From: a cyanobacterium endosymbiont of Rhopalodia gibberula
GTDB lineage: Bacteria; Cyanobacteriota; Cyanobacteriia; Cyanobacteriales; Microcystaceae
Reading direction: 5' to 3'
Assembly (NCBI RefSeq): GCF_003574135.1
Contig: NZ_AP018341.1
Coordinates: 2,145,740 to 2,209,739 of the forward strand
DNA length: 64,000 nucleotides
Part shown: positions 1 through 64,000 of the stretch, piece after piece
Position numbering within the stretch: the stretch's first letter is position 1
Layout: each line of letters starts with the position of its first letter
The notes under the pieces: generated by a model
What the model saw: the letters and a program-made list of their open reading frames with translations, nothing else
Databases searched by the model: none
Told to the model about the DNA's origin: nothing
Made by a program: the position numbers and the translations under genes

Positions 1-1357
1 GAGAGTTTTTTTCTTAGTTCATCCTTATCGTAATTTATTAAATTGGTCTTTGGTAAATCGCAAGACTGTGATAAGTATTGCTCTAATCAGTTTAATTTTA
101 GGGCTTTCTTTAATTCCATTAATTCCTAGAGGATTTGTCCCTAAATTAGACCGGGGAGAGTTCAACATTATTTATACTTTACCAGTTCCCAAAATTCCTC
201 AACGATTACGTACCAGTTTTAATAGTGACGCTTCTTCATGGATTTCTGATTTAGCTCAATCACCCGAACAATTTTTATTACGAATCAATAGTCGTGTGGG
301 AAAAAAGTTTGAACGGCTAATTTTAGATGATTTTAATGTGAAATCTGCCTATACTATTGCTGGAGTACACGGTGATCCCCTGAAGGGAAAAATATACATA
401 AAATTAAACAGTGATCGCCAATTTAGTACTAGTGAAGTTCAAGAACGTATTAGAAATATTTTACCTAAATTGCGAGGAGTAACCACTAGCATTGAAGATA
501 TTTTATTTGTAGAAACAGGTGATGACAGTACTTTAAAAGTTGCTTTGTTAGGAAATAACTTTAAATCTCTACGACAAACAGCAGAGAAATTAAAATCTCA
601 CATTAAAGGAGTTCCTGGATTAGTTGACGTCAAAATGTCTGGGGAGGATGAACAAACTCTTGTAATTGAACATTTTCAAAGACAACGAGTTATTTACATA
701 ACAGCTAATTTAACAGAAAAAGTCGGATTAGGGGATGTTACTAATAAGGTAATTTCTATTACTCAGTCGAATTTGCCTCATGATATGAGTTTTGATATTC
801 AAGGAGCATCGGCACAAGTTCGTAAGATTTTTAGTGAATTTGCCATTGCCTTAATCTTAGCAGTTGTCTGTATGATAGCCGTTTTGTATATTTCGTTTGG
901 ACGATGGTTAGAGCCATTAGTGGTGGTTTTGTCTTTACCATTGACCCTTATTGGCGCAATGTTAGCTTTATTAATTACCCAGAATGATTTCGGAATGATT
1001 TCTTTAATTGGGTTAATTTTCTTATTAGGATTGTTAGATAAAAATGCTGTCTTATTAATGGACTATATTAGTCAATTAAGACAACAGGGAATAAATCGTC
1101 ATCAGGCTATTTTGGAGACAGGAGAAGTACGCCTCAGACCAATTATCATGACGACCACCTCTACAATTTTAGGAATGTTGCCTATTGCATTGGGACTGGG
1201 AGCAGGTTCAGAATTAAGACAACCTATGGCTGTGGCTATTATTGGAGGATTAATCACTTCGTCTTTATTAAGTTTAATTATAGTTCCAGTCCTTTATACT
1301 TTATTAGAAGATGGATGGATAAAAATAGTGGGTAAAATCTCTAATCCTTTAAAGTAA
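1..1357 (+). CDS. RND-family efflux pump permease, C-terminal part (cut by window edge)
   Basis: The reading frame is open from base 2 to the stop at 1357, so the gene begins before the window. About 452 residues are visible. They start just before the first transmembrane helix of the second RND half (GLSLIPLIPRGFVPKLDRGE), run through periplasmic porter sequence, and end in the closing helix block (FAIALILAVVCMIAVLYISF, GLLDKNAVLLMDYI, GEVRLRPIIMTT, GLGAGSELRQPMAVAIIGG). RND permeases use the proton gradient to export drugs, metals or lipids with a membrane-fusion protein and an outer-membrane channel. The substrate cannot be told from this half. Compared with canonical RND pumps, roughly 90 residues of the docking-domain loop appear to be missing between VPGLVDVKMSGEDEQ and RQRVIYITANL, although the frame is intact. 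No partner gene follows. Confidence 0.85.
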   Translation, partial: RVFFLVHPYRNLLNWSLVNRKTVISIALISLILGLSLIPLIPRGFVPKLDRGEFNIIYTLPVPKIPQRLRTSFNSDASSWISDLAQSPEQFLLRINSRVGKKFERLILDDFNVKSAYTIAGVHGDPLKGKIYIKLNSDRQFSTSEVQERIRNILPKLRGVTTSIEDILFVETGDDSTLKVALLGNNFKSLRQTAEKLKSHIKGVPGLVDVKMSGEDEQTLVIEHFQRQRVIYITANLTEKVGLGDVTNKVISITQSNLPHDMSFDIQGASAQVRKIFSEFAIALILAVVCMIAVLYISFGRWLEPLVVVLSLPLTLIGAMLALLITQNDFGMISLIGLIFLLGLLDKNAVLLMDYISQLRQQGINRHQAILETGEVRLRPIIMTTTSTILGMLPIALGLGAGSELRQPMAVAIIGGLITSSLLSLIIVPVLYTLLEDGWIKIVGKISNPLK

Positions 1358-1804
1358 TTTCATTACTTCATAAAAAAACTAGACTAAGTGATCTACATTT
1401 AAAATAAATATAAAAATACTTTTTTTATCCAATTATTAAGATATTACTTTTCACTTATAAAAGTGGATGGCTAACGATAAAAACTAGGTAAAACTCTAAC
1501 GGTTTTGATGTAATTATCATTTATTCCTTAAAATTGAAGTTATTTTTAAATTTAAAGAAAAATCATACAATAAAACCAAATTATCTCTATTTATAAAAAC
1601 TTTGAACAAATAAGAGTCAAGCGCTCCTCACAATTTTCTCCAAACTACTTTCTTTATTGGATAAAATCTGTTAAAATAACTTAACAGATAAATGGGGGCG
1701 AATCCACACCTGAACCCTAGACTATAGCCATCAGGCTACACGGAAGGATTAGCGTGGTTTATAGCCCAAGTGTACAACAATGGGATGTGACCGAACAGTA
1801 ATTC
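1358..1804. other. Intergenic stretch with a possible structured rimO leader
   Basis: The first 320 bases are AT-rich with nothing recognisable. Bases 1692-1804, directly before rimO, are visibly richer in G and C. They can fold into a hairpin pairing GGCTACACG (about 1734-1742) with CGTG...TAGCC (about 1753-1767) across a short bulge. No long reading frame crosses it. It may be a 5' untranslated leader or the tail of an eroded gene. I match it to no known riboswitch. Confidence 0.3.
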
Positions 1805-3148
1805 ATGGGCAGTAAGCCAACTATTGCGATTTCTCACCTAGGCTGCGAAAAGAACCGTATTGACTCTGAACATATGCTAGGCTTGCTGGCGCAGGCGGGC
1901 TATCAAATAGATAGTAGTGAAGAATTAGCAGACTACGTAATTGTTAATACTTGTAGTTTCATACAGGAGGCTCGCCAAGAGTCAGTTCGTACATTGGTAG
2001 AATTAGCCGAAGCCAAGAAAAAAATTATTATCTCTGGCTGTATGGCACAACACTTTCAAGTAGAACTTCTTGATGAGATTCCTGAGGCCGTCGCTGTGAT
2101 AGGAACGGGAGACTATCAAAAAATTGTTGATGTTATCCGACAGGTGGAAACAGGAAAAAAAGTTAAAGAAGTCTCAGTTAATCCTACTTTTATCGCGGAC
2201 GAAACAGTTCCTCGCTACCGTACAACCACTGAAGGGGTGGCTTATTTGCGGATAGCAGAAGGGTGTGATTACCGTTGCGCATTTTGTATCATTCCTCACT
2301 TGAGAGGAAATCAGCGATCACGTTCTATTGAATCGATTGTCGCCGAAGCACAACAATTAGCTGAGCAAAGAGTACAAGAATTAATATTGATTTCCCAAAT
2401 CACCACAAATTATGGATTGGATTTGTATGGAGAACCCAGACTAGACCAATTATTGAGGGCTTTGGGAACAGTAGACATACCCTGGATTCGGATTTATTAT
2501 GCTTATCCTACAGGACTCACCAATAAGGTGATTAACGCAATTAGAGACACCCAAAACGTTTTACCCTATTTCGATTTTCCTTTGCAACATTCCCACCCGG
2601 CTATCTTAAAAGCGATGAATCGTCCTTGGCAGGAACAGGTCAATAATGGCATCATTGAACAGCTCAGAAGGTCTATTCCTGAAGCCGTATTGAGAACAAC
2701 TTTTATTGTGGGTTTTCCCGGAGAAACAGAGGAATATTTTAACCATTTAGTTAATTTTGTCGAATGTAATGAATTTGATCACGTTGGAGTATTTACTTTT
2801 TCTCCAGAAGAAAGAACTCCTGCTTATCAGATGCCCTATCAGGTTCCGTCAGAAATAGCCCAACAAAGACGAGAAATCTTGATGCAGGTGCAACAGCCAA
2901 TTTCTCTCAAAAAAAATCAAGATTATGTTGGAGAAATCGTTGACGTTTTAATTGAACAAGAAAGGCCTCAAACTAGGGAGAAAATAGGGCGTTTTTGGCG
3001 ATTTGCGCCGGAAGTAGACGGTCTTGTTTATATTCAAGGAGAAGCTCCCTTAAACGAAATTGTGTCTGTTAAAATCACCTATGCTGATACCTACGACTTA
3101 TATGGAAAGATTGTGCAACAACACAATGTTCTAGAAATAGATTCTTGA
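1805..3148 (+). CDS. rimO: Ribosomal protein S12 methylthiotransferase RimO
   Basis: RimO is a radical-SAM enzyme that adds a methylthio group to an aspartate of ribosomal protein S12. The 447-residue length is normal. The N-terminal MTTase domain carries its three cluster cysteines at about C14 (HLGCEKN), C50 (VNTCSF) and C79 (SGCMAQ). The radical-SAM motif is [17 protein letters not shown], with cysteines at about 154, 158 and 161. A TRAM-like beta domain closes the protein ([11 protein letters not shown]...[12 protein letters not shown]). The [17 protein letters not shown] start matches the usual cyanobacterial N-terminus. The DEAD-box helicase follows 97 bases downstream on the same strand. 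The call is secure from the motif order and the S12-type catalytic domain. Confidence 0.95.
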
Positions 3149-3245
3149 TCGAAAACACGCCATAAGTTTTCCCTCAGCAGGAAAAGCTTACTAACCGCTT
3201 TGTATTAAATTAATCTCGCAGTTAAGTTACTAACTAACATTTCTT

Positions 3246-4688
3246 ATGACCATTTCTTTTAATAGCTTAGGACTCTCTGATGACCGTGTTAATAAACTAG
3301 AAACCCTAGGTTTTACGAGTCCAACAGAGATTCAATCTAAAGCAATTCCTTTAATTTTGGAAGGACATGACATTCTAGGACAATCTCAGACAGGAACAGG
3401 GAAGACGGCAGCTTACTCCTTGCCCATTATGGAGCAGATTGATACAAACGATTCCAACATACAGGCACTTGTTCTAACTCCAACCCGTGAACTTGCTCAA
3501 CAGGTTGCCCTTGCCCTTAAGGACTTTTCCACTGAACGCCGACTGTACATTTTGACTGTTTATGGAGGTCAATCGATTGACAGGCAAATTCGGAGTTTAC
3601 AACGAGGTGTCCAAATTGTTGTTGGAACTCCAGGAAGGGTTATCGACCTATTAGAGCGCAAAAAGTTGGTTCTAGATAATTTAAAATGGGCCGTTCTCGA
3701 TGAAGCTGATGAAATGCTCAGTATGGGTTTTATCGACGATGTGAAGAAAATTCTAAAGCAAACCCCTGACCAACGCAACACTGCTTGTTTCTCAGCAACT
3801 ATGCCCCGTGAAATCCGAGAATTAGTTAACCAGTTCCTCAAATCACCTGTTACAGTGACTATAGACCAGCCTCAAGCTGCACCTGATAAAATTGAACAAC
3901 ATCTTTATGGTGTTCCTCGCGGTTGGTCAAAACTCAAGGCGTTACAACCAATTTTAGAAATTGAAACCCCTGAAACAGCCATTGTTTTTGTTCGGACTAA
4001 ACAGACGGCTTCTGAACTTACCAGCAAGTTACAAGAAGCCGGGCAAAGTGTTGATGAATACCATGGCAATCTAAGTCAGTCCCAACGAGAACGGTTAGTC
4101 CATCGATTTCGAGATGGTAAAATTAGGATTGTTGTGGCCACAGATATTGCGGCAAGAGGGTTAGACGTTGAGAACTTAAGCCACGTCATTAACTACGATT
4201 TGCCGGATAATGCAGAAACTTATATTCATCGGATCGGACGAACAGGCCGGGCAGGAAAAAAAGGGACAGCAATATCTTTAGTGGAACCAATTGACCGCCG
4301 CATGGTACGTCAGATTGAACGACGAATTCGACAGAGAATAGAATTGTGTAGTATTCCTAATCGCTCTCAAGTGGAAGCTAAGCGACTGGAAAAACTACAA
4401 AAGCAAATTCAAGATTCCTTGGCAGGAGAACGGATGGCTTCGTTTTTACCTATTGTGCGGGAACTTAGCGACGAATATGATCCCCAAGCAATAGCTGCTG
4501 CGGCTTTACAGATGGTTTATGATCAAGATTGCCCCAATTGGATGAAGACTGATTGGGAAGTCCCTGAAGCAGGAATATCTAAACCAATTATTCAGGGTAA
4601 AAATCGCAAAGATAATTCCAAACCCCGTCGTAATAACTCAGGAAAAAAATTAGATCGTAAGACAGTCAGTCATCATAGAGGGCGTTAG
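3246..4688 (+). CDS. DEAD-box ATP-dependent RNA helicase
   Basis: This enzyme unwinds RNA using ATP; in cyanobacteria such helicases serve mRNA turnover, ribosome assembly and cold or redox responses (CrhR/DeaD type). All core motifs are present in order in the 480 residues: Q-motif (FNSLGLSDDRV...SPTEIQ), motif I SQTGTGKT (47-54), PTRELA, TPGR, DEAD (152-155), SAT (183-185), and then ATDIAARGLDV and HRIGRTGRAG in the second RecA domain. The last 30 or so residues are basic (GKNRKDNSKPRRNNSGKK), as in RNA-binding tails of the family. It lies 97 bases after rimO and may share its transcript. Whether it is the direct CrhR orthologue needs a tree. Confidence 0.92.
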   Translation: MTISFNSLGLSDDRVNKLETLGFTSPTEIQSKAIPLILEGHDILGQSQTGTGKTAAYSLPIMEQIDTNDSNIQALVLTPTRELAQQVALALKDFSTERRLYILTVYGGQSIDRQIRSLQRGVQIVVGTPGRVIDLLERKKLVLDNLKWAVLDEADEMLSMGFIDDVKKILKQTPDQRNTACFSATMPREIRELVNQFLKSPVTVTIDQPQAAPDKIEQHLYGVPRGWSKLKALQPILEIETPETAIVFVRTKQTASELTSKLQEAGQSVDEYHGNLSQSQRERLVHRFRDGKIRIVVATDIAARGLDVENLSHVINYDLPDNAETYIHRIGRTGRAGKKGTAISLVEPIDRRMVRQIERRIRQRIELCSIPNRSQVEAKRLEKLQKQIQDSLAGERMASFLPIVRELSDEYDPQAIAAAALQMVYDQDCPNWMKTDWEVPEAGISKPIIQGKNRKDNSKPRRNNSGKKLDRKTVSHHRGR

Positions 4689-5111
4689 AATACGATAAAA
4701 ACTGAAATAGAGCAGTGTCAAGGATATCTTATAAAAAGTAGGATTAGGATGAATTTGGCACTGTTTTATTTGTCTATTTTTTAAGGTTTGTAATGAAATA
4801 CAATAACACAAAAATATTAAGGTAATTTTTTTTAAAAAAAAGAAGTAATTGAATGATTGAGTTAGCACTATTAATTATGCTGGTATATGATAGCTGTGAC
4901 TTATGATAAAAATGATTGTGATAGTATAAAAGAGATATTAAAGTTTGGATTCTATTGTTTATTTTGAATTTATTCAAATACTTTATATTTGTGATTAAAA
5001 GAGCAAAATTAAGAGGTAATTTTAAACAAAAAATAAAATAGAATAAGCATTATTAGGAATAAGGCCGGAAGAGATGTCTAAAAACAGAGAACGCTTCATA
5101 TGGTTATAGTC

Positions 5112-5222
5112 CTAGCATAGAAGAATGCTAGATTCTGAAATCTAAAAAAAAGGGAAGGGGCTAGTTGGATTAGTGCTTTAAAAGAGGAAAGAACTTTCTG
5201 CCCCTCTAACTGTTGGGAGGGG
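5112..5222. other. Competing hairpins in a GC-richer patch
   Basis: CTAGCAT at 5112-5118 pairs with ATGCTAG at 5125-5131. Further on, AGGGGC (5156-5161) can pair with GCCCCT (5200-5205). The same CCCCTC (5201-5206) can instead pair with GAGGGG (5217-5222). This mutually exclusive pairing recalls attenuators or structured RNAs, but no known RNA family is recognised and no gene follows closely. Confidence 0.25.
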
Positions 5223-5746
5223 TTTCGATAGAGATTTACCTGAAGCTTAGTCATCCTAAAATTTAATTCTTTAAATCGGGACTAGGAGACATGATTAATT
5301 TTTGAGTACTATACTTTTCATCTGTAAAGAAATAATCAAGTAAATGGCAGAATAATTTGGATGTGAACTATGGTCCATTCCACCAGACTTTTCAGATTTA
5401 AACAAAATTGAGAATTAGCGGTTTGTCGTAAAAACGATAATGAGGGGGTCTTTGCCCAACCACTCATGCGAATTTATGATCAATTATCCCTCAATAAAGA
5501 TAGCAACCCTAAGTTAATTTTAAATCCGTATCACAAATACCTACTTGAGGAACCTTAATTAATTTCTTTCCTGAAAATAGTTCAGGAGTAAGTAAATTTG
5601 TGTATATTACTGGTTGATCATTTTCCAGCTAGAGTCCTCTCATGATTTTAGAAGTTATTTGGATTGGTGTAGAGACTTATATATAAATAAAAATACGCTT
5701 TAAAGTTAAATTTTTGTTGAATTCTATCTAACCTTAAACCCATAGA

Positions 5747-5794
5747 AATATTATAGTGCTTAGTCAGTTTTCTAATGCACTATAATATTTTTTT
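5747..5794 (+). terminator. Orphan Rho-independent terminator-like hairpin
   Basis: A perfect 13-bp stem (5747-5759 with 5777-5789) encloses a 17-base loop and is followed by a run of T on the plus strand. The nearest intact plus-strand gene, the DEAD-box helicase, ends more than 1 kb upstream. It may terminate a lost gene or an unrecognised small RNA. Confidence 0.5.
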
Positions 5795-6660
5795 GTGGTG
5801 GAGTTCTCTGGTCAGTATCTTACAATATCCCAATTTTGACTGGTACTGTAATTGAACTCGATAGAGATATCAAATTCATGTTATTGATTGATATATTCTT
5901 GTACTAATTCAATAGTCTCTTTGAACTCGAAATAGATAATAGCGCATTTAGTGTATTTAAAAATACAAGCTAATCTAGTATTTTTCTAGTATGTTTAAAG
6001 TAAAATTAAAACTCGTTAATAACGATATTTGCTAGTGTCTCCTTAACTAGGATATCCAATAGTGAAACCTATAATATCATTTATAGTAAAAAAAGGTAGA
6101 ATTTAATTGTTTTTATAAACTAAATAAACTAAGGTTTAAATAATGAGTGGAGGTCTGTTAAGAGTTCCTTTTTTAAGAGTGTTAACAGAAGAATAGTCAG
6201 GTAAATCGGTATTACTAATGTTATAATACTCTTAAAAATTAATTTAACTTAATTATACTGAAACCAATTAATCGATTTGTATTGGAAAATAATTAGAGGT
6301 AATTAAGTAAAAGATTCATTTTTTATCTGATCTTTTTTTTGTTTAAATTCTACCCTATTTTTGATAACAAATTTTTATATCAACATTATCGATATAGTAA
6401 TTGCTCTACATTAGTAGTATATAAAACTACTAAGTGAACAGTATCAAGTATGACAGAGTAGTATTTTGGGGTTCTTTAATTTCTTTGAGAAGAGGTAGGC
6501 ATTTTTTTGCAGGCTTAAGTATCAAACAAGTTTGAGTATTAAAAATATTTTTAAGTGACTTTTATTTGATTTTTAACTTAACATTTAAATCAAGGTATAG
6601 GTTGTTATTTTATTGGCAAAAGTTTTTAGATTAATAAATTATAGAAATCTTTAAATAATT

Positions 6661-7344
6661 TTAAACTAATCCGGAACGTAAAGCAACGACAGCGGCCTGG
6701 ACTCGATCATCAACTGCTAACTTATTCATAATTCCCCGTACATGGGTTTTAATTGTATTGGCACTAAGATAGAGGTCTTCAGCAATTTCATTATTACTTT
6801 TTCCTTCAACAATTAACTTTAAAACTTCTAATTCTCTCTCAGACAGTAAAGCAATATTTTGGTTTAATTCTGGAGTAGGTGGTTTTAAATTATCTAATAC
6901 TAATCGAGCAATTTGGGGATCTAAATAAGTTGCACCATCCTTAGCTGCTTCAATAGCAGCTAATAATCGTTCTAAACTCGCCCCTTTAATACAATAGGCA
7001 TCAGCTCCACTTGATAAAGCGGCAATAACTTCAGTTTGTAGTGTATGAGACGTAAGGATTACTACATGAATTTGCGGTGATTTCTCCTTAATTTGTTTCG
7101 TCGCAGCAATTCCATCCAAACGAGGCAGTCCAATGTCCATAACAACTAAATCAGGCTGTAGATCTAAAGCTTGTTGAACTCCAACATAACCATCATCAGC
7201 TTGCCCAATAATCTCAAAATCAGGATATTCACTGAGAGCTTGTTCTAAGCCCAATTGCATTAGAGGATCATCTTCTACAATTAAAATTCTCATTTTAGGT
7301 TCATACGACATGATATGTAAAATTGATGTAACTTGGTTTGTCAA
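6661..7344 (-). CDS. NarL/LuxR-family response regulator
   Basis: A two-component response regulator of 227 residues. An N-terminal receiver domain (about 18-135) has the acidic pocket VEDD and the phospho-acceptor aspartate at about D70 (VVMDIGLPRLDG), and the conserved lysine lies near IKGAS. A LuxR-type helix-turn-helix follows (about 160-222: LSERELEVLKLIVEGKSNNEIA...TIKTHV). It therefore probably binds DNA when phosphorylated. The real start may be an internal Met (MSYEPKMRIL or MRILIVEDD), since the first 11-17 residues are not typical of a receiver. It is divergent from the histidine kinase at 7528, across 183 bases that must hold both promoters, which suggests a cognate pair. The regulon is unknown. 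Confidence 0.9.
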   Translation of the reverse strand: MTNQVTSILHIMSYEPKMRILIVEDDPLMQLGLEQALSEYPDFEIIGQADDGYVGVQQALDLQPDLVVMDIGLPRLDGIAATKQIKEKSPQIHVVILTSHTLQTEVIAALSSGADAYCIKGASLERLLAAIEAAKDGATYLDPQIARLVLDNLKPPTPELNQNIALLSERELEVLKLIVEGKSNNEIAEDLYLSANTIKTHVRGIMNKLAVDDRVQAAVVALRSGLV

Positions 7345-7527
7345 TCAAGATATAAATTATACTAAAAAAATTCAGAAGATACTTTAGGGTGCTTTTTCCC
7401 TGTTTTCTTGGTTTTACTGGGAGTTCACCCAGGTGGAGGAAGTAAAAAGAAGATTAAATTAGGCACCCTTTAGATAGCTTGTATTATAGACAGATTAAGC
7501 TGTTTTAACAAGGAAAATTAAGTCCCT

Positions 7528-9768
7528 ATGACTTTATCCCAGACCGCTTTTCGCTCAAATTTAGTAAAACTTGCTTTAGTTGCGATCGCTTACTGGAGTG
7601 GGGGATGGATATGTTTACGATGGATGGGGATAGCAGCGGAAGCTTCTCCTCTATGGCTTCCAGCAGGAATTGCTATAACGGCACTGTTAGTTTATGGAGA
7701 GGGGGTGTGGTTTGGCATTTTTCTAGGAGATGCTATCTTAATGGTATTCTCTGGGGAAAATTATGGAGTGGCTTTGGGTTCAGCTCTCGGTAGTACCTTG
7801 TCGGGGGTTGTTGCCGTTAGATTGCTACGATGCGGAAAATTTTCTTCCAAACTCTCAAGGATTCAAGATGTAACGGAATTAATCTTTCTGGGGGCAATTA
7901 TTTCTCCCTTGCTAAATACCTCAATTGATACCTTGGTTCAACTGGTCGCTGGAAACCTTTCGTCGGCTAACTTTAGTCAACGTTGGTGGTTGTTGTGGTT
8001 AGGAGATTGTAGTGGGATTTTGGTGACAACTCCCTTATTATTACGATTCAAATTTCATGGAAGTCGACTTTTAAATCGTCAAAAACACTTCCGTCTTATT
8101 GAATTGTTTATTTGTGGCGGATTGTTATTGGTGTTAAGTTGGCTAGTATTTATTTGTCAAGGTAGTTCTTCTAGTGTGCAAGGGGGAGGATTAACTACCG
8201 CTCAATATTTAGAGTATTTACCTTTTCCCGTAGTGGTCTGGGCTGCTCTTCGTTTTCAGACTTGGGGAGCGGTGTTGTCCAATATTTTTGTGGCTATTCT
8301 AGCGATTGCGGGGACTATTGAAGGAATTGGTCCGTTTGTAATTCAAACCCATAACTTGTCCCAAGCGGTTTTATCACTACAAATTTTTATTATCATTGTC
8401 AGTGCCACAGCGTTACTCTTATCAGTAGCTGTCACGGAACGCCAACGAGTTGAAAAACAATTACGAGATGCGGTAGAACGAGATCATCTGCTGGCAGAGG
8501 TTGCCTTGCGAATTCGTCGTTCTTTGGATATGGAACAGATTTTTAAGACAACTGTCGCTGAAATTCGCGGATTAATCCATGCTGATCGAGTATTTATTGC
8601 GACTCTATACAATGACGGACGACTTGATGTGGTCGCAGAGTCAGTTATACCTCGTTATTCAAGTATTTTAGGAGGGAGTGCGAAGGATGATTTACTGACG
8701 GATATTCAATCTCTGTTTGCCCGAGGTCAAACTTTCATAGTTTCTGATATCGACTCTGTTAATCTATCAGAATCTATGGCACAATACACCCAACGTTACG
8801 ATATTAAAGCTGCTTTAGTGGTTCCCCTTCATGTAGATGGTCAACCTTTAGGGTTATTAGTAGCTCATCAATGTTCTCAAAGGCGTTACTGGCAAAAAGA
8901 AGAGGTTCGACTGTTAGAACAATTAGCCGATCAAATGATGATTGCGATGGGTCAAGCAAAACTATATCAGAAAGTACAAAAACTTAATAATAATTTAGAA
9001 AAACAAGTGCAAGAACATACTCACCAATTGCAAGATAAAATTCAGGAGGTGCAGCAGTTATATGATATGAAAGCAGTTTTTTTGCAAGCAGTCTCTCACG
9101 ATTTAAGAACTTCAATTATGGGCATGTTGATGTTATTAAAAAATCTCCAAAATCGTCAAGGGGAAAATCTTAGTATTTCTCATGGGATTCTTGATCGAAT
9201 GATTAAAAGTAGTGATCGCCAATTAACTTTGATTAACGCCCTCTCTAAGGATCATTTTTCTGAAGAATTTTCTTTAAATATGAATATGAATTTGCAAGCA
9301 ATTTCTCTAAAAGAGATTGTTGTAAATTTAACTCAAAGTTGGCAATCTTGCTTAATTCAAAATAAAGCTACTTTAATTTTAGAAATTTCTGATAATTTAC
9401 CTTTTGTATTTGCTGATTCTGATCAATTAAATCAAGTATTTGAACACCTTTTAAGTAATGCTCTCAAACATAATACTCCCGGAATTAATTTAGTTTTAAA
9501 AGCAGTATTTAATAACGGAATGATTCATTGTTGCTTAATAGATAATGGGGTAGGAATGGAAGAGAAACAATGTAACCAAATGTTTAGATTATACCTCCGT
9601 AGTTTACACGATAGACGTAGGACAGGAATTGGATTAGGTTCTTATCAATGTCGTCAAATTATTGAAGCTCACGGAGGAAAAATTGGCGTTAATAGTACCC
9701 CAGGAAAAGGATGTCAAGTTTGGTTTACTTTACCCATTGCTAAAAGTCAACCGTCTGCTGTTAGTTAA
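7528..9768 (+). CDS. Membrane sensor histidine kinase (MASE1-GAF-HisKA-HATPase)
   Basis: A 746-residue hybrid-free sensor kinase. Residues about 10-310 form a MASE1-like block of eight or so membrane helices (WSGGWICLRWMGIAAEASPLWLPAGIA and on). A GAF domain follows (about 325-475, ending PLHVDGQPLGLLVAHQ), then a coiled coil (about 478-515), a HisKA domain with phospho-acceptor H524 (QAVSHDLRTS), and a HATPase domain with N box (FEHLLSNALKHN), G1 (DNGVGMEEK) and G2 (GIGLGSYQ). Every catalytic box is kept, so it should be active. The signal is unknown; MASE1 is a sensory membrane module. It is divergent from the response regulator at 6661-7344, its likely partner. A HIP1 site (GCGATCGC) lies inside the gene at 7582-7589. 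Confidence 0.92.
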   Translation: MTLSQTAFRSNLVKLALVAIAYWSGGWICLRWMGIAAEASPLWLPAGIAITALLVYGEGVWFGIFLGDAILMVFSGENYGVALGSALGSTLSGVVAVRLLRCGKFSSKLSRIQDVTELIFLGAIISPLLNTSIDTLVQLVAGNLSSANFSQRWWLLWLGDCSGILVTTPLLLRFKFHGSRLLNRQKHFRLIELFICGGLLLVLSWLVFICQGSSSSVQGGGLTTAQYLEYLPFPVVVWAALRFQTWGAVLSNIFVAILAIAGTIEGIGPFVIQTHNLSQAVLSLQIFIIIVSATALLLSVAVTERQRVEKQLRDAVERDHLLAEVALRIRRSLDMEQIFKTTVAEIRGLIHADRVFIATLYNDGRLDVVAESVIPRYSSILGGSAKDDLLTDIQSLFARGQTFIVSDIDSVNLSESMAQYTQRYDIKAALVVPLHVDGQPLGLLVAHQCSQRRYWQKEEVRLLEQLADQMMIAMGQAKLYQKVQKLNNNLEKQVQEHTHQLQDKIQEVQQLYDMKAVFLQAVSHDLRTSIMGMLMLLKNLQNRQGENLSISHGILDRMIKSSDRQLTLINALSKDHFSEEFSLNMNMNLQAISLKEIVVNLTQSWQSCLIQNKATLILEISDNLPFVFADSDQLNQVFEHLLSNALKHNTPGINLVLKAVFNNGMIHCCLIDNGVGMEEKQCNQMFRLYLRSLHDRRRTGIGLGSYQCRQIIEAHGGKIGVNSTPGKGCQVWFTLPIAKSQPSAVS

Positions 9769-11329
9769 CAAATCAGAAATAAACAGGATTAAGAGTAGTT
9801 TTAAGAAATTGCAATGGAATAGATGAAAGATATATAAATGATAGTTTCAAAATTGAGAGCAACCAAAATAAGTATGTAACCCCGAAGAAATGTCAAAAGA
9901 GCAAATTACTTTGTATCTCTATACTTTACATTGATTTTTTTATGAAAACTTCTTTGGGCAAGACTTTGTTTAACTGCTTAAACTAAATCATATTCATCCT
10001 CAAATATTCTTCTAGTCGTTTCACGAACTTTTATTCGATACCATTCTTATTTGATTATATTTATTGCTTCTTGTTATTTAAATTTGACTTTAACTAAATC
10101 ACTTATATACACTAAGTCATTATTGAGAATAATTATCGTATCTATTCCTTTACAACTACAGTATATTTGAGTCCTGTCTGCCTTTTTATCTAAAAAATGT
10201 TAAACTTTACCTTTTAAAGTACTTTTTGATAAAGCATAATCAAAACTTATATTCAATTTGAATGTTTATCTTAAATTTAGTCGGTTTCTTTTTTTTTAAC
10301 CATATGAAATCACTTTATATGGTTCTTTATTTTCTACTTCTCGGAGAAGCTCATAATTATTCTCTTTCTTGAAGAATATGTTTAGAAATTATTTCTAAAT
10401 TGTATTTTTTTATAGTTTTACCTAATCCATATTCTCTTCAACTCTCTGTTCTCTTGTATTCAAACATAATATTTCTGTTCTTGGTTTAGTTCTGGAGAAA
10501 ATTTCTGGGCTCAAGTCAACTTTGATAATCTTTGCTTTTCTAATTCAATCTCATCTACTTATTCAAAGATATACTATTATTTTTCAATAAATATTTCAAG
10601 CTTATTGAATTGACTATATGAGATAATCTCCATACAATCAAGACAATAAGCGTAGATTAATCTAACTAAAAATTATCGGTAGGTAAGTTATTTATTGAGT
10701 TCTAATTCTTGTTTAAAGATAGAAATGTTTTAGATAAGGAATCTTTTCAAAAGAACACTATTATTACCACATGGGTAGGGTGCTCACTAACGAGCTTTTA
10801 AATAACTACAAATTAGTATCTCTAGAATCAGACCTTAATGTTTATGAATATTCATGGTGTTTAGAAAATTCAACCAATTGTTGCAAAAACTCCTAGTCTA
10901 TTAATTATTATTAATAATAAGCCTTAATACGAGAGAAATTTTTAAGCTAGGCAAGATATTTAAATAAACCTTAAAGTTTTTAATGCCTCTTGAACTATTT
11001 TAAAGATTATGGAGAGAAAAGTGTTTTGTAATGTAGATAATCTCTATCCAATATGTGGACAGTATAGTCTCTTGGTAGTCTTGAGTGTTTGCGACTACCA
11101 TATTAAATAATTGTCAACTTCGTTTTATGTAGTTTAGATATCGAGAATAATAACAGTATCTTTAAATCTAATCAGACTCACGTTATTTTAACTTGGCATT
11201 ATTTGAAAAATGTTTCATTAAATATTTCTTGTTTGTTTATAGTGAAAAATTTTTTAATGATCGTGTTATGGAAAATATTGTATTAGGTGTTACGGTTGAA
11301 GTATTGACAAAATCGAAGGGTCTTGCTGT
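9769..11329. other. Gene-free stretch containing an IS-like remnant
   Basis: No intact gene is seen. The first half (about 9880-10640) is copy A of the degenerate repeat family described separately. From 10640 to 11329 the sequence is AT-rich without recognisable coding sequence. Confidence 0.5.
9880..10640 (-). repeat. Degenerate IS-like repeat, family 1 copy A
   Basis: This segment resembles those at 12000-12509, 21660-21970, 36586-37040 and 41390-42310 in the order of shared blocks. On the minus strand it gives broken protein-like pieces such as WYRIKVRETTRRIFEDEYDL and CKGIDTIIILNNDLVYISDL, which recur in copy D. Several stops interrupt every frame. A long-dead insertion sequence is the likeliest origin; the IS family is not identified. 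Confidence 0.5.
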
Positions 11330-11887
11330 CTAAGGTGAGTTTTCCCACTCTGGGGTTAATGTCCGAAAATCGAAATTTTCTACTCCTGGATGACAAATTA
11401 TACAACTCCTATGGGTGACAGTTTCCTTAAACTTAACTCGAGGATGAAGGAGCTTAAAATAACGTGATTGCTCCACATAAAAAGGAATTGGTTCGTCCTT
11501 AGCGGATAGAGTACGAGAAAACGTTTGCAGATAGTCCCACATCAATAGTTGCCCCAGACGAATCAAATTGGGAACTGAAGTTCCATAATGGTTGTTAGGA
11601 TTTTCTAATAATTTCTTCCAGGTTTCACTAGGTAAAACCTCTGGAGGTAAAGCAATATGACAAGCTGAACAGGTTTTAAGATAAAACTCCTGTCCTGCTT
11701 GGTATCGTGCATAAACACCATCATCAGGAGATGCAGCAATCGCCATAGGTGCATTTCTCGTAAATGTATGCAAAATGCAAGTAATTCCCCAACCAATACT
11801 AATAGACCAAAAGCAGATTGCCAATATAATGATGACGGAAAGCAGATTGAATCGAGAACAGATAGATGACCAGGAAGTCTTGAACAT
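11330..11887 (-). CDS. Membrane-anchored dihaem cytochrome c (DHC-like)
   Basis: 185 residues with one N-terminal hydrophobic segment (about 15-40, IIILAICFWSISIGWGITCI), then two haem c attachment motifs: CSACH (about residue 73) and CIICH (about residue 161). The spacing, and the sequence around the first motif (CSACHIALPPEVLPSETWKK), resemble the dihaem cytochrome c (DHC) family. It should be exported and sit on the periplasmic or lumenal face, carrying electrons. The partner is unknown. It stands alone between two eroded regions, so its intact frame suggests selection. The reading frame ends ENSP with no frameshift. Confidence 0.8.
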   Translation of the reverse strand: MFKTSWSSICSRFNLLSVIIILAICFWSISIGWGITCILHTFTRNAPMAIAASPDDGVYARYQAGQEFYLKTCSACHIALPPEVLPSETWKKLLENPNNHYGTSVPNLIRLGQLLMWDYLQTFSRTLSAKDEPIPFYVEQSRYFKLLHPRVKFKETVTHRSCIICHPGVENFDFRTLTPEWENSP

Positions 11888-11999
11888 TAGTTACTCTAAG
11901 CTACAACAGATTAACCATAACTGATCTTAGCAATCTCTTTACAATTGTTTTTCTCTGAAGACCAATCTCAATAATTAGACAGTGAGATAATGTACAGGT

Positions 12000-12509
12000 T
12001 GCTTTAAATAAACGTTAAGAAAACTATTTTAATAGCTAGAGTCCAATATATATTATTTTAACTAATATTTTTTTGTTAGCTTTTGACAAAGATTTTGTTT
12101 AATTGCTCTAGCTCGATAATATTCATATTCAAACATCTCTTAAGTTATCTTCTTTTCTTAAAAAATTCTCAAATAGATTCTATAGTATTCCTCAGTTCAC
12201 GTTTTTTTATTTCACTTCTCAGGTAATTCAAAAATTATTCTATATCCTTGAATAATTTATCTTAAAATTATTTTTCCAATTGTATTTTTTAAAAGTTTCG
12301 CCTGGACTGTAATTTATTTTGCTTTTTATACTCTTATATTTAAACACAATACTTCTCTGTTTGTTCTAGTCGCGGAGATGGTTTTTAGGTAGCGGGTCAA
12401 TTTTAGTAGTTGTTACCATTTTAATTCTATTGGCTTAATTTTTAAAAAAGTTGATATCTAGCATGCTCTTTTTTAACTATTTTTATATTTTACACTTCTT
12501 TAAATTCAC
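12000..12509 (-). repeat. Degenerate IS-like repeat, family 1 copy B
   Basis: It shares the block order of copies A, C, D and E. Minus-strand translation gives broken fragments (MVTTTKIDPLPKNHLRD, IVFKYKSIKSKINYSP) parallel to those in copies A and E. No frame is open for long. The portion 12219-12509 exists again, identical and inverted, at 13842-14132. Confidence 0.5.
12219..12509 (+). repeat. Left arm of a perfect 291-bp inverted repeat flanking ribF
   Basis: I compared the arms base by base: 12219-12509 equals the reverse complement of 13842-14132 over all 291 positions, without indels or mismatches. Homology stops abruptly at both ends. Confidence 0.95.
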
Positions 12510-12664
12510 TTTTTAAAAGACGAGTTATAAAGAGAATCTAATTCTTAATGACTTGGGTAAGAGCTAATTAGTGAAACTGGGATAGACTATTTAGAAAGTG
12601 ATCTAGACTGCGCTCCATATCGGTGCGTATTCAGAGTTCTCCTCTAGCTTAAATTTCAGCAACA

Positions 12665-13609
12665 ATGTATACTCAATCAAGTGTGTGGGTAACTTCATCA
12701 ACTGCTAATATCCTAACACCAACTGTGATCGCTCTTGGCAATTTTGATGGTCTCCACTTAGGGCACAGAAACGTTTTACAACCCATTTGTCTTTCCTCAA
12801 TTGAAACAATCTCTTCTTACTCCACTGTTGTTACCTTTACCCCACATCCTCAAGAATTTTTCACTGGACAAACTCGACAACTTCTTACTCCTCTATCCGA
12901 AAAAATAAAACGGCTAGAATTTCTAGAAATACAACAATTAGTTAGATTACCCTTTGACCGAGAATTAGCTACCTTAAGTCCCCAGGAATTTGTGGCACAG
13001 ATATTGGTCAAACACCTCCGAGTTCGACAGATAAGTGTTGGGGAAGACTTTCGCTTTGGACATAAACGAATGGGAACAGCTAAAGATTTAAGTAAAATTG
13101 CCGCTTCTTTTGGAATACCAGTTTATATTACTCCCTTAAAAACTTATTCAGGTTTAAAAAAGCGCATTAGCAGTTCTTTAATTCGTCGATGTCTTGCGGA
13201 AGGAGACGTAACACAAGCAAAACAAATGTTGGGCTATTCCTATTCTTTGATAGGAACAGTGGTTAAAGGACAGCAATTAGGAAGAACTATTGGCTTTCCA
13301 ACAGCTAACCTCAAACTTCCCTTAGATAAGTTGTTGCCTCGACAGGGAGTATATGCAGTTCGGGTAAAAATAAACCAAAAAGAAACACTAAAAGGATTGA
13401 TGAATTTTGGTTGTCGCCCCACTGTTGCAGGAGAAACTCCTATGGTAGAAGTTCATATATTAGATTGGTCAGGGGACTTATACCAACAATCTTTAACAGT
13501 CGAATTGGAGAAATTTTTACGTCCTGAACAACAATTTCTTTCCCTTGATAAACTGAAAGACCAAATAGTCCAAGACTGTTGTTTGGCCAGGGAAATTCTC
13601 TATCAATAA
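12665..13609 (+). CDS. ribF: Bifunctional riboflavin kinase / FAD synthetase RibF
   Basis: RibF phosphorylates riboflavin to FMN and then adenylates FMN to FAD. The 314 residues are the usual length. The N-terminal nucleotidyltransferase domain has GNFDGLHLGHRNVL and the KKRISSSLIRRCLAEGDV segment. The C-terminal kinase domain has the flavin/ATP motif TIGFPTANL and the strand GLMNFGCRPTV. The start at 12665 puts the GNFDG motif at the expected distance from the N-terminus. The gene stands alone inside a perfect inverted repeat (arms at 12219-12509 and 13842-14132), so the 1.33-kb segment carrying it could in principle invert by recombination between the arms. Confidence 0.95.
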   Translation: MYTQSSVWVTSSTANILTPTVIALGNFDGLHLGHRNVLQPICLSSIETISSYSTVVTFTPHPQEFFTGQTRQLLTPLSEKIKRLEFLEIQQLVRLPFDRELATLSPQEFVAQILVKHLRVRQISVGEDFRFGHKRMGTAKDLSKIAASFGIPVYITPLKTYSGLKKRISSSLIRRCLAEGDVTQAKQMLGYSYSLIGTVVKGQQLGRTIGFPTANLKLPLDKLLPRQGVYAVRVKINQKETLKGLMNFGCRPTVAGETPMVEVHILDWSGDLYQQSLTVELEKFLRPEQQFLSLDKLKDQIVQDCCLAREILYQ

Positions 13610-15460
13610 ATGTTAAAATTACCAAAAATTTTAGGAAATCTACAAAGAAATCCTTAAGAAAATCTCTATGAGAGACACAATATACTGATGAATAACCGCA
13701 GCTTTACTTTTGTAGGGAAATATAAATCCATTAGTTTAATCATTCTCAAGTTCTTAAGTAAGGAGCACGCTTTTCTCAAAAATGTCTCTATAGTAGCTAA
13801 AAGTCTCTTGACTAAAATCTTTAGCCCGTTTGATTAAGTAGGTGAATTTAAAGAAGTGTAAAATATAAAAATAGTTAAAAAAGAGCATGCTAGATATCAA
13901 CTTTTTTAAAAATTAAGCCAATAGAATTAAAATGGTAACAACTACTAAAATTGACCCGCTACCTAAAAACCATCTCCGCGACTAGAACAAACAGAGAAGT
14001 ATTGTGTTTAAATATAAGAGTATAAAAAGCAAAATAAATTACAGTCCAGGCGAAACTTTTAAAAAATACAATTGGAAAAATAATTTTAAGATAAATTATT
14101 CAAGGATATAGAATAATTTTTGAATTACCTGAAAATTTTAAGTTTGAAAAAATATTATTTGCTATTAGATTTATTTTTTAATATAAAGTTTATTGTTGGC
14201 TAACAAAATAGACAAAAAAGTACTTTTTATTTATTGTTGGCAAAAAAGCTGTCTATCTCAAGATAGATCGTATTCAAATTAAACGTAGCCGATATTGAAA
14301 CACATTTATGTAAGAGTTAATTCTTTCTCATAAAAGACATATACTAAAAAATTTTAAACAAGAATTATTGAAGAAGTCTTATACTTGTGATAATAATAGT
14401 ATATATGGCTAAAAATAATGGAGTTAGTAGATAAGAAATAAAGATAATACTCAAATATTTAGGGCAAGTATTACAGATAAAGAATATAAGATATTGAATT
14501 TAAAGCTGTAGTTAAAAAATAAAAAAATCTTTTATTCAACAAAAGTAAATATTTTAAATTAAATCTTTTTTTAAGACAATTAAAATACTAGAAATTATAG
14601 AAATAAAACTTTTAAGTAAAGTTAAAAAAGTTTGTATATATCTTAAAAATTGCAGAAAAACATTTTAAGTAAATTAATATTATAAATCGTAGTATTGGCA
14701 GATAGATTTCTGTAATTAAATAAGTTAATACTCAATTTGATGATTAAATAAAACCTTTTAGATGAAAAGTAAAATTTCCTAAAATACTAATATAAAAAAC
14801 AAGATATAATAAAATAATTAAGGTGAAGTAAAAAAGTTTAGAAATAAAAAATTAAATTGAGTATACAAGATATCATTTTTTTAAAAAAAGCCGACTTAAA
14901 TAAAAATTTAGAATGTTTTTTTAAAAATTTTAATTTAAATCGCTAAAAACTGTAAAATAATTAGATATTTTTTCATAAAATTTATCATTTTTGTTAGTTT
15001 TTAACCTCAAAGTTTATTGATTTAACATTTTACTAGTCAATTATACATTGTAATTAAATACACCTTATAAATATTCCATTAATCATAAAAAACTATTTTT
15101 AAAATAAATAATTGTAATTTTAGTACCAGAAATTTTCTAGAAGTAAATAACAATAATAAGTAATTCTTTAGGAAATATTTATTAAGTAGATAAAGTTCAA
15201 TAGTAAAAAAACTAAACTACTAAAAGATATATTATTAAGATAATTAAAAGTTATACAACCATGCAAAAAAATTACTGTATTTAGTTTATTGGCAGAAAAA
15301 ATCTATATATTTTATATATAACTTAATAATAAATAATGATCAAAATCTATAAATTATCAATATTTATTTTTAAGTTTATTGTCTAAAATTTTTTTTAAAT
15401 ATTCAATAGATACTATTAAATAGTAAAAGTATAAATATATTTTTGTAAATAAATTTATAG
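13610..15460. other. 1.85-kb gene-free AT-rich stretch
   Basis: It contains the right arm of the inverted repeat (13842-14132). Beyond 14133 the sequence is extremely AT-rich, with short homopolymer runs and no frame of protein-like composition on either strand. I see no RNA gene. Confidence 0.5.
13842..14132 (-). repeat. Right arm of the perfect 291-bp inverted repeat flanking ribF
   Basis: This is identical, in inverted orientation, to 12219-12509. It carries only the distal part of the IS-like remnant; no further similarity to copy B is seen past 14132. It starts 232 bases after the ribF stop. Confidence 0.95.
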
Positions 15461-16600
15461 TTAAGAATGTAAAGCTAAAAATATAAAACTTTCTAATCCT
15501 ATAAATGCAAATAAAATTGATTTAATGGGAATTTTATTTGTATTAATACTCAACAATAAGAAAAAATAAATATCTATAAAAACCCGTAAATAATCTAAAT
15601 AATAGCTCAATATTGTCGTGCTACTCATTACAAACATAGCACCATATAAGAGGGTGCTATATTGAATTAATTGATTATCTTTACGATGATATGAACTAAT
15701 TATCAATATAGTTACAAAAACAATAAAAATCAGAACAAATGAATAAGCTTCAAATAAATTTTCTCCTTTAAATCCTCCCATTAATAGAGAAATAAATTTG
15801 TTGTAAATACCCATAAAAGGATAACCAAAGTTAGCTTTTACTCTAACCGCACCTGGTAATTCCAAAGAATTAATATAAATCGTCCATAAAAATGGAGGTA
15901 TCCAAGCCCATAATAATTGTTTGCTTTGTTCTTTTTTATTTTGACTAAAACTAGTCAACAAAATAGCTAACCAAATTAATAGTAAAGTCTCTCTAGCTAA
16001 ACAAGCTAAAGAAATAGCAAAAGCTGTCAAAACTGGTTTGTTATATCGATAGCAATAGAATGAAAATATTAATAATAAACTACTAAGTAAATCAGCAGTT
16101 CCTAAAGAAAGAACTATCCAAACGCCAGGAATACATAACGTTAACAACGGTTGCCATTTTTGCTCTTGATTAAATTGAAAATATAAGCTAATGATCCAAA
16201 TAATACCTATAACCGATAGGTAATTGATGGCAACCATTATATGAGGAATCAAAATCCGATTACCGAAACTAAAGAGATAGCTAATTAGAGGATATAAAAT
16301 TCGACGATAGCGATAAACTGGATGATCAAGAGTGGTGATAGTTTCAGGATTTTGCAAAAAAGGATCGAGAGCTAAACTGAGAAATTGCTGTCCATCATAG
16401 CCAATTTCTCCTTGATAAATTTTAGTAGTTTCAGGATTAAGAAAAGGAGAAAGTTCTAAGATTGAACCAATACGAAAAAATCCTGTTATATTCCCTTGAA
16501 ATCTGATAAAATATAAATAAAGAATAACTACGGTTATAACAATAACAGTAATCAGTAAATTAATAACTTTAGGGGAAAATTTAGTTAGAAAATATTTCAT
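15461..16600 (-). CDS. Polytopic membrane protein, glycosyltransferase-like (cell-surface glycopolymer type)
   Basis: 379 residues with about nine to ten predicted membrane helices, the first at about 12-33. After helix 1 an extracytoplasmic loop carries IGYDGQQFLSLALDPFLQ and then YRYRRILYPLISY. This YDGQ...YRRILYP pattern is typical of a family of membrane proteins linked to cell-surface glycopolymer formation, with the topology of GT-C glycosyltransferases. The substrate and reaction cannot be inferred. The gene is isolated between AT-rich stretches of more than 1 kb and its own codons are also AT-rich, but the frame is fully open, so it is probably functional. Confidence 0.7.
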   Translation of the reverse strand: MKYFLTKFSPKVINLLITVIVITVVILYLYFIRFQGNITGFFRIGSILELSPFLNPETTKIYQGEIGYDGQQFLSLALDPFLQNPETITTLDHPVYRYRRILYPLISYLFSFGNRILIPHIMVAINYLSVIGIIWIISLYFQFNQEQKWQPLLTLCIPGVWIVLSLGTADLLSSLLLIFSFYCYRYNKPVLTAFAISLACLARETLLLIWLAILLTSFSQNKKEQSKQLLWAWIPPFLWTIYINSLELPGAVRVKANFGYPFMGIYNKFISLLMGGFKGENLFEAYSFVLIFIVFVTILIISSYHRKDNQLIQYSTLLYGAMFVMSSTTILSYYLDYLRVFIDIYFFLLLSINTNKIPIKSILFAFIGLESFIFLALHS

Positions 16601-17993
16601 GGGGAGTAAAGTTGAATTTATTGAATCAAACTTGGACTAAATTTTAGTAAAAAATTTAACATCTTCTCATTTATATTTATGGATAACATGCTGTTTATTA
16701 TACAAATTTTGGGTTAGCTTATACACAATCTTTTAAAAAATTAAACATAATATCTTTATTAAAAATATAAAGTGAATAAAAAATACAAAAAATCAAAACT
16801 TAACTAATTATTAATAATGTTTAACTGATTTTTTTGATCTGGTATATAAAACTTTAACACTCATGACTCTTATTCATTGATCTGAAAAGATTAAAATTAT
16901 TGATGTTGAGTACAAATCAAAATATATTCTTCCAAATTGTCTAGTATCCAATAATTAATAAGTTTATCTACTCAATCAAATACTTCTGTACACTCAGAGT
17001 TGATATCATGTAAATGATATCTTGATTTTTATCAAAACCCATTAACTAAAATAGTTTTTTTTAAAAAAATTGTTTTTCGAATACACTGATATAAACTTAA
17101 GGATATCAATGATATTCACCAAAATTATAAGAACGATTTATTAAACAAGTTTGTTTTTCTTCAGCTCTCTTTTGAGTCATACAATAATATTTTCTTCTAA
17201 TCCCTGTAACTTGACTTGATCGTCGCAATCAAAACTAAAAGCAATTTTTATGTGAAGAATAACAATAGACTTTACGTAAAATTTCAGTAGCCCAAATAAT
17301 AACTTCTTCTTTGAGTCGATCAACTTCTACTACATAACTAACCTCATTTCTAAAGTTTGTTAAGCAGTATATTGACAGCATAATGCTAAATTTTCTAGCT
17401 TTTTCCTGCTCTACGACGCTGGCTAAATAACTTGCTTCACTCCTCCCGTCAAAACTATGAACCTTAGATCTAGTTTTACCGAAAAGTATCATCAGCTACT
17501 CTAATTTAGAGCACAAATTAGATGTAAAACATGACCTCTACTAATGACATAATCAGCCACTAAAGCAATAACTACTTTAGACGTAGAATGAATTAAATTT
17601 TATAAGTCAAGAATATTCAAACTATAAATCCTAATATCATTGATATATCTCGCTTTTCTCCTAATACCTTGATCATTCTTTAAAGAGAATGTATATTTTC
17701 CATTTGTATAAGACTATGCTCCATATTAACAATACTGCTCTAATCTTAAGATTATCACGGGTATTACATAAAACATCATAGAGTTCAAAGACTGTTTCAA
17801 GACAAAAATGATTACACTTTTAGGGACAGTTCGGTGGCAATTCTAGCAATTTTTTAAGACTTATAGTATTAAGAAATTTTCGGGAGATACAGCCAACTCT
17901 CAGGTAATTTCCATAAGGTTTAGTGGGAGGAATTTTAGAGAATATGCAAATCATTAGTCTTAAATCCCAAAAAAGGCTCAACTTAGTTGATTA
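16601..17993. other. 1.4-kb stretch with an unidentified eroded gene
   Basis: Bases 16601-17230 show nothing recognisable apart from a short palindrome near 16999-17018. From about 17235 to 17815 the minus strand carries broken protein-like segments, listed separately. Confidence 0.4.
17235..17815 (-). pseudogene. Unidentified eroded gene
   Basis: Reading the minus strand from 17815 downward gives protein-like pieces in alternating frames: LETVFELYDVLCNTRDNLKI, then KVVIALVADYVISRGH after several stops. An 85-codon open segment at 17235-17492 follows, with FDGRSEASYLASVVEQEKAR and VVEVDRLKEEVIIWATEILR. The leucine-rich helical flavour suggests HEAT-like repeats, but I cannot name a family. 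Because the open segment is only the end of a longer broken reading, I treat it as a pseudogene rather than a small gene. Confidence 0.35.
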
Positions 17994-18299
17994 TTAACCT
18001 CCTTCAGTCGATGTTTCTGATTCAAGAGTTTGTTGTTCAACTTGTCCAAATTGCTCTCGTACATCATCAATAGCTAAGTTAAGTTGAGCTATCTTATTTT
18101 CTAGGCGACGACGTGCCATTTCAATATTAGCCTCGGTGTCCAGTTTTTCATCTTTTGCTGATTTGAGTAAGGAAGAGTTGTCTTCCTTAGGGTTCTTTTC
18201 AATACGCGATCCTACTAGCGCTCCAATGATGCCACCGACCATACCACCGACAATTGTTCCTACCAAAAATCCGCCGGTAAATCCATCTCGTTGACTCAT
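17994..18299 (-). CDS. Small glycine-zipper membrane protein (conserved cyanobacterial hypothetical)
   Basis: 101 residues. Residues 8-30 form one glycine-rich membrane helix (GGFLVGTIVGGMVGGIIGAL) of glycine-zipper type. It is followed by a charged, probably coiled-coil tail (about 55-90, RRRLENKIAQLNLAIDDVREQ). This resembles the YtxH-like small envelope proteins common in cyanobacteria. The function is unknown. It is the last gene of a minus-strand run after cobM, a TPR protein and upp, 63 bases after upp, and may be co-transcribed with it. Confidence 0.75.
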   Translation of the reverse strand: MSQRDGFTGGFLVGTIVGGMVGGIIGALVGSRIEKNPKEDNSSLLKSAKDEKLDTEANIEMARRRLENKIAQLNLAIDDVREQFGQVEQQTLESETSTEGG

Positions 18300-18362
18300 A
18301 ATTTCTAACCTTGATGATGTTCAATCTCTGAAAAAACTGGGTCAAATAAACTCTTAATCACT

Positions 18363-19013
18363 CTAAGTTCCAAAAGCACGATTACCCGCATCTCCTAACC
18401 CTGGCACAATATATCCTTTGTCATTAATTCCTTTATCAATAATAGCGGTATAAATATTTAGATCGGGGTATTTTTGACTTAATTTTTGCAGTGCAGGTGG
18501 GGCTGCTACTACGGAAATAATCCGCATCAATTTTGGATTTGCTCCTCGTTTAGTTATTTCATCTATCGCAACGGTGATTGATCGCCCAGTAGCTAACATA
18601 GGTTCTAAGACGACGATTCGGGTTTCGGGGTGAAATTGTTGGGGTAATTTATTGAGATAACAACTAACGTCTAGGGCTTCTTCGTTTTGAACTAACCCTA
18701 GATGATAGGTTGAAGCTAGAGGCAGAAGCGCTTGTGCTCCATCCAATAAGGCTAATCCTGCCCGTAAAAGGGGAACAACAGCGATGGGTACCTGAGGATT
18801 AATCAAGGTGGCTTGAGAGTCAGTAATAGGAGTTTTTATAGTAGTTTCCAAGGTAGGCAGCCAATGGCGAGTCGCTTCGTAGGTCAACCAACGTCCTAGC
18901 TCTGTCATTGCTGTTTTGAAAAGGATATTTGGAGTATTAACATCACGAGCGACCCCTAACCAATGCTTAATCAAAGAATGATCGGGAACATAAACGCGTA
19001 GTTGGAAAGTCAT
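18363..19013 (-). CDS. upp: Uracil phosphoribosyltransferase
   Basis: Upp salvages uracil by joining it to PRPP to give UMP. The 216 residues are normal length. The family signatures are VPLLRAGLALLDGAQ, HLGLVQNEE, the PRPP-binding loop EPMLATGRS (about 137-145) and the uracil-binding tail GLGDAGNRAFGT at the C-terminus. The first acid of the PRPP loop is usually Asp (DPMLATG); here it is Glu at about position 137, a conservative change. The gene lies 84 bases after the TPR gene and 63 bases before the small glycine-zipper gene. Confidence 0.93.
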   Translation of the reverse strand: MTFQLRVYVPDHSLIKHWLGVARDVNTPNILFKTAMTELGRWLTYEATRHWLPTLETTIKTPITDSQATLINPQVPIAVVPLLRAGLALLDGAQALLPLASTYHLGLVQNEEALDVSCYLNKLPQQFHPETRIVVLEPMLATGRSITVAIDEITKRGANPKLMRIISVVAAPPALQKLSQKYPDLNIYTAIIDKGINDKGYIVPGLGDAGNRAFGT

Positions 19014-19097
19014 GAAGGTAAACTAAACTGTTGAAATGTTCAACTTAGGTCATCATAACCTGTTCCGACAAACATTTATAGATTTAAATATCAACTA

Positions 19098-20273
19098 TTA
19101 ACTCTCTCTAGATAATTCATCAAGTCGAGACTGAGCTAACGTGAAACTGGGTTCAATTTCCAAGGCTTTACGGTAACTAGTGATCGCCTCTTCTATTTTG
19201 CCCAATTTACCCAAGGCACTGCCACGATTGTACCAACCTTGATAGCAGTTTGGCTGTAATTTTAACCCTTTATCCCAACAGGTGATTGCTTTTTCCCATT
19301 GTTCTAGTCCGTATAGGGCATTTCCCTTAGAATTCCAAGCTTCAAGATCGTCAGCATTGAGAAAAATTGCCCGATCAAAACTGTCAATCGCCTCATGTAA
19401 TCGTCCTAAATTGCCCAAAGCACTGCCGCGATTATGCCATCCTTGAGAGAGTAAAGGATTAATTTCTAAAGCTTTATCCCAACTGGCAATAGCCCCTTCT
19501 AAATCCCCTTGATTAGCTTGCTGCAATCCTTTATTAAACCATTCTTGTTCTGTTTTAGGAGAGTTAATTTGTTTAGGTTGAGCAGCCTCGTTTTGAAACC
19601 GCTCAAGTAAAGTATCAACTAGTTGTTCAGGATTGCTCGATTTCATCCCCAGTTGAGGAGCGAGTTGTTGGGCTAAGGTTGTATCTTGCTGTAAACGCTC
19701 GCGCAATTCTTCTATGGTCAAGGTTTGAGTGACTTCGTCAGAGGAGTCAGTTTGGAAATGAGAACTATTATTCTGGGAACTATCTTTTGAGATAATTTGC
19801 TCATCGATATCAGGACCTTCATATTCCCAAATTCCACTTTCTGCTTCTTGGCTATAGATTTTCCGGCCAATCTCATAAGACTTTTTGCCAATCATTTCAG
19901 TTTCTCGAAAAGATTGGCCCAATTCTCCTAAACGCATCATCCTGGCAGCTAATTGTAGATTAGGGGCTGAAGATGCTATAGCTTTGTCTCCGAAGCGTTC
20001 TAACCAAGCCACCCAGAATTTCGATTTTCCTCGTATTCCTAAATCTTCAAAATATTTGAGAACCCGCCCTTCGTGCCAGCCGTGAGCAATACCTTCCAAT
20101 AACTGGCTAAACAAAAACTCGTAATCCGTATCTGTCAGAGAACGATTGGACTCTTGTGAGTTGCTATCAATACTGATACTGGATGCTCGTTTTCCAAAAA
20201 GCTGCTCAAAAAATTCTTGAATCCACTGCCAGATGCGTTTGAGTAAACCCTGCATGGTAATCTTTGCTATCAA
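19098..20273 (-). CDS. TPR-repeat protein
   Basis: 391 residues. The N-terminal half (about 45-150) is a helical domain with no name I can give; it includes GWHEGRVLKYFEDLGIRGKSKFW-type sequence. A low-complexity linker follows, then four tetratricopeptide repeats at about 245-380 with the usual G/A/P positions (WFNKGLQQANQGDLEGAIAS, WHNRGSALGNLGRLHEAIDS and two more). TPRs bind partner proteins. No signal peptide is evident, so it is probably cytoplasmic. It sits 48 bases after cobM on the same strand, but nothing in its sequence links it to cobalamin synthesis. Confidence 0.85.
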   Translation of the reverse strand: MIAKITMQGLLKRIWQWIQEFFEQLFGKRASSISIDSNSQESNRSLTDTDYEFLFSQLLEGIAHGWHEGRVLKYFEDLGIRGKSKFWVAWLERFGDKAIASSAPNLQLAARMMRLGELGQSFRETEMIGKKSYEIGRKIYSQEAESGIWEYEGPDIDEQIISKDSSQNNSSHFQTDSSDEVTQTLTIEELRERLQQDTTLAQQLAPQLGMKSSNPEQLVDTLLERFQNEAAQPKQINSPKTEQEWFNKGLQQANQGDLEGAIASWDKALEINPLLSQGWHNRGSALGNLGRLHEAIDSFDRAIFLNADDLEAWNSKGNALYGLEQWEKAITCWDKGLKLQPNCYQGWYNRGSALGKLGKIEEAITSYRKALEIEPSFTLAQSRLDELSRES

Positions 20274-20321
20274 CGATTATAGAGATCTTTGTTGCACCCT
20301 TCATTTTAATACTATTTTTCT

Positions 20322-21095
20322 CTAGATTCGTGGACGAAATAAGTGTGAATGTTGAGGATGATAAAGACGAGATCGACTTGAGAAACTAGGGTTTAATGCT
20401 GGACTGATTAAATAAAGGGTTGTTCGGATTAACTTTTCCTCCCGTGTAACTTGTGCCATTTTTTCTAGGGGAACCAACCAAATTTTCTCGTCTGGCCACC
20501 CAATACGAAAACACACTGCTATGGGGGTATTAGAGGGATAATGGTCTAGTAATTTTTCTTGGGCTGTTTCGACGTGACGAGCAGCTAAATACAAGCATAA
20601 ACTGGCTTTATGGGAGGCTAAACTGGCTAATTCTTCAGCTTCAGGAACGACTGAGGCAAAACCATTAATACGGGTTAGGATAATAGTCTGTACTAAATTA
20701 GGGATAGTTAATTCTACCCCTAATTTAGCAGCTGCCGCTTGAAAGGCACTAATTCCGGGGATTAATTCGAAGGGAATGTTTTTCTCTGCTAAAATCCGCA
20801 TTTGTTCATGGATAGTACTATAAATAGTTAAATCTCCAGAATGGAGACGAACGACAGCATGATTGTTCTTTACCTGTTCTTGAGTTAGGATCATAATTTC
20901 CTCTAGAGTTTTGCTGCCTGTAGAGATTAATAGAGTATCAGGGCGAACATCCTGTAGAATCTGCTTAGGGACTAGAGAATCTGCGTAAAAGATAACATCA
21001 GCTTGAGTAATGATTTTGTGTGCTTTGAGGGTTAATAAGTCTGGATCACCCGGTCCAGCGCCAATGAAGTAGACAGCAGGCTTGAGAAGGGTCAT
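20322..21095 (-). CDS. cobM: Precorrin-4 / cobalt-precorrin-4 C11-methyltransferase
   Basis: This enzyme (CobM/CbiF) transfers a methyl group from SAM to C11 of precorrin-4 in cobalamin synthesis. The 257 residues are usual. The N-terminal SAM-binding signature is YFIGAGPGDPDLLTLKA; RLHSGDLTIYSTIHEQM and IPFELIPGISAFQAAAAKLG follow, both typical of the C11 enzyme. cobS, for the late pathway, is elsewhere in this window (42426), which supports a living cobalamin route. It is the first gene of the minus-strand run 21095-17994. Confidence 0.92.
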   Translation of the reverse strand: MTLLKPAVYFIGAGPGDPDLLTLKAHKIITQADVIFYADSLVPKQILQDVRPDTLLISTGSKTLEEIMILTQEQVKNNHAVVRLHSGDLTIYSTIHEQMRILAEKNIPFELIPGISAFQAAAAKLGVELTIPNLVQTIILTRINGFASVVPEAEELASLASHKASLCLYLAARHVETAQEKLLDHYPSNTPIAVCFRIGWPDEKIWLVPLEKMAQVTREEKLIRTTLYLISPALNPSFSSRSRLYHPQHSHLFRPRI

Positions 21096-21659
21096 TGCAA
21101 ATCAATTGTTATAGAATACTGGTTAATGGAGTCAGAACCTCAAGTCTATAGCATTACTGAATCTTTAAGAACAAGGCCAGACAACTTGGGATAAGGTATG
21201 TTATTATCGACAACATTATTTTTTAATGCAAATAAAAGCGTAACATCTCGTTTTCTTCTAGAATTATAATATCAAGTTCCTAAAAATTGTAGGGTTAATC
21301 CTGGTTGTAAAAAATAATGTTATCGATTCAAATAAATTTGATTTAGATAGTTGCTAACTCTGATCCATCTTCACTAGAGAGCGCCTCTGTTAGTGAAAGA
21401 AAATGATTGAATTTATTAAGCAACTTTCTAAAAAAAACTCTAACTGTGTCCAGACAAATGTTTAGTTCTAAATAATTATTGATCGTTAAGTAGTGAACTG
21501 TTTATCTATTATTTTTGTATTGCTATTAATATGTGAGTACTAACTAAAGTCTTAAATTAAGATGGCGAACAAGTCTTAGTCATTTCAGTCAAAAGGAGAA
21601 ACAATACTTTTAAGCTTTATATAACCTCATTATCTAAAATTTTTCTGCGAGTTAATTTG

Positions 21660-21970
21660 ACTTTTCTTTTTTTTTAAAAATCTTAGACGATTGTTAGCCA
21701 TGAAAGATATATCTATAAATTGTATTGTCTGATAATTTTACCAGTCTATAATTTTCTTGAACTTCCACTTTTTTTTATTTAAACATAAATTTTATGTTTT
21801 TGTTTTTATCCCCGGAGTAATAATTTGTTCTTTAGTTAAAGTTAATAGTTCTTGATCTTATGATTGTGTTAGGTGAACTAATTATTTTAGCTTAATTTTT
21901 AAGCAGGCTGGTATCTAATGCTTGTTCTTTTTAAAACACTTTTCTCTCTTAGACTTATTAAAGTCTACTT
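21660..21970 (-). repeat. Degenerate IS-like repeat, family 1 copy C
   Basis: This partial copy has the block order of the distal part of copies A, B and E: an ATTTAAACATAA-like block, CCCCGGAG, GCTTAATTTTTAA and then a GGTATCTAATGCTTGTTC-like end. It is strongly diverged and non-coding. Confidence 0.4.
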
Positions 21971-22432
21971 AGTCAGAAATTTTATTTAATTGACTAATCC
22001 TAATTTTTGTTGTTCTAAGATAAACAAAATAATAGTAAAGGTGCTATTGCTACTAACTTGAGAAATTACTTCAATAGTTTATCCTATTCCTTAAACTAAA
22101 ATTCTAATAATAAAGAGTCTTAGTCGAGTTCTTCTGGTGATTATACTTCTAGCTTCATCTCCCATATCAAATTGCTCAGAAATTCGAGCTTACTCTGATA
22201 GAGAAATTTTTTTACAGTGATCGCATATTTATGATTTTACATTTTTTTTAACTGATAGAGTCTAACACTAACAATATAGTTACCTCGGAGTATTTTAACA
22301 AATTATTGATTATATTGAAGATTATTTATTTAATACAATTACTGTTATTGTTAATAACAATGGAAATTGATAGAATATGAAAATAAATGGTATAGTTATT
22401 ATATAAACGAGTTATTGCCACACCTCTTCAAG

Positions 22433-22707
22433 TTAATTATTAAAAACCATAGATTCTAAATAAAAGTACGTTTGTCCACCACCAGCTCGCGCCAAATCTA
22501 ATAAATTCGGTATTGAGTCATGCGGTCAGCTTCAGAGGCGGCAGTTTCGAGAGTTTCTTTTTGGATACCGCTGAGATTATCGTGTCTTGTCACAGGTTTA
22601 CTGTGTAAATACCCGGACATTACCGTTAGAGAAAATTGCAACTCATGGTAAATATTACTAACTAACCGATGTCGATGTTCCCACACATCAGGCGGACAAA
22701 GAAGCAT
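22433..22707 (-). pseudogene. Dead histidine kinase fragment (HisKA region)
   Basis: Minus-strand translation gives HRLVSNIYHELQFSLTVMSG and GIQKETLETAASEADRM, clearly the phospho-acceptor helix region of a sensor histidine kinase (family pattern NISHELRTPLTV). A frameshift near 22498 leads into LLDLARAGGG, the usual continuation. The sensor and ATPase domains are absent on both sides. It is a remnant, not a functional gene. Confidence 0.75.
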
Positions 22708-22858
22708 TAGATTGAAAATATAATTTGACCATTAGTGGTATCCTAAACTACATATACTTTACCTAAGTTAGTTTCCTGAATAATTAACAATGTGATACAC
22801 ATAAATCAGTGACGTCTATTAGCTAATATTAAGTTTCAGTTGGAGAAGAACATTAGTT

Positions 22859-22929
22859 ATGAAAACTAAATTAGTTTCTTTTATCCCCATTTTTAATGAG
22901 GTCAATTGGGCAATAATAATTCCTTGATG
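22859..22929 (+). other. Mini reading frame directly before a terminator
   Basis: An ATG at 22860 with a purine-rich GGAGAAG about 16 bases upstream opens a 22-codon frame (MKTKLVSFIPIFNEVNWAII and two more residues) that stops 8 bases before a perfect terminator hairpin. It could be a tiny protein, a leader peptide or the stump of a lost gene. Confidence 0.25.
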
Positions 22930-22936
22930 ATTTTTG

Positions 22937-22964
22937 AACCGTAAGAGAATCTTACGGTTTTTTT
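22937..22964 (+). terminator. Rho-independent terminator
   Basis: AACCGTAAG (22937-22945) and CTTACGGTT (22951-22959) form a perfect 9-bp stem with a 5-base loop, followed by a T-run to 22964 on the plus strand. Only the mini frame at 22859-22929 lies directly upstream. Confidence 0.75.
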
Positions 22965-23329
22965 ATAGATCTATTTCTAGGGACACCATATAGCTGTAGA
23001 TTTTCACTTCATTAGAAAAACACCCTATAATATGGGGAAATAGTGAATATTCCGTGTATGAATAATAATCGAAATCTTTTGTACTCGTAAACTAATTCGG
23101 AGGTTGGTTCAATCTTGGGTTTAAAGTAACGTATTACAGAACAAAAAAACTCGATTTATGAGGACAAAAAGATAATGTGATGGTGGGCTCGTTATTTTTT
23201 CTAAAACTAAGTTGAATACTTAATAATGGGATTATACTTTTTTGCTCAATCTGACTATAACTAATTTTCAGGAAAATCGTTAAGATTAGCAGTGAGATTT
23301 ATCGCTTTCTTGGAAATTAGGAAAAAACA

Positions 23330-23713
23330 ATGACAGAACCTTTTAGATTTAGTAATGGTCAACAGGCTAATAATGTGGAAGATTTAATTAAAATCTGTGA
23401 AGATAATCCCCAGGAGGGAATTAATTACTTAAACCGAGGAGACTTGGAAAACTGGCTAACTTATATTGGGGAAGTTAATTTTTCTCAAAAGGCTAAACAA
23501 GCTAGAGAAGCTTCTGTCTCTGATAAAGAGAAGTTAAGGCAGTTTTTAGTAACAGTTCAAAGAAAATCAGAACCGGTTCCCATCGAATCTCCCAAAAATA
23601 CTTCAGTGCAGCCAACTCACGAACCTACCTCAACTTTAGAGCCGGAATCTACTTATTCCCTAGTTCAATGGTTTAAAAATCTATTTAAATGGTTTAAAAA
23701 TCTATTTAAGTAG
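23330..23713 (+). CDS. Small hypothetical protein with duplicated amphipathic tail
   Basis: 127 residues. The N-terminal part (about 4-65: FRFSNGQQANNVEDLIKICE, then LNRGDLENWLTYIG) looks like a compact helical domain I have no name for. It is followed by a Pro/Ser/Thr-rich linker (about 78-112) and a C-terminus that repeats WFKNLFK twice in tandem. At DNA level the repeat is a 21-bp unit, identical apart from its last base (23671-23691 and 23692-23712). The tail would be an amphipathic, basic helix suited to membrane or protein contact. The SD-like GGAAATTAGGAAA lies before the ATG. A probable terminator follows at 23742-23802. Confidence 0.65.
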   Translation: MTEPFRFSNGQQANNVEDLIKICEDNPQEGINYLNRGDLENWLTYIGEVNFSQKAKQAREASVSDKEKLRQFLVTVQRKSEPVPIESPKNTSVQPTHEPTSTLEPESTYSLVQWFKNLFKWFKNLFK

Positions 23714-23741
23714 ACTAGAAAAATATTAACAACCAGTTTGT

Positions 23742-23802
23742 AGCTGTTGAGACAAGGGAAAATGACATATTAATCCGTGCTTTTGATCCTTGTCTTTTTA
23801 TT
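23742..23802 (+). terminator. Probable terminator of the gene at 23330
   Basis: AGACAAGG near 23749 pairs with CCTTGTCT near 23788, an 8-bp stem with a long loop, followed by T-rich sequence. The long loop makes it a weaker call than other terminators here. Confidence 0.45.
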
Positions 23803-24029
23803 TTTGCTAAATATGACAAATATAGTTATTAATATTAACGTCTCGAAAGCACTATTTTAAAATTGTTCTTATTATAGTTTGCTTATCATTAATAATGATA
23901 TTAAATTAGTCTATATTAGAGTTTGGCAGACTTTGATTATCCCGAGTTCGGTAGATTTATTTTTTTATCCTACTAAAACTTGAGTTCGACGAAAAGTTAT
24001 CAAAAGAAAGGAAAGCAACAGCTATATGC

Positions 24030-24440
24030 TAAAATCAGTATTTGTTGAGATTTAGTGCTATGAATGTAAAATTGAGACGAGATTCTATCTAAGTATTTTG
24101 TGATTTTCATTATTTCTATCAAAGATTTCGATTTAAACAGTACTGTCATTCTGTTCATCAATTGACAGCATTTTTTCTTGAATCAACACTTTTTTATTTA
24201 ATGATAAGTAAAACTATGACTAGTGTAATTTATTTTGGCGGTTCGTGATATCGAGCTTTTAAATAATTTTATACATTAAAAATTTTTCTCTATTGTAAAA
24301 AATATCTACCAACTTAGTAAATTAAGATCATTTTGTGGAGCTTGTATCCTGGACAAAGATATTTATGTACCATTTTTTACTAACTAACATAGAGTTTTTA
24401 ATAATCCCGTTATTATAAGACCAAAATCCTGTTAGAGTAA
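24030..24440 (-). repeat. Degenerate repeat family 2, copy F
   Basis: It shares ordered blocks with 62770-63190 and, inverted, with 57955-58290. The blocks include GTGCTATGAAT, CTTTTAAATAATT, TTTTGTGGAGCTT and TCCTGGA. Minus-strand translation gives a short conserved piece (PGYKLHKM here, PGHKLHKT in the other copy). A dead mobile element is likely; its family is unknown. Confidence 0.45.
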
Positions 24441-24796
24441 CTAGTTAATTAAACTAATTTAAGAATCTCTTGAATGTATTGACAACAAAGATTTTAGGTG
24501 ATAATGTCCGACAAAATAGTTTAAAATAGTTCAAATAGTCCCAAATACCTAAGTTCTCGGAAAGAGGGAAATTACTAGCAAAATATTTTATTCTTTTAAC
24601 GGTGGTTACTATTATTGTGTCTAATAAATGATCGCCATAAACATAAATTCATCTTGAAAGTAGGCTATTTATCCATAAATAACATTCAAATTCTAGTCAT
24701 TTTTACAGTAATTTTATAACAAATGAGTATCCTATTTATATTTAGAACTTGACTTTATTTACGGCAACATAAGAGTAAAATTCTTTAGTTATTTTA

Positions 24797-25789
24797 TTAG
24801 TAATGATCGCCGATCTTTATTTCATTATCGATTTTCGAAGATTTCATTAGTTCGTGAAAACGTTCACGTCCTTCGTTATAATCTTTACTTTCATATCCCA
24901 TTACCTGACGAATAATCCATTTTTGAGAAACTCCATCTTTGATGAGCAAATTAATCAATTCACGCCAAATTTCATCTTCATCAATAGATTTATTAATCCA
25001 CCAACTACCTGTTTCTCGAAAGCTTATTTTACTGTTTTGTTGATCAAAATGAATATATATAGCAGCTAACAAGCTGGTAAATGATTTTCTATTTATTTTT
25101 TCGTTTTCAGTATCAATAATTTTCCAATCTTCTGAAGTGAGTTGATTAATATATTTATTTTGCTGTTCTTTGACTACTAACTTTTTGGTAATTTTACTTA
25201 AAAAACAAGTATTGACATAAGGGAAAAGTCGATATAAATAGTCAGCAACTATTGCGTTAAATAGGGCTTCTCCTAAAAATTCAAGTTGTTTTTCGTGGTC
25301 TAATCTATCTTTAATATTCTTCAAGTGACGGGCTAATAATGGAGCGATTAATTGTTTTTTAACCCAATTAAAAGTTTGAGATGAACCTCGGTCAAGATGC
25401 ATGGCTCCTACTAATGCTTTGAGAGCCTTTTCGAAAGGATTATTTCGTTTGATCCGGAGGTAATGTCGTTCATCTTTTACAGCCAAAAAAGGGAAACTTT
25501 CTCCTAACCCTAATTTAAACCAAAGGTCAGTCAACTTTTCCTTTTCTTCTAATTTATTTCGCAAAGTAGTCAGTTTGCTTACTGCTAAATAGGAACAATT
25601 TTGATAGAGATAATTTGTAATAATAAATTCTAGAATTTTCTCCCCTAAGTATTCTAGCCGCTCATTATTATTTTCGGATCGGTTGACTTGTTGAGCGTAA
25701 GACGGATGAATCAGAGATTCAAAGAGAAGAGCGCTATTTTTGAAGCGAACACCAATTTTATCTTGAAGGTAGGTAGGTTTCCATTCCAT
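24797..25789 (-). CDS. Tandem RNase III-fold protein, catalytic residues replaced
   Basis: 330 residues containing two RNase III-like domains. Domain 1 (about 5-150) has NERLEYLGE (42-50) where the family has NERLEFLGD, and EKALKALVGA (120-129) where the family has ADAFEALIGA. Domain 2 (about 150-255) has EKQLEFLGE (166-174) and RKSFTSLLAA (234-243). The metal-binding Asp and Glu of the second motif are thus Lys/Lys in domain 1 and Lys/Thr in domain 2, and Asp of the first motif is Glu in both. No double-stranded-RNA-binding domain follows; the last 75 residues are helical and unassigned. An RNA-binding but non-cleaving role is inferred. The intact frame in a decaying region suggests it is needed. 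Confidence 0.8.
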   Translation of the reverse strand: MEWKPTYLQDKIGVRFKNSALLFESLIHPSYAQQVNRSENNNERLEYLGEKILEFIITNYLYQNCSYLAVSKLTTLRNKLEEKEKLTDLWFKLGLGESFPFLAVKDERHYLRIKRNNPFEKALKALVGAMHLDRGSSQTFNWVKKQLIAPLLARHLKNIKDRLDHEKQLEFLGEALFNAIVADYLYRLFPYVNTCFLSKITKKLVVKEQQNKYINQLTSEDWKIIDTENEKINRKSFTSLLAAIYIHFDQQNSKISFRETGSWWINKSIDEDEIWRELINLLIKDGVSQKWIIRQVMGYESKDYNEGRERFHELMKSSKIDNEIKIGDHY

Positions 25790-25989
25790 CTTTGATACTA
25801 TCCAAACTCATTTTTCTTTTCTTAAATTCTAATATATATATCTAAATATACATATTAGATTAGCCTTTACATTCAGTTAAGTATATTTCCGCGGAACTGT
25901 TCACGATAAAATAACGTCTTAAGGTTGAAAGCCTTATATTTTTTTTTAAAGCTTTATGTCTTGTTGACTCTTTCCTCGACTTAGTTGAC

Positions 25990-26979
25990 ATGCTTCAATT
26001 TCAAATCCAGTCTGACAGCGATATTCCCTCTTCTAAGCAGTTATTTGACCAAATTCGTTTTTCTATTGCTTCTCGTCAATACCCTCCTGGCCATCGATTG
26101 CCAAGTACGCGACAATTAGCTACTATCACAGGACTTCATCGCAACACGATTAGTAAAGTCTATCAACAATTGGAGGAAGTTGGTCTAGTTGAATCTATTG
26201 CTGGATCAGGTATTTATGTTAAAGTTCAAGGAAATGAAGGGGGAACACTTCCTGCTTCTCCTCTATTTGCTCAATATCCTGAAGCTAGTCAGTTAGTCCA
26301 AAAAAGCCTTGATGAGTTGTTGTGGCAAGGATTAACAATTTCTCAGGTTAAGGAATTATTTCTAGCAGCTCTTGACTGGCGTTTGCGTTGTAGTGCGCAG
26401 GTATTGGTCACAGTTCCTACTAAGGATTTAGGAGCAGGGGAGTTGATATTACAAGAATTAGAGAAAGCTTTAGCGATTCCCGTACAATTAGTTCCTCTCG
26501 AAGAATTAGCTCAAGTTCTAGTTGAAACTAAATTAGGAACTGTAGTTACAAGTAGCTATTTTTTTGCTGAGGCTGAATCTATTGCGTCTCCGCTGTCCAT
26601 CCGGGTTATTCCTTTAAACATTTACGATTACAGTAAAGAACTAGATATTATTAAATACTTACCTCTAGACACCCGTTTAGGTATTGTTAGTCTCAGTCCA
26701 GGAATATTAACTGTGGCAGAAATTCTTATTCATAGCTTGCGTGGAGATGATTTATTGTTAATTTCAGCTCAGGCAAGCGACCATGTTAAACTTAGGGGAT
26801 TAGTTCGTTCAGCCCAAACAATTATTAGTGATCCCGCTAGTTATCCCATTGTTAAACAAGCTATCCGAGCTATTAGAGATGACATCATTCGTCCTCCTCA
26901 TGTCATTTGTTCTGAAAATTACATTGGAGATAAATCAATTCAGCTACTCAAACTGGAATTGGGGTTAGGAGAAGAATAA
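25990..26979 (+). CDS. GntR-family transcriptional regulator
   Basis: 329 residues. The N-terminal winged helix-turn-helix (about 12-80) has the GntR signature YPPGHRLPSTRQLATITGLH, then NTISKVYQQLEEVGLVES and the wing AGSGIYV. The C-terminal 240 residues form an alpha/beta effector-like domain that I cannot assign; it is too short and lacks the PLP lysine context expected of a MocR aminotransferase domain. The ATG at 25990 gives the usual short N-terminus. The ligand and targets are unknown. A dead LRAT/NC-type gene follows. Confidence 0.85.
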   Translation: MLQFQIQSDSDIPSSKQLFDQIRFSIASRQYPPGHRLPSTRQLATITGLHRNTISKVYQQLEEVGLVESIAGSGIYVKVQGNEGGTLPASPLFAQYPEASQLVQKSLDELLWQGLTISQVKELFLAALDWRLRCSAQVLVTVPTKDLGAGELILQELEKALAIPVQLVPLEELAQVLVETKLGTVVTSSYFFAEAESIASPLSIRVIPLNIYDYSKELDIIKYLPLDTRLGIVSLSPGILTVAEILIHSLRGDDLLLISAQASDHVKLRGLVRSAQTIISDPASYPIVKQAIRAIRDDIIRPPHVICSENYIGDKSIQLLKLELGLGEE

Positions 26980-27039
26980 TTAGTCGTTACTGACTATGTT
27001 ATGACACGCGGTGATTAAATCGGATTTATGTATATTGAG

Positions 27040-27640
27040 AATTATTAAACACTTTAAGGGGGTTATAAACATCACGGCATTTATGATGGTGATAATTGTT
27101 ATTCAGTATCGTAAATCTAGTGAGACTATAGAACAAACATCATTGCTAACACTATATTAGGGAACATCAAGTTTATCCGAGAGAATATTCTTATGAGTTT
27201 TGTGTTAACCTTAATGTGATTATACGTCAATCATAAACTCGTTTAAGCGAGAAGATACGTTTTTTTGTTTAATGAGTCTAAATATTTTGCTACTTGGTGT
27301 TAAATAAGGATTAATTGTAGTGTTTAAATTAAAGACTTCGTCCTTTTTGAAAATATTAGTACTAATAATACTATTTGTTAGCTTGATACAAGTTTTAAAA
27401 AAGGCTAAGTCTAAAGATACTCAATAGCTACTATGAAAAGTTTGAGGTGATATTAAAATGTTTTTGGATAAAATCAAACCGCAATATAAAAAGGTAATCG
27501 CCGAAAAAAAGAGTTGGTATAAAATAACAAGAAAAGCTGTCAAAGAAATTGATGTTATTTAGCCTATACTACCCTGAAAAGAAGGTTTACTCATCAACAA
27601 AAAATTAATAGTTTGAAAATATAATTAAATTTGGTTAGCC
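27040..27640 (+). pseudogene. Dead LRAT/NC-domain (lecithin retinol acyltransferase-like) gene
   Basis: Plus-strand pieces in shifting frames follow the order of a cyanobacterial LRAT-family protein: YKHHGIYDGDN (about 27070), QYRKSSETIEQTSL (about 27105), REYSYEFC, then ESKYFATWC (about 27272), where the family has its catalytic NCEHFATWC. A helical tail with IKPQYKKVIAEKKSWYKI lies at about 27470-27540. Frameshifts and stops separate all of these. In the catalytic segment the usual NCEHF reads ESKYF. Two small frames inside it (27320-27427 and 27458-27562) are parts of the wreck, not separate genes. Confidence 0.65.
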
Positions 27641-27682
27641 ATAATGATAGAAAAATTTTTAAAAAATCTTTTAACATAAAAT

Positions 27683-28255
27683 TCAATGGAGACAATTAAC
27701 CCATAGGGGTAAACTTCCTTTTGTGATCGCTTTAGCGTAAGCTGAATACCTATTAACAATTGAATAAGATTGACTTTCACTATTATTAATCCAGGTTTTA
27801 ATCTTTTCAAAATTTGTTTGTTGGTAATCTTCCATTAACATAAGTTTAATAAAAGCATGATTTAGAAGTTTAAAACTGTTAAGATTTGACCAACCTATTA
27901 TCAGTAAATAATCTTGATAATAGTGGTCCATTATTTGGTAAACTACAACTCCTTGATTTTTTTGAAGGGAATCTTTTCTGAAATCAAAGGTGACTAACTC
28001 TCCAGGATTTATATCCCGTGGTATTTGATAAATTCCTGTCTGTCCATTCCAGGATTTACTCTCTTTAAAAGAAAGTTTTTCTGAGCTACTATTTTCAATA
28101 ATAATAGTTATTATATTGTGCTTGATTTTTTGAGTATTTTGACGATGAGTTATATCTATTTTTTTCTTTTTAAAGCGAAAAAAATCAGACAAAATAAATG
28201 AAGGATATAAATTTTTAATTTGAGGAAAACGTATGACTTCATTTTTGTTCCACAT
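27683..28255 (-). CDS. Hypothetical protein, possible beta-sandwich fold
   Basis: 190 residues of unknown function. The central part (about 45-150) alternates strands and turns (IITIIIENSSSEKLSFKESK, then PRDINPGELVTFDF, then NQGVVVYQI, then YLLIIGWSNL), a pattern seen in aegerolysin-like and other single-sandwich proteins that handle membranes. No signal peptide is visible. The last 20 residues look unlike the rest, so a recent frameshift at the 3' end is possible. The codons are as AT-rich as the surrounding DNA. I rate it as either a living orphan or an early-stage pseudogene. Confidence 0.5.
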   Translation of the reverse strand: MWNKNEVIRFPQIKNLYPSFILSDFFRFKKKKIDITHRQNTQKIKHNIITIIIENSSSEKLSFKESKSWNGQTGIYQIPRDINPGELVTFDFRKDSLQKNQGVVVYQIMDHYYQDYLLIIGWSNLNSFKLLNHAFIKLMLMEDYQQTNFEKIKTWINNSESQSYSIVNRYSAYAKAITKGSLPLWVNCLH

Positions 28256-28461
28256 TTGTCTTAGATCTTCAATATTTTTTCTACTTCGAGAATATTAAAA
28301 TTTGGAGGAGATGTTCAATCTCTTAAAACATAAAAAATATTTTATCTACTGATGATCAAACCTCAATTGTTAGAGTAAATTTAGATAAAAAAGTCTAAAA
28401 AAAGTAGATTATGCTAAATTTCTTGTATATAATTGAACTTATGATTTAGCAGCCTCTTCAA
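28256..28461. other. Short gene-free gap
   Basis: AT-rich sequence between the hypothetical gene and the ABC-2 permease, without recognisable signals. Confidence 0.4.
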
Positions 28462-29250
28462 TTAAGCTCCCATTCCAGAATATTGTTTTATTCCCCGTCG
28501 CCATAACCAACGATTAACAACAAAAAAGATAATACACCATCCCATCATAATCAATAAACCATGAATAATATTCACAGGTAATGCCATTAATAAGGCTGTT
28601 GGAAAATAAGCAATATAGGGAATAGGAGTCCACATAACTATCTCACGAACTCCATCAGGAAATAAATCTAAAGGAGCTGTCATTCCTGAAAGAAAAACAC
28701 AGGCTAAATTCCAAAACTGTTGAATAGCACTGGCTCTTTCTGTCCAAAAAGCGAACATAGCGAAAGTATATTGAATTAAAAAATTCAGGGAAAATGCAGC
28801 AACTATGACTACAAAGGCTAACAGAAAATTGAATAAATCAGGTATCCAAAAAGCTTGAGGATATAACAAAAAAAATAAAATAGTAAAAAAGATAACTAAA
28901 GGCAATCGAGTAATTTTTTCCGTAACATGTCTTGCTACATGATGCCAACTTGGATCAAGGGGATGCAACAATTTAAAAGATAGTTTACCCTCTAAAACTT
29001 CTCTCTCAAAATCCCAAACCACCCAAACATTAGTAAATTGTCTTATTTGAAACATACAAAAAAAATAACGAGCAAATTCAATTGGACTCAATCTCAACTC
29101 ACTTTGAGTAGCTGCTTCTATCCAAACCCCCATCAAGATAATAGGCAATGATCCTGACAAAATCCAAAAAAATATTTCAGCACGATACTCTATCATGTAA
29201 GCATAATAAACCGATAGAAAAGTAAATTTTTTTTTAATTATCCAGTACAT
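28462..29250 (-). CDS. ABC-2 type transporter permease
   Basis: 262 residues with six predicted membrane helices. The layout and motifs (AYMIEYRAEIFFWILSG near the N-terminus, VWDFEREVLEGKLSFKLLHP in the cytoplasmic loop, then LSGMTAPLDLFPDG and WTPIPYIAYFPT) match the DUF990-type ABC-2 permease family, which works as a pair of permeases with one ATPase to export an unknown substrate. The partner permease and ATPase are not in this window, so they are presumably encoded elsewhere. The frame is intact and starts at an ATG preceded by AT-rich sequence. Confidence 0.85.
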   Translation of the reverse strand: MYWIIKKKFTFLSVYYAYMIEYRAEIFFWILSGSLPIILMGVWIEAATQSELRLSPIEFARYFFCMFQIRQFTNVWVVWDFEREVLEGKLSFKLLHPLDPSWHHVARHVTEKITRLPLVIFFTILFFLLYPQAFWIPDLFNFLLAFVVIVAAFSLNFLIQYTFAMFAFWTERASAIQQFWNLACVFLSGMTAPLDLFPDGVREIVMWTPIPYIAYFPTALLMALPVNIIHGLLIMMGWCIIFFVVNRWLWRRGIKQYSGMGA

Positions 29251-29434
29251 TAGTTAGTCTCACTTAAAGTTGATTAAAAGTAAATTGTTTTTGACAGCTA
29301 CTCTTCCTCCACAAAAAATAAAAAATTAGAACCAATCTACTATTTAAGGAAATAGGCTCTGAGATACTAACTGAAAAAATATCTCAAGTTAGTTTCAAAA
29401 AGTTAATATCAAACAATGTCAAATTATGAGCTTT

Positions 29435-29481
29435 GTTATTCATAGTTTGACATTGTTCGATATTGTCAAACTATGAATAAC
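29435..29481. repeat. Perfect palindrome inside dead rbcS
   Basis: An 18-bp arm (29435-29452) is perfectly inverted at 29464-29481 around an 11-base centre. A further diverged copy of the arm lies at about 29413-29428. It overlaps the point where rbcS loses frame. Confidence 0.9.
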
Positions 29482-29739
29482 ACAAATATAGGAATTTGGA
29501 TACTCAGAGCAACATTCACGCACTTCTGCTAATATTTTCTGGACAGAAGAAGCACTAAACAAAGGTAACTTCCACATTGTCCAGAAATAGGTTGTGATAT
29601 CAGGAATTTCTTCAGACTCAACCTTAGGAGTAACCCCTTGATCTAACACATTCGCAATTTGCTTGATAATTTGTTGATCAGTTAATGAAGGTAGGTAAGA
29701 AAGGGTTTCGTAACAACACTCTTTAGGTGAAATTTCCAT
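29440..29739 (-). pseudogene. rbcS: RuBisCO small subunit pseudogene
   Basis: The reading begins MEISPKECCYETLSYLPSLT and contains YFWTMWKLPLFSASSVQKIL and AEVRECCSEYPNSYI, unmistakably RbcS (family pattern KERRYETLSYLPPLT, YWTMWKLPLFGA, EVRECRSEY). At about codon 84 the frame breaks. The shifted frame would continue FDNIEQCQT, the normal RbcS sequence, but 29435-29481 has become a palindrome and the frame ends early at 99 residues. ECC replaces the usual ERR near the N-terminus. It is the last member of the dead ccmKLM-rbcLXS locus. Confidence 0.88.
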
Positions 29740-29773
29740 GGGTTATCTATTTTTTTATTAACCAATTTAATGA

Positions 29774-30172
29774 TTATTTGAGCCATCTATCTTCAAATTC
29801 ATAGATTTCTTGATTAGAGTTAAAAATTACTGCTTGGAACTTAATTAGTCGTATTAATAACTGACTACAGTGTTACATATTTGCTTTACCAATTCCAGCT
29901 TTTACCAAAGATGGTAAAAATTTTAGTATTATTTTTGCTAGATGCTATCGTGCTAACATAATCCGCAATACTAATTCTATATTTTGAGCTATTAACTCCC
30001 CTAAATATACTTCTCACTTTTGGATATTATGAGATGAATTATATTGAGTCAGCTAAAGAACTTGATTCGGGTTAGTTTCGGATAACTGCTTGATAATGGT
30101 ACAAACTGTTTAGTAAGTTAGGTTATTTTTAAAAACTAGAACTGTTTCTTTGACTACTTATTTATAATTCAT
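29774..30172 (-). pseudogene. rbcX: RbcX (RuBisCO assembly chaperone) pseudogene
   Basis: From the ATG at 30172 the minus strand reads MNYK, stop, VVKETVLVFKNNLTY, stop, TVCTIIKQLSETNPNQVL, stop. This is colinear with RbcX (MNYKQIAKDT...LTYQ...LSETNPPQA). Later pieces are QNIELVLRIMLAR, HLAKIILKFLPSLVKAGIGK and so on, to a stop at 29774. At least six in-frame stops make it dead. It lies between rbcL and rbcS as in intact operons. Confidence 0.85.
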
Positions 30173-30269
30173 AGATTACTCCTTATTCCAATTCGAATAC
30201 AATTGTCAGTTATGAGTATTTTTACATGAGTACTTTTGATGTCTTCACAATTAATAACTATACTCCAAA

Positions 30270-30912
30270 TTAGAGTGTATCCATTACCTCAAATTCGAAC
30301 TCGACTTCTTTCCAGAATTCGCAAGCGGCAGCTAATTCAGGACTCCACTGACAAGCTTCACGGATCACCTGGTTTCTGGCTTCGCCAGACAAAGAGCGGC
30401 CTTCATTACGGGCTTGAATACAAGCTTCGAGAGCCACACGATTAGCAGTTGCATCTGGTGCATTGTATTGCCCTAAGAGTGTCCTAAGGTGCTACCACCA
30501 AACTGAAAACAAGAATCATCTCCAGAAATTTCCACTAAGGCGGGCACATGCCATACATGGATACGATTAGAAGCAACAGGCATAATTCCAGGCATAGATG
30601 CATAGTCTCGGGTAAAGAATATACTACGAGTACGGTTTTCCTCAATATAGTCTTCACGCATCAGATTAACAAACCTCATAGTGATATCTCGTTCCCCTTC
30701 TAATTTGCCAACAACAGTTCCAGAGTGAAGATGATCACTACCAGATAGACGTAAACACTCAGCTAAAATGTGGAAGTGAATACCATGGTTTTTATGACGA
30801 TCAATTACTGCGTGCATTGCACGGTGAATGTGCAGTGATAATCGATTATTAGAACAATATCTCGCTAAGGTGGTGTTCGCTGTCAAACCACCGGTATGAA
30901 GTCGTCGTGCAT
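30270..30912 (-). pseudogene. rbcL: RuBisCO large subunit pseudogene, 3' half only
   Basis: The reading starts mid-protein (MHD...[17 protein letters not shown]) and continues with [52 protein letters not shown] and FGGSTLGH, all RbcL. A TGG-to-TAG nonsense change (GHS-stop-GN for GHPWGN) near 30476 and a 5-base insertion just after it break the frame. The rest reads [19 protein letters not shown] and ends EFEVMDTL with its natural stop at 30270-30272. The N-terminal half, including the carbamylated-lysine region, is gone; the break joins ccmM sequence directly. Confidence 0.92.
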
Positions 30913-31386
30913 TAGGGAATATACTTTCTAGGAGCAATTTCTTCATCTTGAATTAAGATGTGTATCATCACTGTACAATCTTGGTCAATCTTGGCATTAA
31001 ACATAGTTGAGCGAAAGCCAATAAAGCATTTATTCCCAACATAGGCTGGACTGTGAATCAGTGCCATGTAGACAATACATACCTGTTTGCCTATCCAAAC
31101 AGGATATTCTTGATGATTATCACCAACTACTCGCCCTCGTTTAATTCCGTTAAGTTTGTGAATGACTACCCCATCTTCTTGTAGATTAATGGATTCACCA
31201 ATAGGAAAAAATGCGCCTTCATCGGCGCGAATTGAGATTCCTGGAGTAATAAGAATATTAGTGCTAATTTTTACGTCCCCAATTAGGTTAGAGAAGAAAT
31301 GTAAATAATAGGCACTATTATCAATTTGTGGTTCGCCTAAGGTCTCCGACCAAGGCGTCGGGGTCCACTCTTCTGCGGACTACCAT
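30913..31386 (-). pseudogene. ccmM: Carboxysome protein CcmM pseudogene, gamma-carbonic-anhydrase part only
   Basis: Minus-strand pieces are [116 protein letters not shown] and [10 protein letters not shown]. This follows the left-handed beta-helix domain of CcmM in order, with frameshifts near 31330 and 31185. Right after KYIP it changes to RbcL sequence at about 30912. All RbcS-like repeats of CcmM, any ccmN and the first half of rbcL are missing. Confidence 0.88.
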
Positions 31387-31430
31387 TGCTATTCCAGTCC
31401 TCCCAATTAATTGAACAAGCCATTATCACC

Positions 31431-31463
31431 TAATTAAGCCGACAGACCCCCTCGGCTTAATTA
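31431..31463. other. Hairpin between dead ccmL and ccmM
   Basis: TAATTAAGCCGA (31431-31442) pairs perfectly with TCGGCTTAATTA (31452-31463) around a 9-base loop. It may be an old intercistronic processing or terminator element of the ccm operon. Confidence 0.5.
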
Positions 31464-31497
31464 AGTGAGGTCGAGTTCCTTGAGTGAACAATAATAA

Positions 31498-31800
31498 CTA
31501 GCTTCGATACTCGTCTTTTTTGCTGTATAGTTTTCGGTTTTCCAACGTTACGGTATCGATAATCCCCACTATTATCGCATCGAGTGGACGATATTCTTGT
31601 CCGTCTTCTATTTCGAGTAGCACTTTCTTTTGAAACTAAGACCCATTCGTCAAGTCCTGCACCCATCATGTCCCTGCTACTTCATATTGGGACAATGGTT
31701 CACCTTTGGCATCCATAAACTGTATTAACAGGAGCTTAAGTCCTTTTTTAGGGGTTTTATAGCTGCTGACGACGGTGCTTTTGACTTTAATGATTTGCAG
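31498..31800 (-). pseudogene. ccmL: Carboxysome vertex protein CcmL pseudogene
   Basis: The minus strand gives QIIKVKSTVVSSYKTPKKGL, KLLLIQFMDAKGEPLSQYEV, then, after a frameshift, GAGLDEWVLVSKESA, and after another, EYRPLDAIIVGIIDTVTLEN followed by RKLYSKKDE and a stop. This is CcmL from end to end. The start codon has become CTG or ATA. At least two frameshifts and an internal stop make it dead. Confidence 0.88.
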
Positions 31801-31812
31801 TATGATTAATTA

Positions 31813-32160
31813 CTAGTTGTCGCTTATACTCTCTCTTAGGGGAAGATTGACGCTTTTACGGAATTGTTTTACGAATTCGGTGTAGCGTATCGGCAATAAG
31901 TATTTTAGGTTTTTGTGAAGATGAGCAATCATATGGTTTGAGAGAACTTTTCCTCCATTAACTCGATTAGCCGCATCGACTTCTGCAGATACTAAAGCTT
32001 GTACTTCAGATCCATCACCTCGTACAATAACTGTGACACGTTCGCTTCCAATTTTATCGGACTCAACTAGGGTAACACCAGCAGTCTTGACCATAGTATC
32101 CACCTCTTCTACAACGGTGGGGAACCATTTGGGTTAAATTATTCCAACGGCAATTGGCAT
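31813..32160 (-). pseudogene. ccmK: Carboxysome shell protein CcmK pseudogene
   Basis: From the ATG at 32160 the sequence reads MPIAVGII, stop, [20 protein letters not shown], then [20 protein letters not shown] and so on to [16 protein letters not shown]. This is the full BMC fold of CcmK1/CcmK2 (family MSIAVGMIETLGFPAVVEAAD). A nonsense codon at position 9 removes the normal start, and many conserved residues have drifted (GSER for GSGR, SAEVD for the usual SAGVD). Only one ccmK copy is seen. Confidence 0.88.
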
Positions 32161-32961
32161 ACTAGATGCCCTCGTGATCGCTAAACTAAACAACTGTATA
32201 AAATAAATCAATCATATAGCTATGAACTGTTTTCCCGTCGGTGAACAATTTCATTGCATTAATAATTGAGACAGGAATAGGAGAGTGAATTATCCTACCA
32301 ATTTTCTATCGGTTATGATCTATCCTTCTGAACCTGTTATATTTTTAGTCCAAGGATGCAGATAAAAGAAACCCAACGGAAGTAGCTGACATATAAACCT
32401 ATACATAAAGAATAGGCAACCATGGTACCTCTAACAATAGAAATCAACATTATATTTTCTAATCTTATGGTCAATTTAAATTTTTATTTAAAATAAAAAT
32501 TCTAAAGATGTGCTTATACCAATAGCTTATTTTTTAGAAAAAATTAGACTATTTTGTTATTTATTTATACTAGATTTTTAATGAAGTAAATTAATAAATA
32601 ATAATTAGTTTAGTCTCTATCTAATTTAGTTATGATGAGGATGTCTTTCACTAAGTTTAATAATAATTAAGCCATTAACTAATCCTCTAGAATTTATACC
32701 TTAGAAGGGGTATGGATAGCTAATTACACTCATCAATCAGTTTAATGAATTGGACAACTAAAAGTTCAAGAAAACTTATAAACAATGGCAATGTCCAAAA
32801 AACTTTTTAGAAACCTATTCAGTAATATATAATAATCAACGGGAATAAATTTGGCTTTATTTAACTTAAAAATCGCGACTTCGTGTTTATCTGAAGTAGA
32901 AACTAAGGATAAAAACTGATATGCTCTATAAGAGTAAAGACCCTTAAATAATCTACTTTAG
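32161..32961. other. 800-bp gene-free stretch upstream of ndhF
   Basis: This is the divergent region between dead ccmK and living ndhF, so it must hold the ndhF promoter. I see no coding remnant or repeat; a few inverted AT stretches are too weak to call. Confidence 0.4.
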
Positions 32962-34854
32962 ATGAGCAGTTTTATTGTACACAGTAGTTGGTTGATCCCG
33001 ATTTATAGTCTAATTGGTTCGGTGTTAACTCTACCCTGGTCTTTAGGAATTATTCGTCGCACAGGACCTAGGACAGCAGCTTACCTAAATTTGTTAATGA
33101 TAGCATTTGCTTTTATTCACAGTTCATTAGCTTTTTCTATTATTTGGCGATGCCAACCTGAACAATTAATATTTCGATGGCTTCAGGTAGCTGATTTAGA
33201 TTTGTCCTTGACCATAGAACTGTCTCCAATTAGTTTAGGGGCGTTGGGATTAGTCAACGGAATTAGCCTACTTGCCCAATTCTATGCTTTGGGCTATCTG
33301 GAAAAAGATTGGTCTTTAGCCAGATTTTTCGGATTGATGGGGATATTTGAAGCAGCTTTAGGCGGAATTGCTCTCAGTGATTCTTTGTTACTAAGTTATG
33401 GTCTTTTAGAAATTCTCACTCTGTCTACCTACCTTTTAGTCGGGTTCTGGTACGCTCAACCGTTAGTAGTAACCGCGGCCAGAGATGCGTTTTTAACCAA
33501 GCGTGTTGGGGATATCATCTTATTAATGGGATTAGTTACTCTTTCTAGTTATGGAGAAGGGTTAACCTTCTCTGAACTAGAAAAATGGGCAATTAGCTCA
33601 AACTTAGCCCCTTTAACCGCAGCATTGTTAGGAATATCGTTGATAGCTGGTCCTACAGGTAAATGTGCCCAATTTCCGCTTAATCTATGGCTTGATAAAG
33701 CGATGGAAGGACCGAACCCTGCCGGAATTATGCGAAATTCGATAGTAGTTTCTGCTGGAGCGTATGTGTTAATTAAATTACAACCCGTGTTTACCCTATC
33801 CCCAGTGTCTTCTGACGTACTGATTATATTAGGGTCAGTGACGGCGGTAGGAACTTCGTTGATGGCATTGGCACAAATTGATATCAAACGAACCCTATCC
33901 CATTCCACCAGTGCTTATTTGGGACTGGTCTTTATTGCTGTTGGATTAGGTCAAGTCGATATTGCTTTATTATTAGTTTTTACCCACGCGATCACCAAAG
34001 CCTTATTATTTATGAGTGCAGGAGCGGTTATTTCAACAACTTATAATCAGAATATAACAGAAATGGGAGGAATTTGGTCACGGATGCCCGCTACTACCAC
34101 CAGTTTTATGACAGGTGCTGCTGGATTAGTTGCATTGCTACCATTAGGAATGTTTTGGACATTACAACGATGGTTTAATGGTGATTGGAATGTCCCTGGA
34201 TGGTTATGTGCAATTGTCCTATTTGTAAATTTGTTATGTTCTTGGAATTTAACCCGCGTCTTCCGTTTAGTGTTTCTAGGAAATCCTCAACCTAAAACTC
34301 GTCGAACTCCTGAAGTTTCCTGGCCGATAGCTTTTCCGATGGTAACGTTAACCCTAACAACTCTAATTTCTTCTATTGCTCCAATTCGCTGGCCATTTTG
34401 GTTGTCAGCTGTATCACCTTTGACTGATAAAGATATCATCATTGTTCAATGGGCAATACCTCTTTCAATCGGGTCAGGAATCATTGGTTGTGTCCTTGGA
34501 ATTGTTAGTCCTCTACGAAGGTCTTGGACTCGGCCGACTCAATTCTATCTGCGGTTTTTTCAAGATTTATTTGCTTACAATTTTTACCTCAACCGTGTTT
34601 ATGAAATAACGGTGGTGGCAGCAATAGAAAAAATGTCTTATTTAGCTGTTTGGTTTGATCGCTATATAGTAGATGGAGCGGTTAATTTAGTAAGTTTAGC
34701 CACTATTTTTAGTGGCAATATTTTAAAATATAATGTATCTGGACAATCACAATTTTATATTTTAACCATTTTAACTGGAATGAGTTTACTGATGTGGTTT
34801 GCTCTTAGTGAAGAGTGGGGAATGATTATCAATTATTGGTCATCTCTAATTTAG
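32962..34854 (+). CDS. ndhF: NDH-1 subunit NdhF, CO2-uptake class (NdhF3/F4-like)
   Basis: A proton-translocating antenna subunit of the cyanobacterial NDH-1 complex, with about 16 membrane helices in 630 residues. The start MSSFIVHSSWLIPIYSLIGS, the motif TAARDAFLTKRVGDIILLMG, and a length nearer 615-630 than the 680 or so of respiratory NdhF1, place it with the NdhF3/NdhF4 subunits of the CO2-hydrating NDH-1MS complexes. Which of the two cannot be settled here. ndhD follows after 46 bases. No cupA/cupB (chpX/chpY) gene follows in the next 2 kb. It is intact although the RuBisCO and carboxysome genes next door are dead, so a role in plain electron transfer and proton pumping is possible. Confidence 0.88.
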   Translation: MSSFIVHSSWLIPIYSLIGSVLTLPWSLGIIRRTGPRTAAYLNLLMIAFAFIHSSLAFSIIWRCQPEQLIFRWLQVADLDLSLTIELSPISLGALGLVNGISLLAQFYALGYLEKDWSLARFFGLMGIFEAALGGIALSDSLLLSYGLLEILTLSTYLLVGFWYAQPLVVTAARDAFLTKRVGDIILLMGLVTLSSYGEGLTFSELEKWAISSNLAPLTAALLGISLIAGPTGKCAQFPLNLWLDKAMEGPNPAGIMRNSIVVSAGAYVLIKLQPVFTLSPVSSDVLIILGSVTAVGTSLMALAQIDIKRTLSHSTSAYLGLVFIAVGLGQVDIALLLVFTHAITKALLFMSAGAVISTTYNQNITEMGGIWSRMPATTTSFMTGAAGLVALLPLGMFWTLQRWFNGDWNVPGWLCAIVLFVNLLCSWNLTRVFRLVFLGNPQPKTRRTPEVSWPIAFPMVTLTLTTLISSIAPIRWPFWLSAVSPLTDKDIIIVQWAIPLSIGSGIIGCVLGIVSPLRRSWTRPTQFYLRFFQDLFAYNFYLNRVYEITVVAAIEKMSYLAVWFDRYIVDGAVNLVSLATIFSGNILKYNVSGQSQFYILTILTGMSLLMWFALSEEWGMIINYWSSLI

Positions 34855-34900
34855 AGAAGTCAGTTTAAGTTTTTAGTAAAAGTAAGGAGTCGATGTATTA

Positions 34901-36406
34901 ATGATACTCAGCGCCTTGATTTGGATTCCATTAGTAGGGGCTATCCTAATCGCTTTTTGGCCAGGAAAGTTAAATTCAGTCCATTGTCGCTTATTGTCTA
35001 TGGTAATCGCAGGTATACCTCTTATTATCAATATTATTCTCAGCTTTAATTTCGACCCTACTAATCCAAACGTCCAATTTACTGAGTATTTACCTTGGAT
35101 TACGAGGATTGGATTAAATTATCATTTGGGGATTGATGGCCTATCATTTCCTCTTATTTTTCTCAACAGTTTGCTGACCTTAATCTCAATTTATGCCAGT
35201 AGTCAAAATATTAAGCGATCACGGTTTTATTATGTCTTGATTTTAATTCTTAATAGTGGAGTAATGGGGGCATTTATTGCCCGAGATGTTTTACTCTTTT
35301 TTCTCTTTTTTGAGTTAGATATTATCCCATTGTATTTTCTCATTGGAATTTGGGGAGGAACAAAGCGGGGTTATGCCTCGATGAAATTTCTTCTCTACAC
35401 GACAGTTTCAGGAATTCTAATTTTGACTTCATTTTTAGGACTAGCATGGCTCTCAGAGTTATATAACTTCGATTATGAGACATTACGCACCCATACCTTA
35501 CCTTTATCAACTCAGTTAATTTTACTTGCTCCCCTTATCCTTGGCTTAGGGATTAAAATACCTATTTTCCCTTTTCACACCTGGTTACCTGATGCCCACG
35601 TGCAAGCTTCGACTCCTATTTCAGTTTTGTTAGCAGGAATATTCCTAAAATTAGGAACTTACGGGTTATTGCGTTTTGGGATAGGATTATTTGTCGATGC
35701 TTGGGTATTTATTGCTCCCTGGTTAGCTACATTAGCCGCTATTAGTGTTTTGTATGGAGCATCATGCGCAATTCTTCAAAAAGACATGAAGAAAGTGGTC
35801 GCCTATTCTTCCATTGCTCATATGGGCTATATCTTGTTAGCTGCGGCAGCTGCCACTCACTTAAGTATTACTGCCGCTACCTTTCAAATGGTCAGTCACG
35901 GGTTAATTTCTGCTCTATTATTTCTGTTAGTTGGAGTGGTTTACAAAAAGACTGGAAGCCGTGATGTGGACTTTTTACAGGGGTTGCTTAACCCCCAACG
36001 AGGTTTACCGATTACAGGAAGTTTAATGATTTTAGGAGTAATGGCGAGCGTTGGAATTCCAGGGATGGCCGGCTTTATTGCAGAGTTTTTGGTATTTCGC
36101 GGAAGCTTTCCTATTTTCCCGATTCAAACTTTATTATGTTTAGTAGGAAGTGGTTTAACGGCAGTTTATTTTTTATTGATGGTTAACCGTGTCTTTTTTG
36201 GTCGGTTAACTCCTGAACTAGCTCAACTACCCCGTGTTTTATGGTCAGAAAGAATTCCTGCTTTTATCTTGTCTTTGTGCATTGTGGTTTTGGGACTTCA
36301 ACCTTCTTGGATGGTACGTTGGAATGAAACCCAAGTAGGTGTTTTATTAACAGAAAAGCCAGACATCGCTGTTGTTATACAGCAGTGGCGAGCAGAGAGA
36401 AGATAG
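34901..36406 (+). CDS. ndhD: NDH-1 subunit NdhD, CO2-uptake class (NdhD3/D4-like)
   Basis: 501 residues, about 14 membrane helices. The sequence GLNYHLGIDGLSFPLIFLNS, the block FFLFFELDIIPLYFLIGIWG and IPIFPFHTWLPDAHVQA are those of NdhD, and the N-terminus MILSALIWIPLVGAILIAFW with the lack of the long D1-type start fits the NdhD3/D4 class. The Glu and Lys residues of the proton path (FELD, GIKIP, the HTWLPDAH loop, QKDMKKVVAYSSIAHMG) are present. AAGGAG lies about 11 bases before the ATG. It almost certainly forms an operon with ndhF (46-base gap). It normally works with a Cup/Chp protein, which is not encoded nearby. Confidence 0.88.
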   Translation: MILSALIWIPLVGAILIAFWPGKLNSVHCRLLSMVIAGIPLIINIILSFNFDPTNPNVQFTEYLPWITRIGLNYHLGIDGLSFPLIFLNSLLTLISIYASSQNIKRSRFYYVLILILNSGVMGAFIARDVLLFFLFFELDIIPLYFLIGIWGGTKRGYASMKFLLYTTVSGILILTSFLGLAWLSELYNFDYETLRTHTLPLSTQLILLAPLILGLGIKIPIFPFHTWLPDAHVQASTPISVLLAGIFLKLGTYGLLRFGIGLFVDAWVFIAPWLATLAAISVLYGASCAILQKDMKKVVAYSSIAHMGYILLAAAAATHLSITAATFQMVSHGLISALLFLLVGVVYKKTGSRDVDFLQGLLNPQRGLPITGSLMILGVMASVGIPGMAGFIAEFLVFRGSFPIFPIQTLLCLVGSGLTAVYFLLMVNRVFFGRLTPELAQLPRVLWSERIPAFILSLCIVVLGLQPSWMVRWNETQVGVLLTEKPDIAVVIQQWRAERR

Positions 36407-38533
36407 AAATAAGAAATATTGAGATATTTAACTTATATTGAGCAGTTTTATTGATCTGCATAGACCATGTATGACAAATTATTAACTGGAGACTTCATTT
36501 TCAGCTCTCGTTTATTATGATTTTGCCACATCTTACCACAGTCGGTTCAGCAAGGATATTTTATTTTCTTAAACCTATGAGTGGGTAACCCTGAAGAAAT
36601 ATTAAAGAAGTAAATTATTGTGTATCTCTATATTGTGAGCGATTAGAATTGAATTTATATTACTTTAATTGATTTTTTAAACTAACTCTTTTTAGCAAGA
36701 CGTTGTCTAACTGTTTTAGCTAAATTGTATTTATCTTCAAATATCCTTCTGGCAGTTTTATGAACTTTTATTCTATACTATTCTCTTCCTATTATGTTTA
36801 ATTCTGGATCTAACTAATTTGGTAGAATATATATACATAGCTCTTTTTATTCCTATAATTTTAGTTTTATTTTAACTAAACCACTTTTATATATTAACTA
36901 ATATTTTCTACTAAAAATGATCATTGTATTTAGTCCTTTTCCTTTGCAATATATTGTTTATATTTGATTTACTTTTATATTTAAAATTTTATCAAACTTT
37001 ACTCTTGAATGAGTTAATCTACTTAATTTTTAAACTTACCTATCTATAGGAGAAATATAAAATTTTTTGGGGATAAAGTGTAATAAATTAGTAAAAAAAA
37101 TATTATTTGAATAAGATTTTATTTTTAATAGAATCAAGGTTAGTTCAGTTATAAGTTTATTTCTTAATAAATTTAATTTTTTAATTAAGCTCTTCTTCCA
37201 CTCCTTAGAAAATTTGATCATCGAAATATTTTATATTTTTATCAATTCAGCTACTTATTATTTGGTAATTTTTTTTATTCTAGATATCTTTCCTAGGACT
37301 AGTAAAGTCTTTGTTATTTCTTCTATTTTAACTGTCTCTTCGTCTTTCCATAAGGTCATTTTTTTTGAATTACTTCAACATACTTATGTATTGTAACTAG
37401 ATAAACTTTAGTTTTATAACTCAAAACTAGGTCTAAAAGTTAGAATTGTACCGGTTTTATCGAATGTTCTTGTCTTAGAGTTTGAAATATATCTGTATAA
37501 GCTTCCACGGCATGAAATATTTTTTTGTTTACTTAAGTTTTTGAACTAAATAACAAATAGTAAAAGTATTAACCGTTACACTTATTTTTCTGTGTAAGTG
37601 AGTCTTTAATCCTTACAAAAGATTTTTTTAGCTATAAAGCAATGGTTTTATACTTTTTAACGTTTAAGGAATTGACAAAACTATAATTTACTTGAAAACA
37701 CTCTGCTAGTTGTCGAGTTAATTATGATTATGGCTAATTTATATGATTGTAATAGAAACGTCTATAGAGGACGGTTTTATTGTTGAGAGCTACTAATATT
37801 TTTTTTTACTTTAAATATATCCAGATTAAAAACACTATCAGCAACAAGTTGATTTTAAACATGTGCTCTAAAATTTTTTGATTTTTACCCAATTGACGGG
37901 ATTGTCCTAGGTAAGAATGTCTTGATTCTCCTAAAACTTGATTAAAATGGCTTTCTATTTTTAAATTTACCAACAGAGTAATCCACTACCGTTTGTAAAA
38001 TTAATTCTCTTATATCTTAAATTAGATTAGGTCTTTATATTAAGTTAGAGGAGTTCGCACTGTATGCTTAAGTCGGCGTCGGAAAAATTATAACTAATAG
38101 AAGTCAACGAACTAACTTTGATTAGAATTTACAGTTCTTTAATAAAGAAAATTACTCTCAAATATGAGAAAGAGTGAAAACAGGCTAATTTTAGATTAAG
38201 TTATTGCGGAATCGAATGAGCGTAATTGATCAGTCTTAGAATATACTTTATTTCAAGAAAACAACATTATATAAAACAACAATATACATAGAGAGAAAAA
38301 TAGTTCGAGACCCCTTTTTACTTTTTCTTAAATCATTACGTCCTCAGAATTTATATTAGTTAGTCGGTGTTTTACCCTACACTCCTAATCTAGCAAAAAT
38401 TCGAAGCTATCGGATTTATTACTAGCATGATACAAACTAAACTCATCTTAATCTGCTTTCATTGATAAACCGAATCTTTTGCGTATATTTCAAGAAAGTA
38501 AATTATCTTAGTTTCTTGAGAGGAATTAAATTA
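36407..38533. other. 2.1-kb gene-free stretch with IS-like remnant
   Basis: Repeat family 1 copy D occupies about 36586-37040. From 37040 to 38533 two AT-rich frames of about 60 codons have no protein-like composition. A segment near 37700-38030 may be another worn transposase, but I could not confirm it. Confidence 0.45.
36586..37040 (-). repeat. Degenerate IS-like repeat, family 1 copy D
   Basis: It shares the GTAACCCTGAAGAAAT-like start and the GCAAGAC...AACT block with copy A. Minus-strand translation gives DPELNIIGRE, stop, YRIKVHKTARRIFEDKYNLA and then KTVRQRLA, colinear with copy A. It is dead; the IS family is unknown. Confidence 0.5.
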
Positions 38534-38884
38534 ATGAAAACCTTAGTTTGTATTATTGTCTCAGTTGTAGTAATTAGTTGTTTAGGATTTGTGAAATAGG
38601 TATTAGCCATATCCACTCTCAACTTAGTATATACAAAGTTAACCCCATATGCTCAAAAGTTAAATTTAAACAACGGCAATATTTGTTAGTTTTAGGAATT
38701 AAGTGACTTCTATCCCGACCTAGCCAGTAATATTATTGTTAACTTCCCTTATTATAGAAGTAGAGTAGAATTTAGAAATATCTGGACCCAGTAAGAATCA
38801 GGAAAACGTTCAAATATGTTAGTGAATCTTCTTGCTAGTGAATCTACTGAAGGGGATAATCGCTTAGGCACAACTCTTTACTAA
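38534..38884 (+). pseudogene. psbU: Photosystem II extrinsic protein PsbU pseudogene
   Basis: An ATG at 38534 starts a signal-peptide-like stretch (MKTLVCIIVSVVVISCLGFV) that hits a stop (AAATAG), then continues KLTPYAQKLNLNNGNIC, stop, F, stop, ELSDFYPDLASNIIVNFPYY, RSRVEFRNI and finally STEGDNRLGTTLY with a terminal stop. This parallels PsbU (KIDLNNTNVRAF...YPTLAAKIVKNAPY...VEDVLNI...EGDDRINNGVY). PsbU stabilises the oxygen-evolving complex on the lumenal side. Several in-frame stops make it dead. nadB starts 150 bases downstream. Confidence 0.72.
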
Positions 38885-39036
38885 ACTTTACTTAAAATAA
38901 TCGTTTTTTCATAAATTCACTCTTAACTGAGTATTTTTTTAAGTTATTTAATTGACAAACCAAAATGGGAGAAAGCTGTGGTTAGGACAAAAAAGTTAGA
39001 ATAGAAAAGATTTATAGACAACCATTTTTTATTACT

Positions 39037-40725
39037 TTGACATCATCAGCTAGTTTTATTTCTGCTGACCCTCTGACAACCCAATTTGATATTTTAGTGG
39101 TGGGTTCAGGGGCAGCTGGACTTTATGGTGCTTTGTGTTTGCCCCCAAAGTATCGAGTTGGATTAATTACTAAAGATACCTTAGAAACAGGAGCCAGCGA
39201 TTGGGCACAGGGGGGAATTGCAGCAGCGATCGCTCCTAACGACTCTCCACAGTTTCATCTAGAAGATACCCTCAAAGCGGGTGTTCAATTGTGTGATTAT
39301 GGTGCTGTCGAATTCCTTGTCAATGAAGCTCCTAGCGCGATTGATTCTTTAGTGAAAATGGGAGTAGCATTTGACCGAAAAAATAGTCAATTAGCCATGA
39401 CTCTAGAAGCTGCCCATTCTCATCCTCGTGTGCTTCATGCAGCAGATACCACAGGACGAGCAATCGTTAGTACTCTCACAGAGAAGGTGTTAGAACGTCC
39501 CAACATTACAATTATTTCTCAAGCAGTTGCTTTAAAATTGTGGCTTGATTCTCTGCAAAAACAATGTCTAGGAGTCAGCGTTCTATATCAAAGACAAATT
39601 CACTGGATTCGTTCATCTGCGGTAATTTTAGCCACCGGTGGAGGTGGTCGAGTTTATGCTCAAACGACTAACCCCACTGTTAGTACAGGGGATGGTGTGG
39701 CTTTAGCTTGGCGAGGAGGAGCAATCCTAAAAGACTTAGAGTTTTTTCAGTTTCATCCAACAGCTTTAATTAAACATAATGCTCCTCATTTTCTTATTAG
39801 TGAAGCAGTGCGGGGAGAAGGAGCGCACCTAATTGATCACCAAGGACGACGCTTTGCTTTTGATTATCATCCAAATGGGGAGTTAGCGCCCAGAGATGTA
39901 GTTAGTCGTGCTATTTTTAGCCACTTACAAAGGACTGCAGTAGATCCTGCCCACGGCTATGTTTACCTTGATTTACGCCCTATCGAATCTGAACGAATTC
40001 GCCGTCGTTTTCCTAATATTATTCAAGTCTGTCGAAATTGGGGGATAGATGTATTTAAAGAGCCAATTCCTGTGGCTCCAGCTGCGCATTACTGGATGGG
40101 GGGCATTCGTGTAAATCTTAGGAATGAGACTTCTATTAAGAGACTCTATGCCATTGGAGAAACTGCTAGTACAGGGGTTCATGGAGCAAATCGTTTAGCC
40201 AGTAATTCTTTGTTAGAGTGCTTGGTGTTTGCGGCTCAGCTGTCCAAAATCGAAGTGAGTTCACCACAGACAATCAGTCCAAACAATATTTCGGTTGTAA
40301 GGAAGAAGGGAGAATGGACTGCAGAAATAGAATTAATTAAGAATATTAATCGAAATTTGCCAATTTTACTCTGGAAAAGTGCCGGAATTTGTCGAGAGCA
40401 AAGTCTATTAGAAACGGCTTTAGATCAAGTTAAAGACTGGCGCGAACAATTAACTCATATCGACAGTAGCCAATATGTGCTGAACTTAGAGCCTGGCCAG
40501 GAGATAATTTTTGACTCTCCTACAGCACACACTCATCTACGAACTTGTGCAGAAACCTTAAATTTATTAGATATTGCCTACTTGATTTTGAAAAGTGCTT
40601 TGTTTCGAACAGAAAGTCGTGGAGGACATTATCGAATTGATTATCCTAAATCCTCTCTTCAATGGCGGGTGCACACCATAATCTGCAGTCACCAATCTAG
40701 AACTAATCAGGTTGAATCGGTGTAA
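39037..40725 (+). CDS. nadB: L-aspartate oxidase NadB
   Basis: NadB oxidises aspartate to iminoaspartate, the first step of NAD synthesis, using FAD. 562 residues. It has the FAD motif DILVVGSGAAGLYGAL, the active-site region ASDWAQGGIAAAIAP, the HxxR segments HPTALI and SEAVRGEGAHLID, and the second FAD region GETASTGVHGANRLASNSLLECL. The frame runs back to a stop at 38983-38985 without an ATG, so a TTG at 39037 (TSSASF...) is the best start, with no clear Shine-Dalgarno sequence. A HIP1 site lies at 39226-39233. It is convergent with the next gene, whose stop is 5 bases away. Confidence 0.93.
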   Translation: MTSSASFISADPLTTQFDILVVGSGAAGLYGALCLPPKYRVGLITKDTLETGASDWAQGGIAAAIAPNDSPQFHLEDTLKAGVQLCDYGAVEFLVNEAPSAIDSLVKMGVAFDRKNSQLAMTLEAAHSHPRVLHAADTTGRAIVSTLTEKVLERPNITIISQAVALKLWLDSLQKQCLGVSVLYQRQIHWIRSSAVILATGGGGRVYAQTTNPTVSTGDGVALAWRGGAILKDLEFFQFHPTALIKHNAPHFLISEAVRGEGAHLIDHQGRRFAFDYHPNGELAPRDVVSRAIFSHLQRTAVDPAHGYVYLDLRPIESERIRRRFPNIIQVCRNWGIDVFKEPIPVAPAAHYWMGGIRVNLRNETSIKRLYAIGETASTGVHGANRLASNSLLECLVFAAQLSKIEVSSPQTISPNNISVVRKKGEWTAEIELIKNINRNLPILLWKSAGICREQSLLETALDQVKDWREQLTHIDSSQYVLNLEPGQEIIFDSPTAHTHLRTCAETLNLLDIAYLILKSALFRTESRGGHYRIDYPKSSLQWRVHTIICSHQSRTNQVESV

Positions 40726-40730
40726 TTTTT

Positions 40731-41189
40731 TCAAAAAGGATAATCATCATCTTTGTTGTCCGACTGAACATCCCATTTAGCAGCCAAAACTTGACTAACC
40801 ATGGCCTCGAGAGTAGCAACATCCAGATTAGAATTTAATTCTGGAGTTTGAGAAGAGTGAGCAATGGGAATTAATCTTAGACAACGATGATCTTGCATTA
40901 GATCAAAGTAAGTTTTCTGAGTGGGCGAACGGCGTAATTGTAAATAGTCGAAGCTTTGGACATTAAGATAGAGGGAACGGTTAGCAATAATAGTGCCCTG
41001 CTGAGAATCGCTAAAAACTTCAACAACCCATCCCTCCCCTTCACTCTGTACTTCTTCATCAAAGGTATGAATATAATGAACATGGCCTAAATCATTAAGA
41101 ACCCGTCGCATATCTTCGTTGTTGATAATAACACCAACGTCAACAATACAAGGAGCAGGTAATGGGTGTGAAGTGTGGTTATGACTCAT
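40731..41189 (-). CDS. Conserved cyanobacterial hypothetical protein
   Basis: 152 residues, no membrane helix or signal peptide. Conserved-looking segments are CIVDVGVIINNEDMRRVLND, GEGWVVEVFSDSQQGTIIAN and SFDYLQLRRSPTQKTYFDLM, with an acidic C-terminus (DNKDDDYPF). I recognise it as a soluble protein type common to cyanobacteria but can give no function. It ends 5 bases from the nadB stop in tail-to-tail orientation, so the two genes share their terminator region. Confidence 0.75.
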   Translation of the reverse strand: MSHNHTSHPLPAPCIVDVGVIINNEDMRRVLNDLGHVHYIHTFDEEVQSEGEGWVVEVFSDSQQGTIIANRSLYLNVQSFDYLQLRRSPTQKTYFDLMQDHRCLRLIPIAHSSQTPELNSNLDVATLEAMVSQVLAAKWDVQSDNKDDDYPF

Positions 41190-42425
41190 GGGAAATTGCC
41201 TATAGGTGCGACCATTAATTCAACCTAACAGTATATAATCAATGGGCGGTGATATACGAGTAAGAGTAATCCCTTACCATAAAATCCTAACCCAAGATCT
41301 CATGATTATTGCTTAAAGTTTTGATGAGAGATAACTCAAGGCAGTCTTGTCTTCGAATTGTTACCTACTTTACACTTATGCTAAGTAAGTAGCTTTAAAT
41401 AAACTTTAAAAAAGTGAATTATCTCGTGTTTTTATACTTAAGTAATTAGAGTTTGATTTATATCAATTTAATTGATATTATTTAGATTAACTCTCTTAAG
41501 CAAACAAGACTTTGTTATACAAACTTATAAACAATGTTTTTTTTGTAAATTTTTGTTAGCTTTATTAGCTTTTAGTTGGCTGTTTTTCTTTTATTAAACT
41601 TTACTTTTTGACTCTAATTCAGTAGATATAAATATAATTTTATATCGTTTTAATCAGGCTTTAATTCAGCTACTTATAGGCATTGAGTGATTATTTAAAA
41701 TAATTGTTGTATTTATTCCTTAATTATTACATTATTTATGAGCTTTGCTTGTGTGGTTTTCTAAATATTTCTACTTTTTTACTTCTTTTTGTTTATGAAA
41801 TAAATTGATTTTTATACTTACTTTTTTGCTCTCATCCCTAGCTATGTTTAAGAAAATTAAAAAATATCCCGAGATCTAGTTTAATTTTCCTCTACTTCTT
41901 AAAAAGAAGTAAATTATTAGCTATAATGAGCAATTATTTGATTCTTTTTTCAGATATATTCAATATATATTATCTCTTCTTTAATTCCAGGTTACTTTTC
42001 TTTTACTTTCTGGAGGATTTTACAATCTTTCTAATTTTTTAAAAATCTACCTATAAATTGTTTTTTTTAAACTTCTGATAGTTTCACTAAGTTTGCAATT
42101 TATTTAACTTTGTATCCTTTTGGATCTAAATATAAAATTCCTGCTCTTATTTTAATTCGGAAGAAACTTTTGGTTATAAGTTCACTTTAATAGTTCTAAC
42201 TCTGCTAAATTACAGTAGCTGAACTCTTGAGTAAACTAACATCTAGTACTCTTTCTTTTTTAACTATTTTTACCATTTTAGATTTTTTTAAGTTTAGCTA
42301 CTTACAGATTGATATAAATTTTAGGGGTCAGTCGATAGAATAGCTATGGTCTCTAAACCACCAATAATAAATAAATTGACTAACATTCAAAGAAATTATT
42401 TCGGTTAATGCTCAACAGGATATAA
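41190..42425. other. 1.2-kb gene-free stretch with IS-like remnant
   Basis: Most of it is repeat family 1 copy E (about 41390-42310). The last 100 bases form the upstream region of cobS. Confidence 0.5.
41390..42310 (-). repeat. Degenerate IS-like repeat, family 1 copy E (longest)
   Basis: This is the longest family copy in the window. Its minus strand begins with a clear protein-like N-terminus (MVKIVKKERVLDVSLLKSSA) and continues with IRAGILYLDPKGYKVK, stop, IANLVKLSEV, stop, KKQFIG, resembling a helix-turn-helix N-terminal part of a transposase. Later blocks match copies A and D. All frames are broken. Confidence 0.5.
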
Positions 42426-43211
42426 ATGCTCAAAAAAATTGTTCAACATCTTAAATATAATCTGAAGACATTTTTAGGCGCAATTACATTTTACACAATT
42501 ATTCCCCTTCCTTCCCAATGGCCACAGTTGTTTCAACAACTAGCTCGATGGTCTCCATTACTAGGGATATTAATCGGAGGATGGTTAGGACTAGCAGATG
42601 TGGGCTTAAATTTTTTGGGATTTCCTATAGCTATCCGTAGTGCTTTAATTGTCGCTGTTTGGCTCGTTTTAACGGGAGGATTACATCTAGACGGGGCCAT
42701 CGATGCAGCTGACGGATTAGGGGCAACTGATTCTACTCGTCGGTTGAAAATTATGCAAGATAGTGTGGCTGGAGCTTTTGGCGTAATGGCCGCGGTAATT
42801 ATATTAGGGTTAAAAACCATTGCTTTAAGTGAGATAACCAGTTATCGTTGGTTAGTGTTGATGATAGCCGCAGGATGGGGACGATGGGGACAGGTAGCTG
42901 CTATCACTTTTTATCCTTACCTAAAACCTACTGGTAAAGGCGCATTTCACAAACAGAGCATTCAGTTACCTCAAGATCTGTTTTTAGGATTAGGAGGTTT
43001 ATTAACCATCAGTGGATTGCTAATTCTATTCAATGTTCGTCATTGGTGGTTGGGAGTTGAAGTAGCTGTGGTTGGGAGCACCATTGCTATTATCACAGGG
43101 TTCTGGTTTTATCAGCGTTTAGGTGGACATACAGGGGATACCTACGGTGCAGTGGTAGAATGGAGTGAAGCCTTAATCTTGAGTATCTTAACTCGCTGGT
43201 TTGTTACGTAG
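42426..43211 (+). CDS. cobS: Adenosylcobinamide-GDP ribazoletransferase (cobalamin synthase)
   Basis: CobS joins adenosylcobinamide-GDP to alpha-ribazole, the last step of adenosylcobalamin assembly, in the membrane. 261 residues with about six helices. The catalytic, magnesium-binding segment GGLHLDGAIDAADGLGATDS (about 78-97) and KIMQDSVAGAFGVMA are intact, as is GGHTGDTYGAVVEWSEA near the C-terminus. The 3' end overlaps the convergent PPC gene by 24 bases. With cobM at 20322 it indicates that cobalamin synthesis is kept. Confidence 0.93.
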   Translation: MLKKIVQHLKYNLKTFLGAITFYTIIPLPSQWPQLFQQLARWSPLLGILIGGWLGLADVGLNFLGFPIAIRSALIVAVWLVLTGGLHLDGAIDAADGLGATDSTRRLKIMQDSVAGAFGVMAAVIILGLKTIALSEITSYRWLVLMIAAGWGRWGQVAAITFYPYLKPTGKGAFHKQSIQLPQDLFLGLGGLLTISGLLILFNVRHWWLGVEVAVVGSTIAIITGFWFYQRLGGHTGDTYGAVVEWSEALILSILTRWFVT

Positions 43212-43667
43212 GTTTTTGACCGGACGTAGACGATCTAATTTAAGAGTAAATTTTCCTCCTCCTGTCTCTCCAAAGGCACGAATTCGGATGATATACTTTC
43301 CACTTTCAGTAATCCGAGCAAACAACAAGGAATTAGTAGAACCATCAGGTCCATCATCATTTTCCGCAATGGTAGACCCGTCAGCTGCTAATAGTAAAAC
43401 AACACTATCAAATTCCTCAGACATCAGGTCAATTGCTACCTGATCTCCATGTTCAAGTTCCACTAAATAATCGCGTGCAAATCCACCTTCTCCGGTGGGA
43501 ATATCTTGGGCAGAGAGAGTGTCCATAACTTTATTATTAGAAGCTAATGGAATGGGATTGTATAATTGCGGCTGTCCTTGAACAGGTAGGATGTAAAATC
43601 TGAAGTTAAGGGAGAGCGTTGTAAGCACCACGAAGCCAAACCAACATTTTTTCGAGAAATAGACCAT
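43188..43667 (-). CDS. Exported PPC-domain protein
   Basis: 159 residues. The first 30 form a signal peptide (KCWFGFVVLTTLSLNFRFYI, then PVQGQ). The rest is one bacterial pre-peptidase C-terminal (PPC) beta-sandwich: RDYLVELEHGDQVAIDLMSE, DSVVLLLAADGSTIAENDDG, STNSLLFARITESGKYIIRI and GGGKFTLKL. PPC domains are usually appended to secreted proteases; here the domain stands alone, probably periplasmic, with no catalytic part. Its last 24 bases overlap cobS on the opposite strand, so each coding end constrains the other. Confidence 0.82.
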   Translation of the reverse strand: MVYFSKKCWFGFVVLTTLSLNFRFYILPVQGQPQLYNPIPLASNNKVMDTLSAQDIPTGEGGFARDYLVELEHGDQVAIDLMSEEFDSVVLLLAADGSTIAENDDGPDGSTNSLLFARITESGKYIIRIRAFGETGGGKFTLKLDRLRPVKNLRNKPAS

Positions 43668-43873
43668 AAAAAATCACAGAGATAATCATTAAACGGATTA
43701 GTATAGACTCTATATATAATAAGTCTTCTATTTCAGAACAGTTGGGTCATTATGCAACATAAAGAAGGTTATCCTCGTCTCTCATCCGAGACTCCATAAG
43801 GATTAATCACCGATATTGATTTATCAAAATTCTCTTAAGTCACTTCTTATCCAATTGAAATATTAACTAGATT

Positions 43874-44365
43874 ATGATTGCTGCACGTGATTATCAGCCC
43901 ATCCCTAAATCCTCACGTTTGAAGAAATCACGGAGAGCTTTGCCAACTTATTCATCGGTTAATTCCCGAAGAATTGCTAAAATATCGAGTAAAAAGAACA
44001 AATTACATTATTATTTACAATTTCTTTTACTTATTAACAAAGTTTCTGCTATCTTTGCTTTTTGTATAGTGACCTTAACTTTAGGTGTTTATGGATGGAC
44101 AGTTCGGGTACCGTCCCTCTGGAGCCAAGAGTTTAGAAAATTAACTAAGCTACAACAGGAGGAACGCTATTTAGTTGGGGCTAATGAAGTCTTAAAACAT
44201 CAATTAGCTCAACAAGCCCAAAAACCAGAAGTTGGCTTAACTCAACTTCATCCAAAAGACTTAATTTTTCTCCCGGATGTTAAGGTTATCCCCTTATCTG
44301 TTACTGATGCCACGATTTCCAATCAGGAAACCCTTTGGGTGGCTGAAGGTCCCATAGCTTATTAA
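43874..44365 (+). CDS. FtsL-like single-pass membrane protein upstream of ftsI
   Basis: 163 residues. A basic cytoplasmic N-terminus (about 1-52) precedes one membrane helix (about 55-78, VSAIFAFCIVTLTLGVYGWT), then a coiled coil (about 85-120, WSQEFRKLTKLQQEERYLVG) and a short tail with HPKDLIFLPDVKVIPL. This is the layout of the divisome protein FtsL, and the gene lies 288 bases before ftsI, the usual neighbour of ftsL. The sequence of FtsL is poorly conserved, so the assignment rests on topology and position. It would link the early and late division proteins. Confidence 0.65.
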   Translation: MIAARDYQPIPKSSRLKKSRRALPTYSSVNSRRIAKISSKKNKLHYYLQFLLLINKVSAIFAFCIVTLTLGVYGWTVRVPSLWSQEFRKLTKLQQEERYLVGANEVLKHQLAQQAQKPEVGLTQLHPKDLIFLPDVKVIPLSVTDATISNQETLWVAEGPIAY

Positions 44366-44653
44366 TTTAATTAACGTAGCTGCTTTGATACTTTAATGGA
44401 TTAAGTTAAGCGTTGTAAATAATTATTGAACTGTCATGAGTATCATAAATACTTACTATTTACTGTAAATATAGTCAAACATGATTGTTTGTGGTAAACT
44501 AACCAACCAGATTGACTAGGTTTTTAGGGAGTCAATAACATATTGAAATGCTAAAACCCTATCCGTGAGACTGGGAAATTCTTATTTTAATAGATTAAAG
44601 TACGGAGAACATCAAAATTGCTTATTTTCTAATGCCAAACTTCCCACAACTCA

Positions 44654-46486
44654 ATGAGTAGATCTAACTTCAAGCGGTTTTCATCTAGATCTAAGTATCC
44701 AGACAAAAAAAGTCGTTTCCATCGAAAATCGGACTCGTCTAACGGTAGACTCCGACGTTCTCTGCCAGCTTCTGGTTCTAAAAAAAGGACTGCCTTACCT
44801 CAGTTGAGACTCTTATTAGTGTGGGGAGTCTTAATAGGAGCAATGATTGGCTTGGGAGTGAAACTATATCAATTACAGATTGTTCAAGCACCAGAATTAC
44901 AAAAAAAAGCGCGATCACAACAAACGGTTAATTTAAGACCTTATATTCCGCGACGATCTATTATTGACAGTCAAGGTACTGTTTTAGCAACTGATCGCCT
45001 CGCACATATTCTTTATGTCCATCCTATTCAATTTAAAATAACTAAAGAAGAAATAGCTGCTAAGCTTAGTCCTATCTTGGAAGATAAAACTCCTCAACAA
45101 CTAATTGAGCGGTTTAAACAACGTGATACTGGTATTCCCATTGCTCGTGGTTTAACAGAAGGTCAGGCGGCCAGAATTGAAAAATTGCGTCTGGATGGGG
45201 TAGAGTTGAACGAGTCTTATATTCGATTTTATCCTCAAGAAAAGATGGTGTCTGAGGTGATTGGCTATGTCGATAGTGATCGCAATGGACAAGCAGGAAT
45301 TGAACGCAGTCAGGAAAAGCTACTAGAACGGGATTTGCTAAGTTTATACGTGCGTCGTACTGCCTTAGGAGAGATTGTTCCTGCTTTTTTACCCCAAGAT
45401 TTGCTGAAATCCAATGATCTGCGAGTGCAGTTAACTTTAGATATGCGGATACAGAGAGCGGCAAGGGTTGCTCTTCAACAGCAATTGAACAAATTTAATG
45501 CTAAACGGGGAGCGGTAATTATTATGGATAGCACTGATGGCTCGTTGATATCTTTAGTGTGTGAGCCAACTTTTGATCCTAATAAATACTATAAATCCAG
45601 GATAGAACTATTCAAGAATTGGACGGTCACTGATCTTTATGAACCAGGCTCTACTTTTAAACCAATTAATGTTGCTTTAGCCCTCACAGCAGGAGTGATC
45701 CAGCCAAATACAATAATTTACGATTCTGGAGCAGTTCAGGTGGATGGTTGGAATATCTACAATGCTACTAGAACTGGACATGGAGCGATTAACATTGCTC
45801 AAATTCTACAAACCTCCAGTAATGTAGCTATGGTTCATATGATGCGGAGATTAAGTCGTAAAGATTACTATCAAGGGTTACAGCAATTACAAGTTAATAA
45901 GAAAACAGGAATTGATTTACCAGGGGAAGTGAGCGGTTATCTCAAAAGTGAGGAAATCTTCACTAAAAGAGGAATCGAAGTAGCTACAGCCTCTTTTGGA
46001 CAAGGTCTGTCCTTAACTCCTATCAAGTTAGTTCAATTACATGGGGCGTTGGCTAATGGAGGAAAGTTAGTGACTCCCCATATAGTTCGCGGATTAGTTG
46101 ATGTTGATGGTCATCTGCACTGGAAACCCAAGCATAAAGTTACACAGATTATGTCGCCCCATGTAAGTCGGCAAGTAGCAGAGATGATGGAAACTGTAGT
46201 TACTGATGGGTCAGGAAAAGCATCTCAAATCTTAGGGTATCGGATTGGAGGTAAAACAGGGACAGCCCAAAAAGCTGGTCCTGGGGGAGGATATTTACCC
46301 AGTGCGAAGATAACGAGTTTTGTGGCGATTTTACCGGTAGATAATCCTCGTTATGTGGTTATGACAGTGGTAGATGAACCCCAAGGAGCAAATACTTATG
46401 GCTCAACGGTAGCCGCGCCTATTGCAAAAAAGGTAATTGAGGCGTTAATCTTTCTGAAAGGAATTCCTCCCTCTCAGCATAATTGA
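44654..46486 (+). CDS. ftsI: Peptidoglycan D,D-transpeptidase FtsI (PBP3/PBP2B-type)
   Basis: A class B penicillin-binding protein that cross-links septal peptidoglycan. 610 residues. A basic N-terminus is followed by one membrane anchor (about 50-75, LRLLLVWGVLIGAMIGLGVK), a pedestal domain with RRSIIDSQGTVLATD, then the transpeptidase domain with the catalytic STFK (S333), SSN (388-390) and KTGTAQ (K534). All are intact. With the FtsL-like protein upstream it forms a small division cluster, and its survival shows the cell still divides with a peptidoglycan septum. Confidence 0.94.
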   Translation: MSRSNFKRFSSRSKYPDKKSRFHRKSDSSNGRLRRSLPASGSKKRTALPQLRLLLVWGVLIGAMIGLGVKLYQLQIVQAPELQKKARSQQTVNLRPYIPRRSIIDSQGTVLATDRLAHILYVHPIQFKITKEEIAAKLSPILEDKTPQQLIERFKQRDTGIPIARGLTEGQAARIEKLRLDGVELNESYIRFYPQEKMVSEVIGYVDSDRNGQAGIERSQEKLLERDLLSLYVRRTALGEIVPAFLPQDLLKSNDLRVQLTLDMRIQRAARVALQQQLNKFNAKRGAVIIMDSTDGSLISLVCEPTFDPNKYYKSRIELFKNWTVTDLYEPGSTFKPINVALALTAGVIQPNTIIYDSGAVQVDGWNIYNATRTGHGAINIAQILQTSSNVAMVHMMRRLSRKDYYQGLQQLQVNKKTGIDLPGEVSGYLKSEEIFTKRGIEVATASFGQGLSLTPIKLVQLHGALANGGKLVTPHIVRGLVDVDGHLHWKPKHKVTQIMSPHVSRQVAEMMETVVTDGSGKASQILGYRIGGKTGTAQKAGPGGGYLPSAKITSFVAILPVDNPRYVVMTVVDEPQGANTYGSTVAAPIAKKVIEALIFLKGIPPSQHN

Positions 46487-48081
46487 GCATTATGTTTGCA
46501 TTTTATCAAGAAAAAGTGAATGGTTATCCTGAAATTATTTTAGTACTTTCTCTGTCAATTCTATGACATAACAGTTGATAATATAGAAAAAAAAAAGCTT
46601 ATTTTGATCTATTTTAATTTTTTTAATAAAGCTTTTAAATAAATAAAAAAAGAGACATATATCATCAGTTATCTTGCCAGAAAGATATTATTAACATGGA
46701 GATGTTAACCTATTTGTAATTGCTATTAATAGTCATTTGACTATCAAGCTGACAACTCAATAAATCGAAAAAATACGGGGATGATGGATAAATACTAAGG
46801 CTTCTGACTTTAGCTTGATTTTCTATTATGAATTACACATAGTTATGAATTCTTAAACAGTGGGAGGACCTAATTGACTTTTATTGAAGCATTGAAAGTG
46901 GTAAACCATTAACAATGGATAAAGGGATAGTAATTAAATTACTTACATAATGACGTAAATCAAAAATTATATTTAAATAGCAACGATGTTGTTTAAGTAA
47001 GGCGATGGTATTTAAACACCGCTGTACTTATATCAATAGAGTTTTGTAATCTGATGAATCAACAGTCATAGCAGAATATATAAAAGACAAAACCAGTAAT
47101 TTTATTAATTAATCTACAGTACCTCTTAGGTAGGTGTATCGAATGTTTTAAACATTAAAAACTACATATATATTATAATTATCCAGATCATTACTGCGAT
47201 AAAATTTATTATCAATAGGTCAAGAAAACTTGTTCTAATTTTGATAGATTGCTAAACTTTGCTTTTAGTAATATCTGCTACTATCATCATTGCGTCAAAT
47301 CACCTTATTTCTTCTTAAAGAAGAATTAGTTTGAATTGCTGATTGAGGAGAGACATAAACTCGTTGCAAAGCTACACTTTTAATAAAAAAACTACCTCTA
47401 AATATCAATGAAATTGTCTATACTAAACTGATGATATTCAATTAACTACTAAAATATCAAAGTTTTTTAAACTTTGATATTTTTTTGAATCCATAAGTTT
47501 TCCTTTTGATTAACTTTAGTTCATTATTGATACCTTCTAATTTTTATTGTCAAAATAGGTAATTTTTTTTTAAATACGATATTAATTTTCCTATAGTTTT
47601 CCAGATTCAATAGGTAAAAATTATTGTTGAGTTTTTTAAAAAAATAAGTAAAACTAGTTCTATCTCCATTAAAACTTAATAATCGGTAACAATGGATATC
47701 CATTTGATAATTTCATTTGTTTAACTGAGTTAAGCATTTGACGCTATGGGTATAAATCAAGTAAAAATATTAGATTTAACATGATTTTAATTAAATAAAA
47801 AATATGTCTCAGTAGTCTATGAATAGAATATTTGTAGCTTTTTTTTAGCTTTAATTAAAAGATTAAGTTTTGTCTCTATATTTTTAATTTTTACATAAGA
47901 GGTTCGACGATATCGTTTGATCTATGTTAAACCAAAATGTATAACTCACTAAAACCCTGAGCCTATCTGATTCTAAAGAAAAACAAAAGATTCGTTGAAG
48001 ATCTCATAAAGATACCCGCTATTTTGAGAAGGATGTTTTACCGTTGATTAAGTAGCGAATTGTATATCCTTATCAACAACC
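46487..48081. other. 1.6-kb gene-free stretch
   Basis: AT-rich, with stops in all frames. The only distinct element is the terminator-like hairpin at 47452-47487. The last 200 bases carry the promoter region of the cox operon. Confidence 0.45.
47452..47487 (+). terminator. Orphan terminator-like hairpin
   Basis: A perfect 15-bp stem (47452-47466 with 47470-47484) with a 3-base loop, followed by further T. It is AT-only apart from two G-C pairs. No intact gene ends within 950 bases upstream, so it probably belongs to a lost gene or an unrecognised RNA. Confidence 0.45.
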
Positions 48082-49017
48082 GTGAAGATTCCCAGTAACA
48101 TCATCACTCTGATTGTTGGTGTCGTAATCACTCTAATTAGCCTCTGGTATGGTCAAAATCACGGACTTATGCCAGTGGCTGCTTCTTACGATGCCACACA
48201 AGTAGACGGTATTTTCAATTTTATGATGAGCATTGCCATCGGACTCTTTTTACTAGTGGAAGGGACCCTTGTGTTTTGTCTGATTAAATTTCGCCGTCGT
48301 CCTAACGATCAAACTGACGGGCCGCCCATCGAAGGCAATGTTCCTTTAGAAATTTTTTGGACAGCCATTCCTACCGTTATCGTTTTCATCCTTGCTATCT
48401 ATAGTTTCAAAGTCTATAGCAACATGGGAGGACTTGACCCCGTAATTTCTGTTAACACCCCACCTCAGCAAATTGCAATGGATGGTAATCAAAAGCAAGT
48501 TGCCTTAGGAATTGGAACCTCTGCCAATGAGAGCGGAGAAATTGCTCCCCTCATGGTAAAAGTTCAGGGAATGCAATATGCTTGGGTTTTTACCTATCCT
48601 GAGACGGGAATCATTTCAGGAGAACTTCATGTCCCGAAAAATCGCCCCGTTCAATTAACCATTGCTGCAGCTGATGTTCTCCATGCCTTTTGGGTTCCTC
48701 AATTACGTCTTAAACAAGATGCGATTCCTGGACGAAATGCGATTTTAGCATTTACCGCAAATCGCGAAGGAGACTATCCCATTGTCTGTGCTGAACTATG
48801 TGGGGCTTACCATGGTGGGATGAAATCTGTTCTCCACGTTGAAGATGAAGAAACTTATGCTCAATGGGAAGAAACTAATAAACCTATTCAAGAAGCGAGC
48901 TTGGATGAAACATTAGCAGTTAATCCTGAAAATCTCTCTGAGGGACAGTTCCTTCGCCCCTATACCCATAAAATGGGTATTCACAAGGAAATCCTAGCTC
49001 AGGTACCCCATCCCTAA
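48082..49017 (+). CDS. coxB: Cytochrome c oxidase subunit II
   Basis: Subunit II accepts electrons from a soluble carrier through its dinuclear CuA centre. 311 residues. Two membrane helices (about 8-25 and 45-68, with a third stretch at 93-110 near the second transmembrane position) precede the cupredoxin domain. CuA ligands are visible: H201 (VLHAFWVPQL), C236, E238, C240, H244 and M247 (CAELCGAYHGGM). The start is GTG at 48082. It is the first gene of coxB-coxA-coxC; coxA begins 144 bases later. The enzyme is the terminal oxidase of respiration, expected to be essential if photosynthesis is lost. Confidence 0.95.
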   Translation: MKIPSNIITLIVGVVITLISLWYGQNHGLMPVAASYDATQVDGIFNFMMSIAIGLFLLVEGTLVFCLIKFRRRPNDQTDGPPIEGNVPLEIFWTAIPTVIVFILAIYSFKVYSNMGGLDPVISVNTPPQQIAMDGNQKQVALGIGTSANESGEIAPLMVKVQGMQYAWVFTYPETGIISGELHVPKNRPVQLTIAAADVLHAFWVPQLRLKQDAIPGRNAILAFTANREGDYPIVCAELCGAYHGGMKSVLHVEDEETYAQWEETNKPIQEASLDETLAVNPENLSEGQFLRPYTHKMGIHKEILAQVPHP

Positions 49018-49161
49018 AGGATCAGGCAGAAGACCGAAGGAAAAACGTTGAGTAAAACAACTTCTTGGCTTTAGTGCACATTGCCATATGCCTTACAACT
49101 CATCATCCTTAACTTGGGCTATTCCATCTCTAAGTCATTGTAAAGTATCATTCAATTTCCT

Positions 49162-50829
49162 ATGACAACAGTAGTCGCATCAAATCATACGGCACATAAA
49201 GAAAGGAAGTGGACGGATTATTTTACCTTCAGCACCGACCATAAGGTAATTGGAATCCAATACCTCGTTACTTCTTTCGCTTTCTACTTCATCGGTGGGG
49301 CTTTTGCGGAAGTCATTCGTACGGAATTAGCCACCGCCGACCCCGATTTCGTTACCCCGGTCTTATACAATCAAATTATGACCATCCACGGAACCATTAT
49401 GATCTTCTTGTGGATCGTTCCGGCTGGGGCCGCTTTTGCCAATTATCTCATTCCCCTCATGATTGGGGCTGAAGATATGGCCTTTCCCACTCTCAACGCG
49501 GTGGCGTTTTGGTTAACTCCTCCAGGGGGTATTCTCTTGCTAGCCAGCTTTTTTGTTCCTAATGGAGCTCCCCAGTCTGGTTGGACTTCTTATCCTCCCC
49601 TGAGTTTAGTTAGCGGAGTTTGGGGGGAGGAAATTTGGATTTTGAGCGTTTTATTGGTGGGAACCTCTTCAATTTTGGGGGCAATTAATTTTGTTACTAC
49701 CATCTTTAGAATGCGGATTCCAGATATGGATCTCCACAGCATGCCTCTGTTTTGCTGGTCTATATTAGCGACCTCGGCTCTAATTCTACTTTCTACCCCT
49801 GTTTTAGCGGCGGCATTAGTACTTCTCTCTTTTGATCTTATTGCCGGAACTGCCTTCTTTAACCCCACAGGAGGAGGAGATCCAATTGTTTACCAGCATA
49901 TGTTCTGGTTCTACTCCCATCCGGCGGTGTATATCATGATCTTACCTTTCTTTGGAGTTATTTCTGAAGTACTCCCCGTCCACTCCCGCAAACCGATTTT
50001 TGGCTATCGAGCAATCGCCTACTCCAGTTTAGCCATCAGCTTCCTAGGATTAATTGTTTGGGCTCACCACATGTTCACCAGTGGAACACCAGGATGGCTA
50101 CGGATCTTCTTTATGGCGGCTACTATGCTGATCGCTGTTCCCACGGGGATTAAGATTTTTAGTTGGTGTGCAACCCTCTGGGGTGGAAAACTGAACCTCA
50201 ATACCGCCATGTTGTTTGGAGTTGGGTTCATTGCAACCTTTGTCATGGGTGGCTTAACGGGAGTGATGCTATCTTCTGTTCCCTTTGATATCCACGTCCA
50301 TGATACCTATTTTGTAGTAGGACATTTCCATTACGTCCTCTTTGGCGGGGCAGCAATGGGACTGTTTGCCGGATTTTATCATTGGTTCCCTAAGATGACG
50401 GGGCGGATGATTAATGAACCTCTGGGTAAATTGCACTTTATTCTCTTGTTCATTGGATTGAATATTACCTTTTTACCTATGCACAAATTGGGGTTAATGG
50501 GGATGAATCGTCGTGTTGCCCTTTATGACGTGCAGTTTGAACCTATCAATTTAATTTGCACTATTGGGGCTTACATTCTAGCTGTTTCTAGTCTTCCTTT
50601 TGTTATCAATATCCTTTGGAGTTTGAATCAAGGCGAAAAAGCTGCTCGTAATCCCTGGCGCGCCTATACCCTAGAATGGCAAACGTCTTCTCCTCCCATC
50701 ATTGAAAACTTTGAAGAAGAACCCGTATTGTGGGCAGGTCCTTACGACTACGGTACAGATTCAGAAGTTCTCAATGGAGAAAAAACTGTCAACGACATGT
50801 TAGCAGAAGTCGGTTCTCAATCGAGATAA
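49162..50829 (+). CDS. coxA: Cytochrome c oxidase subunit I (A2-type)
   Basis: Subunit I holds haem a and the haem a3-CuB site where oxygen is reduced, coupled to proton pumping. 555 residues, 12 helices. The ligand-bearing segments are present: TIHGTIMIFLW (haem a His), FWFYSHPAVYIMILPFFGVI (CuB His and the Tyr of the catalytic pair), WAHHMFTSG (the two CuB His) and HDTYFVVGHFHYVL (haem a3 and haem a His). The YSHPAV motif in place of GHPEV marks an A2-type haem-copper oxidase, whose D-channel ends in the Tyr-Ser pair rather than Glu. Codons are more GC-rich than in flanking DNA, consistent with strong constraint. Confidence 0.96.
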   Translation: MTTVVASNHTAHKERKWTDYFTFSTDHKVIGIQYLVTSFAFYFIGGAFAEVIRTELATADPDFVTPVLYNQIMTIHGTIMIFLWIVPAGAAFANYLIPLMIGAEDMAFPTLNAVAFWLTPPGGILLLASFFVPNGAPQSGWTSYPPLSLVSGVWGEEIWILSVLLVGTSSILGAINFVTTIFRMRIPDMDLHSMPLFCWSILATSALILLSTPVLAAALVLLSFDLIAGTAFFNPTGGGDPIVYQHMFWFYSHPAVYIMILPFFGVISEVLPVHSRKPIFGYRAIAYSSLAISFLGLIVWAHHMFTSGTPGWLRIFFMAATMLIAVPTGIKIFSWCATLWGGKLNLNTAMLFGVGFIATFVMGGLTGVMLSSVPFDIHVHDTYFVVGHFHYVLFGGAAMGLFAGFYHWFPKMTGRMINEPLGKLHFILLFIGLNITFLPMHKLGLMGMNRRVALYDVQFEPINLICTIGAYILAVSSLPFVINILWSLNQGEKAARNPWRAYTLEWQTSSPPIIENFEEEPVLWAGPYDYGTDSEVLNGEKTVNDMLAEVGSQSR

Positions 50830-50843
50830 TGCTCATGAACAAA

Positions 50844-50879
50844 AGCGATCACGGTTAATCTGTACAATACGTGATCGCT
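50844..50879 (+). terminator. Hairpin between coxA and coxC
   Basis: AGCGATCACG (50844-50853) pairs perfectly with CGTGATCGCT (50870-50879), followed by ATTCTTTTCGTTCTTTTT. It may act as a partial terminator or a stabilising structure that sets the ratio of coxA to coxC message. Confidence 0.6.
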
Positions 50880-50941
50880 ATTCTTTTCGTTCTTTTTGTC
50901 TTAGATTTACTCTGTCATTATTATTTCATCAAACAATAGTT

Positions 50942-51538
50942 ATGCAAGGATCAGCAATTGAACAGTCACAAGGAACTGTTAATCTTCACAGTGGTCATCC
51001 AGACCATCGCTTTTTTGGGCTTGCCCTTTTTCTAATAGCAGAAAGTTCTATTTTTTTAGGACTATTTGCTGCCTTCATTATTTATCGCACGATCATTCCT
51101 GTTTGGCCTCCCGAGGGAACGCCGGAATTGGAATTACTATTGCCTGGGGTTAATACAATAATTCTGGTTGCTAGTAGTTTTGTGATGCATAAAGGTCAAG
51201 CTGCTATTAAGAAAAATAACATTTCTGGGTTAAAGTTCTGGTTTCGCATCACAGCCGTTATGGGTATTGTTTTCCTTATCGGTCAGATGTATGAATACTT
51301 CCATCTAGAGATGGGATTAACCACTAATTTATTTGCTAGTTGTTTCTATGCTTTAACTGGATTCCACGGACTTCATGTTACCTTTGGTCTGTTGTTAATC
51401 TTAGCAGTATTATGGCGTGCAAATGAAGAAGGACATTACTCTAGTGAATCCCATTTTGGGGTTGAAGCAGCAGAGCTTTACTGGCACTTTGTGGATGTAG
51501 TTTGGATTATCCTTTTTACCTTGGTTTATCTTTTGTAA
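50942..51538 (+). CDS. coxC: Cytochrome c oxidase subunit III
   Basis: 198 residues with five predicted membrane helices, the short form usual in cyanobacteria. Conserved segments are HPDHRFFGLALFLIAESSIF, TLILGINTIIL-like NTIILVASSFVMHKGQ, TGFHGLHVTFGLLLI and VEAAELYWHFVDVVWIILF. Subunit III stabilises subunit I and its proton uptake. It closes the coxBAC operon; a terminator lies 32 bases after the stop. It is 112 bases from coxA, with a hairpin between. Confidence 0.95.
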   Translation: MQGSAIEQSQGTVNLHSGHPDHRFFGLALFLIAESSIFLGLFAAFIIYRTIIPVWPPEGTPELELLLPGVNTIILVASSFVMHKGQAAIKKNNISGLKFWFRITAVMGIVFLIGQMYEYFHLEMGLTTNLFASCFYALTGFHGLHVTFGLLLILAVLWRANEEGHYSSESHFGVEAAELYWHFVDVVWIILFTLVYLL

Positions 51539-51569
51539 AGTTCAAGATAATCTTAAATTTATTTAAATT

Positions 51570-51607
51570 AACTGGGTTCTGGAAATTTCTTAATGACCCA
51601 GTTTTTT
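51570..51607 (+). terminator. Terminator of the coxBAC operon
   Basis: AACTGGGT (51570-51577) pairs with ACCCAGTT (51596-51603), extended by one G-T pair, followed by TTTT. It lies 31 bases after the coxC stop. Confidence 0.75.
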
Positions 51608-51940
51608 AATTTATTACTTTAAAGTTTAATTAAAAAAAGAATGATAATAATTAAGTTGTTCCTCTTAATATAATTGTTTTTTAAATTATCATAATTAGTA
51701 TTTTAGTTAAATTAATGAATTGAGGTACTTTTCTAAAATTTAGTAGTACTACTTACAGAGAGATATATATGTTTACATCTCATTTTAAGAGTTACAACAA
51801 GTTTATAGACAATGGTAGTCAAATAAAGAATTATAACTTATTGATTCGAATTAATAGTTAGGTTATTAGCCACGATGTTGATACAGAAAATATTCTTTAA
51901 TTAAAATTAATGGTAGTGGATGGAATAGTGGTTAATATAT

Positions 51941-51977
51941 ATGAATAGCTAAAAATTCAGTATTTTTAGCTATTCAT
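51941..51977. other. Perfect 16-bp hairpin
   Basis: 51941-51956 pairs with 51962-51977 without mismatch around a 5-base loop (TCAGT). No T-run follows on the plus strand, so it is not an ordinary terminator. Confidence 0.6.
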
Positions 51978-52003
51978 ACACAAGACATGGGATTACAGTA
52001 GCT

Positions 52004-52037
52004 TTTCTCTTAAAAAGATTAGTCTTTTTAAGAGAAA
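52004..52037. other. Perfect 15-bp hairpin with TTAG loop
   Basis: 52004-52018 pairs perfectly with 52023-52037 around the tetraloop TTAG. It stands 26 bases after the 16-bp hairpin. Confidence 0.6.
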
Positions 52038-52815
52038 CAAGAATTTGTCTAATTTAGGATGTCTTGATTAGTTTATTTTACGATAAAAAATAATAATTGG
52101 AAAAATTTTACCGTAAGCTAATGCCCAATGTTATTAACCTAATATAAGAAATTATATCTATTTAAAATAGTCAAAGTTTAAATAGGAGGTGATATTTTCT
52201 CTTGTTTTAAATTAGATGGGACTCAACAGAAAATCTAAAAAAGGAAAAATTAATAAATTATGTTAGGCCTATTAAATAAGCAATCTTAAAAAAGAAAAGC
52301 GCGTACTTCTTCGTTTAATTACCGATTTTATGAATTTCAAAAAAGTCATTATATTAGTTTTAGTTAAAATACATCACAAGTGTTTGAAGATTGTCAATAA
52401 TAAATAAGTGTAGATACTTTTTGAAAAATGGAGAAGATTGAAATAAAGAACAAAAAATGAATTAAACTAATTGTATTAAAAATTGCCATTGTAAGAGAAA
52501 CTTAGAAGATTTTTGAGAAAAGTAATAATCATGTTCAGAACTATTTGAATCACCTGGCAGGTTTCAAAAATCCTATTGATAATAGACTGGAAAGCTATGA
52601 AATAATTAAGCGTTAGAGTTAAGAAACTATCATCTATTTTTACCTAAAAATAACTTAAGGAACAGTGAAGATACTAATAATGAGTTGAAGTTAACTAAAA
52701 GTATAGCTTCGTATTTTAAAATTAACGAAGTTTTTAAACTACAAAGTTTATTAATTTAGTATTCCATTAGTTAACCCTATATCATCAGTTCAGTATACTC
52801 TGAAGATTTTCAGAT

Positions 52816-52863
52816 AAACAATAACCAAAGGAGAAGATTATACTCAATCTTTGGTTATTGTTT
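52816..52863 (-). terminator. Hairpin terminator after the ArsA-like gene
   Basis: A 15-bp stem (52816-52830 with 52849-52863, core AATAACCAAAG) lies 45 bases beyond the stop of the minus-strand ArsA-like gene. T-rich sequence flanks it on both strands, so it could stop transcription from either side. Confidence 0.65.
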
Positions 52864-52908
52864 TATTTTTCTGGTAACTTAGTAAAAGTAGCTAAAGGTT
52901 GGTTTGTT

Positions 52909-54084
52909 TTAGGCAGAAAAGCAAATTTTTAGATAATCGTCTTCTATTTTTGCTCCTGAAGGTTTTAAAGTAGCTAAAGCTTGAGGTAAAACTAAATTTC
53001 GGCGATGATTGCCAATCCGAATATTTAACTCATCTCCTGTTTTATTTAGTTGAATTTGTTCTTTGGGAATTCCTGGTAAATACAACTCTAAACTGTAGTT
53101 TTCAGCATTTTGAACTACTTTAAGTGTATTTTCCTTGTAGTAGACCTGAGTAGGATTTTCGTCCTCATATAAGGTTAATTTTAACCTTTCTAAAGCTTCT
53201 AACCCACACATTTCTTCAAAATAAAGGGGAACTTCTTTTACAGGTAAAGGATGGAAATTGTCGTGAATTTCCTTTCTGTAAATCTGTTGATTTTCTTTCC
53301 ATCTTTGAAAAAAACTGTCCGTCACCGTATCAGGAATAATGCGATTAGCTACCACTAAATCTGTGGACACATTATACAAACTTAGATAAGCATGGGCACG
53401 TAATGATTCCTTAATCACCATTTTTTCAGGGTTAGTGACTAAACGGACTGTAGTTTGACTATTATCGGTTAAAATCTTTTCTAATGCCTCAATTTGCTCA
53501 TAAAATTCATAGGGTGCGTTCATTACTTCTTCATCAGGTAAAGAAAAACCTGCAATGGGTTTAAATAAAGGTTCTATCAACGGTCTTAAGACAACAGACA
53601 TTCCTTGCAAAGGCTTGTAAAAGCGTCTCATATACCATCCTCCTACTTCAGGGATACTTAACAGCCTTAAAGCCGTTCCTGTAGGAGCTGAATCAATGAT
53701 TAAAACATCATACTCCCCTTCATCATAGTGGCGTTTCATACGCACTAAACCAAAAATTTCATCCATTCCGGGTAAAATTGCTAATTCTTCAGCTTGAACA
53801 CCATCAAGTCCTCTTGCTTGTAACACTTGGGTGATGTAGCGTTTAACTGCACCCCAATTACCTTCTAATTCCATGAGTGCATCTAATTCGGCTCCCCAAA
53901 GATTAGGACAGATTTTACGGGGATCGTGCCCTAATTCTAAATCAAAACTATCGGCAAGGGAATGGGCGGGATCAGTACTTAAAACTAAAGTTTTATAGCC
54001 TAATTCTGCACATCGCAGTCCAGTGGCGGCTGCAACGGAGGTTTTACCGACTCCTCCTTTACCAGTCATAAGGATTACACGCAT
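52909..54084 (-). CDS. ArsA/GET3-family ATPase with C-terminal Hsp20-like domain
   Basis: 391 residues. The N-terminal deviant Walker A motif [15 protein letters not shown] (about 8-22), [12 protein letters not shown] (switch I region) and [19 protein letters not shown] (switch II) define an ArsA/GET3 ATPase with a single ATPase unit. The C-terminal 65 residues ([39 protein letters not shown]) form an Hsp20/alpha-crystallin-like beta domain, a known fusion in cyanobacteria and plastids. It may target membrane proteins or act as a chaperone; arsenite transport is unlikely with only one ATPase half and no arsB. A hairpin terminator lies just downstream. Confidence 0.88.
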
Positions 54085-54575
54085 GGCTTCTCTAAGAGAG
54101 TTTACATTACTTATTTTTATTATGAGGGATTAAGAGAAAAATGTTGTTTAATTGCATCCCAGCGAGAACAATTGCCAGTAATCGATGTGGGAGGTGATCA
54201 GTTTTTTCTTATTTATTATTGGCTCGCTTCTTCTTGAGATAGAAATTTACCGTTTCCAAGAAAGAGGAGTTATCCAATGAAAAGTCCATTTCGTATGGAA
54301 ATTATCTTAGAAACGGTAAATTCTATGTAAATCAAAGTTAATTTATTTATATTATCTTTGTAAGAGATAAAACCGATATAAATTTGGCAAGTTTATCTAC
54401 AGAAAATTTTTGATAGCCAGTTTTGATAATTTCAAGAACATCTATTAAAATAATTCACTAATTATCTCGCAAAAATAAAGTTAAAAAGATATCCCTTATT
54501 TTAGTAGTTGGGAACTATATTAAAATGAGGGATGTCTTTTCTGATGGAAAACCTATTGATTGAGTAAACCAAACG
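54085..54575. promoter_or_regulatory. Divergent upstream region with an imperfect inverted repeat
   Basis: This 490-base region separates the ArsA-like gene (minus) from the small gene at 54576 (plus) and must contain both promoters. An inverted repeat pairs 54241-54256 (AGAAATTTACCGTTTC) with 54310-54324 with one base unpaired, and could be an operator or RNA structure. Promoter boxes cannot be assigned by eye. Confidence 0.35.
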
Positions 54576-54830
54576 TTGCCATTTACTATTATTCGCCCTA
54601 CCCCAGGACCAACAACCACCCAACAAATTAAAGAATTAATTCTGACCCATCCTCAAGGAATTACAGTAAAACAATTGAGTAATCGCTTAAATCGTCCTGT
54701 TTCAATGGTACAGTCCTGTCTCAAATCTCTCTTAGCTGTAAAAGTAATTAAAGCTAAGAGAGCATCTGATACCCAAAAGTGGATTTATTATCCTACTTCT
54801 GTTTCTTCCCTAAAATATAATTCAAATTAA
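54576..54830 (+). CDS. Small winged-helix-like protein
   Basis: 84 residues. Residues about 14-70 (TTQQIKELILTHPQGITVKQ, LSNRLNRPVSMVQSCLKSLL, then KVIKAKRASDTQKWIYYP) have the pattern of a small winged helix-turn-helix: three helices and a basic wing. A DNA-binding role is inferred. The only possible start is the TTG at 54576; a stop lies five codons upstream and no ATG is available. There is no obvious partner. An alternative is a non-DNA-binding wHTH adaptor. Confidence 0.65.
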   Translation: MPFTIIRPTPGPTTTQQIKELILTHPQGITVKQLSNRLNRPVSMVQSCLKSLLAVKVIKAKRASDTQKWIYYPTSVSSLKYNSN

Positions 54831-55287
54831 TCATAAACTAATTTTCCAGTTTTACTAAGTCAACCATTTGTTTTAAAACCCAGAGTTAAATCAATCTAAT
54901 AATTTTCGTGAACAATTATATCAATAATAGCCTTGAAAATAGGAGTAATTTTTTTATGTTTCCAAGAATCAAAATTTGACTTTAACACTATCGCAGATGA
55001 TTTTTAGCTTAAATCCAAAATACTCCTTCTGAATCTAGAAATAAACTAATTTTCTTTGATTAGCTTAGCCTTAACTGCGGGAATAATAACTAATTCATAA
55101 TTATTATTTATAAACGTATTTTCATAAAGAAAATACATTTATTCTCTCTATGAAAACTTTAATTGTTTTTGACTCTTCTATTTGATTTTCAAAAGTTAAA
55201 ACAGTTTGTTTATCTCCAGAGTAGAGGTAGATAATTCACCGCTCATTTTGAGCCTAACATTTAGAAACTATTTGTAAAGTCGATTTC

Positions 55288-55339
55288 AAAAATATCTAAG
55301 GATGTGTCATTATTTGATGACACATCCTTAGATATTTTT
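55288..55339. other. Perfect 23-bp hairpin
   Basis: 55288-55310 is perfectly complementary to 55317-55339 around a 6-base loop (TATTTG). The stem core AAGGATGTGTCAT has several G-C pairs. One arm ends in T5 on the plus strand and A5 on the other side, so it could terminate transcription in both directions. No intact plus-strand gene lies closer than the small gene ending at 54830. Confidence 0.7.
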
Positions 55340-55464
55340 ATATTATGCATCATAGCATAATGCAATCTCAGGGTTTCTCACACATTACATAATAAGAGTA
55401 ATGTTATCTAGTTAATGTTTTGTTTACAAACAGTCTCTTCTCGACCAATCAGTCCAATATAAGG

Positions 55465-55491
55465 AAAAAAACCGTAAGTGGCATTACTTAC
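55465..55491 (-). terminator. Terminator of ilvD
   Basis: On the minus strand GTAAGT pairs with ACTTAC around AATGCC, followed by GGTTTTTTT. It sits 9 bases after the ilvD stop. Confidence 0.6.
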
Positions 55492-55499
55492 CCTATAAT

Positions 55500-57185
55500 T
55501 TAGAACAAATCCAAATCTGTGACTGCCCCCAAACTACTTGAAGAAACTAACCTAGCATATTTGCCTAAAACTCCTCGTTGGTAACGAAGTTGTGGCGCGG
55601 TCCAATTTTGACGACGTTGAGCCAGTTCCTCGTCGGAAACATTCAACTGCAATAACCGTTGTTCGGCATCAATCGTAATACTATCTCCTCCTTCTACTAA
55701 GGCAATAGTTCCACCAACAAAAGCTTCTGGGGCTACATGACCAACCACTAATCCATAGGTTCCTCCAGAAAAACGACCATCTGTAATTAAGCCCACACAA
55801 TCCCCTAATCCCGCTCCAATAATTGCTGAGGTTGGGGCTAACATTTCCCTCATTCCAGGTCCTCCCTTAGGACCTTCATAGCGAATGATAATGATGTCTC
55901 CTGCCTTAATTTTTCCCGTTAAAATTGCATTCAAACAGTCCTCTTCCGATTCAAAAACTTTTGCCGGTCCAGTAATTTTAGGATTCTTGACTCCACTAAT
56001 TTTAGCAACAGCTCCTTCCGGGGCTAAATTACCCTTGAGAATCGCTAAATGACCTTCTGTATAAACGGGCTTATTCCAAGGACGAATGACATCCTGATTA
56101 GCTGGTGGTTCATCAGGAATATTTTGTAACACTTCAGCAATAGTTTGTCCTGAAATTGTCAAAGCATCCCCATGCAAAAATCCGTGAATTAATAGCATCC
56201 TCATCACTTGAGGAATGCCCCCAGCTTGATGTAAATTCATGGTAACATAGCGTCCCGACGGTTTTAAATCGCACAATACGGGAACCTTTTTTCGAATAGT
56301 TTCAAAGTCATCCAAAGTCAATTCAACCCCAATCGTATTAGCAATGGCTAATATATGCAATACCGCATTAGTAGATCCCCCTACTGCCATGATTACAGTA
56401 ATGGCATTTTCAAAAGCTTTACGGGTTAAGATTTGACTTGGCAGAATTTGATTACGGATAGCGTCTACTAGAAAAAAAGCCGATTTTTCTGTATTATCTG
56501 CCTTTTCTGTATCTTCAGCAGCCATTGTCGAAGAATAGGGTAAACTCATTCCCATCGCTTCAAACGCTGATGACATAGTATTGGCTGTAAACATTCCTCC
56601 ACACGAACCTGCTCCAGGACAGGCATTACGCTCAATTGCTAATAATTTATCATCATCTATTTTACCTGCACTGTATTCTCCTACCGCTTCAAAAGCACTA
56701 ACAACGGTTAAATCTTCTCCTTGATAGTGACCAGGTTTGATCGTTCCCCCATAAACAAAAATCCCCGGAATATTCATCCGGGCGATAGCAATCATTGCCC
56801 CGGGCATATTTTTATCACAACCCCCAATAGCAAGGATCCCATCCATACTTTGACCATTACAAGCGGTTTCAATGGAATCAGCAATTACTTCCCGTGAAAC
56901 GAGAGAATATTTCATCCCTTCAGTTCCCATAGAGATACCGTCACTGACGGTGATTGTCCCAAACATTTGGGGCATTGCCCCAGCTATTTTTAGTCCAGCT
57001 TCGGCTCGTTTTGCTAGGTCATTAATGCCAATATTGCAGGGAGTGATGGTACTATAGCCGTTGGCCAACCCCACGATAGGCTTAGTAAAGTCATCATCTG
57101 TAAACCCTACCGCCCTTAACATAGCTCGATTTGGGGTTCGTTGACTTCCTTGAGTAACGACACGGCTTCTGAGATTATCTGACAT
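55500..57185 (-). CDS. ilvD: Dihydroxy-acid dehydratase
   Basis: IlvD dehydrates dihydroxy-acids to 2-keto acids in valine, leucine and isoleucine synthesis, using an Fe-S cluster. 561 residues, normal length. Cluster cysteines are at about C50 ([10 protein letters not shown]), C123 ([11 protein letters not shown]) and C195 ([16 protein letters not shown]). [19 protein letters not shown] near the C-terminus is the second family signature. The gene is monocistronic with its own terminator. Its retention shows that branched-chain amino acids are still made. Confidence 0.96.
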
Positions 57186-58683
57186 TTATGAAGTTCTCCT
57201 AATGAGGATAGCACTTCTTCTATTTTCTATGGTGAGTTAAAGGTCGATTCGTTAAACTTTACAAAGATTTCATAGTTGTACAGATTTCTTACAATCGTAC
57301 ATTAAATTAAATTGTCTTTAATTTAATGTGAGTTCTATAAAATTCAAAAACACAATTGTTATTGTCAACAGATAAGTTAAAATTGAGACGAGGTTAGCGA
57401 TTATATAAGATAGTAATCGTCAATGCTCAAGACTACAATGTTTGTTAAAAAACAATAGGGTATAAGAGCAATTTATCTTTTAAGTTTAAATCGAGAGAAA
57501 ACTTTTTAAGTAAGGAAAAGTCATCAGTAAAGCAAAAAGCTTCTGAACACTTCGATTGCTCAAATATTTAAGTTAAGAAACTTTTTACAGTTGGTTGTTA
57601 ACTATTTCAATCAAAAAACACCTACAAAGTAGGATTTTATAACCCAGTAGCTTTTACTTTGTTTTTATGATTTTATAATTAATTTAACCCTCACTTATGA
57701 GCAAATTTACTATTATTTACGTTACCTTAAATCAACTCAAAAGCTAGTAATTTACTGTACTAGATTACAATTAAGTTCTATTCAAATCTGCAATGCCATT
57801 TTACAAAATTTTATCTCATCTAACTAAGTCTTTCAAAACTAAGTATTTCCTACTAAAAGCCTAGTATAAAACTTTTAGAAGAAGGAAAATTAATGAAAAT
57901 AATTTATATATTTTCTTTTTTACAGATATACAAAAAACAGTACAGTAACATCATTTTCTAGGGCATAAGCTCCACAATACGATTGTAGCCAAATCAATGG
58001 AAAATATTTTTGTATAATGGGAATACTCTACAATATATAAGATAATTTTATAATTCAATGTTATGAATTATAAAAAGCAATCCCAATCATTTTAAATTAA
58101 CCAATTTTGTACAAAACTAGTACTTTTTTTAGAATAAATACTTTTAATTAAAAACTAATATAATAATGCTGTTCATCAATTAACAATTTCCAAAATTAGT
58201 CTGGCTCACAGGACAATTCTGTAAAATTAAGACTATGTTTTATATCCATAGTACGAGACCTCAATAAGTGCTGCTTTTAGCATAGAGTTGCTGCCTCCCT
58301 GTATTGCCCTAAGGTTTTGTATAATTAACATTTGCTTAATTTTTTTTCTGTAAAGATCGAAAATAAAGTAGCTCAATATTGTTTATATTTAATATATTTC
58401 GAATAGGATGATTACATTTTTTAAAAAACTAGTAATATTTTTAATATATAGCCACTTTTATAAAACCATTGCTAATTAGTTTTATAAACTTATTTTGCTA
58501 ATCAAAATAGAAAAAATGCTTTTTAATTAATTTGATATTATTGTCAAATAACAAAATAAAGTTACACCTTAAATTACTGTCCTATTTTCGTATTTTAAAA
58601 AAATAAATTTATGGAAATTAGTCTATATATAGATCAACAATAAATAGGATTAACAATAAAAGATAAAAAATAATAATATAAAA
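57186..58683. other. 1.5-kb gene-free stretch
   Basis: It begins with the ilvD upstream region. Repeat family 2 copy G lies at about 57955-58290. The remainder is AT-rich with no recognisable gene. Confidence 0.45.
57955..58290 (+). repeat. Degenerate repeat family 2, copy G
   Basis: It starts with GGCATAAGCTCCACAATACG, which matches the reverse complement of copy H (GGCATAAGCTCCACAAAACG), and ends with TTTATATCCATAGTACGAGA, matching TTCATATTCATAGCACCAGA in copy H. The orientation is opposite to copies F and H. Plus-strand translation gives GHKLHNTIVAKSMENIFV before a stop. Confidence 0.5.
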
Positions 58684-59478
58684 TTAGGTTTTAGCTTTTG
58701 CACAGTTGCTAATTATACATGAAAAAAGTACCTCTCTAGTTCCCCAAAAAATAAGATTGCTATCTTGCTTTAAGTCATCTAAAAAATCATCATTATCATC
58801 TTTTATATAAGTTATGATTTGTTGTGAATCTCCCCCTGTTAGAATCACTGAACTGTCGGAAAATTTTTTCAACCAATCTTTAATAAATGTTTTAATTCCC
58901 GCTAAGATAGCGTGGACAATACCACTTTGAATCGCCTCAGAAGTTGTCGTTCCCCAAAGGATAGGTAAACTTATCGGCAATACTTCTTCAGATAAAGCAG
59001 CCGTATTATTAGCTAGAGATTTAAACTGTAACCTTAATCCCGGTAAAATCGCTCCTCCAACTAAAGCTTGATCACCATCAACTCCTGTAAAAGTTAAGGC
59101 TGTTCCTGCATCAATTACCAGACAAGGAAATCCATAAGTTCTCCCAGCACCCAAGACCGCTAAAGCACGATCAATTCCTAGAGTCGGATAAAGTTTTTGT
59201 AGAGGTATATGTGCTTGAGTAATAATTTTTATCTTTGGATAAGTTTCCCATAATTGGGTTTGGGAAAGAACCACAGAAGTTAAATAAACTGGTAAATCAT
59301 CTGGTAATTGGGGAAGTAATAAATGTTTAGGTAATTTATTAGTTGTAATAGGTTTAGATAAATGAGGAGTATCCCAAGTTGTTTGCAGTTTATCTTTTTT
59401 AAAATACCCCCAATGGAGACGAGAATTGCCTACAACTAGAGCAAAATATGGGGATGAATTTGAAATATCAATATTCAT
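58684..59478 (-). CDS. coaX: Type III pantothenate kinase
   Basis: CoaX phosphorylates pantothenate, the first step of coenzyme A synthesis. 264 residues. The ASKHA-fold ATPase motifs are visible: an N-terminal phosphate loop (ALVVGNSRLHWGYF), CLVIDAGTALTFTGVDGDQA, GGAILPGLRLQFKSLA, TTSEAIQSGIVHAI and VILTGGDSQQI. The first motif carries VGNS rather than DxGNT, a variant I recall from cyanobacterial CoaX. The codons are AT-rich but the frame is intact. Confidence 0.88.
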   Translation of the reverse strand: MNIDISNSSPYFALVVGNSRLHWGYFKKDKLQTTWDTPHLSKPITTNKLPKHLLLPQLPDDLPVYLTSVVLSQTQLWETYPKIKIITQAHIPLQKLYPTLGIDRALAVLGAGRTYGFPCLVIDAGTALTFTGVDGDQALVGGAILPGLRLQFKSLANNTAALSEEVLPISLPILWGTTTSEAIQSGIVHAILAGIKTFIKDWLKKFSDSSVILTGGDSQQIITYIKDDNDDFLDDLKQDSNLIFWGTREVLFSCIISNCAKAKT

Positions 59479-59739
59479 ATCATCACTGAATACTAAATAA
59501 TTGTACTTTTCAGTATTCCATCATTCAGTGATTTATGATTTTACTTGAACAATGGATTATACAATAAAACTATGTAATTCTCCTGACTAAAAAACAGCTA
59601 ATACCTTTTTATTTTTATTGTCAAAGAAATTTTTTATTGGAACTTAAATAAGAATTCTAATATGAAAGACAGGCTACTCCTTTTATTTGTACTCTTAGAG
59701 TTACTTTGATTTTTTCAGAATAATTGACTTTAGTTAAAC

Positions 59740-60657
59740 TCAATGCAGAATATCCATTAGGGCTTTTTTTAAATTTGGATATTGATACTTAAACCCTATA
59801 GATTTAGTTCTTTTGGGTAAAACTTGTTGGCCTTCTAACACTATTTTTGACGCGTCTCCTAATAAGAATTTTAAAACAAAATCTGGAACAGGTAGCCAAG
59901 AGGGGCGATTCATAATTTCCCCTAAAGTCTTACACAGTTTACTCATACGAACAGGATGAGGAGATGTAGCATTAAATGTCCCTTCAACATCATTTCGCTC
60001 AAGAGACTCAATGATTAAATTAACTAAATCATCTAGATGAATCCATGAAAACCATTGATTACCTTTTCCCAACGGTCCTCCTACAAACAATTTGAATGGA
60101 GGAATTATTTTTGCTAATACTCCTCCATCACCCAAAACAATACCAATGCGCAAGATAACTAATCGAACACCTGCCTGTTTCACCTCGTTAGCTTCTGTCT
60201 CCCATACTTGACAGACTTGAGATAAAAAATCATCCCCAGGGTCACTATCTTCATCGAAGATACTTATTTCACTTGTTCCATAATAACCAACGGCTGAGGC
60301 ATTTACTAGAACCGATAATTTAGTCTCTGCTTGAGCAATAGCTTCGACAATTTTTCGGGTTCCTAACTGGCGACTTTCTAGAATAGCTTTTCTATTTTCT
60401 GAGGTCCACCGTTCCACGATGGGTTCCCCTGCCAAATTTACTACTGCCTCACAACCAGAAATAGCTTTTTGCCAATCTCCTGATTCCATTGGTTGATAAG
60501 AAATAATTTCCAAATTAGGAAATCGAGAAGCAGGATACAGTTGTTGGGCACGATTAGCATTACGAGTAAAAATTAACAATTGATGCCCGTCATTTTTTAA
60601 TTTTTCAACTAATCGACTACCAACAAATCCAGTGGCTCCAGTAATAGCAATTTTCAT
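59740..60657 (-). CDS. TIGR01777-family NAD-dependent epimerase/SDR protein
   Basis: 305 residues of extended-SDR fold. The N-terminal NAD(P) motif is ITGATGFVGSRLVEKL; then come NLAGEPIVERW (typical of the TIGR01777 / SDR39U1 family), NASAVGYYG with the catalytic YYG tyrosine region, RIGIVLGDGGVLAKIIPPFK and WIHLDDLVNLI. The physiological substrate is unknown; plant and mammalian relatives affect cell division or chloroplast function. It stands alone, 260 bases from coaX. Confidence 0.85.
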   Translation of the reverse strand: MKIAITGATGFVGSRLVEKLKNDGHQLLIFTRNANRAQQLYPASRFPNLEIISYQPMESGDWQKAISGCEAVVNLAGEPIVERWTSENRKAILESRQLGTRKIVEAIAQAETKLSVLVNASAVGYYGTSEISIFDEDSDPGDDFLSQVCQVWETEANEVKQAGVRLVILRIGIVLGDGGVLAKIIPPFKLFVGGPLGKGNQWFSWIHLDDLVNLIIESLERNDVEGTFNATSPHPVRMSKLCKTLGEIMNRPSWLPVPDFVLKFLLGDASKIVLEGQQVLPKRTKSIGFKYQYPNLKKALMDILH

Positions 60658-61150
60658 AAAAAAAAAGGTAATAAAATAACTAAATTTTTAACTAATTTAG
60701 AGTATACTTGCAACCAATACTATTAACTATCCGCATAGAAATGTTCAACACTCCCAATGATTATCTTGTTCAATTCAAAATACACATTTCACTCGTTGTA
60801 ACTCACCAGCACTATTTCCAGCCTAAACTATTTTTGAGTAAGAAAGGTTGAATTATAAATTCAATCTTCAGAATTAATCAAACGCAAATCTCCATAAACT
60901 TGTTCCTGAAAACTACTGAATTATTCTAGATATTTCAGACTTTATAATTGTCATTGAAATACTACTAATAACTTTCTCTACTCCATGGCATAGACTGACA
61001 TCCTTGAATACCACTAAAAACCTTAGTAAATGGCTGATAATAGCAATTATATCTCATTAATTACAAACTATAAAATCTGTTTCTCAAAACTCATAGGGAT
61101 AAGGAATAACAAAATTATCTGTTTTCTTACCCCTCAGTGAAAACTGAAAA
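60658..61150. other. Intergenic stretch upstream of the SDR gene
   Basis: Nothing coding is seen between the SDR gene and petM. It should hold the SDR promoter and the end of the petM transcript; no strong terminator hairpin is visible. Confidence 0.35.
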
Positions 61151-61264
61151 TTATTCAGCTCCTCCTCCCTGAATTTTAAGAATCAGGAACCCCCAAGCCA
61201 AACCAACCAACACGAGAACAATACATAGAATTGCTCCGTTGAACATCATACTTTCTGCACTCAT
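61151..61264 (-). CDS. petM: Cytochrome b6f complex subunit PetM
   Basis: A 37-residue single-helix protein: [20 protein letters not shown] followed by [17 protein letters not shown]. This matches PetM (subunit VII), which lies at the edge of the cytochrome b6f dimer. AAGGAG lies 8 bases before the ATG, a strong ribosome-binding site. Retention of PetM next to a dead PSII gene set suggests that b6f still passes electrons from quinol to a soluble carrier for the cytochrome oxidase. Confidence 0.88.
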
Positions 61265-61439
61265 CTTAATTGCTCCTTAACGAATCGATAAATATCAATT
61301 TTTGCTGTGATTCTAGCTGCCAATAAGTTCTCCGATCTTGGTCGAACATAATTAGCAGCTCAAAGGTGCTAACAAACGTTAAGCTAAAATTGACTTATCT
61401 ATGCAATATTATTGTAGAACATCAAGGCGACATTGTCAG

Positions 61440-62576
61440 ATGCAACCTCTTAACTTGACAACTCCATTAACAGCTAAAATTATCAACCAACCTAACTCCT
61501 ACTGTCTTCATTTAGCCGTAACTATGGGTGACCCTGGAGGGATTGGGGCAGAAGTTATCCTGAAAGCGTTGGCCGATCCTTCAATTACTGAAAATTGTCG
61601 TTTAACAGTGTTTGGTACGCGGTCTATATTAAAAAATACTTATCAATTATTGCAGACTACTGGGGAGTCATTAGCTGATCCTGAGTCTTTGTCTGTGGTG
61701 GATATTCCTCTCGATAAGACAACCTTATCCAAGATAACCCTAGGAGAGGGAAATCAAGCCAGTGGTAGGGCAAGTTTTGCTTATTTAGAGACGGCTATTG
61801 ACCGTACCCTAAAAGGTGAGTTCCAAGGCATTGTGACCGCACCTATTGCTAAGTCTTGTTGGAAGGCAGCAGGGCATAATTATCCTGGACAAACAGAGAT
61901 ATTAGCCCAAAAAGCAGGTGTAGAGAAGTTTGGAATGTTATTCATCGCACGATCGCCCTATACAGGATGGACATTACGAACTTTGTTAGCCACTACTCAC
62001 ATTCCTTTATGCCAAGTTTGTGCAACTTTAACTCCTGAATTAATGACCTTAAAATTAGAATTATTAATCAACTGTTTACAACAAGATTTTGCTATTAAAA
62101 ACCCTAAGATTGTTATTTCCGGATTGAATCCTCATAACGGGGAACAAGGACAGTTAGGAACCGAAGAAAAAGACTGGTTATTCTCTTGGTTGGAGACTCA
62201 ACAAAAGCAACATGAAGATGTTGAATTAGTAGGGTTAGTTCCTCCTGATACCATGTGGGTTAAACCTGGAAAAGCTTGGTATGGAAGTCGATTAGAGTTA
62301 ATACAAACAAGTAGTAATTTACGTAATAGCTCAATTTTAACTAGGAAAGACCTAGGAGATGGTTATTTAGCGTTGTACCATGATCAAGGGTTAATCCCCG
62401 TAAAATTAATGGCTTTTGATCAGGCAATTAATACTACTATTGGGTTACCATTTATTCGAACTTCCCCTGATCATGGAACTGCTTTTGATATTGCAGGTAA
62501 AGGAATTGCTAGTGCTGCAAGTATGAAAACAGCCATTAAATTAGCTTCCAAGTTGGCTTATCATCGGTTTACTTAG
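61440..62576 (+). CDS. pdxA: 4-hydroxythreonine-4-phosphate dehydrogenase
   Basis: PdxA oxidises 4-phosphohydroxy-L-threonine in pyridoxal phosphate synthesis. The family motifs are [20 protein letters not shown] near the N-terminus, the His-containing [47 protein letters not shown] and [15 protein letters not shown]. The frame is open from an ATG at 61401, but that adds 13 residues with an odd composition; the Met at 61440 ([10 protein letters not shown]) is the likelier start. It is divergent from petM. Confidence 0.93.
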
Positions 62577-62769
62577 TGATAGTTTTTTGCTTTGTTTCTA
62601 TAAATATTTTCTTTAACAGAAGAGCAAACTAAAATTATTCCGTATTCTTGCATATTATTTATTATTTTGTTTTTATAACTTTTCTTTTAATAAAAAAGCA
62701 AAAAATTATTACGTTAGAAAAGTTAATTAAAGTGAGAGGCTCTATTAATGTTAGTTCGACACCAGAAGC

Positions 62770-63190
62770 AAAATTTTATTGATGTCTGGTGCTATGAATA
62801 TGAAATTCTGTCTTGATCTCATTGAAGTAAGGTCTAATCTAGATAACTTCTACCAAAGATTTGAATAACATTGTTGTTCTGCTACTCAATTAAAAACATT
62901 TATTTTATAAAAAGATTCCATTCTCATTTGAAAACAGGTGTAATAATGATTCTTGTAATCGCTTTTTATGATCCAGTATCTTGAACTTTTAAATAATTAA
63001 ATACATTATAGGTCATCCCTCATTGCAGAAAAATATTTCCTACCTAATCTAGTTGGCTATAATCGTTTTGTGGAGCTTATGCCCTGGATAATGATGTTAA
63101 TGTATTGTTCTTTACAGACTTGCAAAGTATAGATTATAAAAATTAGTTTGATGACTCCACTCCGATAGAAGTCTATCCCGTTTTCTGGTG
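62770..63190 (-). repeat. Degenerate repeat family 2, copy H
   Basis: Ordered blocks are shared with copy F (GTGCTATGAAT, CAAAGATTT, CTTTTAAATAATT, TTTTGTGGAGCTT, CCTGGA) and, inverted, with copy G. It is broken in all frames. Confidence 0.5.
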
Positions 63191-63480
63191 TTCTTTTAAT
63201 AGCTAACTATTAAATTTCCAATTGTTTATAGTTACTATTTCAGATAATCTTCAATTTTTTCTAATTCTGACTTAGATATTAAAAATTACAACCACATTTT
63301 TAAGTTGCGTTGAACTTATCTTTACTTAGATTAGAAAAGTTAGTTGGTACAGGATAGAATCTCTAGGATAGAAGTACACTAATTAAAACTTGGGATGGAA
63401 TCTCTATCATTGTTCCTGATTCTAAGTTTTTAGAAAAAGTCCCTAAATTTACAACAGCCCAATAAGTAAGTGGTATAAAC

Positions 63481-63503
63481 AAAAAAGGTGGGAAACACCC
63501 ACC
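63481..63503 (-). terminator. Terminator of groEL
   Basis: On the minus strand GGTGGG pairs with CCCACC around a 5-base loop and is followed by six T. It lies 28 bases after the groEL stop. Confidence 0.8.
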
Positions 63504-63531
63504 CGACTGAAAATATAAGAAAAATCTGAAC

Positions 63532-64000
63532 TTAGTAATCAAAGTCTCCGCCACCAGGAGCGGCGCCTTTGTCTTTCTCAGGTTTATCCACTACAATACA
63601 CTCTGTAGTCAGGATCATTCCGGCAATAGAAGCTGCATTTTGCAGTCCAGAACGGGTAACTTTAGCAGGGTCAACTACGCCGACGGCGATCATATCAGAA
63701 AAATTACCCGTGGCTGCATCATAACCAACGTTAAATTCTTTCTCTTTCACTCGTTCGGCAATAACAGCACCATTCTGACCAGCGTTTTCAGCAATACGCT
63801 TGAGAGGAGCCGTCAAAGCACGGGATACAATCATTGCTCCGGTTAATTCCTCAGCTATTAGGTTGCTATCAGCCCACTTTTCCAGTTGAGGAGCCAAGTG
63901 AGCTAGAGTCGTACCACCCCCAGGAACAATTCCTTCTTCAACAGCCGCTTTAGTAGCGTTGATGGCATCTTCTAGGCGAAGCTTACGATCCTTCATTTCT
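63532..64000 (-). CDS. groEL: Chaperonin GroEL, C-terminal part (cut by window edge)
   Basis: The last 156 or so residues of the 60-kDa chaperonin, which folds proteins in a double ring with GroES. The frame continues past base 64000. Visible are [57 protein letters not shown] and [20 protein letters not shown], all in the equatorial domain. The tail is [14 protein letters not shown] rather than a GGM repeat. Cyanobacteria usually have two groEL genes; which one this is, and whether groES lies upstream, cannot be seen. Confidence 0.94.

What the first reader, a model, noticed from the sequence alone, without database searches (positions are those of the whole stretch)
12219..14132. Perfect 291-bp inverted repeat enclosing ribF
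The arms are identical over 291 bases although they consist of dead IS-like sequence whose other copies are heavily diverged. Either the inverted copy arose very recently, or the arms are kept identical by gene conversion. Recombination between the arms could flip the 1.33-kb ribF segment, moving the essential FAD synthetase gene relative to its flanks. I know of no such arrangement for ribF.
Basis: partly seen in the sequence, partly recalled or inferred. Interest (0 to 1): 0.65.

Follow-up and report, generated by a model that had tools for sequence, protein, structure and literature searches.

The report
Inverted dead-IS pair that flipped ribF
In bacteria living inside diatoms, the FAD-making gene ribF sits between two facing scraps of dead mobile DNA that appear to be copied onto each other and have turned the gene around at least once during evolution; both processes are known separately, but this is a very clean natural case.

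Summary
The repeat is real: 12219-12509 and 13842-14132 are identical over 291/291 bases, inverted, 1,332 bp apart, around single-copy ribF. [quoted passage not shown] The arms are remnants of an IS630-like element. EtSB, from Epithemia turgida, has the pair at the same place. Its arms are 93.6% identical to each other but 76-78% to RgSB's, while the sequence just inside each arm is orthologous by position. Site patterns are 55:0:0 (by genome) in the arms and 0:56:0 (by position) in the flanks. A third copy 1.7 kb away is not homogenised. So the arms are old and kept alike within each genome, most likely by recombination. With the left flank fixed, ribF points one way in SU2, uoEpiScrs1 and EcSB and the other way in RgSB and EtSB, with breakpoints in the arms. 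It flipped at least once; whether it still does is untested. A new case of a known kind.

The parts
12219..12509 (-). Left arm: remnant of an IS630-like element; element end on the right, facing ribF; transposase start reads outward (minus strand)
   Evidence: 291/291 identical to the right arm; tblastn of an EcSB IS630-like ORF matches 12445-12188 with in-frame stops
13842..14132 (+). Right arm: inverted copy of the left arm, transposase start reading outward (plus strand)
   Evidence: tblastn match 13906-14136 with in-frame stops
12665..13609 (+). ribF, bifunctional riboflavin kinase/FAD synthetase, single copy in the genome, inside the inverted segment
12510..12664 (+). Upstream region of ribF inside the segment, conserved between RgSB, EtSB and uoEpiScrs1; travels with the gene when it flips
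   Evidence: RgL-EtL 83.9%, RgL-uoR 79.1% over 148-149 aligned bases
13610..13841 (.). 3' spacer of ribF inside the segment, orthologous in EtSB and EcSB
   Evidence: RgR-EtR 83.7%, RgR-EcL 80.1% over 166 aligned bases
11330..11887 (-). Left neighbour: dihaem cytochrome c (DHC) gene; on the same strand as ribF in SU2, uoEpiScrs1 and EcSB, now divergent from it
15461..16600 (-). Right neighbour: AZOBR_p60025-family cell-surface glycopolymer gene; fixes the right flank
10336..10548 (-). Third IS630-like remnant, same orientation as the left arm; orthologous copies in EtSB and EcSB; internal negative control, not homogenised

Best explanation
The arms are two fragments of a dead IS630-like insertion sequence that came to lie in inverted orientation on either side of ribF, most simply in the ancestor of the RgSB, EtSB and EcSB spheroid bodies. 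Shown: the pair is at orthologous places in RgSB and EtSB; its arms are alike within each genome and different between genomes; ribF lies inverted relative to both flanks in RgSB and EtSB compared with EcSB and uoEpiScrs1, with the breakpoints inside the arms. Inferred: homologous pairing or replication template switching between the close arms does both jobs, gene conversion keeping them alike and an occasional crossover flipping the segment. Inferred: it is neutral, a by-product of two near-identical sequences facing each other 1.3 kb apart in a genome that keeps RecA, with ribF a passenger that carries its own upstream region. Inferred: EcSB lost one arm by deletion, which froze the ancestral orientation.
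For: Arms within a genome: RgSB 291/291, EtSB 265/283. Between the two genomes: 216-221 of 283-285. Site patterns: arms 55 by genome, 0 by position, 0 crossed; inner flanks 0, 56, 0. ML tree of the arm cores pairs the arms by genome, support 99 for RgSB and 80 for EtSB. The third copy at 10336-10548 is 77.5% (EtSB) and 83.0% (EcSB) identical to its orthologues but 67.6% to the left arm 1.7 kb away. Between species the arms (76-78%) are nearly as diverged as two other non-coding stretches here (72.6% and 73.9%), so selection on sequence does not explain their likeness. Orientation and breakpoints: L031 (RgSB) 237-1907, left flank plus arm, and 1888-3538, ribF plus arm, each align to EcSB in one piece but on opposite strands; uoEpiScrs1 and SU2 have the EcSB orientation. 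EcSB, uoEpiScrs1 and SU2 lack the pair. Tree ((RgSB,EtSB),EcSB), 26 genes, 27,511 columns, other topologies rejected at AU p 0.0008 and 0.00001. RecA and RuvB_N matches over cut-off in 7 of 7 genus genomes.
Against: No reads were available; conversion and crossover are inferred from four endosymbiont genomes and one outgroup. RgSB was assembled from amplified DNA, reads trimmed to about 245 bases, 550-bp inserts, so the perfect identity and the orientation of its segment rest on read pairs across a 291-bp repeat; EtSB supports the same picture independently. In the arm tree the EcSB arm joins the RgSB pair (support 78) instead of lying outside RgSB and EtSB. Of seven EtSB arm differences outside the fold-back, six fall on the left arm, none on the right and one is ambiguous; I do not explain this. 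How the second arm arose is not resolved. SU2 informs only on the left flank, since its right neighbour differs. Endosymbiont status of uoEpiScrs1 and free living of SU2 are inferred from names and genome size.
Confidence: 0.88

Rival explanations
1. Recent, independent duplication: each lineage copied one arm to the other side of ribF not long ago, so identity reflects youth and not conversion.
For: RgSB arms are identical and EtSB arms nearly so; remnants of the element are numerous.
Against: It needs the same fragment at the same two places with the same inner ends in two lineages. The left flank plus arm is shared with EcSB, and the arm upstream of ribF with uoEpiScrs1. EcSB aligns over about 23 bp of the inner end of the arm it lacks.
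Confidence: 0.06
2. Assembly or amplification artefact in RgSB: an inverted chimera from amplified DNA, or repeat copies collapsed by the short-read assembler.
For: RgSB DNA was amplified and sequenced as 300-base pairs with 550-bp inserts.
Against: EtSB, a separate assembly, has the same inverted pair at the same place with distinguishable arms.
Confidence: 0.03
3. Regulated switch: the arms are sites of a dedicated recombinase and the inversion turns a gene on or off.
For: Inverted repeats flank a single-copy gene, and the orientation differs between lineages.
Against: The arms are long, diverge between species nearly like other non-coding DNA, and the conserved upstream region of ribF lies inside the segment, so no promoter is exchanged for ribF. 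The cytochrome gene loses its co-directional neighbour, but a switch there is speculation. A nearby recombinase was not searched for systematically.
Confidence: 0.04
4. The arms are kept alike by selection because both act as functional elements, for example terminators or RNAs.
For: Likeness within a genome.
Against: No Rfam match at E up to 1 in 11000-15500; the arms differ by K2P 0.26-0.29 between RgSB and EtSB, more than the inner flanks at 0.18-0.19.
Confidence: 0.03

Closest known systems
Gene conversion among non-functional IS copies in Wolbachia wBm (Cordaux 2009; original not seen, known here from a passage of PMC3196728, and a citation in PMC4224334)
   Same: Dead IS sequence in an obligate endosymbiont kept alike by recombination.
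   Different: The passage speaks of a number of highly similar copies; here one close inverted pair is homogenised while the 33 other matches listed have drifted, and the process is compared across two species.
Inversions between pairs of inverted repeats in bacterial chromosomes (PMC5372343, abstract and section list seen)
   Same: Inverted repeats at both ends of an inverted segment.
   Different: Its abstract treats inversions over 10 kb between strains of one species; here 1.3 kb, a single gene, between endosymbiont species.
IS inversions by recombination between terminal inverted repeats in Wolbachia (PMC3004938, abstract and section list seen)
   Same: Recombination between IS-derived inverted sequences in an endosymbiont.
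   Different: There the IS itself is inverted; here a host gene lies between two IS fragments.
[quoted passage not shown]
   Same: Reports inversions and/or translocations between the two, and 22 and 18 IS elements, none likely transposable.
   Different: The words repeat, recombination and FAD do not occur in its main text. RgSB and EtSB agree in ribF orientation, so the flip shows only against EcSB, uoEpiScrs1 and SU2.

Membership tests
IS630-family insertion sequence | Transposase of the family (N-terminal helix-turn-helix part) | tested here: inconclusive
   A 141-aa ORF of the best-kept copy (EcSB) matches NF033545 IS630 transposase at 57.8 bits over residues 33-134, E 1.1e-15, below the whole-protein cut-off of 100; HTH_32, HTH_23, HTH_29 and HTH_28 are above cut-off. 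The window arms match that ORF at about 48%, with stops.
IS630-family insertion sequence | DDE catalytic domain | tested here: not met
   The arms match only the start of the transposase. Of 16 DDE_3 matches in the genome none lies in the arms. The arms are fragments, not an IS630 element.
IS630-family insertion sequence | Terminal inverted repeats and TA target duplication | not tested
   Only one element end is recognisable in the arms.
Inverted-repeat-mediated inversion | Segment orientation differs between relatives and both breakpoints fall in the repeats | tested here: met
   EcSB has nearly lost the right-hand arm, so the right-hand breakpoint is read from uoEpiScrs1.
Concerted evolution by gene conversion | Copies more alike within a genome than orthologous positions between genomes, with flanks orthologous by position | tested here: met
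   55:0:0 against 0:56:0; identities; negative control.
Concerted evolution by gene conversion | Conversion events seen directly | not testable with these tools
   No reads or population data.
Phase-variable invertible element | Inversion exchanges the promoter or an end of the gene | tested here: not met
   ribF is whole inside the segment and its conserved upstream region lies inside too. Transcription was not examined.
Phase-variable invertible element | Dedicated recombinase | not tested
   No systematic search for a recombinase gene was made.

The most novel reading that the evidence does not exclude
The segment still flips: spheroid-body populations of R. gibberula and E. turgida hold both orientations of ribF, and replication-linked template switching between the arms, of which the new fold-back hairpin in the EtSB right arm would be a by-product, is the main recombination activity preserving repeats in these genomes.
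Probability: 0.25. Interest if true: 0.55.

Novelty: new member of a known kind. Interest (0 to 1): 0.4.

Why it matters
Mobile DNA in young endosymbiont genomes decays. This locus suggests, with a built-in control 1.7 kb away, that two dead fragments can stay alike because they face each other at short range, and that the same pairing has turned around the only FAD synthetase gene. It gives a small, countable system for asking how much recombination remains in a bacterium on the way to becoming an organelle. If only history is involved it is a tidy textbook case and nothing more.

Tried and rejected
Rfam search of 11000-15500 at E up to 1: nothing. Search for an intact parent element: related ends turned up in 5 of 55 non-endosymbiont genomes (12 candidates scored per genome). 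In G021 the contigs stop inside the element, so its rest is not visible, and the G020 locus showed no transposase among ORFs of 100 aa or more. The tree of the inner flank had weak support within the two groups (29 and 48) and was not used. A first tree of five genomes with 9 genes (my note wrongly says 11) was replaced by four genomes with 26 genes (for the alignment, for the tree); one search printed no tree and one search failed because of a thread setting. Of 33 window ORFs tried, 7 were dropped because an orthologue was not found in all four genomes within the stretches held.

Paper searches. Searching ribF with inverted repeat and inversion found 0 papers; the library is open-licence PubMed Central only. 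Two further spheroid-body papers were searched for rearrangement words without a relevant passage. Not done: metagenome collections (cap of zero) and any read-level test.

Full report
What is there. Window 12219-12509 and 13842-14132 are reverse complements at 291 of 291 bases, 1,332 bp apart. Between them lies ribF, 12665-13609 +, a full bifunctional riboflavin kinase/FAD synthetase, the only FAD_syn match in the genome. In 464 kb of this genome, window included and each stretch scanned against itself, the only other inverted pair of at least 60 bp and 75% identity is 65 bp long at 75%. So the pair is exceptional in the 15% of the genome examined; the rest was not scanned this way.

Where it comes from. 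That uoEpiScrs1 is a diatom endosymbiont and SU2 free-living is inferred from names and genome sizes.

What the arms are. The arms belong to a dispersed family of about 300 bp. One search lists 35 matches in RgSB, two being the arms; the others of 100 bp or more are 66-75% identical. This is a lower bound, since 40 of 170 candidates were scored. A consensus search of 59 genomes finds the family in all four endosymbionts and short related ends in 5 of the other 55 genomes; none was reported in SU2, G005 or G006, with 12 candidates scored per genome. The best-kept copy, in EcSB, opens a 141-aa frame that matches the IS630 transposase model over residues 33-134 at 57.8 bits, below the whole-protein cut-off of 100, and four helix-turn-helix Pfam models above their cut-offs. 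That frame matches both window arms at about 48% identity, with stops, reading outward from ribF. The arms are therefore remnants of the start of IS630-like transposase genes, with the element end facing ribF. The RgSB paper already states that none of the IS elements it found in RgSB (22) and EtSB (18) is likely to be transposable.

The arms are alike by genome. EtSB has the same inverted pair around ribF; EcSB, uoEpiScrs1 and SU2 do not have it. Over the aligned core, RgSB arms agree at 291/291, EtSB arms at 265/283, but RgSB and EtSB arms only at 216-221 of 283-285. Just inside the arms the picture turns round: left matches left (83.9%) and right matches right (83.7%) between species, while left and right of one genome agree at about 41%, the level of unrelated sequence. 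In informative columns the arms give 55 that group by genome, 0 by position and 0 crossed, and the inner flanks 0, 56 and 0. A tree of the arm cores pairs them by genome with support 99 (RgSB) and 80 (EtSB); in it the single EcSB arm joins RgSB with support 78, which does not follow the species tree. A third copy at 10336-10548, in the same orientation as the left arm and 1.7 kb from it, is orthologous in three genomes and shows the normal pattern: 77.5% and 83.0% to its orthologues and 67.6% to the RgSB left arm. The arms differ between species nearly as much as two other non-coding stretches nearby (72.6% and 73.9% identity), and more than the inner flanks (K2P 0.26-0.29 against 0.18-0.19), so selection on their sequence does not explain the likeness within genomes. 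Taking that arm distance as the span since the RgSB-EtSB split, no difference in 291 sites (upper bound about 1%, my estimate) puts the last homogenisation in RgSB in the last few percent of the span; EtSB with 7 differences in 258 sites outside the fold-back (0.028) is at about a tenth (clock assumed).

The segment has flipped. Relative to the dihaem cytochrome gene on the left and the glycopolymer gene on the right, ribF is + in RgSB and EtSB and - in EcSB and uoEpiScrs1; in SU2 it is - relative to the left flank, its right neighbour being different. In SU2 ribF, a gene that I recognise from its sequence as a MoxR-type ATPase (no family search was run) and the cytochrome gene run in one direction with gaps of 61 and 8 bases, so - is most simply the older state. 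RgSB aligns to EcSB in two unbroken pieces, left flank with arm and ribF with arm, on opposite strands; that breakpoint thus lies in the arm. The other breakpoint is seen through uoEpiScrs1, whose single arm remnant sits upstream of ribF, towards the right flank. EcSB aligns over only about 23 bp of the inner end of that second arm. With 26 genes and 27,511 columns RgSB and EtSB are sisters; the two other topologies are rejected (AU p 0.0008 and 0.00001), although the signal is mixed: 300 sites for this grouping, 262 and 213 for the others, and single genes differ. The simplest history is: one arm upstream of ribF in the common ancestor of the four, both arms before EcSB split off, one inversion on the RgSB-EtSB stem, loss of one arm in EcSB. 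More flips are possible and not seen.

How it works. Shown: orthologous position of the pair, likeness of the arms within genomes, inversion with breakpoints in the arms. Inferred: the agent. RecA and RuvB_N matches over the cut-off are present in 7 of 7 genus genomes, so classical recombination is likely available. Replication template switching between close inverted repeats is an alternative known to me from recall. The EtSB right arm carries a perfect hairpin with a 25-pair stem; its partner arm and the other species read differently there, so one side was probably copied from the other. Such fold-back changes are, from recall, typical of template switching. That the close inverted pair is homogenised and the direct copy at 1.7 kb is not fits a short-range inverted mechanism, but could also mean that the third copy had already drifted too far to pair.

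Function. I see no sign of a switch. The upstream region of ribF, conserved in uoEpiScrs1 at 79%, is inside the segment and moves with the gene. What did change is that the cytochrome gene no longer lies on the same strand as ribF. No Rfam element was found. Expression was not examined.

Limits. RgSB was sequenced from amplified DNA with short trimmed reads and 550-bp inserts, so its perfect identity and its orientation depend on read pairs across a 291-bp repeat. EtSB carries the argument independently. No reads were available to me. The asymmetry of the EtSB differences outside the fold-back (six on the left arm, none on the right, one ambiguous) is unexplained.

Against the known. Conversion among dead IS copies is described for Wolbachia wBm (passage of PMC3196728), inversion between inverted repeats is reported as a major mechanism in two bacterial species (PMC5372343 abstract), and IS-derived inverted sequences recombine in Wolbachia (PMC3004938 abstract). 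The locus is a new member of this kind. A search for ribF, inverted repeat and inversion together found no paper (open-licence PubMed Central only).

Noticed in passing
L032:1719-1780 (EtSB right arm): A perfect fold-back hairpin (25-pair stem, z -11.8) occupies the inner part of the right arm; the EtSB left arm, RgSB, EcSB and uoEpiScrs1 read differently there.
   Followed up: partly
L054:7947-8867 (SU2): A gene that looks like a MoxR-type ATPase (recognised by eye) lies between ribF and the dihaem cytochrome gene in SU2; in uoEpiScrs1 134 bases separate the aligned stretches of the two genes, and in RgSB no ORF of 60 aa or more lies between them.
   Followed up: partly
L165:2820-3257 and L182:15319-15619: Two direct duplications in RgSB (about 219 bp at 86%, head to tail; 132 bp at 81%, 37 bp apart), the only direct repeats of that kind in the twenty sampled stretches.
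   Followed up: no
G021 contigs C18, C83, C93, C104, C127, bases 2-127: Five contig ends of another cyanobacterium stop inside the same sequence, 75% like the repeat family; the four printed are identical over their first 127 bases, which suggests a recently active relative of the element.
   Followed up: partly
window 21694-21964 and 42005-42293: Two more IS630-like remnants in the window, not homogenised with the arms.
   Followed up: partly
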